Shown piece after piece: positions 1 through 37,951 of a stretch of 37,951 nucleotides of DNA. The notes beneath the pieces are model-generated. The model saw only the letters and a list, made by a program, of their open reading frames with translations. It did not search any database and was not told the DNA's origin. Source of the DNA: Chrysochromulina tobinii (Eukaryota; Haptophyta; Prymnesiales; Chrysochromulinaceae); assembly GCA_001275005.1 (NCBI GenBank), contig JWZX01002472.1:1-37951 (forward strand), read 5' to 3'. Numbering within the stretch: position 1 is the first letter of the stretch; every line of letters begins with the position of its first letter. The position numbers and the translations under genes were made by a program.

Positions 1-1338
1 GGCGCGCTCAGCGCGCGCGGCGCGTGCGGCACATGCGGCCGCGTGGGCGGCGCGGCGGCGCCATCGGCGCCACATGATCGCGAGCGGCATGCGGCCAACA
101 CGACTGCCGCGGCTGCCTCGCTCGTCGGCGAGCACTCGAAGTAACCCGTCGATGGCCTGCCGTGCGCGCCACGCGCACAGCGCACGCGCGAGTAGGCTGC
201 TGCGCACTCGGCTTGTTCGCGCGCGAAGCGGCCGCACTGCCGCGGTCCACCCGCGCCACATGCGCAGCGCGCGCTGCCTCGGCAGCCATCCGCTGCCAGC
301 GAGGGCCCGAAGCGGTAATCGAAGCGGCCGCGCGGACGCCAGCCGTATGCGCCACGTGCGCAGCGCCCGCGCAAGGGTTTGGACGCCGCGTGAGCCACTC
401 GCCGCTCGCAGAGTCACATCCCGTTCGGCGGCTATCCGCGCGCGCCACACGCGCAGAGTCCGCGCGAGGGTCGCATAGGTGCGCCCCAGTGCGCGCGCGA
501 CCGTCGCATGCCGAGTGTGCACGGCGCGCTGCCAGGCGTACAAAGCGCGGCGCGCGGCCGCCTGGCGCACGCGATGCCCATCGAGCGCCTCCACGTGCGC
601 GCAAAGCTCGAACTGACGCCACGTCGAGAGCGCGCGCGCCACCGTCTGCCGAAACGCACAGGCATCCGCGGCGTCCCCAAATGGTAAGTCCGCCCGAACA
701 GGACCCCGCGGCCCGCCTATGACGATGAGGCAGCGCCGGCGGGCCTCCTGCTGCCGCCGTTCGGCCGCGCGCCGCCGCCATAGCCGCAGCCGACGCGTCA
801 CGGTCCGAGTGCCGGCGATGCCGTCGAGGAAGCGCACGAACTGCTGCTCGGCCGCGTAGCTGAGCCAGACAGTGATGGCGCGCCCGGCGGCGACCCAGGG
901 CGCCTCGCGCGTCGCCGCACCGAGCACGCGCTCGTGTCGCTCGCATCTGCGCCACCGCTCCATGGCGCGCGTCAGCATGGCAAGCGCAAACCACCGTGTA
1001 CCAATCTGCAAGTGTCGTTCGAGGCGCGTGGCCGCCGCCCACACTGCCATGGCCGAAGAGAGCGCCGTCGTCTCGGCGAGCTCGCATGCCAGCGAGGAGG
1101 CGAGCCGATGGACGGCGCCCGCGCTCCGCGGTTGCGGCAGAATGGATGGGCTCGCAGCAGGCATCCCGAGGTCGGGAGAGTCGCCGGTTTGCGGCGAGTC
1201 GGGCACTTGGATTTGGTACGGTGGCGTTGGCGTTGGCAGTCCGAGCTGCGCAGCGGCGGCCTCCAGCCACTCGGGGGTGCCCACCTCTGGCGACTGCGGC
1301 GATCGGAGAGTGTGGAGGAGGCGGCGAAGGTTGCCCAT
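1..1338 (-). CDS. Sfi1-like tryptophan-repeat protein, C-terminus beyond window
   Basis: An open frame of 446 codons runs from ATG at 1338 (MGNLRRLLHTLRSPQ) to base 1 with no stop, so the 3' end lies outside the window. After an acidic, Pro-rich first 90 residues, the protein is a series of about ten helical repeats spaced roughly 20-35 residues apart. Each carries a (A/T)L-x-x-W core followed by Arg: RAMERWRRCE, RALSTWRQFE, RALYAWQRAV, TLRVWRARIA, RALRTWRIRL, RALRMWRGW, RALCAWRARQ, IMWRRWRRR. This is the pattern of Sfi1/centrin-binding repeats, which form long helices at centrosomes or basal bodies; IQ-like calmodulin binding is the alternative. A basal-body role is inference. The same-strand U-box gene ends about 400 bp upstream. 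A longer frame across 8-1483 in another register has no repeat logic and is a shadow. Confidence 0.72.
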   Translation of the reverse strand, partial: MGNLRRLLHTLRSPQSPEVGTPEWLEAAAAQLGLPTPTPPYQIQVPDSPQTGDSPDLGMPAASPSILPQPRSAGAVHRLASSLACELAETTALSSAMAVWAAATRLERHLQIGTRWFALAMLTRAMERWRRCERHERVLGAATREAPWVAAGRAITVWLSYAAEQQFVRFLDGIAGTRTVTRRLRLWRRRAAERRQQEARRRCLIVIGGPRGPVRADLPFGDAADACAFRQTVARALSTWRQFELCAHVEALDGHRVRQAAARRALYAWQRAVHTRHATVARALGRTYATLARTLRVWRARIAAERDVTLRAASGSRGVQTLARALRTWRIRLASARPLRLPLRALAGSGWLPRQRALRMWRGWTAAVRPLRARTSRVRSSLLARALCAWRARQAIDGLLRVLADERGSRGSRVGRMPLAIMWRRWRRRAAHAAACAARAARAERA

Positions 1339-1739
1339 TGAACACCGTCCGCCGTGCCGCGCCGTCCCAGTGCGGAGTCCGCCCGGGCTCCCGGGCTTTT
1401 TTCAGGCTGTGAATCCGTGTGTGAAAAGGGAGCGGGCGGGAGCGAAGCAAAGACTTTGTGGACCGCCATGTAGGCAACAACACGCAAGATACACTCGTGT
1501 GGTAACGCGTGCGTTGCGCGGTATGCGTTAGCGTTTGGTTTCGTTAGCCCGGCCCGCAGGCACGCGACACGCACACACTGACTGCCGATCTCGGCGTCGC
1601 GCAAGCGCAGCGTACCATGTGTCGTGCCTGTTGAATTTCTACAACAATGTTAACTTGCAGGTGCTGACTACGTCGGACGGGACTCATCTCTCGGGACTCG
1701 GCAAGAATCACAAGAGCGCCCTCCGGCTTCACCCCTCCC
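1339..1739. other. Intergenic, no gene seen
   Basis: About 400 bp between the end of the U-box gene and the start of the Sfi1-like gene, both on the minus strand. It presumably holds the 3' UTR of the first and the promoter of the second. I see no RNA gene, clear TATA box or repeat array in it. Confidence 0.5.
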
Positions 1740-3275
1740 TTATGCGCTACCACCAGCGCCACTTCCCGTGGAGTGCCGTGATGATGGCGCGCGTCGCTTG
1801 GGTGCGGGTGGATCCTGCTCTTCCCATGGCTCTTCCGTGAGATCATCCTCGGTCCGAACGCGCTTCTTGGCGTCGGCGAGCTGCTTGCGCAACGCCTCAA
1901 TCTCCGCGTTGGCAGCGGCCTCCTTCGCCTCGGCAGCCGCCTTGGCAGCCGCCTCCTTCACGTTGGCTGCCGATTCCGCCTCAGCGACGGCGGTGGCCAA
2001 TCGTGCCGCCATCTGCTCGGCCATCCGATCGAGCTCTGCCTCGTGGTCCTCGATGCGCCGCCGCAGGTTGAGGTTTGGCACCAGCGCCGTACCGAGCGTC
2101 GCGCGCGTGAGCGGGCTGAGCGGGTGCGGGCCGCGGAGGACCTCCTCAATCGCGCTGCGCTCGTAGGAATGGCCATCGGATGCGACCACTGGGTCCTTCA
2201 TCTTGTCGTACGTGATCGGGCATGTGAAGTCGGCAGGCAGCGGCACGTTCAGCCCGACGGACTCGCGCCGCGCGCGCCGTGCCGCCGCCGTCTGCAGCTC
2301 CTCAAGCCGCGAGCGCACGCGCTCCGTCACCGCCTCGTCCGCCGCGCCGACGGCCGCCGCCGTTGCCAGCGCCGCCTCCAGCGCAACAACAGTCTCACCA
2401 GCCTCAGCACGATGCAGCCGCGCCGTCGCAACTGAACGGAGCTTGCGCTGCAGCTCAGAGAAGGCGTGGAGAGGCGCGGCGGTGTTGGCGACGGCGGCAA
2501 GGATGGCATCGCTGCAGGTGGGGTTACATGCGAGGACGCACAGTGTTTCTGCTGCAGTTATCGCCGCCTCCGACTCAGCCCCCGCATGCAGCAACGCCAC
2601 GAGCGGCGGGATGGCGCCCGCCTCTCGGATGGCGTCTTGGTTGGTGGGGTTGTCGTGGGCGAGGAACCACAACGCGCAAGCCGCATGCTTCGCCGCCTTC
2701 GACTCAGCCCCCGCATGCAGCAACGCCACGAGCGGCGGGATGGCGCCCGCCTCTCTGATGGCGTCTCGGTTGGTGGGGTTGTCGCAGGCGAGGCTCCCCA
2801 ACGCGCCTGCCGCATTCTCCGCCGCCTCCGACTCAGCCCCCGCATGCAGCAACGCCACGAGCGGCGGGATGGCGCCCGCTTCTCGGATGGCGTCTTGGTT
2901 GGTCGGGTTATTGCCGGCGAGGATCCACAACGCACAAACCGCATTCTCCGCCGCCTCCGACTCAGCCCCCGCATGCAGCAACGCCACGAGCGGCGGGATG
3001 GCGCCCGCCTCTCGGATGGCATCGCGGGCAGTATCACTGGTGTCGGAGAGTCTGAGCAGGGTCGATGCAGCCATTGAGGCTCCGCCGCTAAGCTTGAGCA
3101 GCTGCACAAGGCTTGGGATCGCCGGCCGGACGGCCTCACAATCGTCAGCGCTCATGCCAGAGTCAGTGAGCTCATGGAGCTCCTTGGCATGGCGCTCATC
3201 GAAATGGCATCGCTCCTCGGCGTGGCGCTTCAAGGTCGCCGTTACTCGCTCGGTTAGCGGGACGCGGGACGACAT
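1740..3275 (-). CDS. ARM-repeat U-box E3 ubiquitin ligase
   Basis: 511 aa, one exon, starting at the ATG at 3275. Residues about 85-255 are four near-identical 43-residue armadillo repeats (core DAIREAGAIPPLVALLHAGA) plus a degenerate fifth. A linker with a helical segment follows. Residues about 345-415 are a U-box: FTCPITYDKMKDPVVASDGH, then SYERSAIEEVL and a conserved PLTR. The C-terminus is an Ala/Glu coiled coil ending in a basic, Ser-rich tail. U-boxes recruit E2 enzymes without zinc, and ARM repeats bind the substrate, so this should be a cytosolic or nuclear E3 ligase. Most plant ARM/U-box proteins place the U-box before the ARM repeats; here the order is reversed. The near-identity of the repeats at DNA level (129-bp units, roughly 2570-3030) points to recent expansion or gene conversion. 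Confidence 0.88.
   Translation of the reverse strand: MSSRVPLTERVTATLKRHAEERCHFDERHAKELHELTDSGMSADDCEAVRPAIPSLVQLLKLSGGASMAASTLLRLSDTSDTARDAIREAGAIPPLVALLHAGAESEAAENAVCALWILAGNNPTNQDAIREAGAIPPLVALLHAGAESEAAENAAGALGSLACDNPTNRDAIREAGAIPPLVALLHAGAESKAAKHAACALWFLAHDNPTNQDAIREAGAIPPLVALLHAGAESEAAITAAETLCVLACNPTCSDAILAAVANTAAPLHAFSELQRKLRSVATARLHRAEAGETVVALEAALATAAAVGAADEAVTERVRSRLEELQTAAARRARRESVGLNVPLPADFTCPITYDKMKDPVVASDGHSYERSAIEEVLRGPHPLSPLTRATLGTALVPNLNLRRRIEDHEAELDRMAEQMAARLATAVAEAESAANVKEAAAKAAAEAKEAAANAEIEALRKQLADAKKRVRTEDDLTEEPWEEQDPPAPKRRAPSSRHSTGSGAGGSA
2570..3030 (-). repeat. 129-bp tandem coding repeat (ARM units)
   Basis: Four consecutive 129-bp units in the U-box gene differ at only a few bases and encode 43-residue armadillo repeats. 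Differences cluster in the segment reading ALWILAGNNP, ALGSLACDNP or ALWFLAHDNP. Confidence 0.85.
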
Positions 3276-3508
3276 CAATACACCACACTAACGCTGCTCT
3301 CCAGGGTGTCGCCCCCCCTGGACCGGCCGCATTCGCGCCGTGAACAAAACTTGTTCACACCGCGTGACCTTGAAGCGACGGGCGCGCCTGTTTGCGCTTG
3401 TCATTACTGCTTTTTACTACTCAGGAGTTCGCTCGAGCGCATCGAACAACACAACAGACATCGAACAACACACAACTCCAAGCCCGCTGTGTTTGATGCT
3501 CGTTAGAC

Positions 3509-5419
3509 TCACAGGGACGCGCCCAGCTCCGCCCCATACTGCTGCATCATCTTGCGCATGCCAGCGAGGAAGTCCTCGCCCGCGACGTTCACATCCGCCG
3601 CGCCGTCCCCAGCCTCGAGTGCATCCCCGTCATCACCCCCGGGTTCATGCTCGTCCCCGTGCTGTGGCATCCGCGCGGCGAGGCACGAGAGCTTGGGGGC
3701 CGGCGTGAGGAGCGGCGAGGTGGCGGTGGCCATGGGCGCCTTGAGCGGCGGCGGCTGGCACGCTCCCTCTTCCTCGCCCTGAGCCGCCGCCGTCGTCGCC
3801 GCCGCCGTCTGCTGCTGCCGGCGGCGACGGAGGAGCTTCTGACGAAGCAGAGCAGTCCTCTCACGCTCGAGCCGCTCGGCACGCTGCTCATCGGTCTCGC
3901 GCGCGAGCAGCGCCTCGCGCCGTGCGTGGCGCGCCTGCTGCCTGCCGCGCGCGCCGCGTGCCGCCGCCTGGACCGCTGTCGCCGCGGCATGCGAGGCTGC
4001 CTGACGCGCTGCTACTCGTCGAGTGAGCTCCAGTCTCCGGAAGGCCATCTGCACGGCGGTCGCGGCCTCGAGAGCAGTGCGCCGGCGGCGTGCGTGCTCG
4101 GCAGCCATGCGCCGGCGCGCGTGCGCCTGCAGCACCAGAGCAGCATGCATTTCGATCCGTCGACGGACCACAGCCCGTGCGCCAGCTAACCGACGAGCGC
4201 TCGACTGCAGCTTGATCGCTGCGCCCACGGCCGCGAGGAGATGCGCCTGACGCTCGCGCTGCCGACGCTGGAGGCACGTGGCGGCGCGCGCCTCGACCTT
4301 GTCCGCGAGCAGCACTTCGCGCAGCACGACGATCGCACCCGAGTGCGCGGCGACATCGCGCGAGGCGGGGAGGACTGTCTTGCACACGCGCTGCACGATC
4401 GCAGCGAGCGATCGCCGTCCTGTCGAGTCGAGTGGCTGCAGTTGGCTGATGAGCACCGAGGAGAGCATGCGCCCCCCCTTGGCGCGGAGCAGCTCCACTA
4501 CCATCTCCTCCGTCACCACGCGCGCATGCATGTGCTCACCACGGCGCTGTCCCTCCGCGCCGCCGCTCGGGACAGCGCCGCTCGTCATCGAGGAGCACCG
4601 GGAGGCCTCGGCGGCGGCGGCGCTCGTGAGGGCGCTGGCCTCCCCGTCGGGCGCGTCGCGCAGCATGAGCACGGGCACGAGCTTGCCGTGCCCGTCAAGG
4701 CGCTCCGTCACGCGCGCCACCTCGGCGACCACTCGCGCGAGACGTTTCTTGGCTCCGGCGTCAGCGGGGGAGATGAGCTTGGCGAACTGTGCGGCGCTCA
4801 GGCCGCCCGGGCTCGAGCCGAGCACCTTGCGCACGAGCTCGCGCTCGACTGACGTCACCGGCTGCGCGGCGTCGTCGGGCGACAGCACCGATGCGGGCGA
4901 CGTGCCACCACCGCGCACGACCTTTGCGTCCGACGAGGGCGGCGTGCGCGCACCCTCGCGGCGCAGGCGCAAGATAGGACCGGCGCCCGGCCTGTCCGAG
5001 GCGGCGAGCTCGCCCACGTCCGAGATGGCCGCGACGAGCAGCTGCCGCTCGGCCTCGTCCGCAGGGGCGAAGCGCTCGCGCAGCGCCTGCACGTCCATCT
5101 GCTCGCCAGGCTGGGCCAGCAGCAGTGCACGCACGGCCATGGCGCCGATGGGCAGCGGCGGCGAGTGCGCGGCACTGCTGCCGCGCAGGCGCACCGCCGG
5201 CTCGCCTGCCGGGGTGGTGCGCATGTCGCACAACCTTGAGATCGCCCGCGTCAGCTTGAGCCTCTCGGCGTCGTCGCGTGGAGAGAAGAGGGCGGAGAGC
5301 GCGGCCGCCGGCATCTCGGTGCCCGGCTGCGAGAGTAGTACCTCATGGACGGCCTGCTCGGAGATGGGCAGGTGCTGCGGCGGCACTGGCGGTTGGCGGC
5401 GGGAGGCCATGGCGGGCAT
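3509..5419 (-). CDS. IQ-motif protein with four N-terminal helical modules
   Basis: 636 aa from the ATG at 5419 (MPAMASRRQPP). An ATG at 5572 would add 51 basic residues, but that stretch carries promoter-like motifs shared with the divergent sulfotransferase gene, so I prefer the inner start. The N-terminal half holds four diverged modules of about 50 residues, each opening like AVHEVLLSQPG, AVRALLLAQPG, LVRKVLGSSPG or MVVELLRAKGG, followed by a short hydrophobic stretch, SP/AP/QPxD and a basic-hydrophobic helix. I do not recognise the module; a winged-helix-like fold is possible. The second half has several IQ motifs (AAIKLQSSARRLAG, ALVLQAHARRRMA, ATAVQMAFRRLEL, ATAVQAAARGARGR), expected to bind calmodulin or centrin-like proteins, then a Pro/acidic tail. 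The peptide RRGEHMHA between modules three and four matches the micro-insertion family described at 21081-21625. Confidence 0.8.
   Translation of the reverse strand: MPAMASRRQPPVPPQHLPISEQAVHEVLLSQPGTEMPAAALSALFSPRDDAERLKLTRAISRLCDMRTTPAGEPAVRLRGSSAAHSPPLPIGAMAVRALLLAQPGEQMDVQALRERFAPADEAERQLLVAAISDVGELAASDRPGAGPILRLRREGARTPPSSDAKVVRGGGTSPASVLSPDDAAQPVTSVERELVRKVLGSSPGGLSAAQFAKLISPADAGAKKRLARVVAEVARVTERLDGHGKLVPVLMLRDAPDGEASALTSAAAAEASRCSSMTSGAVPSGGAEGQRRGEHMHARVVTEEMVVELLRAKGGRMLSSVLISQLQPLDSTGRRSLAAIVQRVCKTVLPASRDVAAHSGAIVVLREVLLADKVEARAATCLQRRQRERQAHLLAAVGAAIKLQSSARRLAGARAVVRRRIEMHAALVLQAHARRRMAAEHARRRRTALEAATAVQMAFRRLELTRRVAARQAASHAAATAVQAAARGARGRQQARHARREALLARETDEQRAERLERERTALLRQKLLRRRRQQQTAAATTAAAQGEEEGACQPPPLKAPMATATSPLLTPAPKLSCLAARMPQHGDEHEPGGDDGDALEAGDGAADVNVAGEDFLAGMRKMMQQYGAELGASL
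4524..4550 (-). repeat. Family-1 micro-insertion copy in IQ gene
   Basis: The plus strand reads TGCATGTGCTCACCACGGCG after GCGCGCA, the same core as the copies in the Munc13-like gene 17 kb away. It encodes RRGEHMHA. A weak direct repeat (TCACCACGCGC and TCACCACGGCGC) flanks the AT-containing centre. Confidence 0.6.
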
Positions 5420-5632
5420 CGCCTCGATGACGGGTGCTCCCTTGCAGAACACGAGATGGCAGTTGGTGTTCTTGGTGCGCGATCGTTTCACGCAACTTTC
5501 ACGAATCGAGCCGCGCGATACAAGTACACGTGCTCGCAACAGCGACCTTACGGCGACCTGCCACCGTTTCATGCCCTACTTAACACTTCCGATCGTGAAA
5601 GTCGTGGTGTGTGTATTCATGAAAGTCGCGCC
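5420..5632. promoter_or_regulatory. Bidirectional promoter with repeated TCGTGAAAGT motif
   Basis: Between the two divergent starts, TCGTGAAAGT occurs on the minus strand at 5495-5504 and on the plus strand at 5593-5602. The one-mismatch copy TCATGAAAGT lies at 5617-5626. Three copies in about 130 bp suggest a shared regulatory site. This is inference from the sequence alone. Confidence 0.4.
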
Positions 5633-6784
5633 ATGGACGTCTCGGCGGCGGCCGAGGGCGTGCTCTGGGTCGACCGGCACCTGCACAAGAATGGTGGCTC
5701 GACGTTGCGCGAGGTGATGCTCCGCAACGAGGAGGCGGGCAACTGCGTCTACTACGGCTACCAGCAGACGGGCGAGGGCTGGGACCGGCTCATGAACGCG
5801 ATGCGGAGCAACGCGAGCGTGGCGGACACTCGTCGGCTCCCGCGCCTGTGCATCGAGGCGCACGCGTCGACGGCGTCGGCCGATTGGACGTCGCGCCGGC
5901 TGCCGGAGCTCATAGGCTTGCGCGAGCACTTTAGCCGCCTCGGCGCGCCCGTCCGCATCGTGGTGACCACGCGGGTGCGCGAGCCGCTCTCCTACTACCT
6001 GAGCTTCTACCGGTGGCGCATCGCGGGGATGCAGCGGCGGGGCAATGTGATTCGGCTCTCGGCGCACAAGAGCGTCATCAACCCGCTCGGCGCCTCCTTT
6101 CTCGAGTGGCGCCCACCGAACCTGCAGTCGATCGGGCTTCTCCACGGCGACGTTGAGCTGTTCGCTGGGCTCAAGGCGGGCGGCTTCCCGGGCGTACGTG
6201 GCGAAGGGCGGCGGCCGCACTCATACTGGCTGCAGCACCACGAGCACAGCCGTGCCGACCATCGCGCACTGTTGCGCGTCCTGCGCTCCTACGACGTCGT
6301 CGCGCCGATGGATCAATTCGATGAGGCTCTGTTGCTGACGACGGACGCGACGCGCCTTGCGCCGCTGCAGGAGAGGAAGCACGTGGCGGTGCGGCCCGAG
6401 CCGCAGGGGATGGACGGCATGCGCCTGGCCGACCACGCCATCTGCCCCGACATGGCCGCGTGCCGCGCACACATCGAGGCGATCGCTCCGTGGGACGTGA
6501 GGCTCTACAAGGCCGTACGTCGGGACTTTGCAGCGCGGGTGCGACGGGAGGGGCCGGCGCTCGAGCGTCGACTGGCGGCGCTGCACGCGGCGCGTGCGCG
6601 CGGCGAGGGCGGCGCGTGCGAGCGCAGCCGCTGCTGCTGCAACGAGCGCCGGCCGTGTTTCAACTTGACCGGGCGCGATCGCGGCCGCTCCCTAGAGCCG
6701 CCGGCGTGTTTGCCGGGCACGCGCAGCCTGCAGAGGCTGGTGGCCACCGACATGCCGGTTGGCTGGTGCTGCGTGAAGCTGTGA
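5633..6784 (+). CDS. Sulfotransferase-family protein
   Basis: 383 aa from the ATG at 5633 (MDVSAAAEGVLWVDRHLHKN). HLHKNGGSTLREVM near residue 17 resembles the 5'-phosphosulfate loop (H-x-P-K-x-G-G-T/S-T-L) of membrane-type carbohydrate sulfotransferases. The stretch around VVTTRVREPLSYYLSFYRWR fits the 3'-phosphate (PAPS) binding region, usually R-D-P-x-x-R-x-x-S-x-F. The usual Pro of the first loop is replaced by His or Asn. Such enzymes move sulfate from PAPS to sugars, normally in the Golgi, but no signal anchor is visible, so either an upstream exon is missing or the protein is soluble. The C-terminus is Cys-rich (CERSRCCCNERRPCF, then GWCCVKL), as in secreted proteins. The specific acceptor cannot be told. 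Confidence 0.68.
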   Translation: MDVSAAAEGVLWVDRHLHKNGGSTLREVMLRNEEAGNCVYYGYQQTGEGWDRLMNAMRSNASVADTRRLPRLCIEAHASTASADWTSRRLPELIGLREHFSRLGAPVRIVVTTRVREPLSYYLSFYRWRIAGMQRRGNVIRLSAHKSVINPLGASFLEWRPPNLQSIGLLHGDVELFAGLKAGGFPGVRGEGRRPHSYWLQHHEHSRADHRALLRVLRSYDVVAPMDQFDEALLLTTDATRLAPLQERKHVAVRPEPQGMDGMRLADHAICPDMAACRAHIEAIAPWDVRLYKAVRRDFAARVRREGPALERRLAALHAARARGEGGACERSRCCCNERRPCFNLTGRDRGRSLEPPACLPGTRSLQRLVATDMPVGWCCVKL

Positions 6785-7915
6785 TATTTTGTACCCAAAC
6801 TTAGTCACTGAAGATTCGTCAAATTTGGCCGACATTTCGTACGCCTCCGGCGCCGGGAACTCGCGAACCGTCCAGGACGGCTCCTAGTCCGAAGCCGATG
6901 GCGGCGCTCGCCATCAACGTAGCCGATGCCGGCGCTCAACGTAGCGCGGAGGTTGCAGAGCCACCTCGTCACCCCACTCTTCAGACACATGTCAGGGTTT
7001 CGCTTCACCCTTCCAAGCACCTCGCTTCTCTCCCATACACCTTCCACGAGCGAAGGCAACTCATCACGACCGGCGCGGAACCACAGGGCGAACTAGAAAT
7101 CCAGTCAGTCCGGCCCAGGCTCATCTCATCAAGGAGTGACAGTGGCAGCCTCCGCGGGAGTGGAATGCTTGGTAGCCTTTGCGCTGGCGGCTTGCCACTG
7201 AACGCACGCACACGCTTCTACCAGGATGAGCCACCAGAGCAGCCTGCCAGCGACAGCGAAGCTCTCGCCCACCTTCGCGCCGAGTCTCGAAGTAGCTCTA
7301 GATGATTATGTATTAGATGAAGAAGCCGTCGTGCGTACTCCTCTGGGTCGACATGTCTCGTGCATGCGTTGCGGGTCCACACATGTGCAGTGTCCATGGC
7401 AGTGTCGCACTCCGGGTGCGGCGGGGCGGACGTGCGTCGAGTTGGGGGCTCAGGGGCACATGAGGCCGAGTGAGGACATCTCGCCAGCTCCCTGACAGTT
7501 CATATCTGTCTCAGGTAATTTACACCATACTATCCGCGGTACCGCGCGACTCGGCACTCGCGGCGCGGAGCAGCAGTTCTGTAAACGTCACCATGCACGC
7601 ACGTCGAGAGGGGCCCCGTATACACCTCGTGGCTGTAGCCGTTGCAGCTGTGCGGGTCGCGGGCCGTGACTCATACCAGGAGCCTGCTGTTGTTGTTCGC
7701 AGAGAGACCGCAGCACTTCGACGAGCCTACCCCGTACCATAGCGCAGGCGTCAGCCGGCCGGTCCTGACGGCGAGGCGAGCTTGCATGCTGATTGCGACT
7801 GATGAGCACTGATGGTCTCCCCCATCAGCCGGCTGGTCCTGACAGCGACGCGACCATCCGTGCAGTAGCCGCCATCCGTAGACGCCCTCGCCGCACACGC
7901 GCCTCAGAAAGCGAC
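6785..7915. other. Intergenic, no supported gene
   Basis: 1.1 kb between the end of the sulfotransferase gene and the end of the DUF1499 gene (convergent). Several frames up to about 135 codons are open, but none has a recognisable motif or codon pattern like the neighbouring genes. I see no tRNA or repeat array here. Confidence 0.45.
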
Positions 7916-8576
7916 TCAGAGTGCGACGCCTTTAGCATCCCATCCCTTCTTGGCAAGCTCGGCCGCGATGTAGTTGAGCCGCTTGCCGTTGACGCCGAAG
8001 TCGGAATCGCCGACGCGGCTCGAGGAGCGCACGCCAACGGTCGTCTCCTCGATAGAGAACTCGAGGTCATCCACGAAGGGTTTTCCGCCGTTGAAGAATT
8101 TAGCAAAGTTGCCGATGCCCGAGCGGAACTCAACACGCTGGTAGCTCGGCGTGTCCTCGACCAATGTCCAGCCGCCGAGATCCACGCCGCCCTGGCCCTC
8201 CTGCGGGTACGCCTGCAACGCAGCTCCTGCGCAAGGGGCAAAGCGGACCGAGCCGGGCGTGAGTGGCATGGCGAGCGCAATCACAAGCGTGCCTCTTAGA
8301 GTTCATGAGCACATGCGCACGAAGATCGGCCATGGCAGCCGTTCGGGAGGTGGACGAAGGCCACGTCCACGTCGAGAGCTTCGTCTTGTCCGTGGACGCC
8401 GAGGACCAGCAGTTGTTGGCGCCGCTCGGGCAAGGCTTCAGTGCAGCGTTGGCTGGAGCGAGGCCGATCGCAGCAGCAGTGGCACCGGCAACTGCGGCAC
8501 GGCGAGACACCACGACGGGGATGCGCAACGCGCTCGCAGCGGCGATCACGGCGAGAAGGAAAATGCGGGTCAACAT
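7916..8576 (-). CDS. DUF1499 protein with plastid-lumen presequence, two exons
   Basis: Exons 8321-8576 and 7916-8226 join across a 94-bp intron (GTGCGCATG to TTGCGCAG, phase 1) to give 188 aa; the splice restores AMADLRAALQAYPQEGQ without a break. DUF1499 hallmarks are the N-terminal CPSGANNCWSSAS, then VEFRSGIGNF, FVDDLEFSIEETTVGVRSSS and RVGDSDFGVNGKRLNYI. The presequence is bipartite: a signal peptide (MLTRIFLLAVIAAASAL) as needed for complex plastids, then a twin-Arg hydrophobic stretch (SRRAAVAGATAAAIGLAPAN) ending in ANA/A, typical of thylakoid-lumen import. The molecular function of the family is not settled. It is divergent from the IMPase-like gene, with 148 bp between starts. Confidence 0.86.
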
Positions 8577-8724
8577 CGTGCTTCGGAGGTTCGTCGAGAT
8601 GACCGGTTGACGAAATCCTTGGCGAGATGTTTCAACCCAAAGAGACTGGGTTATTGCGTGGCAATGATTTCACGGGTTGGGCTCTTAGCATCACACCGCG
8701 GTCCGGGAAACTGCGGCCCTGGTC

Positions 8725-10347
8725 ATGTTGCCATGGAGCTTGCTGAGCACCATCGCCGTCGCAGCCGTCCTGCTGCGCCCGACCGTAATGCCCGCGACCG
8801 TAATGCCCGCGATCGCTGCCAGCAGCGCCCGCATGAGCGCACCGTCCGCTTCGGCACCCGACGATGCCGCAGAAGCGCTCGCGCTCTACCAGCGGCTGAA
8901 GCAAGACGCCGAGGACACGCCGCTCGGCCGCGCGCTCAAGCGCGTGCTGGGCGTGTGCCGCGACGCGCTGCGCCTGTACGGCCCGGATGGCGTCGTCGTG
9001 TCGTTCAACGGCGGCCAGGATGCCGTCGTCATGTGTGCCGATCTGCTGCTCTGCCCTGCGGCCACAGGCTACATGACCAACTCGCGGTTCTCGACGTTCA
9101 AGTTCGTGGACGACGCATGCCCTCCACAGCGGCTCCTCAGCAAGCGCCTTGTACCCGACGCGCTCGTCCCCGATGGCGCTCACGACGGCGCTCACGACTA
9201 CGATTCGGTCGTTGCATCGCTGACAGTGCAAGTGCCGGGACAGGTACGGGCACCGTCACCAGTGCGTGTGCCTACCCGTACGGCGGGTTCGGGGCCGAGG
9301 ATGAGTGCGGCGGAGCCCGCAGTGCCTGTAGAGCCCTGGACGCTGTGCGTGGACGACGCTGAGCTCGGTGCGGTCCTGCGCGTGGCGGAGGAGGCGGGTC
9401 GTGCCGCTGCGACCATGGTCAAGGCGCGGCTTGGCGCGGACGTGGTGAAGACAAAGGCTTCGCGAGGGGACCTGCTGACTGAGGTGGATGGCGCAGCGGA
9501 GCGGCTGATTGAAGCGCGCGTGCGCGCAGCCTTCCCGACACACGCGTTCCTTGGAGAGGAATCCGTGGCGGCGGGGGCCAAGGCGAGCGCCGAGGCCATC
9601 GCCGCTGCGATGGACGCGGCATTCGATGGCATGGGTGGCGGCGCTGCCTCTGAGGCGCAGAGCTCTGGATCTGGATCTGGATCTGTATCAGCATCGACCT
9701 CCAGCGCGCCGGGCGATGACTGGCTCTGGATTGTCGACCCAATCGACGGCACGACGAACTTTGTGCAGTCCCTCCCGATCGTGGGCATTTCGATTGGGGT
9801 GGCCCGACGGCGACGTGGGGGTAGCCGCGACCCCACAGTCGGCGGCGGCGGCGGCGGCGGCGCGGGCGTATGGGAGATGGCCGCAGGCGTCATCGTCGAT
9901 CCCTTCAAGGGAGAGGTCTTCTCTACCGCCGCCCGATACGGCGCCTTCCTCGATGGCGTACCGATCCGAGTGAGCACAGAGCGCCTCGCCGACGCCGTCG
10001 TGGCCACCGGCTTCGCCCCCAATCAGGCCAGCTTGCGCCCGATGGCGCGCGGCATCGTGGCGGTGGGCGCGCGCGCACGCACCGTCCGTATGCTCGGCTC
10101 GGCGGCCATCATGCTTGCGTGGGTGGCGTGCGGACGTCTCTCCGCGTACTTCGAGGCTGATCTGAACGCGTGGGACACGGCGGCGGGCGTACTGCTCGTG
10201 AGGGAGGCGGGCGGGCTCGTGACCGAGCTCTCCGGCGCACCGTTTGGGATTGCGAGCCGACCGTTACTTGCCGCGAATGCGGCGGCTCACGCCGAGCTGC
10301 GCGACACGCTCGTCGAGGCGAATGTGATCGGGCTCGACCCCGAGTGA
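8725..10347 (+). CDS. Inositol-monophosphatase-family protein with partial PP-loop N-terminus
   Basis: 540 aa in one open frame from the ATG at 8725. Residues about 200-530 are an IMPase/FBPase-fold phosphatase: FLGEES (metal ligand Glu), WIVDPIDGTTNFV (DPIDGT metal site) and LNAWDTAAGVLLVREAGG (third metal site). All Mg/Li-type ligands are present, so it is probably active on inositol phosphate or a related phosphomonoester. Gly/Ser-rich inserts break the domain at about 305-330 and 365-385. Residues 60-115 resemble the FMN-adenylyltransferase/PAPS-reductase PP-loop (YGPDGVVVSFNGGQDAVVM). The usual SFNGGKD has Gln for Lys, and the rest of that fold is missing. An internal ATG at 9301 would give a normal 348-aa IMPase, so this is either a fusion or two genes merged by an open frame. 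The N-terminus looks like a targeting peptide. Confidence 0.82.
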   Translation: MLPWSLLSTIAVAAVLLRPTVMPATVMPAIAASSARMSAPSASAPDDAAEALALYQRLKQDAEDTPLGRALKRVLGVCRDALRLYGPDGVVVSFNGGQDAVVMCADLLLCPAATGYMTNSRFSTFKFVDDACPPQRLLSKRLVPDALVPDGAHDGAHDYDSVVASLTVQVPGQVRAPSPVRVPTRTAGSGPRMSAAEPAVPVEPWTLCVDDAELGAVLRVAEEAGRAAATMVKARLGADVVKTKASRGDLLTEVDGAAERLIEARVRAAFPTHAFLGEESVAAGAKASAEAIAAAMDAAFDGMGGGAASEAQSSGSGSGSVSASTSSAPGDDWLWIVDPIDGTTNFVQSLPIVGISIGVARRRRGGSRDPTVGGGGGGGAGVWEMAAGVIVDPFKGEVFSTAARYGAFLDGVPIRVSTERLADAVVATGFAPNQASLRPMARGIVAVGARARTVRMLGSAAIMLAWVACGRLSAYFEADLNAWDTAAGVLLVREAGGLVTELSGAPFGIASRPLLAANAAAHAELRDTLVEANVIGLDPE

Positions 10348-10570
10348 GTGAGTGAGTGAATGACACTATGACAGATCGGGCTCGATCCCCCCGCCTCCGC
10401 TTCGTTACGTGTGAGGATGGCTGACGGGAGCGGACGTGCTGGTCGAGGATAAATTTTTAGAACTCTCAGAGCGAACCCTGTTCACAGTCAATTCACACGA
10501 CCGCGGTCGCCCCCCGAAAGACAACCTTGCGCCGTGCGCGCGCGCACTCGAGGTGCATTAGCGTGCAGGC

Positions 10571-10795
10571 ATGGAATTCGATAGCTATACAGTCATTATC
10601 GGTACGATCGTTGGAGGCCTCATCGCCCTCATCGCGTTCATGGCTTTGCCACAGCCAGAGAAGAAGAAGAAGTCAACGGGCGGCGGTGGTCTCAAGCCGC
10701 GAGGTCAGTATTGGCCTTCTGACGCCGGTCTCCCGAGCATTCGTCTGACCGTGTGGCTCGATTCGTGCGACGCAGAGGATCTCTACACGCAATAG
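10571..10795 (+). CDS. Small single-helix membrane protein, hypothetical
   Basis: 74 aa from the ATG at 10571. One convincing transmembrane helix near the start (YTVIIGTIVGGLIALIAFMA) is followed by a lysine cluster (PEKKKKS), giving N-out/C-in topology by the positive-inside rule. The tail after residue 45 looks unstructured. A good donor-like GTCAGT follows KPRG, so the real C-terminus could come from an unseen exon. I do not recognise the family. Helix and charge pattern make it more likely than chance, but it remains weakly supported. Confidence 0.42.
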   Translation: MEFDSYTVIIGTIVGGLIALIAFMALPQPEKKKKSTGGGGLKPRGQYWPSDAGLPSIRLTVWLDSCDAEDLYTQ

Positions 10796-11621
10796 TTCAG
10801 GGGATGCGCAACAGTCGAGACTTGCGGTTGGATCAGACGCAACTCAGTTGCAGCAGCAAATTGATGCCCGCTGTCGGGTGGTGGCAAGCGGCTTTCTGCG
10901 GACATCGTAATTGGTACCGCTTTGAAGCGCAAGTCTTAGTACTTCAACCCGGCGCGGCCGCGCTCTAGGGACTTTACTGGACAATGTGTAGCCGTGTTCC
11001 GATCTTCCCGGTGCACAGCTGAACGCACATGTAGCGTCTATAAACGGCTTTTTAAGCCGCTGAAGCCGCTGAAGCCGCGGTAAAGCTCAAGCTTCACTGG
11101 CATTTGGCTTTTCTGTTTCCAACGGTACACTCAGTCAACGGTCACTCAGTATCGGTAAAGTATCGTCACGTGTACACTGAACACTAACCGTTACGAAGGC
11201 CCCGGGGAACCTTGCGGGGAACATATTCCAACAGACCATCCAATGCACATGCCAATGCACGAGGTTTGCAGTTTGCACACCGTACTTTGTTGTAGGCACC
11301 GCCCCAGGCGCGCGCCGACACAGACGGAACACTCGCATCAGCGCGTGCTCTTCGACATGCGCCATCCCTCATGCTGCAGGCTCTAGCCGCCCTGTTCCTC
11401 GCGCAGGAGACCTCCCGCCACGTAGCTCGCTCTGGCGCAGATCGCGCTCCCACCTGGGTTCCGCTCGCCTGCTGGGGTAAGTAGGGGTGGGCCACCCTAA
11501 TATGGTTAGTAGGGTTGGCCCACCCTAATATGGTAAGTAGGGGTGCGCCACACCCCTAATATGGGTACCGCTCGTGCGCCTCTCAGAGTTGCCTAATTTG
11601 GGACACGAGTTAGAGACATCT
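10796..11621. other. Intergenic with a tandem hairpin repeat
   Basis: I see no gene. It contains a short triplicate of GCCGCTGAA near 11056-11080 and the three-unit repeat at 11477-11566. Confidence 0.5.
11477..11566. repeat. Three tandem 28-31 bp units, hairpin plus CCTAATATGG
   Basis: Three units each have GTAAGTAGGGGT-like sequence, an inverted repeat (GGGTGG/CCACCC, AGGGT/ACCCT, GGGGTG/CACCCC) and a perfect CCTAATATGG (11496-11505, 11524-11533, 11555-11564). The hairpin arms differ between units but still pair. Confidence 0.8.
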
Positions 11622-12535
11622 CTAACTCGACGTAGCAAACCTGCCCAGATTGAGGTCGTCAGTCAGCTTCAGAAAGGCTTCGAACGAGAACTCTTTCTTG
11701 CCGCCCACGTCCTTGTCAGCGTAGCCGAGCATGCGCGCCCAGTGCTCCGCGTAGTCTGCGCGCTCGGACGTTGGCGTGCTATCCATGGCCGTCTTGAGCT
11801 CCTTCTCGTCGAGGAAGCCGCTGCCGTCCGTATCGATCTGCTCGAAGAGAGCGGAGCGTCCATGAGAGGCCATGAGAGGCCATGAGAGGCCATCAGTGGC
11901 CATCAGTGGCAATCAGTGGCCATCGACCTTGTTGAAGAGAGCCCGAATTTCCTCGTCTGACTTTTGGACATCCTCGATTAGGGCGCCGGTCTTGACCGCC
12001 AAGATCAGCTTGCGGAACGCATCCTCATCCAGCTCCTTGCCGTCCTTGAAATCCTTCCGCGTGTACTTTGGGATCGATTTGCGTAGCTGCGGCGGGCGGC
12101 GGGCAGCGGCGGGCAGCACACACACGACGCGCTCGGTGGCACGAGAAGCGGCGGAGATCTCACCGCGAAGATGAGAGAGGCGCGCGCGCGCTGAGTGCCG
12201 GCGTACGACACGGGGCACAGGCTGAGGTGGCCGGCGGTAGCACGCACCACGCGGTCCTCTGGACATATGGTCGCCTTGAGCGACTTGATCGCCTTCTTGA
12301 GCTCCTCGAGCGAAATGCCTCCGCTGTGGTCCTCATCAAACTCCTCAAAGATCTTTTTGATGTCCGCGACCTCCTCAACGTGCATCCCGGAGAATTGTGC
12401 TTCAAGGTCGCGCGACTTGCGGCGCGCCTTTTGGCCCGCTTCGTTCAGCTTTGCGGAAGCCTCTGTAGCGTCCGCCGTAGCGCTGGCGGCCGCCGCAGCC
12501 ATGCTGTTCAGTTGGTCTGCGAGCACAGTAGGCAT
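11622..12535 (-). CDS. EF-hand calcium-binding protein, three exons
   Basis: Exons 12248-12535, 11928-12086 and 11622-11837 give 220 aa, starting at the first ATG (MPTVLADQLNSM). Intron 1 (GTGCGTGC to GCCGCAG) and intron 2 (GTCGATGG to GAGCAG) are phase 0. EF-hand 1 has a full loop (DEDHSGGISLEE). Its partner (LDEDAFRKLI) is degenerate. EF-hand 3, built across intron 2, reads ALFNK|IDTDGSGFLDEKEL with a canonical loop. EF-hand 4 (KDVGGKKEFSFEAF) has lost ligands. So it is a calmodulin-like sensor with two working sites, probably soluble; an Ala-rich helix precedes the EF domain. The target is unknown. The exon 1/2 junction (PEDRV|LRKSIPKYTR) is the least certain part. Intron 2 contains a decamer array and is flanked by a duplicated exon edge. 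Confidence 0.83.
11838..11927 (-). repeat. EF-hand intron 2: decamer array between exon-edge copies
   Basis: This 90-bp intron is mostly six decamers of the GGCCACTGAT/GGCCTCTCAT type. The exon end GCTCTCTTCAACAAG and the intron end GCTCTCTTCGAGCAG match at 12 of 15 positions, and both are followed by (G/A)TCGAT. Confidence 0.8.
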
Positions 12536-12830
12536 GATCCATGAGCGCGCGGGTGCGGCACGCACGGCCACACGAGTGCCTTCAACCCGCGTTGCGCACC
12601 CATCAGCGAAGGAGGCATTGCTCGTCCCCTATTGAGCGCCCCATTTCCTGCGCAAGCCTACGAGAGTCTGTGAAACAGCCAGCCACAAGAAGAGGCTTGT
12701 CTGTGAAATCTTAGGAGGATCAACTCTGTACGTAGACGTCTGGCGTGATACATACCATCGCGAAAAAGACGGCTGCGGAATCACGCGTACGCGCCGAGGC
12801 ACTCTGGAAATACCGTCCGGACTGCCCACG

Positions 12831-14003
12831 ATGGTGGGCAACACCGCTGTGGCTGCGGCCCTCGACCGGCTCGCGGCGACGGTGCGCGAGCAGCATCAGA
12901 GCATGGCTGAGCAGTACTCGGGCTTGCGCGGCGATCTCGAGCACTTCGGCAAGCCGCTGCCGGCGGCAGCACCAAAAGTCGGCACCGCAGAGCATCTCGT
13001 CGCTGCGGAGGCGGCAGCACGGCGGCTGGCCGAGCGACGTTTGCGCGAAGCAGCTGCAGACGCCTCCGCGCGCGAGCAGACGATCCAGGAGCTTCGAGAG
13101 ACGCTCGAGCGCACCAAGCTCGACGCGGCCGAGGAGCTCCGCAGGTTGACCTTCCAGCTGAGGCTCACGCAGGACGAGCTGGCGGATGCGAAGCGGCAGC
13201 TGGACGAGCAAGCAGACGAGATGGTGGTGCTCAGGCAGCGCGAGGGCGAGGCGAACCGTGCTGCCGAAGCCGCCAAGGACGACCTCGAGGCGCTGAGCGA
13301 GACGATGTCGACCGCGGCGGCACAAGAGGCGAGGCTCCGGGCCAAGTTGGAACAGCGAGATGCGGAGCTCGCGTCTCGAGATGCGGAGCTCGCGTCTCGA
13401 GATGCGGAGCTCGCGGAGCTCGCCGCGGCGCTGGAGAGCGAGCGCCAGGCCTCTGCTCGGCCGTCGCTGTCGGCTTCGCTGCGCAGCGAAGTGTCCGACG
13501 TGGACACGTCCGCCTCCGCCTCGGTGGCGGGCGAGCCGAGCGTCGTCTCGGGCAAGCCGAAACGCAAGGCGAGGCTGGGGCTGCCGTCGCTGATGAGGCG
13601 CCGGCCGAGCGCATCCGCCGCCGCGCCCGCCACAGCGCTCGCCGCCGCGACGGCGACGGCGGCGACGACGGCGACGATCGCGGGCGCGGGCGCAGCCGCG
13701 TCAGCGGCGGCGGCGGTGACGGCGGCGGTGACAGCGTCGGTGGCGGCGGTGGATCCTCGACTGGATGCACTGATGGCCAAGGTGGCGGCGGAGCCGAGCT
13801 TGGTCGGCACGACACGCTCCGATGCGGCGCGGGTGCTGGCGGAGCAGGGGGGGCACGTAGGGAAGGCGTTCAACGAGCTCCAGCTGGTCGATCGCCTCGA
13901 CCAGGCGTTCCACAAGGCACCCAGCGGCGGGCTAGCGACCGCCTCAGCCACCGCGAAGGCTGCGAGTCGGTTCAGCTTTGGGCTGGGCAAGGGCAAGAAG
14001 TGA
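12831..14003 (+). CDS. Coiled-coil protein with C-terminal UBA-like segment
   Basis: 390 aa from the ATG at 12831. Residues about 50-210 are a long heptad coiled coil rich in Arg/Glu/Ala, including a short DNA-level triplicate encoding RDAELAS. A Ser-rich linker and a basic patch (KPKRKARLGLPSLMRRRP) are followed by about 60 residues of almost pure Ala/Thr. The final stretch (LDALMAKVAAEPSLVG, then DAARVLAEQGGHVGKAFNEL) looks like a UBA/CUE-type three-helix motif, where the loop between helices normally reads MGF or LG-like. The tail is basic (GLGKGKK). This may be an adaptor or scaffold, but no specific function is visible. It is divergent from the EF-hand gene, with about 295 bp between starts. 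Confidence 0.75.
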   Translation: MVGNTAVAAALDRLAATVREQHQSMAEQYSGLRGDLEHFGKPLPAAAPKVGTAEHLVAAEAAARRLAERRLREAAADASAREQTIQELRETLERTKLDAAEELRRLTFQLRLTQDELADAKRQLDEQADEMVVLRQREGEANRAAEAAKDDLEALSETMSTAAAQEARLRAKLEQRDAELASRDAELASRDAELAELAAALESERQASARPSLSASLRSEVSDVDTSASASVAGEPSVVSGKPKRKARLGLPSLMRRRPSASAAAPATALAAATATAATTATIAGAGAAASAAAAVTAAVTASVAAVDPRLDALMAKVAAEPSLVGTTRSDAARVLAEQGGHVGKAFNELQLVDRLDQAFHKAPSGGLATASATAKAASRFSFGLGKGKK

Positions 14004-14232
14004 GGGGTGCGTCCGGCCAGCTTGTAAAAGCAGCTTGTGGGGGTATGCGCATTTCGTCTCTATCTTTTGTTCTCCGTCTGTCGTTCTTATTTGATCGGTG
14101 GTCGTATCGCGTTGCCTAACGCCGGAACGTTGCTTCGCGCCAAACATGACGAAACTCAGACCGAAACCGTCGTGAGCGAGATGATGAGGGACTGCGAGTG
14201 CCGAGAGAGCCGACCGACCAGGGCCCCGCGGC

Positions 14233-16102
14233 ATGCTACGGCTGTCTGAGGGAGGGGCGCGACGTCTGGCCTCTATACATCATCACGTCATTGTCGCCCT
14301 CTTGGTGCAGCTCCCCGTGGTCGCGGGGCTAGCTCTTGGTCCGGCCATGCGGCATGTGAACATGGTTCGGCCCGTTCTGGCCCCTCGCATCGTGCCGCCT
14401 GTGGCCAAGGTTGCGCAATGGCAGCATGCTGAGCTTGCCTACGAGCTGCTGCACGAGCGCGTGCAGGCGTCTCGCGTCGGGCCGCTAGTCCATTCAGCGC
14501 TGAAACTCCTCCAAGATGTCAGTTGGCACTGGAGTGACTGGGTGAAGCCACTCGCCGAGTCGCTCTGGCAGCCGCTCGACATTGCGACCATCGTGGGCGT
14601 CTGGGCACTGCGAGGGCCAGCCTCGCGCCTCGCGCACAGCATGGCCAGCGACATTGCGCCCGCCGAGTGGAAGGGCCCCTATGAGGAATCGATCTTCCCG
14701 GTGCTCGCGGAGGTCGCACTCCAGTTTGCCAGGCTCTTCTTCGTGCTGCTCCTCGCGGATGCGGCATGCTGGACGCTCTCGTGCACCAAATTGATGTCCA
14801 AGATTGTCGCGGGCGAGATCCCGACCGTGCTCGACACGGTCGGCTACTCGTTCCTCTCTGGCTTCCTCTTCACGCGCGTCAAGACCCATCTGGTCCGCAA
14901 GTCAGCTGGCTCGAGTGCCGCTGAGAAGCTCAAAGGAATCCCCGCGACGCTCGATCGGCTCTGGGGCGCTCTGATCTGGTTCTTCGCGGGCGCGGGCTGC
15001 GCCCAGGTGCTCTCAGTCGAGCTCGGCTTCCGTCTCAAGTCAGTCCTAGCCCTCGGAGGCTTTTCTTCCATTGTCGTCGGCCTCGCGTGCCAGACGCCCC
15101 TCGCCAACGTTGTCAAGGGACTCATCATCGCAGCGAGTGGCTCCTTCGGCACCGGCGACAAGATCGCAAGCGCTGGCATGACGGGGGTCGTCGAGGACTT
15201 TGGGTGCGTGCGACTTTGCGCCTGATTGCACCAGGATGGCACCGGAATGCACCCGATTCAGAGGGCTCCGCACCTGATGTGGCACCTGATTATGGCATCT
15301 GATGTGGCATCTGATGTGGCATCTGATTGCACTCGCCTGTCTGAGTGCTCTGCATCTGTGCCCGGGCGCATCAGGTGGTACCAGAGCCGACTGCGCACGG
15401 AAGAGAACGATCTCGTCACACTGCCCAATAGCCTGCTTGCCGAGAAGCAGGTGATTGCCACTGATTGCCTTTGCTTGCCTCTGAACGCATCTGATTTTAT
15501 CTGATTGTGTATCGGTTTGCATCCGATTGCATTCGATTGTATCTGATTGTATCTTTTATCTGATTGCATCTCCGATCGGCAGATTGTCAACCTCTCGCGT
15601 CGGACGGCGAAGAAGGAGGTGGTGAGGCTCCGACTCAAGTACGATGATCTGGCAAAGATCCCGCAGGTGATTGCAACTGATCCGAGTGCACCGGAGTGCA
15701 CCGGAGTGCACCGGAGTGCACCGGAGTGCACCGGAGCGCACCGGAGTGCCTCTGATTTCAACCGATGGCATCCGATGGCCCCTGAGTGCTCCTGAGTGCG
15801 CCTGATTGCAGTTGATCAGCCAGATCCGCGAAGTCGTGGCGAGGATGCCCAATCTCGCTCCGGGGAAGCCGGGGGAGGCGTACCTGGTCGATTACGGCAA
15901 GAGCTCGATTGAGCTCGAGGCCTCCATCAACGTGGCCACGACGGCGCCGAACAAGCAGATCCGGCAGGACTTCCTAATCGAGATCGCGAAGGTGCTCGCA
16001 CGGACGGGGGTGCGCTTCGAGAAGCAGAGCGGTGGCAGCGGCGGCGAGCTCGGCGGCGGCGGCGAGGAGGACGAGGAGGACGAGGAGGACGAGGAGGACT
16101 GA
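14233..16102 (+). CDS. MscS-family mechanosensitive channel, four exons
   Basis: Exons 14233-15203, 15375-15450, 15583-15666 and 15812-16102 encode 473 aa. Introns are phase 2, 0 and 0, all GT-AG. The N-terminus is a probable signal or membrane segment (VIVALLVQLPVVAGLALG). Helices follow at about 120-140, 155-180, 195-215 and 250-270. The pore-lining TM3 is SVLALGGFSSIVVGLACQTP, then LANVVKGLIIAAS. The beta domain runs across the splice junctions as KIASAGMTGVVEDFG|WYQSRLRTEENDLVTLPNS|IVNLSRR, which is classic MscS sequence. The C-terminus is acidic (EEDEEDEEDEED). MscS channels release osmolytes or ions under membrane tension; a plastid or plasma-membrane location cannot be decided. The three introns are all low-complexity repeats, and each interrupts the most conserved part of the domain. 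Confidence 0.9.
15204..15374 (+). repeat. MscS intron 1, GATTGCAC/GATGTGGCATCT repeats
   Basis: A 171-bp phase 2 intron (GTGCGTGCG to GCGCATCAG) built of units such as CTGATTGCAC and GATGTGGCATCT. Confidence 0.8.
15451..15582 (+). repeat. MscS intron 2, CTGATTGC(A/C) repeats
   Basis: A 132-bp phase 0 intron from GTGATTGCCACT to CGATCGGCAG, made of TGATTGCATC-type decamers. The exon end CCGAGAAGCAG resembles the intron end CCGATCGGCAG (8 of 11). Confidence 0.8.
15667..15811 (+). repeat. MscS intron 3, GTGCACCGGA decamer array
   Basis: A 145-bp phase 0 intron from GTGATTGCAACT to GATTGCAG. Its centre has six copies of the decamer GTGCACCGGA (near 15688-15745). Both edges carry GCAG(G/T)TGAT. 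Confidence 0.85.
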
Positions 16103-16613
16103 AGAAGAAAGAAGAGCGTTCAGTAGAGGGAAGGGGCATCATACAGTATCCACATACGCTTCAGAGTTGCGGCACGGGGGCAGCCGAGCGAGCAGGGGGC
16201 AGCGAGCAGAACAAACTAAATGGGCGCCGGGCGCTTTTCGCTTCGCACGGCTTTAGGCCTGCTGGTGGCCCGCTTTATAACATTCAGGTGGCCGTTGATA
16301 CCGTCATCCCACGCAGCGGGCGAGGGTGGCACTGGCAGCGCCGCTGCTTCCTGCATTCTTTGTGGTAAGTCGTAAGTGGTGTGGTTACGAAGTGTGGACC
16401 TGACTAGAGGACGGGACCTGACGGTCCGCACCGCTGTGCGAAAGGGAAACCGGAAAGCCGGGGAGCAGCTAAACCGTTTTAGTTAATCCGCACCGCACGT
16501 CTGGTCTCTCATAGGTTGGTACGTGCGGTACCGTACAGCCGGTATTCTATTAATCTGAAATGAATTATGAGAGACATCGCATAGCTGTCATCTCGTGGAG
16601 CAGATCTCGTCGC
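16103..16613. other. Intergenic (convergent), no gene seen
   Basis: About 510 bp between the 3' ends of the MscS and Munc13-like genes. It presumably holds both 3' UTRs. No RNA gene or array is seen. Confidence 0.5.
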
Positions 16614-19600
16614 TCATCGGCGCCTAGCCGCTCGGGCTGCCTTGAGCTGGCGCGCATGCCAGGCCTTGGCGACCTCATCGGACCGGTGGGCAAGCACCTG
16701 TGCACGATGAGATGCAATCAGATCCAGTCAGGGAGGTCATCAGGGAGGCTATCAGGGAGGCCGTAAAGATGCCATCAGGGCTCATCAACCCACCTGCACG
16801 ATCTGTGGAAGCGTCCACACGTCACCTCGCGCCGTGGTGAGCACGCCACCTCGCGCCTCGGCCACGTCCAATGTGCTCACTACGGCGCGCTCACTACGGC
16901 GCGCCTCGGCCACGTCCCACGTGCCGATCACAGGCCACGCGCCGTGCTGGGCAAGCGGTGCGCCCAGCGCCTCCACCTCCCGAAAGGCGGGGGCGCGCGC
17001 GCCGTGCTGGGCGCGAGGGGTGGCACCGCTCGCGACAGCGCCCCCGCTCGTTCCGGCGGCGGCGGCGGCGGCGGCGGCGCGTACGCTCTCGTGGTCTTCC
17101 CACAGCTGGAGCAGCGGCTCGCTTGGTGTGCCGAGCAGTCGGAGGAGTGCATGCAACGGCCGGCACACCTCGTCCACTCGCGTCGGAGAGACTCCCTGGG
17201 GCACGGCGCTCGCGTCCTTGGCGATGAAAAAGGCGCGAAGCTGCTGCAGGTCCTGATGGGCACCAACGGCACATCCGGAGGGTCGAAAGTGCGCTGATTG
17301 CAATCAGGGGCTCAATCAGGGGCTCAATCAGGGGCTCAATCAGGGGCTCAATCAGGGGCTCAATCAGTGCGCAATCACCTGATGAACCAACGGCACATCC
17401 GGAGGGTCGAAGGAACGCTCCGGGCCGCTGTGGAGCAGTACGTGCTCGATAGCGTGGCAGCACTCGCGTAGGATGGCGTCTACTAGCCGTTCACGCAGCA
17501 TCGGCTGTGGCGTACTGCGCACGATCGTGCCCAGCGCCGTGTTGAGCGCCTTGAGCACGTCGCGCAGCCGGGCGTCGGCCACCCGGGGCTGGTACAGGTA
17601 GGAGAGCATCGAGGGCTGCGGGGGACGAGTTATCAGGCGGTACTCAGGGAGGCAATCAGCGAGGCAATCAGGGAGGCAATCAGGGGCCATCACGGCCCCC
17701 CTCCGGCACGCCATCAGGCGCCATCAGACGCCATCACAGGATGTACCTGCAAGTCAACAAGGACCACCTTGGCGCCGAGCAGCTCGCACACGCGCTCGAG
17801 GCACACCAGCTGCGCCTGACGCGCCCTCGCAAAGCACGCCGTCGTTGGCGCCGTCATGGGCGAATCCCCTCCGACGCCCCCCCCGGTGCCCCCCCCGACG
17901 CCCCCCCCAAGCAGGTGCGCCTGCAGCGGCGTCACGAGCTCCTCGTAGAGGGCCGGTAGAAGCTCCCACACCCGCCCGAGCGACGCGCAGCGCACGAGCA
18001 GCGAGGTCAAGGGGAGATTGCGCGCCGTCTCGAGCACCTTCTCGTCACGGCGCCGGTTGGCAACCTCACTACTGCGCCAGAGTGGCCACTGCGTGCAGCC
18101 AGTGCAATCAGATGCGATCAGATGCAATCAGAGTGGCCACTGCGTGCAGCCAGTGCACTCAGATGCAATCAGAGGCCACCGGTGGCAATCTGTGTCAATC
18201 AGGTGCACTACGATGCAATCACCTGCCGCGTGAGCCATCCGAGCGAACCGCCGCCGACGCCACCAGTGCCGCCGCCAGCGTCCCCCCCGCCCGACTCCGC
18301 CGCCGCCGCCGCCGCTGCTGCTGCCCCCGCCCCCCCCACCAACGCCGGCTCCCGCGCCGACTGGGGGAAGCGCGACAGACGGGAGGAGAGCACTGAGCAC
18401 AGAACCATTCTCCGCGCCGACTCCAGCGACGTTCTGCGCGGACGCACGCACGGCGGCGGCGTCCACTAGATCATGCGTGAGCGCCGCCGCCAAGCCGGCG
18501 AAGGAATCGTCCGTGTGATCGAGGAGGCGACGGAGCCCATTTCGCATGAGCGCGTCAGGCAGCCGCATACGCATCAAGCTTAGGAACGAGGCGCGCACCT
18601 GTGGAAAAGGGGGAAAAGGCGCCGTGGTGAGCACTTGCATGCTCAGCATCAAGCTCAGGAACGAGGCGCGCACTATCTCGAGCAGCTCGTCGACGACGCC
18701 AGAATGGAACGCGCCTCGGTCGGCATCGATCGGCTCCCACCGAAACCCATGGGCCTCGCCTTGGCGCTCGCCACGGCGCCGGATCCGAGCGAGCACTTCG
18801 TCAAAATGAGACTGCTCATTAGCGACCCACGCGTTCACGAGAGGCTCGACGTGCGTGAAGGCCGCCGAGAGCTGCGCGTGCGTCCACAACGGGTGGCGTC
18901 AGTGGGCATCAGCCATCAAGGCAATTAGAAGAGGCAATGACCTGCGCATCCTTCCAGAGTGGCCCATGATGAGGGAGGCAATCATGATGAGGGAGGCAAT
19001 CAGAGGCCATCAAGGCAATTAGAGGAGGCGATGACCTGCGCATCCTTCCAGAGTGGCCCAAAGCGCATGTTCATGCGGCTCATCGCACGCCAGAGCGGCA
19101 GGAACTTTTCAAAGGCGCCGAGTTGCGATCCGCGACGTCGAGCGAAGAGGAGGAGCGCGCGTAGTGCGTGGCTGACCTCCTTGAGGAAGAGCTGATGAGA
19201 GGGGGCAATCAGATGTCATCAGAGGCCATCAGAGGCGGAGCGCGCGCAGTGCGTGGCTGACCTCGATGAAGAAGAGCTGGCGAGGGGGGCAATCAGTGGC
19301 ACTCAGGTGCAGGTCAGGGCCATTACCTGCCCCCACTCAGCCGTGGCGAGCTCGGCGATTTGAGGGGCGTACTGTGCGAAGACCGGATGGAAGAGTGTCG
19401 ACTCGAGCTCGAGCTTCGAGCTCACGGACTGTGTGAGCACGAGTAGCTGATGAGGGGGGCACTCAGTGGCACTCAGTGTGAGCACGAGTAGCTGATGCGG
19501 GGGGCACTCAGTGGCACTCAGTGTGAGCACGAGTAGCTGATGCGGGGGGCACTCAGTGGCACTCAGTGTGAGCACTAGTAGCTGATGCCGTCTCGGGGCA

Positions 19601-22600
19601 TAGATCCATGTCAGTGGCACTCCAAGGCACTCGGGGAGGCGAATGGAGGCACTCGGACCCACCCAGAGGCACTCAGAGGCACTCAGAGGCACTCAGAGGC
19701 ACTCAGAGGCACTCAGAGGCAATCAGAGGCAATCAGAGGCAATTGGAGGCAATCAGAGGCAATCAGACCCACTCAGAAGCACTCGGAGGCAATCCCACCT
19801 GATCCAAATCGAGGCATTGCTCCGTGTCCGCCTCGTCCCAAACGCCCTCATCCTCCGCCGCTGCCGCCGCTGCCGCCGCTGCGCCATGTGCCACACTCCC
19901 AGCACGGTACGCCTGCACGCACCGGTCGAGGGGGGCACAATCAGTGGCCATCAGTGGCCATCAGTGTCACAATCAGTGGCCATCAGTGGCCATCAGGAGA
20001 GCCATCAGTGGCAAGGAGAGGCGATGACCTGGCCGCACAGGTCGAGCCAGCAGCGGCGGATGGACGAGCGGCAGAGTGCCGTCACTTCTTCAAGCACCGG
20101 AGGCGGCGGACCGCCGAGCACAAGACCCCAATTAGGCAAGCCCTCGCCGTCGTACCATGCGGGCAGTGACATCCACGGAACTGTGAACAGCGCAGGAGGC
20201 AGGGCGGGCACCGGCGAAGGTTGCGACCCCAATCGAGCTCGGCTCATCTCGACGTTGCCGTTGGTTTCGGCGTCGTGGTGGGCACCTTCGGCGCTCACCA
20301 CGGCGCCTTCCGCCGCAGTGTCGCTGGCAGCGGAGGCGGCGCCGTCGCGAGCGCCCCGTGCCCACCACGACGCCATGGACGCATTCGTTGAAGCGAGCCA
20401 TTGCCAGACGGCAGCCGAGCGGCTCGTCTCGTCGCCCATATTAGGCAACTCGCCACCGCCGCCCTCGCCTTCCCTGCCGCCCTCGCGGTCGCCGCCGTCA
20501 CCGCCATCGCCGCCGTTGCCGCCGTCGCCGCCCTCCTTCACAGAGTCTTCACAGGCCGCCTTCGTACGAGTCTCACCCGCCTTCACAGAGTCGACTACCA
20601 AATTAGGGTCGACGACCCAACTCAGCGCGTCGCCGCTGACCTTTGTGAGGCCGACGCTCGTGTAGTACTCTGGAGGGAGGAGACTTCCTAATATGGGAGG
20701 GAGGAGACTGCCTTTCGCGCCCGAGTCCTCCACGTCGGCGATTGGTTGCGGGGGGGGAGGCGTGGGAGAGGGCGGTCGGAGTTCGGTACTGCCTAATATG
20801 GGAGAGGGCGGTCGGAGTTCGGTACTGCCTAATATGGGAGAGGGCGGTCGGAGTTCGGTCGCTCGGGCGGCGAGAGGAGCGCCGTGGTGAGCACATGCAT
20901 GCAGGGCGCCACCCGCGTCGCTCGCTTGGGCGGCGAGTGGAGCGCCGTGGTGAGCGCCGCCGCTCTCGCCGCCGATCGTCGTGAGGAAGGGCTGCTCCAC
21001 CGGATTGCCTAACATGGACTGCTCCACCGGATTGCCTGGCTTGACCCGCGCTGTCGAGAGCTTCTGTGGCGTCAAACCTCCACTGGCCGCCTTGGCCGCT
21101 CTCTCTGCATGCACGTGCTCACCACGGCGCTCCGCAACGTCATCATCACTGGCCGCCTTGGCCGCTCTCGCTGCTTCACGCGCCGCCTCGGCGTCCTCTG
21201 CATGCAAGTGCTCACCACGGCGCGTCGCTCTCGCTGCTTCGCGCGCCGCCTCGGCAGCCGCCGCCGCAAGCTCAATGATAGCGGCGACAGCCTCACTGGC
21301 CTCCTCCGGCGACGAGCGCTCGCATTGTCCCAAATTAGGGTCTGTCGAGCCCGGGCCCACCGGTGGCGCCACGTCATCACCACGGAGGAGCTCGGGTGCG
21401 CGTGAGGGTAGTGGCCGCGGGCACTCCTCCTCTGCATGCACGTGCTCACCATGGCGCTCCTCCACGTCCTCTCGTGAGGGTTGCGGCCGCGGGCAGGCCT
21501 CCTCCTCATCCGCTGCTGCCGCCTTGACGAGCTCCTCGTCCGCCGCCACCTCCACCACGCCCTCTTCCCACTCCTCCTCTGCATGCACGTGCTCACCACG
21601 GCGCTCCGCCACGCCCTCTTCCCACGCGATGGCGGCTTCGTCCACCACCACCAGCGGCACGCAGGCTGCGTTGAGGGCGACTGCGTCGAGGTCGTCGGCG
21701 CCGTGCTGGGCGTCACTCCTAAATAGGCAGGTGGAGCTCGGGACGGCGCTCGGAAGGTCAGGGGGTAGACCGGGGAAGGCGCCGTGCTGAGCGGAGATGT
21801 GGGGAGGTTGGGCGGCGATGCGAGCGCTAGCAGCGGGGGAGACGGAAGAAGTGTGAATGTGAATGCGAGCACTAGCAACGGGGGAGACGGCAGAGGTGTG
21901 AATGTGAATGCGAGCGCTAGCAGCGGGGGAGACGGCAGCGGAGGCGGCAGTGGAGGCGGCAGCGGAGGTAGAGGCGATGGCGGAGGCGGCAGCGGAGGCG
22001 ATGGCCGCCGCTGCGGCGTCCGCGTGCGACGAGCTGCCCGCGACGACGCCACTCAGCCCAGGGATCGCCATGCCAAGGACCGACCCAGCCGCCGAGGGCG
22101 TCACCTCGGGGGGCATCTCGGGGGGCACCTCGGGGGGCTCTAGGTATGCCGAGTACAGGTGCACGTACGCGTCGAGCATGTGCTGGATGAGTGCAACGGG
22201 CGCCGTCGGCAAGGTCGAGTGGAAGTTGCCGAGCAAGAGCGAGAAGTGGTTACGCATGCAACGGCAGATCTCATCGAGGGCGCGCGCCTCGACGCTCGCG
22301 ACGGCGCCCTGGTGCGCCGGCGTGCCGGGGTGCGGCGCCGTGTTGGGCGATTGCGCCGTGTGGGGTCGTGGCGCCGTGTTGGGCAGTGGCGCCGTGTTGT
22401 TGGGCAGCTGCTCGAGGCGCCGTAGCAGCGCGGCGGCGAGGTCGATGCTTTCGGGGTGGCGTCGGTGCATCGCAAAGGTGGCCTCCGCGAGGCAGATCCG
22501 GTGCACCTCGATGGGGACTCGTAGGCAGCGTCGCACGCGCGCGAGCAGGATGACGATCGCCTCCGTGCAGTCGAGAGGCACACCATCGTCACCAAATGTA

Positions 22601-22975
22601 GCGAGGAGCAGCAGAGCGTACAGCTTGAGCGAGATTGGGTAGGGCAGCTCCAGACGATGCTCGAACGCCGCCGTGGCCACCTCGTCCTCGAGGGAAGCGT
22701 ATGCCTCCCACACGCACCCGTGCAGCGCGCGCACCAGCGAGGTGTACTCGACCTTCCACAGATGAGACGCGCTCCGAGATGGGATCTCCGCGCTCCGAGA
22801 TGGGATCTCCGCAGGGAGCACCGGGGTCCACTTAGCCGTTGGCGGAGGTGCACCTCGAGAAGGCGCCGTGCTGAGCGCCGTGCTGACGGAGGGCACGGGA
22901 GCGAAGATCGGCGTCGTCGTGGCGCACGAGATGCTCAAGCTATTGCTCAAGCTATTGCTGAATGGCGGAAGCGGC

Positions 22976-23008
<33 letters not shown>

Positions 23009-23820
23009 GAGGCGGTGGAGGCGGCGGCGGTGCGCGCGGCCGTTTCGGCTGCCTCCACAGCGAGGGTGGACGCCTCGAGCGCCGTCTCGAGCGCTGCGAT
23101 CGCAGGGTACCCTGCCACGTGCTGCAGGATGCGCTGGCAATGGCGGCGGAGCTCGGCGATCAGTTTCGTCACGTGTGGAGTGTCGCCCGGCGCACCGCCG
23201 CCGCCGGCGTCGCGGCCAGCCGCTGCGCCGGAGCTGGCGGCCAGCGCGCTCGCGGCGCTATTGGCAGCCTCCGGCCCGCAGCCCGCGCCCGCGCCGGCGC
23301 CGGAGTAGGAAGACGCGGACGCGCCCGAGTGGCGCAGGACTCCGATCAGCCCGGCGAGCGTGAGCGCGATCTGCCGCTCGGCCCACGCGCAAAAGGCCTC
23401 GGGCGATGCAAAGTCCGCCGGTCGCTTCTGTACGAGTAGCAGCAGCCTGTAGTGAAGGTACGGCTGCAGCTGCTCGAGGTGGGCCGGGTCGTCGTAGCCC
23501 TCCAGACGCAGCGTCGCCGCAATCACCTCGGGCAATGTGGAGGGCGTGACGCCGAGAAGATGGCCAAGCACGTGCCGGAGCGCGCGATTGTCGCGCTCCG
23601 ACAGCTTGTGCAGCTGCGCCGGCATGCACAGAAGCAGCGCCTCGCAGCTCAGCATGTGCAGCTGCTGCCAGTCGAGCCGCAGGTCGTCCTCCACGTCGGC
23701 AAAGGGCAGCCGGCCCTCGCCGTGCACGCGCGCCACCGGCTGCGAAAGGGCCATGTCCTGTCGCGAGCCCGTCCGGCTCGAGGGTTGCTCCTTGGGCAGC
23801 ATGCTGGCGAAGAAGTCCAT
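16614..23820 (-). CDS. Munc13-like (DUF810/PATROL1-type) MHD protein, eleven exons
   Basis: Exons 20029-23820, 19799-19912, 19327-19446, 19036-19191, 18674-18871, 18422-18598, 18223-18360, 17747-18088, 17379-17615, 16794-17252 and 16614-16697 give 1938 aa; all ten introns are phase 0. Exon 1 has two conserved blocks (about residues 40-170 and 390-560, the latter with HRICLAEATFAMHRR) around long low-complexity inserts. Exons 5-6 match an MHD1 core (LVNAWVANEQ, FRWEPID, FHSGVVDELLEI, RMRLPDALMRNGLRRLLD). Exon 7 has LVRCASLGRVWELLPALYEEL. Exons 8-10 match MHD2 and the family's end (LRERLVDAILREC, LQQLRAFF, VLAHRSDEVAKAW). No C2 domain is visible. Relatives tether or prime secretory vesicles, and plant PATROL1 delivers plasma-membrane proteins. 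The family call rests on motif memory. Intron 5 and the 61-bp intron are the least certain. Confidence 0.68.
16698..16793 (-). repeat. Munc13-like intron 9 with duplicated exon edge
   Basis: 96 bp of GATGGCATCT/CTCCCTGATAGC-type repeats. The exon end ATCGTGCAG|GTG recurs at the intron end as ATCGTGCACAG|GTG. Confidence 0.75.
16836..16920 (-). repeat. Family-1 core copies in exon 9, both orientations
   Basis: GCGCCGTAGTGAGC occurs twice on the minus strand between copies of GACGTGGCCGAGGCGCG. Next to it, CTCACCAC in the opposite orientation sits between GGCGCGAGGTGGCGTG and GGCGCGAGGTGACGTG. The encoded peptide shows DVAEAR flanking RSERAVVST. Confidence 0.65.
17253..17378 (-). repeat. Munc13-like intron 8: clearest target-duplication intron
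   Basis: The end of exon 8 (17379-17411) is repeated almost perfectly at the 3' end of the intron (17253-17287): 26 identical bases followed by a slightly altered ATCAG. Between them lie six 12-bp units of GGGGCTCAATCA (plus strand). The donor is CAG|GTGATTGC and the acceptor is CCCATCAG. Confidence 0.9.
17616..17746 (-). repeat. Munc13-like intron 7 with GGAGGCAATCA repeats
   Basis: 131-bp intron, donor CAG|GTACATCC, acceptor CCCCCGCAG, containing CCATCAGGCG and GGAGGCAATCA-type units. Confidence 0.75.
18089..18222 (-). repeat. Munc13-like intron 6 with duplicated exon 7 start
   Basis: The acceptor region and first nine exon bases (TGGCCACTC) are duplicated. A 26-bp direct repeat flanks decamers of the GATTGCATCT type. 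The end of exon 6 (GGCTCACGCGGCAG) also resembles the acceptor (GGCTGCACGCAG). Confidence 0.75.
18361..18421 (-). other. Probable 61-bp intron inside Munc13-like exon 6
   Basis: GTCGGCGCGG to CTTCCCCCAG, flanked on both sides by AGTCGGCGCGG. Splicing here shifts the frame so that the following exon reads LGWLTRQ and joins exon 7 in phase 0. Without it the frame becomes an Arg/Gly/Trp-rich string. Confidence 0.5.
18572..18673 (-). mobile_element. Family-1 insertion forming a 75-bp intron, 27-bp direct repeats
   Basis: On the minus strand a 27-bp sequence starting GTGCGCGCCTCGTT (18647-18673) is repeated at 18572-18598 with one mismatch. Between the copies lie 48 bp with GCATGCAAGTGCTCACCACG and a pyrimidine tract ending CCACAG. 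The first copy supplies the GT donor and the insert supplies the branch/pyrimidine/AG. Removal leaves one copy and restores RASFLSLMRMRLPD. The intron is 75 bp with no in-frame stop, so retention would add 25 residues. Confidence 0.72.
18872..19035 (-). repeat. Munc13-like intron 4 with a duplicated exon 4 end and donor
   Basis: A 55-bp stretch holding the end of exon 4 and its donor (19006-19060) recurs at 18912-18966 with two changes, so two equivalent donors exist (19035 and 18941). Decamer-type units separate the copies. The acceptor TGGACGCACGCGCAG also resembles the exon end TGGAAGGATGCGCAG (12 of 15). Confidence 0.8.
19192..19326 (-). repeat. Munc13-like intron 3 with a duplicated exon 4 start
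   Basis: The first 39 bases of exon 4 and its acceptor (19152-19199) recur inside the intron at 19237-19284 with a few changes, separated by GCCTCTGATG-type units. A second CAG acceptor is therefore present. Confidence 0.8.
19447..19798 (-). repeat. Munc13-like intron 2: decamer array and 45-bp repeats
   Basis: 352 bp. 19660-19790 is a run of plus-strand decamers GGCACTCAGA then GGCAATCAGA. 19433-19590 has 45-bp units that each repeat the exon 3 acceptor and first bases (CATCAGCTACTCGTGCTCAC). Confidence 0.85.
19913..20028 (-). repeat. Munc13-like intron 1 with duplicated exon edge
   Basis: 116 bp of GGCCATCAGT-type decamers. Exon end CTCGACCTGTGCGGCCAG and intron end CTCGACCGGTGCGTGCAG match at 15 of 18 positions. 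Confidence 0.85.
20590..20617 (-). repeat. AT-core micro-insertion (AAATTAGG) in exon 1
   Basis: GTCGACTACC and GTCGACGACC flank AAATTAGG; the added unit is 18 bp. The peptide reads VVDPNLVVDS. Confidence 0.6.
20672..20709 (-). repeat. AT-core micro-insertion (CCTAATATG) in exon 1
   Basis: A perfect 14-bp repeat GGAGGGAGGAGACT flanks TCCTAATATG; the unit is 24 bp. The peptide reads SLLPPILGSLLPP. Confidence 0.75.
20764..20859 (-). repeat. AT-core micro-insertion, two copies in a 36-bp tandem
   Basis: A 24-bp sequence beginning GGGAGAGGGCGGTC occurs three times, separated twice by ACTGCCTAATAT. The peptide is STELRPPSPILG repeated. Confidence 0.8.
20865..20955 (-). mobile_element. Family-1 micro-insertion in exon 1, 63-bp unit
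   Basis: A 28-bp direct repeat (20865-20892 and 20928-20955, one mismatch) includes the core GCGCCGTGGTGAGC and flanks ACATGCATGCAGGGCGCC and further bases. Unit 63 bp, in frame. The peptide repeats AHHGAPLAA. Confidence 0.65.
20992..21037 (-). repeat. AT-core-like micro-insertion (CCTAACATGG) in exon 1
   Basis: A perfect 19-bp repeat CTGCTCCACCGGATTGCCT flanks AACATGGA; unit 27 bp. The peptide reads GNPVEQSMLGNPVEQ. Confidence 0.7.
21081..21169 (-). mobile_element. Family-1 micro-insertion, perfect 23-bp flanking repeat
   Basis: 21081-21103 equals 21147-21169. The 43-bp insert contains CTGCATGCACGTGCTCACCA followed by CGGCGCTCCG. Unit 66 bp, in frame, no stop. The encoded insert includes ERRGEHVHAE between two AAKAAS peptides. 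Confidence 0.75.
21164..21255 (-). mobile_element. Family-1 micro-insertion, 29-bp flanking repeat
   Basis: 21164-21192 and 21227-21255 match with one mismatch. The 34-bp insert contains CTGCATGCAAGTGCTCACCA. Unit 63 bp. The peptide is AEAAREAARA-TRRGEHLHAED-AEAAREAARA. Confidence 0.75.
21401..21495 (-). mobile_element. Family-1 micro-insertion, 23-bp flanking repeat
   Basis: 21401-21423 and 21473-21495 match with two mismatches. The 49-bp insert contains CTGCATGCACGTGCTCACCA followed by TGGCGCTCC. Unit 72 bp. The peptide is CPRPQPSR, then ERHGEHVHAEEE, then CPRPLPSR. Confidence 0.75.
21555..21625 (-). mobile_element. Family-1 micro-insertion, perfect 17-bp flanking repeat
   Basis: CCACGCCCTCTTCCCAC at 21555-21571 and 21609-21625 flanks 37 bp containing CTGCATGCACGTGCTCACCA and CGGCGCTCCG. 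Unit 54 bp. The peptide is WEEGVAERRGEHVHAEEEWE followed by EGV. Confidence 0.75.
21820..21935 (-). repeat. Family-3 micro-insertions (ATTCACATTCACAC) in 45-bp tandem
   Basis: A 26-bp sequence (GCGAGCGCTAGCAGCGGGGG and six more bases) occurs three times, separated twice by 19 bp ending GTGTGAATGTGAAT. Unit 45 bp. The peptide repeats SARIHIHTS-VSP. Confidence 0.75.
22340..22405 (-). repeat. Tandem GGCGCCGTGTTGGGC units in exon 1
   Basis: Four imperfect copies of a 15-21 bp unit with core GGCGCCGTGTTGGGC encode PNTAP-type repeats. The core is the short form of family 1. Confidence 0.65.
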
Positions 23821-24172
23821 CCCGTCGGCTGTGTGAATAGTGTCGGTTCAGTCAAAAGTCAAGTCAAGTCACGGCGCTTCATCGGCTCGAGTTTGGCCCC
23901 CTACTTCTCTCCTACTTGTTCTCCGAGGGCACGTAAGTCAGCATTCACGACGTGTCGCCTGGATCCCACTCCGGGCTCCACCATCTCCATCGACTCCCGT
24001 CCTCGCCAGCGTGCTTCCAATAGGCCTGCGCTGTTGTTTTGTTGACTTGACTTTTCGGGCGGCCGCGTTCGTTACATGTACATCTTTGGCGCGTCGTACA
24101 GCCGACCCTCTTTTGGCAGTTCCGTTCCTTCGAGACCTGAGGAGCCTGTTCGCCGTCTTTCGTCGGACGAGC
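23821..24172. promoter_or_regulatory. Divergent intergenic region with TTGAC pentamers
   Basis: This lies between the Munc13-like start (minus) and the IQ-protein start (plus). A minus-strand run of TTGAC units (GTGACTTGACTTGACTTTTG) lies about 35-55 bp upstream of the Munc13-like ATG. A plus-strand TTGACTTGACTTTT is at 24042-24055, about 120 bp upstream of the other ATG. A longer TTGAC run is upstream of malate synthase. Confidence 0.35.
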
Positions 24173-25378
24173 ATGATCGACGTCAACGGCCAGACGGTCT
24201 CGCTGCTCAAGGGGCTGCCCCCGACCAAGACCAGCCACCATCACCGTGACTTCAAGACGGCCTTCGGCTCGGCGGCGCCATCCTTCATAAATTACTCCCT
24301 GCTCAAGCCCATGCCGCCAAAGGCGCACCAGATGCGGCCCAAGCGCCCAACGTCGGCGCCGAAGAGCGCAAGCTCGCAGCGCATTGATACAGAGGCCGAG
24401 CCTGGCGTAAAATCAGCCCGCGTCATACCTCGTATCACTCATGCCGCTCACCAAGCCAGCACGGTCGGTGTCGGCTATCGTCTCATGCCCATAAGGGTGA
24501 TCTACCCGGAGGAGGTGCCCACTCGCTCGCCTCGTGCGCCTGGCCCGCCCACGCTCACGACTGCGACGCGCATCCGCGAGAACGATCCGCGCCCGCCGCC
24601 GCCGCGTGCCGCCCGCCCCGATTCGACGAGCACGGCACGCGCAGGCCTTCATGCGCCGCGCCGGCAGCGGTTGCGTGCTGCCAAGGGGATGGAAGGTGCT
24701 GCGGCGCCGAGCGCGGCGGCCGCCGTCATCGAGTGGCGGCCAGCATCGAGTGACGGTGCGGCCGGACCGAGCGCTGCGCCCACGCCCGCTTCCAGCGCGT
24801 CTACTGCGCTGGCGCCGACGGCGCCGTGCCGGGCACCGACACCATGGGTGACCATTGGTGTTGAGGTACCTGCAGATGATCTGCTGTTCCACACCGAGCC
24901 TGGGCCCGCGCCACCGATGCAGCTCTCGCTGAGCGTGCTCGATGGGCTCTGCACGTGCTCGATGCACGTGCCGGAGGGTGGGACCCAGCGCACGCTGCTC
25001 CGCCCCTGGATCAACCTCTCGCTCAGCCTCTCCGACAGCGCCGTATCGAGCGCCCCTGGGCCTGAGGACGACGTGGCGGCGACGCATATTCAGGCACACT
25101 GGAGGGCCAGGGAGGCTCGGCGGGAGGCGGACGAGGAGCGCGCGCGCCTCGAGGCCCTCGAGTGCATCGAGCAGCAGGCGCTCGCGCATCTGCGCAAGCA
25201 ACTCGCGGGCAACTTGGCTGTCCTCGACCAGCTCCTCGATCACATGTGCCTCGAGGAGCTGGTCGAGGAGGAGGCGGCCGCGCTCACGATCCAGCGAAAT
25301 TACAAGCTCGGCGGGTTGAAGGCTACGAGCCCCGCGCGGAGCACGGAAAAGAAGAGGGGTGGGGGTGTGTCTCGCTGA
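24173..25378 (+). CDS. IQ-motif protein, hypothetical
   Basis: 401 aa from the first in-frame ATG with a protein-like start (MIDVNGQTVSLLKGLPPTKT). The frame is open further upstream, but that part lacks an ATG and looks non-coding. The N-terminal half is basic and Pro-rich (PPKAHQMRPKRPTSAPKSAS). A compact segment follows (LSLSVLDGLCTCSMHVPEGG). The C-terminal third is helical with two IQ-like motifs (AATHIQAHWRAREARREADE and AALTIQRNYKLGGLKA) around a Leu-rich coiled coil (NLAVLDQLLDHMCLEELVEE). It is probably a calmodulin- or centrin-binding structural protein; flagellar or cytoskeletal is possible but not shown. It carries a short GGCGCCGTGCCGG insert between GCGCCGAC and GCACCGAC at 24812-24840. 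Confidence 0.75.
   Translation: MIDVNGQTVSLLKGLPPTKTSHHHRDFKTAFGSAAPSFINYSLLKPMPPKAHQMRPKRPTSAPKSASSQRIDTEAEPGVKSARVIPRITHAAHQASTVGVGYRLMPIRVIYPEEVPTRSPRAPGPPTLTTATRIRENDPRPPPPRAARPDSTSTARAGLHAPRRQRLRAAKGMEGAAAPSAAAAVIEWRPASSDGAAGPSAAPTPASSASTALAPTAPCRAPTPWVTIGVEVPADDLLFHTEPGPAPPMQLSLSVLDGLCTCSMHVPEGGTQRTLLRPWINLSLSLSDSAVSSAPGPEDDVAATHIQAHWRAREARREADEERARLEALECIEQQALAHLRKQLAGNLAVLDQLLDHMCLEELVEEEAAALTIQRNYKLGGLKATSPARSTEKKRGGGVSR
24812..24840 (+). repeat. Short family-1 core between 8-bp direct repeats
   Basis: GCGCCGAC and GCACCGAC flank GGCGCCGTGCCGG; unit 21 bp, in frame (APTAPCRAPTP). Confidence 0.5.
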
Positions 25379-26206
25379 ACTTCGCTGCCGACGTGCTGTG
25401 TTGCCGCGCGACCCAAATATGTGCAAAGGAGAGTGGTTTAAAAGCAAAAAGGTGTTGACCCAAAGTACTACCTCTCGAGGACGCACCTCAATCCTCACCA
25501 AATAGCGAACAGAACCGTGAACCGGATGCCTCTTCGCTCTTGCCTGCACCATGGCCTGCACAGAGCCTTTGACCCGTCGCCGGACGCCGCGGTACACGCC
25601 CTCCATTGCGTTCCCGGAAAGCGAGTCGTGTTAAGAGAGCAGCCAGCAGGACACGCATCGTCGATCGTGGCGATTGGGGCGGGCGGGCGGCAGCGACGAG
25701 CAAGCCATTGGAGCGAGCACCGGGATCACCCTGTGTGCTGGGAGAGTGGGAGAGACCGACCTCAATCTAGCGAAATTGAGTACAAGCCCGTACTAAGCCC
25801 GAGCAAGCGAGTGCGAGATGTACTCAGTACTTGTGTTGACCGAGGGGTGCGGAGCCGTCCGTTGAGTCGGTGGTGTGTTGAGTGCGGGGGGACCGCGATG
25901 AAACTGAATCACTGACTGACTGGACGAGAGCACGAGACTTCAAAACTGACTTTAATCTTTATGATGTACATGTAGAGTTGAGTGCTGGGCTGCGGCTCTG
26001 GGAGCGGTCAGTTGAGGGGCGGGAGTCACACATTGGATGAGTTAATGTTCGTGCCAGGTTGAGGGTTCGGGTTCGTTTTAGGTTACAATGAACGCCTCGC
26101 GGTAATCAGTCAATCAGGAGTTGCAACTTGCAAGTTCTTCTCCTGGGACCCCGACGCGTCGGAAGTTCGGAACGAGCATCGAGGCCCGAGGTAGCCACGG
26201 CACCAC
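25379..26206. other. Intergenic, no supported gene
   Basis: 0.8 kb between two plus-strand genes, AT-richer toward 26000. TGTACTCAGTAC at 25819-25830 recurs inverted at 37664-37675. No gene or array is seen. Confidence 0.45.
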
Positions 26207-27767
26207 ATGTCGGTCACCAGCCTAAGCGCAACCTTGCCACGCCCTACGAGCCCCACCCTATTCAACGGCACGCTCTGGGGCTCGGTCGAGTTCGAGCGCA
26301 AGGAGAAGCGCCTTCCGGGGTACGAGGAGGTGATGGATCGCATGAACGCAAAGTGTGGACGGCGCATCCAGTCGGCTGCGGTCATGCTGGACCGCGACGT
26401 CGAAAGAATCGAAAGAGGCGAGAAGTTCGCATGCAAGCTTGCGGATAAGCGTAAGGCTGATCTCAGCTCGATGGAGCTGCTCGACCACATGCGGCAGAGT
26501 ACCGCTCGCTCGGCGCGGAGGACGCTCCTCAGGTCGCGCGACGGTCGCGTGGCCGGCAACTCGCGGTCGCCCACGCTGCGGACCTCGCAGACCGACCAGC
26601 AGCTCTCCGAAGCCATCCGCGAGACGGCGCGAGAGAGCCTCCGTAAGGACGAGTTACGGAAGAGGCAAGAGTGGGCCCAGCGCGCCGTCGACCTTGTGAG
26701 TGCTGCCCGCCACAGGCACAATGCGCCTTCCTTGTGTCCCCATCCCACCGCCACCGCCCCGCCCCGCCCTGCTCGTCACCTCGCGCGTTGTGCAGGCGGA
26801 GCTGCGTGCGTCGGAGCTCGAGTTCCAGCGGCAGATGGCGGAGGCGCGTAAGGAGATGGCAGCGCAGCAAGAGCGCGAGCAGATGCAGCGCAGGGTCGAG
26901 ATCGAAGAGGCGCGCAAGCGAGGCCAGGTGATGGCCACTGATCACCTTCGTTAGCCTCTGATGGCCTCAGAGGCCCCCTGATTGCATCTGACGGAACGCC
27001 CGCGCCCTCGAGGCCTGCTGACGGCAGCAGGACAACTCGTCCTAGCGGGAGGCCTCTAATGGCGTCTGATGGCGTCTGATGGCGTCTGATGGCGTCTGAT
27101 GGCCTCTAATGGCGTCTGATGGCGTCTGATGGCGTCTGATGGCGTCTGATGGCGTCTGATGGCCTCTGATGGCCTCTGATGGCCTCTGATGGCCTCTGAT
27201 GGCCTCTGATGGCAGCTGACTGTATCTCCGTGCTCGCGAGGGTAGCTGGACAACTCGACCGAGCGCGAGGCTGAGCGTATGGTCGTCGAGAAGAAGCGGC
27301 AGGAGCACTCGATGGTGCTCAAAGAGGCGATGGACGCTCGTCTCAGGGAGAAGGAGGCGCGCGAGCTAGCACGCAAGGAGCGCTCTGTGGCCGAGGCGGT
27401 CGCGCGCGAGGCCGCCGACGCGGTGCGCCGTCGCGAGCGCGAGAGCCTCAGGCTGATCACCGCGTCCAACCGGGCAGCAGAGCTAGCGCGGGCGTCGGAA
27501 AAGGTGTGGCTGGAGGCGCAGGCGGCGGCGTCGAGCGCCGAAGCAGAGCTGCTCAAAAAGCGCCAGGCACTGAGCATCCTTTATGGCGACGAGCCCCGCC
27601 CCGTCGATTCGCTCCTGGCCATCGACAAGCTCAAGAAGCGCCTCGACGAGAAGCGGACGCGCGAGGCGAGCGCCAAACAAGGCCTCGAGATGGCGACCGC
27701 GGCGGCGGCGGCGGCAGAGAGGAAGGCGGAAGAGGCAGTGGGCGTGGCGAAGACGCCCCGCCACTAA
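26207..27767 (+). CDS. Coiled-coil protein, three exons
   Basis: Exons 26207-26695, 26796-26927 and 27246-27767 give 380 aa. Both introns are phase 0. Intron 1 is ordinary (CTT|GTGAGT to GTTGTGCAG); intron 2 is a 318-bp decamer array. Exon joins keep one long Arg/Glu/Ala coiled coil: RKRQEWAQRAVDL|AELRASELEFQRQ and EEARKRGQ|LDNSTEREAER. The N-terminus (MSVTSLSATLPRPTSPTLFN, then GTLWGSVEFERKEKRLPGYE) is globular-looking. The last 120 residues include a break (LSILYGDEPRPVDSLLAIDK) and a basic-Ala tail. It resembles axonemal or cytoskeletal coiled-coil proteins in style, but I cannot name it. Confidence 0.77.
26928..27245 (+). repeat. Coiled-coil gene intron 2: sixteen decamers between copied exon starts
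   Basis: 27051-27210 is sixteen tandem decamers of GGC(G/C)TCTGAT or GGCCTCTAAT. Before them (27023-27053) is a copy of the exon 3 start with its acceptor (GGCAGCAGGACAACTCG), which now carries a stop; the real copy is at 27241-27271 (GGTAGCTGGACAACTCG). The exon end GCGAGGCCAG also resembles the acceptor GCGAGGGTAG. Confidence 0.88.
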
Positions 27768-28018
27768 GAGCGTCGCCACGGGCACCCTCGCGGCCGAAGA
27801 GTCGAGCGACACACGAGAAACATTCTGACGTTACGAAAGGGGGTCAGAATCGAGTTGAACGGCACAGAGCCCTGCGCAGATCCCATACGCCATGAGGACG
27901 TGTCCAGGCCAGGTCTCCAGGGCGTGACGTACTGTGCTCTTGTGCAACGCGAGGGCTGTGGGCTTGCAAAAACGTACTTGAAACTAAAACTGGAACTTTG
28001 TGAGCTGCCTGGAGAGGA

Positions 28019-29653
28019 ATGGCAGGGGTGGAGGTAGTCGTCACGCGCAACGTGGATGAGCGCATCGCTACGGCCCACCAGCGGAACTGCTGCGGCCATA
28101 TCGTGATTGCTATTGCGCAGATGCTGTATCGCCCACTGGATCCGTCTCCGGACATCGCTCTCGAGAACGTGGCCAATGAGCCCGGACTGACAGCGCTTAT
28201 GGATGCTTCTGTGCACGGCGAGGCCGCAGTGGTTCGCAAGCTGCTGCAGAGCGGTGCGAGTGTGGGTCTCGTAAACCACTACGGTCGCAACGCCCTCATC
28301 CTGGCCACCATGGCAGGGCAGCGTGACATCGTGGCGTTGCTGCTTGCAGTCGATGCACCGATTGATGCAGTCGATGCGTGGGATCGGGACGCTCTGGGCT
28401 GGGCTGAGACCCGGGGGCACTTCCACATCGCCGAACTGCTCCGCGCGAAGGCGGACGCGCGACGAGCCGATCAGATACGGCGCCTCGGACGCCCGCAGCC
28501 TGGAGCCGCTGCACAAAACTCTGCTGCTTCTGCCGCCAAGCCGTCGTTATCGAAGCCTCAAGCCCTGCGGCAGCAGCAGCAGCGGCCGCAGCAGCAGGCT
28601 CCGTCGCCGTCGCCGCCGTCGCAGCAGCCGCAGCAGCCACCGCCGTCACCGCCGCCGCAGCAGCAGCCACCGCCGCCGTCGCCGCCACCGCCACCGCCGC
28701 CGCCGCCGCCGCCGCAGCAGCAGCAGCAAGAGCACCAGCAGCAGTTGCTGCCGCCACCGCCGCAGCCACCGCAGCCACCGCCGCCGCCGCCGCAGCAGCG
28801 GCAGCAGCATCAGCGGCCGCAGCAGCAGCGGCCGCAGCAGCAGCAGCAGCGGCGGCGGCAACAGCAGCAACGGCCGCAGCCGCAGCCACATGCACTTGAG
28901 GGCAGCAGCAGCAGCAGCAGCCTCGCTGCCGTCGGCGACGGTGCCGGCGGTGGCCTCAGAGGGGCCTTAAAGCCGTCGACCAAGGGGTTACACCACGGCG
29001 GTGCCCAGGACGGCGCGAACCCGCCTGCACCAGCTGACGAGGAGTTCCCCACAGCTGGCGTGGATTTCCCCACAGTGGAGGAGCCATCGGTGCCTGGACG
29101 CCCAGGACAGCGCTCGAGCTGGGTGAGGGGCGTGCTCTCGTCACGTGGCGCCGTCCTGGGCGCTGGGATCTTCTCATCTCGTTCGATCTCGTCTCGCCTT
29201 CGATCGGCCCCTCCGAGAGCGCACCCCAGCCAGCAGCATTCACATTCACACTCAAGCCAGCAGCCAGCTGCAGGCGGTACCGGTACACAGCCTAGTGGGC
29301 CATCATCGGCACCGCCCACAGGGCAGTGGGCATTTCAAGGACTGTTCGACGGGTTACTCGGTCGGCCCGCTATTCTGGACACGCCGCACTTTAGCCCCGC
29401 CGCGCCCTCACCCTCCAAGCTGCGCTTCTCTCCCGAGGCACTCGCAGCCGACGAGGCGGCTGCGGCGGTGCGCGCCGCCACCTCGCAACTGCCGAGTGCA
29501 GGCATGGGCTTCTTCGGGCAGAAGAAGGAAATCGTGTATGGCTGGGACGCCGAGCGGCCTGGCTGGGAATGGGGTCCCGAGCGTATCACCAGCGCTTCCG
29601 ACGTAGAGGCGCTCTACTACGACAAGCCGCCAGCAATAATAGTAGGAAAGTAG
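28019..29653 (+). CDS. Ankyrin-repeat protein with Pro/Gln low-complexity linker
   Basis: 544 aa in one exon. Residues about 55-150 hold three ankyrin repeats: GLTALMDASVHGEAAVVRKL, then GRNALILATMAGQRDIVALL, then DRDALGWAETRGHFHIAELL. These are protein-binding helices. Residues 180-305 are almost only Pro, Gln, Arg and His, from a CAG/CCG-rich run at about 28565-28895 that is prone to slippage. A Ser-rich part follows (SSRGAVLGAGIFSSRSISSR). The end looks folded (KKEIVYGWDAERPGWEWGPE, then ITSASDVEALYYDKP). The function is unknown; it is probably an adaptor. A family-3 micro-insertion lies at 29228-29263. Confidence 0.8.
   Translation: MAGVEVVVTRNVDERIATAHQRNCCGHIVIAIAQMLYRPLDPSPDIALENVANEPGLTALMDASVHGEAAVVRKLLQSGASVGLVNHYGRNALILATMAGQRDIVALLLAVDAPIDAVDAWDRDALGWAETRGHFHIAELLRAKADARRADQIRRLGRPQPGAAAQNSAASAAKPSLSKPQALRQQQQRPQQQAPSPSPPSQQPQQPPPSPPPQQQPPPPSPPPPPPPPPPPQQQQQEHQQQLLPPPPQPPQPPPPPPQQRQQHQRPQQQRPQQQQQRRRQQQQRPQPQPHALEGSSSSSSLAAVGDGAGGGLRGALKPSTKGLHHGGAQDGANPPAPADEEFPTAGVDFPTVEEPSVPGRPGQRSSWVRGVLSSRGAVLGAGIFSSRSISSRLRSAPPRAHPSQQHSHSHSSQQPAAGGTGTQPSGPSSAPPTGQWAFQGLFDGLLGRPAILDTPHFSPAAPSPSKLRFSPEALAADEAAAAVRAATSQLPSAGMGFFGQKKEIVYGWDAERPGWEWGPERITSASDVEALYYDKPPAIIVGK
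28565..28895 (+). repeat. CAG/CCG-rich low-complexity coding repeat
   Basis: An imperfect run of CAG, CCG and CCA codons encodes mixed poly-Gln/poly-Pro. All three registers are open on both strands here, which explains several shadow frames. Confidence 0.85.
29228..29263 (+). repeat. Family-3 micro-insertion with 9-bp flanking repeat
   Basis: AGCCAGCAG (29228-29236 and 29255-29263) flanks CATTCACATTCACACTCA; unit 27 bp, in frame (SQQHSHSHSSQQP). The insert matches the reverse complement of the one at 21846-21909. Confidence 0.65.
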
Positions 29654-30031
29654 GGCGCAGGGATAGTGGACACAGCGCCCCGATCCTCTTTCCGTTCGGG
29701 GACGAGGACGGATCATGGTATAGGTTGCTCGACTACATGTAGCTTGTAGAATCACTTGACGGATGTGCAGCGCCAAGTGTGTGCGTAATCGGTGAGCACT
29801 GTGCTCTCCGCTCCGGCTTGAAAATAATGCGAACACCAACCCGCGCGGCGAAAACCGTAAACCCGCGAAATAACGCGTCGCTCGGCACGCGGGGTCTGGG
29901 CGTTCGCGACGGTCGCGCGCGCTTACTCGTCGCGTCGACACGAGGGTCAGGATGGGCAACGCACCGCCGAGGCTACAGCTGCTGAGACGCTCCACATCAA
30001 ACCCATCCGATACCAATTTTCACGCCTCATC
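29654..30031. other. Intergenic (convergent), no gene seen
   Basis: 378 bp between the 3' ends of the ankyrin and membrane-protein genes. No RNA gene or array is recognised. Confidence 0.5.
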
Positions 30032-31171
30032 CTACCGCTTCCGGCGCTGGCTGAGCCCTGGAGGTGCTTGCGCGCCCAGCCCTTGGACGAGATACACGAT
30101 GGCCACGAGGAGGGCTGTGTAAAAGGCGGCGGTGGTATTGGCCTCAAATCGGAATGTGTCCGGCAGGCTCTCGATGCCCTCGACGAGCACCTCCTGGGCG
30201 CGCACTTGGGCGTTGCCGCAGCCGTCGAGCAGGCCAATGGAGGCGGCACACAAAAGGTTGAGTCGCCGAGCGGAGCGCCTCCCAAGCTCGCCTCGCCGCG
30301 CGGCGGTGTACAGTTCGATTTGGATCGGAGAGAGAAGCAGTGCGATGTAGACTCCGAAGAGCGCGCGCGCAAGATAAGTGACGGGCAGCTCGGCCTCGTA
30401 CACGGCGAGCGGCGAGATCGGCGAGAGCGCGAACGCACCGCCGACGACGAGGCTTGCGATTGCGCTCGACCTGTAGAATAAGTCAAGAGGCGAGTCCGCT
30501 GCTGCCGCTGGGGCGATGGCTCGAGACTTGCCCCTCTGAGCTGGGGCGGAAGTGTCCTGTCCTAGCAAGCTGCGAGTGTCGGATGCCGCGAGCGCGCTCA
30601 GCTCGTCGGTCGAAATCTCGCGCAGCAGTGGTCGCAGCACTGACACTGCGCTGGCCCCGCACAGAGCGAGCACGACTGCTAATCCAGCGGGGTCCACGAC
30701 GGTCAGCCCCGTCGAGGCTGCAGCCACGCACGCCCCGAGCGCACCGCCTGCCGCGAGCACGACCGACGCTGAGAGGCGCGCGCGCGTCTCGACGGCCGCC
30801 TCATCCAGCGTACTCGAGGCGAGCAACTGAAGCAAAGCGGCTTCGAGGGGCATCAGCGTCGCGGCCAGCTGCAAAAAGCCAGCAGCAGGCTGCTGAACTC
30901 CGTATGTGCCGGCCACGTCTAGTGCAAATACGTGAAGTGCCACTTCGCTCGGGTTCAGCAGCAACGGCGCCGCGACGACCAACCAACTGACAGCACACCC
31001 TTGCAGCCAGTTTTTTTCGAGGTTGCTTGGCTTGGGCGGCGAGTAGCTCATGCGAATGTGGGTGCTCCGTGAGATGATTGGTGGTCTCGGCCGGGGCCAA
31101 CTGCAGCTACCAAGCGCAGCGCCGGACTGCGCGAGCAGCGCCATCATAAGAACCAAGCGCCGCGCGAGCAT
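30032..31171 (-). CDS. Multi-pass membrane protein with internal duplication, hypothetical
   Basis: 379 aa from the first ATG at 31171 (MLARRLVLMMALLAQSGAAL, a signal-peptide-like start). A Pro-rich spacer follows, then about six hydrophobic helices in two similar halves of some 90 residues. Half one has VSWLVVAAPLLLNPSEVALH and LQLAATLMPLEAALLQLLAS. Half two has IASLVVGGAFALSPISPLAV and FGVYIALLLSPIQIELYTAA. Between them is a Ser/Ala linker around LGQDTSAPAQRGKSRA. The signal peptide followed by SRSTHIRMSYSPPK could be a bipartite plastid presequence, but this is inference. I do not recognise the family. It is divergent from the PP2C gene, with 135 bp between starts. Confidence 0.72.
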   Translation of the reverse strand: MLARRLVLMMALLAQSGAALGSCSWPRPRPPIISRSTHIRMSYSPPKPSNLEKNWLQGCAVSWLVVAAPLLLNPSEVALHVFALDVAGTYGVQQPAAGFLQLAATLMPLEAALLQLLASSTLDEAAVETRARLSASVVLAAGGALGACVAAASTGLTVVDPAGLAVVLALCGASAVSVLRPLLREISTDELSALAASDTRSLLGQDTSAPAQRGKSRAIAPAAAADSPLDLFYRSSAIASLVVGGAFALSPISPLAVYEAELPVTYLARALFGVYIALLLSPIQIELYTAARRGELGRRSARRLNLLCAASIGLLDGCGNAQVRAQEVLVEGIESLPDTFRFEANTTAAFYTALLVAIVYLVQGLGAQAPPGLSQRRKR

Positions 31172-31306
31172 CCTTGTACGGTCCAAACGCGGCGGCGCGC
31201 GGCCGGCAGGGTCCTCCTCGCACCGTACATTCTTTCCGTGTTTTTGTTCACAGTCTTCCCACCCTGCACTCTCGCCAATCTCCCCGCCAATTCCTCGACT
31301 TCTTTC

Positions 31307-32467
31307 ATGGAATCAGTCCTACATGTAGTCGCGAGCCCGCCAGTGGGACCAATCGGCGGCCTGCTGTCGCTACTTGGCCTCTGTGCAGTTCCCGATGACG
31401 AACATCTACTCCATCGTGCCTACAAGAAGGCTCTTCGCGCCGATCCATCCAAGGCCAGTGAATTACGCGCTGCGATGAATGCGCTGGCGACACCAGACTC
31501 GCGTGCTGAGTTCCTCCGCCAGCAGTCCGCTGCAGTTCGTGCGCTGGCCATTACGCAGGCCAAGACGCCGCGCGGCAGGGTGCAGATTACTGGCGGCGAA
31601 GCTGCCTCGCCAGAGCTGGTGTGCGCCTATGGTCACGCGTCTCTTCAGGGACGAAGGTCCTCGATGGAGGACGAGGTGCTGCTCGCTCCTCTCGGCGGAG
31701 GTCGCCACGCGTACGGCGTCTTCGATGGCCATGGTGGCCCTCGTGCTGCTCGCATGCTCCGCCGCCACCTGCCCGATGCCCTCCGCAAGCGAGCGTCGGC
31801 CAGCGCCGAGAGTCTCAAAGCGGCCTTCGAAGAGGTCGATGCAGCCATTTGCGCTCGATCCTCGGCGGACGGTTGGGATGATGGTTCGACCGCCCTTGTG
31901 GCCATCATTGGCTCCGGCCCACCAGGCACGAGCTCTGAGAGCCAGTCCACGACCGTGACGCTGCTGCAGGTCGGCGATTGCGACGCCATCTTGTGTCATG
32001 TGCCAACAGGCTCACTTCTTGGGGAGGCGCCGCTGCTGACACGCCATCGGCCCAACGAGCCCTCTGAGGCGCAACGGCTGGCTGCGCTCGGCGTGACAGT
32101 GAGTGCCACGGGGCGAGTTGCCGGCCTCGCCGTCTCGCGCGCCTTCGGCGACGTCAGCTTCAAGTCCAGTGCGCAGCCCTACCTGATCGCCACCCCCGAC
32201 GTGGTCACGCGTGTGCTCCGGCCTGAAGAAGCCTCTGGTACCGTCCTCGTGCTCGCGTGCGACGGCTTGTGGGACTTTGTGAGCCCCGCAGAGGCGTGCA
32301 GTCTCCTTGCCGCCGCACTCGAGCCCTCAGACGCCTCAGGCGCCTCGGCGTGGCATGCGGACGCTCTCAAAGGTGCTGCACTCCGATTGGCAGACGCTGC
32401 GCTCGACAAGGGCGGCGATGATAATGTGAGTGTAGTGGTGGTGCCTTTGGCTCTGCGCTGTGCTTGA
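31307..32467 (+). CDS. PP2C protein phosphatase with J-like N-terminal domain
   Basis: 386 aa from the first ATG in frame (MESVLHVVASPPVG). Residues about 20-80 look like a degenerate DnaJ domain (AYKKALRADPSKASELRAAM, then NALATPDSRAEF) without the HPD tripeptide, so Hsp70 stimulation is unlikely. Residues about 105-385 are a PPM/PP2C Ser/Thr phosphatase with the metal-site motifs RRSSMEDE, YGVFDGHGG, DDGSTALVAII, LQVGDCDA, LAVSRAFGD, VLACDGLWDFVS and GGDDNVSVVVV. All Mn/Mg-binding aspartates of the core are present. The usual LTxDHKP reads LTRHRPNEP. It should be a Mg-dependent phosphatase, possibly in stress or signalling. The unusual part is the domain pairing. Confidence 0.88.
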   Translation: MESVLHVVASPPVGPIGGLLSLLGLCAVPDDEHLLHRAYKKALRADPSKASELRAAMNALATPDSRAEFLRQQSAAVRALAITQAKTPRGRVQITGGEAASPELVCAYGHASLQGRRSSMEDEVLLAPLGGGRHAYGVFDGHGGPRAARMLRRHLPDALRKRASASAESLKAAFEEVDAAICARSSADGWDDGSTALVAIIGSGPPGTSSESQSTTVTLLQVGDCDAILCHVPTGSLLGEAPLLTRHRPNEPSEAQRLAALGVTVSATGRVAGLAVSRAFGDVSFKSSAQPYLIATPDVVTRVLRPEEASGTVLVLACDGLWDFVSPAEACSLLAAALEPSDASGASAWHADALKGAALRLADAALDKGGDDNVSVVVVPLALRCA

Positions 32468-32851
32468 GGGGTACTGCCTAAGGCCTGGCACCCTTGCGCA
32501 CGGACACACTCTGAGCAAGGAGTGTTGCTTGCACTCTGGTCGCTCACGTGCTGACGCGTTGATAGAAGCGTGTGCGAGCGCCGGCGCCGGTCCGGCACAC
32601 TGGCGGGGCGCAGCACGTGCACGATGGTCGGGCGCACTGGCGCAGCACGATGGTCGAGCGCGAATCGCTGACCGCAAATGTCGCGCCGGGCGGCGCGCGG
32701 AATACAGCCGAAAACGTGGACCCCAAGGACGCCCCGGAATACACAAGAAGTGGCAGTGTTGCAAAAATCTCTTTACTCGCTACGGCTTCATATAAAGAAT
32801 AAAATTGCAAAAATTACAGAAGATGCAGCCGCAAAGTTTACATGATCTACA
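32468..32851. other. Intergenic (convergent), no gene seen
   Basis: 384 bp between the PP2C stop and the zinc-finger-like gene stop. It includes an AT-richer part around 32760-32840, likely both 3' ends. Confidence 0.5.
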
Positions 32852-33445
32852 TCATGTACCTGGACTCGGGAGACCCTCGCGTGCAAGCAGATGCTCTTGC
32901 AGCATCTGACGAGCCTCTTCGCGCGTCAGGCCCATCTCGGCAGCCGCGCTCTCCGAGTCAGATCTCCTTGGTGCAGGGGCACCCGAGGCTTCCCGAGAAG
33001 GCGGCAGGGGCCCCTGCGCCACCGCTCTCGCGCGAGCCTCGAGGTCCGCATCGCTAGGCAGGACCACGCCCTCGTGCATCCCCCATTGGCGTTGGATGGC
33101 GCGCACGGCATTGCGGTCGTTGTTCTCGACGGCGGTCTGCAGGCATCCGCCGTACGGGAGCCTTTCGAGCGCGGCGGCCGGAGGACTCCAAACCGAATCC
33201 GCATCCGGCGGCGGCAGGTCGGCCTCGGCTGTGAAGGCGCTCGTGCCTACCACGTGCAGCCGCGGTGGTTGCTCGCTCGAGAGGTGCAGCGCTCGACCTT
33301 GCGCGAGCTGCAGCGCCATCGAGCCGGGAGGCCCTTTATGCCTATCTTCATCGCCCAGGCAGATGTTTAGATGAAGCTCAAGATCGTGTTGATTGCGGAA
33401 GGGCGCCTGAGGGCACCCTGTGCCGTGAAGAGGGCATACGAGCAT
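32852..33445 (-). CDS. Small zinc-finger-like protein, hypothetical
   Basis: 197 aa from the ATG at 33445 (MLVCPLHGTGCPQAPFRNQH). Near the start, C-x6-C-x13-H-x3-C (CPLHGTGC, then HLNICLG) resembles single C2HC or TRAF-type zinc fingers. The middle contains LPYGGCLQTAVENNDRNAVR, a stretch that could be one helix pair of an ankyrin-like repeat. The C-terminus has an acidic, helical MGLTREEARQMLQEHLLARE, similar in style to a UBA segment. The function is unknown. The CDS model is supported by protein-like composition and a good ATG, not by a clear family. Confidence 0.6.
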   Translation of the reverse strand: MLVCPLHGTGCPQAPFRNQHDLELHLNICLGDEDRHKGPPGSMALQLAQGRALHLSSEQPPRLHVVGTSAFTAEADLPPPDADSVWSPPAAALERLPYGGCLQTAVENNDRNAVRAIQRQWGMHEGVVLPSDADLEARARAVAQGPLPPSREASGAPAPRRSDSESAAAEMGLTREEARQMLQEHLLAREGLPSPGT

Positions 33446-34191
33446 GGGACAGACGCACAGCACCTGCGCACAAATCTCACGGGAGCGGCACACAATCGCG
33501 TGGGCAAACGGTGCAAGAAGGAGAAGTTGAGATGAAATTTATCCCCGTTGTGAGCATGCTGCGGGGCCAAAAACGGGCACCCGCGGGCTACTCTTCAAGG
33601 AGATGTGTTGCACGCGCTTTCTGCTGCCAATCCATTGCAAAACTGCGTATCGGCTGCCTATCAGGCGTGCGTGTAAGGAGGTGCCTCTGCTCGCTGTGGA
33701 CGGATATTCACCGGTGGGAGCAGTGCGTCCACCGCTTATCGCGAGCGCCGAACACACAGCAGTCGGCCCCTGTCGTCGAGGACGAATCCCAAGTTGTTTC
33801 ACATCAGCCCAGTGTGAAATCCGCCGGCCCTGGGGGACGTTAAATCACCACGCGCCCCTACGCCCTCGTCACGGCCAGAGCACGGCGAGCAGCGCGCGAA
33901 ACCCTTTTTCCGCACACGAGAGCCGAGAATGACCTCAGACAGCCCCCGCGCCACATACGAGACTGAGATCAGCGCTCGATTCTATCTGGCATCATATGGC
34001 CCCCGTTCCTTGAAGTCCCTCAGAAGGTTCCGAGAAGAAGTCCCTCAACTTAGTCGCCCAGAGAGCCGTTGGTGTGACGTTCGGAGCACGCGCCATCGCC
34101 GCTACGTCAAGACGCACGCCCTCGGTGTTCACGCTCGTCGGTGTTCACGCTCGTCGGTATTCACGGCTCGTCGGTGTTCACGCCGGCTCGA
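33446..34191. other. Intergenic with 16-bp tandem repeat
   Basis: Three quarters of a kilobase with no supported gene. At 34123-34190, next to the malate synthase stop, four imperfect copies of GTGTTCACGCTCGTCG occur. Confidence 0.55.
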
Positions 34192-37100
34192 TCACGGTGC
34201 AATCTCGATCGAGCTGCCTCCACGCTTCAGGATCTTGGAGTTGACGAGATTCGGGCGCGACCCCTCCGACGATGCGTCGAGGGCCTTGCGCTGCTGACGG
34301 AACTTGGTGAGCGTAGGCTCCGTGTACCTGAGGTGTGAAGAGGTGTGAAGAGGTGTGAAGAGGTGCAAGACGCGCGACACGACGGGTGTCAATCGAACAC
34401 AGCCCGGCCAGAACTGCAAATAGGCTGTGGGGAAGCTCGATGTGGCTGTGGGGAAGCTCGATGTGGCTGTGGGGAAGCTCGAGGTGGCAGTGGGGAAGCT
34501 CACCCGTTGGGCGCCGTGGTGCCGGAGAAGACGAGCTCGAGGGCAGCATGCCACTCCGGCCCATCGAAGCGCGGCGCGAAGGCTTTGTAGGTCGGGTCCG
34601 ACGCGTTCTGCTCGTCGACGAGGTGGGCGATTCGATGGAAGGCCTCGAGCACCTGCTCGTCGCTCACGACGCCGTGATGACGCCAGTTGGCAATGTGCTG
34701 GCTGGAGATGCGAAGGGTCGCGCGATCTTCCATGAGCTGCACGCCCTCGAGGTCCGGCACCTGTAGGGACGGGAGCATGGGTGGGAAGGGGAGGGTGCGG
34801 GGATGGGGTGGGATTTGGGAAGGGGTGGGTGCAGGGAAAGAGGAGGGTGTGGGGACAGGGGAAGTGTGGGGATGGGGAAGGTGTGGGGAAGGTGAGAGGC
34901 TGCGGGTACGTACCTTGGAGCAGCCCACGCCTTGCCCGACCCAGCGAACGACATAGCCGAGCAGAGACTGCACGTTGTTGTCGAGCTCCTTTTGGATGAT
35001 CACCGGGGTGAGCGCCTCGCGTTCGCTCGATGTCATCAAGGGAGGCGTGATCAGATCCGCGAGGAAGAGGGCGGGCGTCACTCCCTCAGACTTGTGCGCC
35101 GTCGCCATCGTCCCCTGGACGCTCGCCACGCTCGTCTGCAGGTAGTGCAACGCGTGCAGCGTGGCAGCGGTGGGCGACGGCACCCAAGCCGTGGAGGCGC
35201 CGGCCGCGATCTGCGCCCCCTTGGTGCGCAGCAGACCTGATAAGGGGGGTGATCGAGGAAGACGTGATGAGTGGGGCAATCAAGGAAGACATGATGAGGG
35301 ACGCAATCAAGCCCAATCAGAAGCAATCAAGGAGCTTGGGCAGGTACCTGATGAGGGGCGCAATCAGTCGTGCTCAGACGCACTCGGACGCAATCAGGGA
35401 CTCTCAGCCCCTGGGGTATCCTAATATGGGTGCGCGGCAGACCGTTCATGTTGTCCGGCTCCGCCCACATGCCCTTCCCAATCTGCCCTTTGCCGACGAG
35501 GCGGTGCGCGAGGCCCGCGGCGACGTTACTCTTCTCGTAAGCTTGCAGCCAAGGCGCGGCCTTCATCGCCCCGTTGTGCTTTGGCTTGACAGGGCCCGCA
35601 TGCATGCAAGTGTGGATCTCATCAGCGGTACCTGATGAGCGTGACCATCAGGCGAAATCAGGCGAAATCAGGCGAAATCAGGCGTTCATCAGGCGTGCAT
35701 CAGTCGTCATCAGGCATCATTAGTGGCACTCTCAACATACGATCGAGGAAGCCGGTGTTGATGAAGACGAGGCGCTGGCGCGCCGCCTGCATCGCACTCG
35801 CGAGGTTCACAGACGTGCGCCTCTCTTCGTCCATGATGCCCATCTTCATCGTCAGTGGAGGCATGCCAAGCGCCTTCTCGACGGCTGCGAAGAGATCCAC
35901 GGCGAGTCCGACCTCTTCGGGACCGTGCATCTTCGGCTTGACGATGTACACGGAGCCCTCGACGCTGTTGCGCACGTCGCCCGCCTCGCGGCGCACGCGA
36001 ACGTCGTGCAGCGCGCACGCGGCCGTCACCATCGCATCGACAAAGTGCTCAGGCACGGGCGCGCCCGCTTCCGTCGTCACCATGTCGGTATACTTGTGCA
36101 TGCCGACGTTGCGTGCGAGGAGAAGCACTTGCGCAGACATCGAGAAGTCGTCGCTCGAGGCGTCCTTGGAGGGCCAGTGCTTCGGCTGGTGGAACGCGAG
36201 CCGCGGATTGAGGGTGCGGTTCACTGTCGTCCCATTCTTGCCAGGGAACTCGCACGAGAGCGTTCGGTTCATCAGTCCTAGCCAGTTCGAGTACGCGGCG
36301 ACCTTGTCGTCGACGTCGACGGTGCACGCGCTGTCCTCAAAGTCGCAGATCGTGGTCAGAGCACTCTCGAGACGAACGTCGACGATGCCGGCAAGCGTCG
36401 CACGCCCAACCCCCTTCTCCTTGCCGTCGATGACGATCTCGCAGTGCAGCCCATTCTTACGGAGCAAGATCGACCATTTCTCACCCGCCCGCGTGCCGTA
36501 GCCGACAAGCTGGTCGGGGGCCGCCAGTCGAAGGGGTGCACTCTTCTCAGCGCCAGCCACCTTGGCGACGAGAGCGCCGTCGGCGATCGACAGGTTGGTC
36601 ACTTCTGACCAACGTCCCGCGGCAAACGGGAAGGTCTCATCGAGGAATTTGTGCGCCATCTCGAAGACCTGGACGCCGCGAGCGGGATCGTAAGGGCCGG
36701 GCTGGGGCGCTGGGAGCACTGCATTGGTGCCGTAGAAGGCGTCGAGCAGGGATCCCCAGCGTGCGTTCGCCGCGTTCAGCAGAAAGCGACTCTTGTCGAC
36801 CGGGCAGACTAGCTGTGGGCCCGCCACTCTGGCGATCTCGTCACCGACGCGCGCAGTCTCAATCTCGAAAGCTCCTGGCGAGGGCTGCAGGTAGCCGATG
36901 CGGCGGAGGAAGTCGAGCTGGGTCTCGCCCGTCTTGCTCTTGTGCCACGAGTCAATCTGCGACTGGATGGCATCGCGCTGCTCCAGCAGCTGTTGGTTGC
37001 GAGGCAGCAAGTCCTGCACGATCCCGTCGAGGCCCGTCCAGAATTGATCGGGGGTGCAGCCGGTGCCGGGTAGAACCTTGGTATCGATGAACGACTGCAG

Positions 37101-37323
37101 CGCCGGTGCGACCTTGATTGAGATGGGTGTCGGGGATGCCTGCGATCATGGGCCAGAGTGCTCACACCAGGGGTCATGGGATCCTCGGCGAGAGGCAGAG
37201 AAGCGAGAGCACGAGCGACCCGACGGGTTCGATCGCCCGCGCCACACGCACCCGCGGCGAGCTGGAGAGGGCCCGCAACGTGCGAAGAGCCGCATTCCGC
37301 GAGAGAGATGAGGGCAGTAGCAT
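34192..37323 (-). CDS. glcB: Malate synthase G, six exons, mitochondrial-type presequence
   Basis: Exons 37252-37323, 35741-37139, 35443-35631, 34914-35236, 34504-34760 and 34192-34327 give 791 aa; introns are phase 0, 1, 1, 0 and 2. It condenses glyoxylate and acetyl-CoA to malate in the glyoxylate shunt. The first exon (MLLPSSLSRNAALRTLRALS) is an Arg-rich amphipathic mitochondrial-type presequence. Family hallmarks are FIDTKVLPGTGCTPDQFW, YIVKPKMHGPEEVGLAVDLF, GIMDEERRTSVNL (Mg-binding Glu), INTGFLDR|TADEIHT (Mg-binding Asp), QIGKGMWAEPDNMN, TAWVPSPTAATLHALHY and LMEDRATLRISSQHIANW (catalytic Asp). The last splice restores APNG|YTEPTLTKFRQQRKAL, the usual end of the family, followed by about 30 extra residues. 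No C-terminal peroxisome signal is seen. Without the final splice the frame would stop just after APNG, so that exon is easily missed. Confidence 0.92.
34328..34503 (-). repeat. Malate synthase intron 5, 21-bp CTTCCCCACAG repeats
   Basis: 176-bp intron (GTGAGC to CACCTCAG) with four copies of a 21-bp unit containing CTTCCCCACAG and three of CTTCACACCT. Each unit offers an AG acceptor. Confidence 0.8.
34761..34913 (-). repeat. Malate synthase intron 3, CCCCACCTTCCC-rich
   Basis: 153-bp intron from AAG|GTACGTACC to CCCTACAG, almost entirely C/T-rich units such as CCCCACACTTCCCC. It differs in sequence from the decamer introns. Confidence 0.85.
35237..35442 (-). repeat. Malate synthase intron 2 with 16-bp flanking duplication and AT core
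   Basis: The intron begins with a copy of the next exon's start: GTCTGCCGCGCACC versus GTCTGCTGCGCACC, both preceded by G. CCATATTAGG follows immediately at 35420-35429. The rest is GATTGCG/CTCATCA-type repeat. Acceptor TTATCAG. Confidence 0.85.
35632..35740 (-). repeat. Malate synthase intron 2b (between exons 2 and 3), GCCTGATTTC repeats
   Basis: 109-bp phase 1 intron (GTATGTTG to GCTCATCAG) with four copies of the decamer GCCTGATTTC and related CCTGATGACG units. Confidence 0.8.
37140..37251 (-). other. Malate synthase intron 1
   Basis: 112-bp phase 0 intron separating the presequence exon from the enzyme, donor CGG|GTGCGTGTGG, acceptor GATCGCAG. It has no decamer array. Confidence 0.6.
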
Positions 37324-37951
37324 GATAGGAGCCGACGCTGATGAGACCTCGGCGAGAAAGGCGGTCTCTTTGAGAAAGGGTCAGTTGAATCGACACACAA
37401 GGTACCGACCAGCCACTACCACACGAGTTCAGTTCAGTTCAGTTCAGTTCAGTTCACGAAACACAGGACAGACGGGCGCTGTCACCGCGGTCGCGTTCTG
37501 AACAAATCGTTCGGACCAAGTCAAGTCAAGTCAAGTCAAGTCAAGTCACGTCAATCTCTCGATCTCTCCGACTCTCCCTGCCAGCAGCAACGTAACGCCC
37601 TGCCCCTGGCCGCTGCAATGTCTCGAGTCCTCCGAAGATCGCCGCGCGCTGATAAACGGACTTGTACTGAGTACATTGTACTGTACAATTGTACTACCAA
37701 GGGTAGTCGACGGGGGTGTAACGGCGACGGGGGTGCTCTCGCGTCAGCGGGGCGAACTTGATTACCATCGTTATTACGCATTATTAACGAGATAAGGCAC
37801 CGTAATGCAGGGTGCCAATCGACAGATCTCGGAACGTAGACCCCCGAACCGCGGAAATTCGGTTTGCATCGGCAAAGCGAAGCCCGCAAACAGCATTTCC
37901 AACTTTGTTCACGAAACATCCCGCGCACACCTTCGCTTCCGGTGCGACCCA
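37324..37951. promoter_or_regulatory. Upstream region of malate synthase with pentamer microsatellites
   Basis: No gene is seen. (AGTTC)n at 37426-37456 and (TCAAG)n at 37517-37549 lie about 100-230 bp upstream of the ATG. On the gene's strand the latter reads as repeated TTGAC, the same pentamer as upstream of the two genes around 23.9 kb. GTACTGAGTACA is at 37664-37675. Confidence 0.4.

Follow-up and report, generated by a model that had tools for sequence, protein, structure and literature searches.

Introners have been described in Micromonas, Aureococcus, a Chrysochromulina sp. MAG, Symbiodinium and others, and in the part of that survey available to us the characterised families have duplications of 3-9 bp, with terminal inverted repeats in 72 of 177 testable families (Gozashti et al. 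2022; PMC9860276). For Daphnia, the available sections of a review report that 43% of gained introns are flanked by direct repeats, and that many recent intron gains elsewhere have an origin that can no longer be read (PMC3443670). The genome paper of the freshwater haptophyte Chrysochromulina tobinii gives an average of a single intron per gene, and the portion available to us holds no mention of introners (PMC4580454). Here we describe a 24-bp unit that recurs between long direct repeats in a 37,951-nucleotide stretch of C. tobinii DNA (the window) and throughout the genome. Judged from sequence, its copies probably form a very small intron-derived insertion family, a 'micro-introner', in both anatomy and predicted intron-making role; splicing in vivo and the mechanism of insertion are both things that we infer.

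The genome searched comprises 53.15 Mb in 2,253 contigs, of which the window is C1325. A malate synthase frame in the window gives a 99% match to a protein of the 'Chrpa1 / Chrysochromulina_OHIO' genome, which we take to be that of C. parva. The window holds seven matches to the unit, against 0.01 expected by chance, five of them inside a long open frame on the minus strand; the other two, at 18619-18642 and 4524-4547, had gone unnamed in an earlier, sequence-only reading. This frame had no match in Pfam at 0.001, and its residues 700-1060 had no relative at 1e-5, the model of its own genome included. The features are as follows.

20005-23847, minus strand: long open frame of 1,280 residues, host of the exonic copies
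20879-20902, minus strand: 24-bp unit, exonic, sense to the minus-strand frame (sequence match)
20918-20942, minus strand: direct repeat copy 1 of unit 20879-20902, period 63
20855-20879, minus strand: direct repeat copy 2 of unit 20879-20902, period 63, 3 mismatches
21107-21130, plus strand: 24-bp unit, exonic, antisense to the minus-strand frame (sequence match)
21081-21103, plus strand: direct repeat copy 1 of unit 21107-21130, 23 bp, period 66, copies identical
21147-21169, plus strand: direct repeat copy 2 of unit 21107-21130, period 66
21200-21223, plus strand: 24-bp unit, exonic, antisense (sequence match)
21163-21192, plus strand: direct repeat copy 1 of unit 21200-21223, period 63, 1 mismatch
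21226-21255, plus strand: direct repeat copy 2 of unit 21200-21223, period 63
21434-21457, plus strand: 24-bp unit, exonic, antisense, 1 mismatch
21401-21423, plus strand: direct repeat copy 1 of unit 21434-21457, ~23 bp, 2 mismatches, period 72
21473-21495, plus strand: direct repeat copy 2 of unit 21434-21457, period 72
21581-21604, plus strand: 24-bp unit, exonic, antisense (sequence match)
21550-21571, plus strand: direct repeat copy 1 of unit 21581-21604, period 54, 1 mismatch
21604-21625, plus strand: direct repeat copy 2 of unit 21581-21604, period 54
18619-18642, minus strand: 24-bp unit in type A intron layout (below), with a branch-point-like sequence, then pyrimidine tract and CACAG
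18646-18673, minus strand: direct repeat copy 1 of unit 18619-18642, 28 bp, its GTGCG start the inferred 5' splice site
18571-18598, minus strand: direct repeat copy 2 of unit 18619-18642, 1 mismatch, inferred start of the downstream exon
4524-4547, plus strand: 24-bp unit with no detectable flanking repeat (sequence match)

Repeat lengths in the window were taken by ungapped extension with mismatches allowed. In position order, the five exonic copies have direct repeats of 25, 23, 30, 32 and 22 bp and periods of 63, 66, 63, 72 and 54 bp, all divisible by three; for unit 21434-21457 the ungapped call runs on to 21432 (32 bp), its tail beyond ~23 bp being diverged. The earlier reading of this DNA had proposed at least five copies of one shared short insert, each in a different flanking duplication, each adding a multiple of three bases and preserving the frame of the exon. 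All five were found in their places between direct repeats, with the flanks differing each time, the periods as proposed and every copy within the open frame. The repeats themselves also stood, with lengths of 22-32 bp by ungapped extension in place of 17-29 bp; the proposed element of 35-50 bp gave way to a conserved unit of 24 bp accompanied by optional left or right modules. The four plus-strand copies, antisense to the frame, share one reading frame and yield the peptide RRGEH(V/L)HAE, in one case as RHGEHVHAE; the minus-strand copy at 20879-20902 yields LHACAHHGAP. These exonic copies are the in-frame minority of the family.

The unit has the consensus GCATGCA(A/C/T)GTGCTCACCACGGCGC and a constant length, which we set at 24 bp because 11-mers taken along the consensus and counted in 207,838 bases become abruptly more frequent at GCATGC and drop past GGCGC, and because C follows the 23-mer in 231 of 237 copies. 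Judged from sequence, TGCTCAC within it resembles a branch point. Searching the genome with two mismatches, as the earlier reading had proposed, the 20-mer returned 1,763 copies (862 + 901 by strand) and its reversed control 0; GCATGCAAGTGCTCACCACGGCGC has 461 exact copies in the genome, against 0 for its control. Both unit edges serve exactly as insert ends in 17 copies at 13 loci, several of them tandem arrays, with the unit masked in the scan. Read from the sequence, the ends of the unit are reverse-complementary over 2 bp only, short of a terminal inverted repeat. Two other identities were rejected: a 24-nt telomere-type repeat, as the units in the copies read by eye are parted by flank and do not run head to tail, and a known structured RNA, as the window has no Rfam match at the gathering threshold.

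Flanking repeats were scored in the window, in 20 stretches no longer than 10 kb and in 100 shorter ones, 121 in all, chosen among the earlier entries of two match lists with 100 matches listed in each. With units masked, 237 distinct copies in 119 of these stretches were scored against 5,000 cross-locus pairs, each joining the left flank of one copy to the right flank of another; copies were located via the unit itself, and the set covers unit-bearing inserts only. A repeat score of at least 14 was reached by 170 of the 237 copies and by 57 of the 5,000 control pairs, in a test that the sequence-only reading had proposed for the whole genome. The counts were 155 and 22 at a score of at least 16, and 123 and 2 at a score of at least 20. 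Repeats have a median length of 27 bp and a 5-95% range of 18-45 bp. No repeat at score 14 was found in 67 of the 237 copies, for which age may be the explanation. Stand-alone copies, with no second unit within 80 bp, reached score 14 in 81 of 117 cases, against 7/5,000 for the control. In the 70 stand-alone copies of intron type, mean repeat identity is 95.7% and 26 pairs are perfect; the median distance is 51.5 bp between the repeat copies and 79 nt from the start of the repeat to the 3' splice site.

These numbers bear on two other accounts. Plain local tandem duplication of unit-holding segments by unequal crossing-over or slippage, with no mobility, would suit the arrays at L042, L061, L086 and L126 and a window rich in short tandem repeats, but duplication alone does not suffice for the 81 stand-alone copies, each with one unit between two local flank copies, nor for three paralogs (below) with a single flank and no unit. 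It is contradicted for stand-alone loci and holds for arrays, in agreement with the earlier view that this is not simple tandem duplication, and as a general account we regard it as highly improbable. That selection alone keeps the unit as an intron splicing signal, the repeats being incidental, would fit a likely branch point inside the unit and is harder still to credit: the 24 bp are unchanged in exonic antisense copies apart from a mismatch in one of them, and the frequency of repeats far exceeds the cross-locus control. We observed that at L018:2047-2204, L042, L086 and L126 repeat and unit occur several times in tandem, some periods being divisible by three. The window also contains arrays of 10-/12-bp repeats such as GGCGTCTGAT and GAGGCACTCA (15664-15823, 17301-17379, 18103-18221, 19636-19795 and 26913-27260), which resemble runs of branch-point-like CTGAT; similar runs fill the introns of a second family described below.

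Most of the copies read resemble the downstream end of an intron, not an exonic peptide. On the sense side, 152 of 237 have a pyrimidine-rich 3' splice site within 45 nt, against 15/237 on the opposite strand and 723/5,000 at random positions, a feature that the earlier reading had missed. In the commonest layout, type A, an exon is followed by G|GTRCG and the remainder of the repeat, the unit, a pyrimidine tract, CACAG and the repeat again as exon. Here the unit side brings a branch-point-like sequence, the tract and CACAG, the GT comes from the duplicated exon, and taking out exactly one period restores the exon. GT opening the first repeat with AG just ahead of the second occurs in 56 of 170 copies, tied at the top of the 256 dinucleotide pairs (median 4) solely with CA/GG, which is the same layout offset by one base; the antisense orientation gives 2 cases. 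Genome-wide, the unit followed by N5-20 and CACAGGTNCG has 177 matches, and the control 0.

Type B is the mirror image: a repeat ending in CAG, then GTRCGTTGATTGCCACTGATGACCTGCCTT, the unit and the repeat ending in CAG again, with GT carried by the insert and AG taken from the duplicated target. Its inserts finish on the unit's right edge or close to it, with a gap of 0 in L023:1365, L048:168 and L062, of 1 in L019:6134, L023:1867 and L048:251, and of 5 in L044; the exception, L120:840, has a gap of 42 that spans a second unit. Type C would be unspliced; in L042, L078, L120:489, L126 and L018 its units have exact edges and periods divisible by three. Of 33 copies without a 3' splice site, 24 have a period that is a multiple of three, against 36 of 111 intron-type copies (Fisher p 4.9e-5, with copies that are not independent); in the intermediate classes the counts are 9/17 for copies whose 3' splice site lies at a greater distance and 3/9 for type-B-like copies. 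By locus, the 17 loci with a copy lacking a 3' splice site divide into 9 with only multiples of three, 5 with only non-multiples and 3 mixed, and several of the non-multiples in this class resemble introns by eye. In a strict exonic class, drawn from a smaller copy set with some poorer copies skipped, 5 of 8 loci have multiples of three (p 0.09).

If the repeats are target duplications, relatives of the host genes should hold empty sites with one copy of the flank, as the earlier reading had foreseen, and three such loci were found through paralogs. Of 52 joined-flank sequences built, 19 were searched, the loci again coming from a smaller copy set with some poorer copies skipped. A diverged paralog was recovered for 3 of the 19, and all three are intronless with a single copy of the flank read through (L113/C2040, L107/C1992 and L074/C2204); for 16 of the 19 queries none was found in the genome. 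C2040 reads AEVRKLQSAKATRLREIAV, where its counterpart on C348 has AEV[RARLAVKATKL], the unit, the tract and [RARLAVKATKL]RELAI; the protein is presumably EF-hand-like. C1992 reads NPVRTNEIPRQIPSQAWYM, with the insertion of its C256 counterpart after PPVRT, in what we assume is a TM9SF-type protein, and C2204 reads SATLVIAYIMWKRGLAYDDA, with the insertion of its C37 counterpart after VIAYVMWTRG. The predicted spliced protein of L074 (C37) is matched across the junction, at 95% over 329 residues, by P0122, a 441-residue protein from a 1,645-bp JGI contig; P0122 may derive from a transcript after splicing or from an allele that lacks the insertion.

Six predicted spliced proteins, from loci of the same kind of reduced set with some poorer copies skipped, were compared with Pfam: a JmjC match spans the junction in L070, the match of L010 lies below the curated cut-off, and 4 of the 6 had no match. 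The L079 joined flank matched only the near-identical contig C498, which is filled alike. Near-identical stretches occur in C692/C760, C101/C235 and C65/C498, which may be alleles or duplicate assembly; these pairs would be useful for presence/absence comparison.

The three layouts suggest how new copies could arise. Entry into a gene would each time duplicate some 15-45 bp of the target. In type A, the unit, pyrimidine tract and CACAG would be inserted and the duplicated target would start with GT; duplication and insert together would make a new intron of ~65-95 nt, the insert bringing the branch point and the 3' splice site and the host lending the 5' splice site. In type B, a left module with GTRCG would be inserted with the unit, and the duplicated target would end in AG. 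In type C, the unit, with or without short filler, would be inserted, stay unspliced, keep the frame and become peptide.

We tentatively attribute insertion to the repair of staggered double-strand breaks, a reading that we hold at a little under even confidence. Fill-in of both overhangs would produce the duplication, and during repair a short piece would be copied from a different copy, in many cases one close by. Such repair should leave an insert between direct repeats whose length varies, as we find. Among copies on the same contig with unrelated outer flanks (31 contigs, 288 pairs; 835 pairs with shared outer 11-mers excluded), similarity over the 15 nt next to the unit is 0.463 against 0.370 permuted (0/1,000), and 0.427 against 0.367 (0/1,000) when three outstanding contigs are removed. 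L031 and L032, ~4 kb apart on C665, have 24 nt upstream of the unit in common and different repeats. Together these observations suggest a nearby DNA template. Between transposition and templated repair, both raised by the earlier reading, the evidence favours templated capture, though not decisively.

The long, variable duplications argue against a standard transposase and fit either staggered-break fill-in or target-primed reverse transcription. The latter would have excised intron RNA fragments reverse-transcribed into staggered nicks, as LINE machinery moves SINEs, and we consider it possible though doubtful. Duplication length would vary with target-primed staggered nicks, as it does here (18-45 bp), and the unit would be the piece kept around the branch point, in keeping with inserts that are intron pieces centred on the branch-point-like sequence. 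The same layout also occurs in members of a second family of intron 3' ends, unrelated to the first, and the genome contains reverse transcriptase domains (21 RVT_1 matches). However, target-primed copying leaves a fixed 3' end and a truncated 5' end, a pattern absent here: type A ends in CACAG, but inserts of types B and C lack the intron 3' end and finish at the unit's right edge or close to it, which speaks against 3'-anchored reverse transcription. No tail was seen by eye, and the same-contig similarity favours a DNA template.

Random template capture would not be expected to reuse the exact edges of the 24-bp unit, and this keeps an integrase reading alive. A DNA integrase or transposase recognising the unit, with a long, loose stagger in the target, would explain why the unit is conserved whole, with 11-mer counts sharp at both ends, C after the 23-mer in all but a few copies (231/237) and both edges reused as insert ends. 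It is nonetheless quite unlikely in our judgement, since duplications scattered over 18-45 bp without a set length and a unit lacking a terminal inverted repeat are atypical of such enzymes, and the part of the introner survey available to us gives 3-9 bp for characterised families (PMC9860276). A related formulation, also unlikely, is that a 24-bp branch-point cassette is inserted as such by dedicated machinery making 15-45 bp staggers, the host exon becoming the other half of the intron in two mirror arrangements.

Other inserts share the repeat layout. CTGATTGCNTCCCTCATCAGG, an intron 3' end that differs in sequence from the unit family, has 2,067 matches at no more than one mismatch and 0 in the control, and a de novo scan found both members and near relatives of this second family in the same layout, for example at L019, L025 and L016. 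A third, very short insert, CCTAATATGG / CCTAACATGG, which we take to be CArG-box-like, lies between local direct repeats with periods of 24, 36 and 27, all multiples of three; the repeat scan located it in the window as follows.

20672-20858 and 20992-21037: third insert, CCTAATATGG / CCTAACATGG

These two families suggest that the process is more general than the unit. At L130/L131 (C2040, C348), a second-family intron, GTCTGATTGCCTCGCTCATCAG, lies just downstream of the empty site of the unit and is also absent from the paralog. A further observation concerns L069:4495-4517, where the exact unit, the tract and CACAGGTGAG sit at the extreme end of IMG/VR contig IMGVR_UViG_3300027760_000958; its other frames are bacterial or phage-like by eye, and the contig is possibly chimeric.

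The origin of introns is an open question, and these copies, a fair share of them with perfect duplications, expose the inserted part, the duplicated part and the half supplied by the host, and thereby offer a direct look at the possible birth of introns. The two spliceable outcomes and the in-frame one show which products selection will tolerate. Duplications of this length point to a repair-like or retroposition-like insertion, not to a usual transposase. Since C. tobinii was cultured for RNA sampling, according to the accessible part of its genome paper (PMC4580454), splicing and insertion should be testable.

Compared with the known systems, as set out in the available portions of their reports, the family is closest to introners: both place near-identical insertions at many unrelated gene positions, creating introns there (predicted ones in C. 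tobinii), and both carry one splice site and take the other from the target duplication, in a direction that differs by family among introners (PMC9860276). The C. tobinii set likewise comprises many sequence-similar predicted introns at unrelated positions, with intronless homologous sites for the three loci that have a diverged paralog. Its duplications, however, are variable and span 18-45 bp, outside the short 3-9 bp range, and a 24-bp unit serves both borrowing directions and unspliced exonic copies as well; terminal inverted repeats are not universal among introner families with duplications either. In Daphnia, the inserts of gained introns are reportedly mostly unrelated to one another. 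Staggered-break repair there resembles our case in its repeat-flanked new introns, with staggered ends filled in around an insert, but the Daphnia repeats are short, whereas those of C. tobinii are longer and the same unit recurs (PMC3443670). Tandem genomic duplication of AGGT also turns a duplicated exon piece into an intron and a splice site source, yet it involves no insert, and the duplicated AGGT yields both splice sites (PMC3443670); in C. tobinii an insert would provide the branch point and one splice site. The introner elements of Amoebophrya share direct repeats at the exon-intron borders of repeated introns, but these are 3-5 nt long, with inverted repeats of 8-20 nt and mostly non-canonical splice sites (PMC7789003), in contrast to the long direct repeats and the GT and AG of the present family. 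The unit is not named in the titles or abstract openings that our searches of the introner and intron-gain literature listed, and a C. tobinii introner family may already stand in a published supplementary table. As far as our searches go, four features appear to be new: duplications this long and this variable, a unit of 24 bp, a single unit that borrows splice sites in both directions, and exonic copies that keep the frame.
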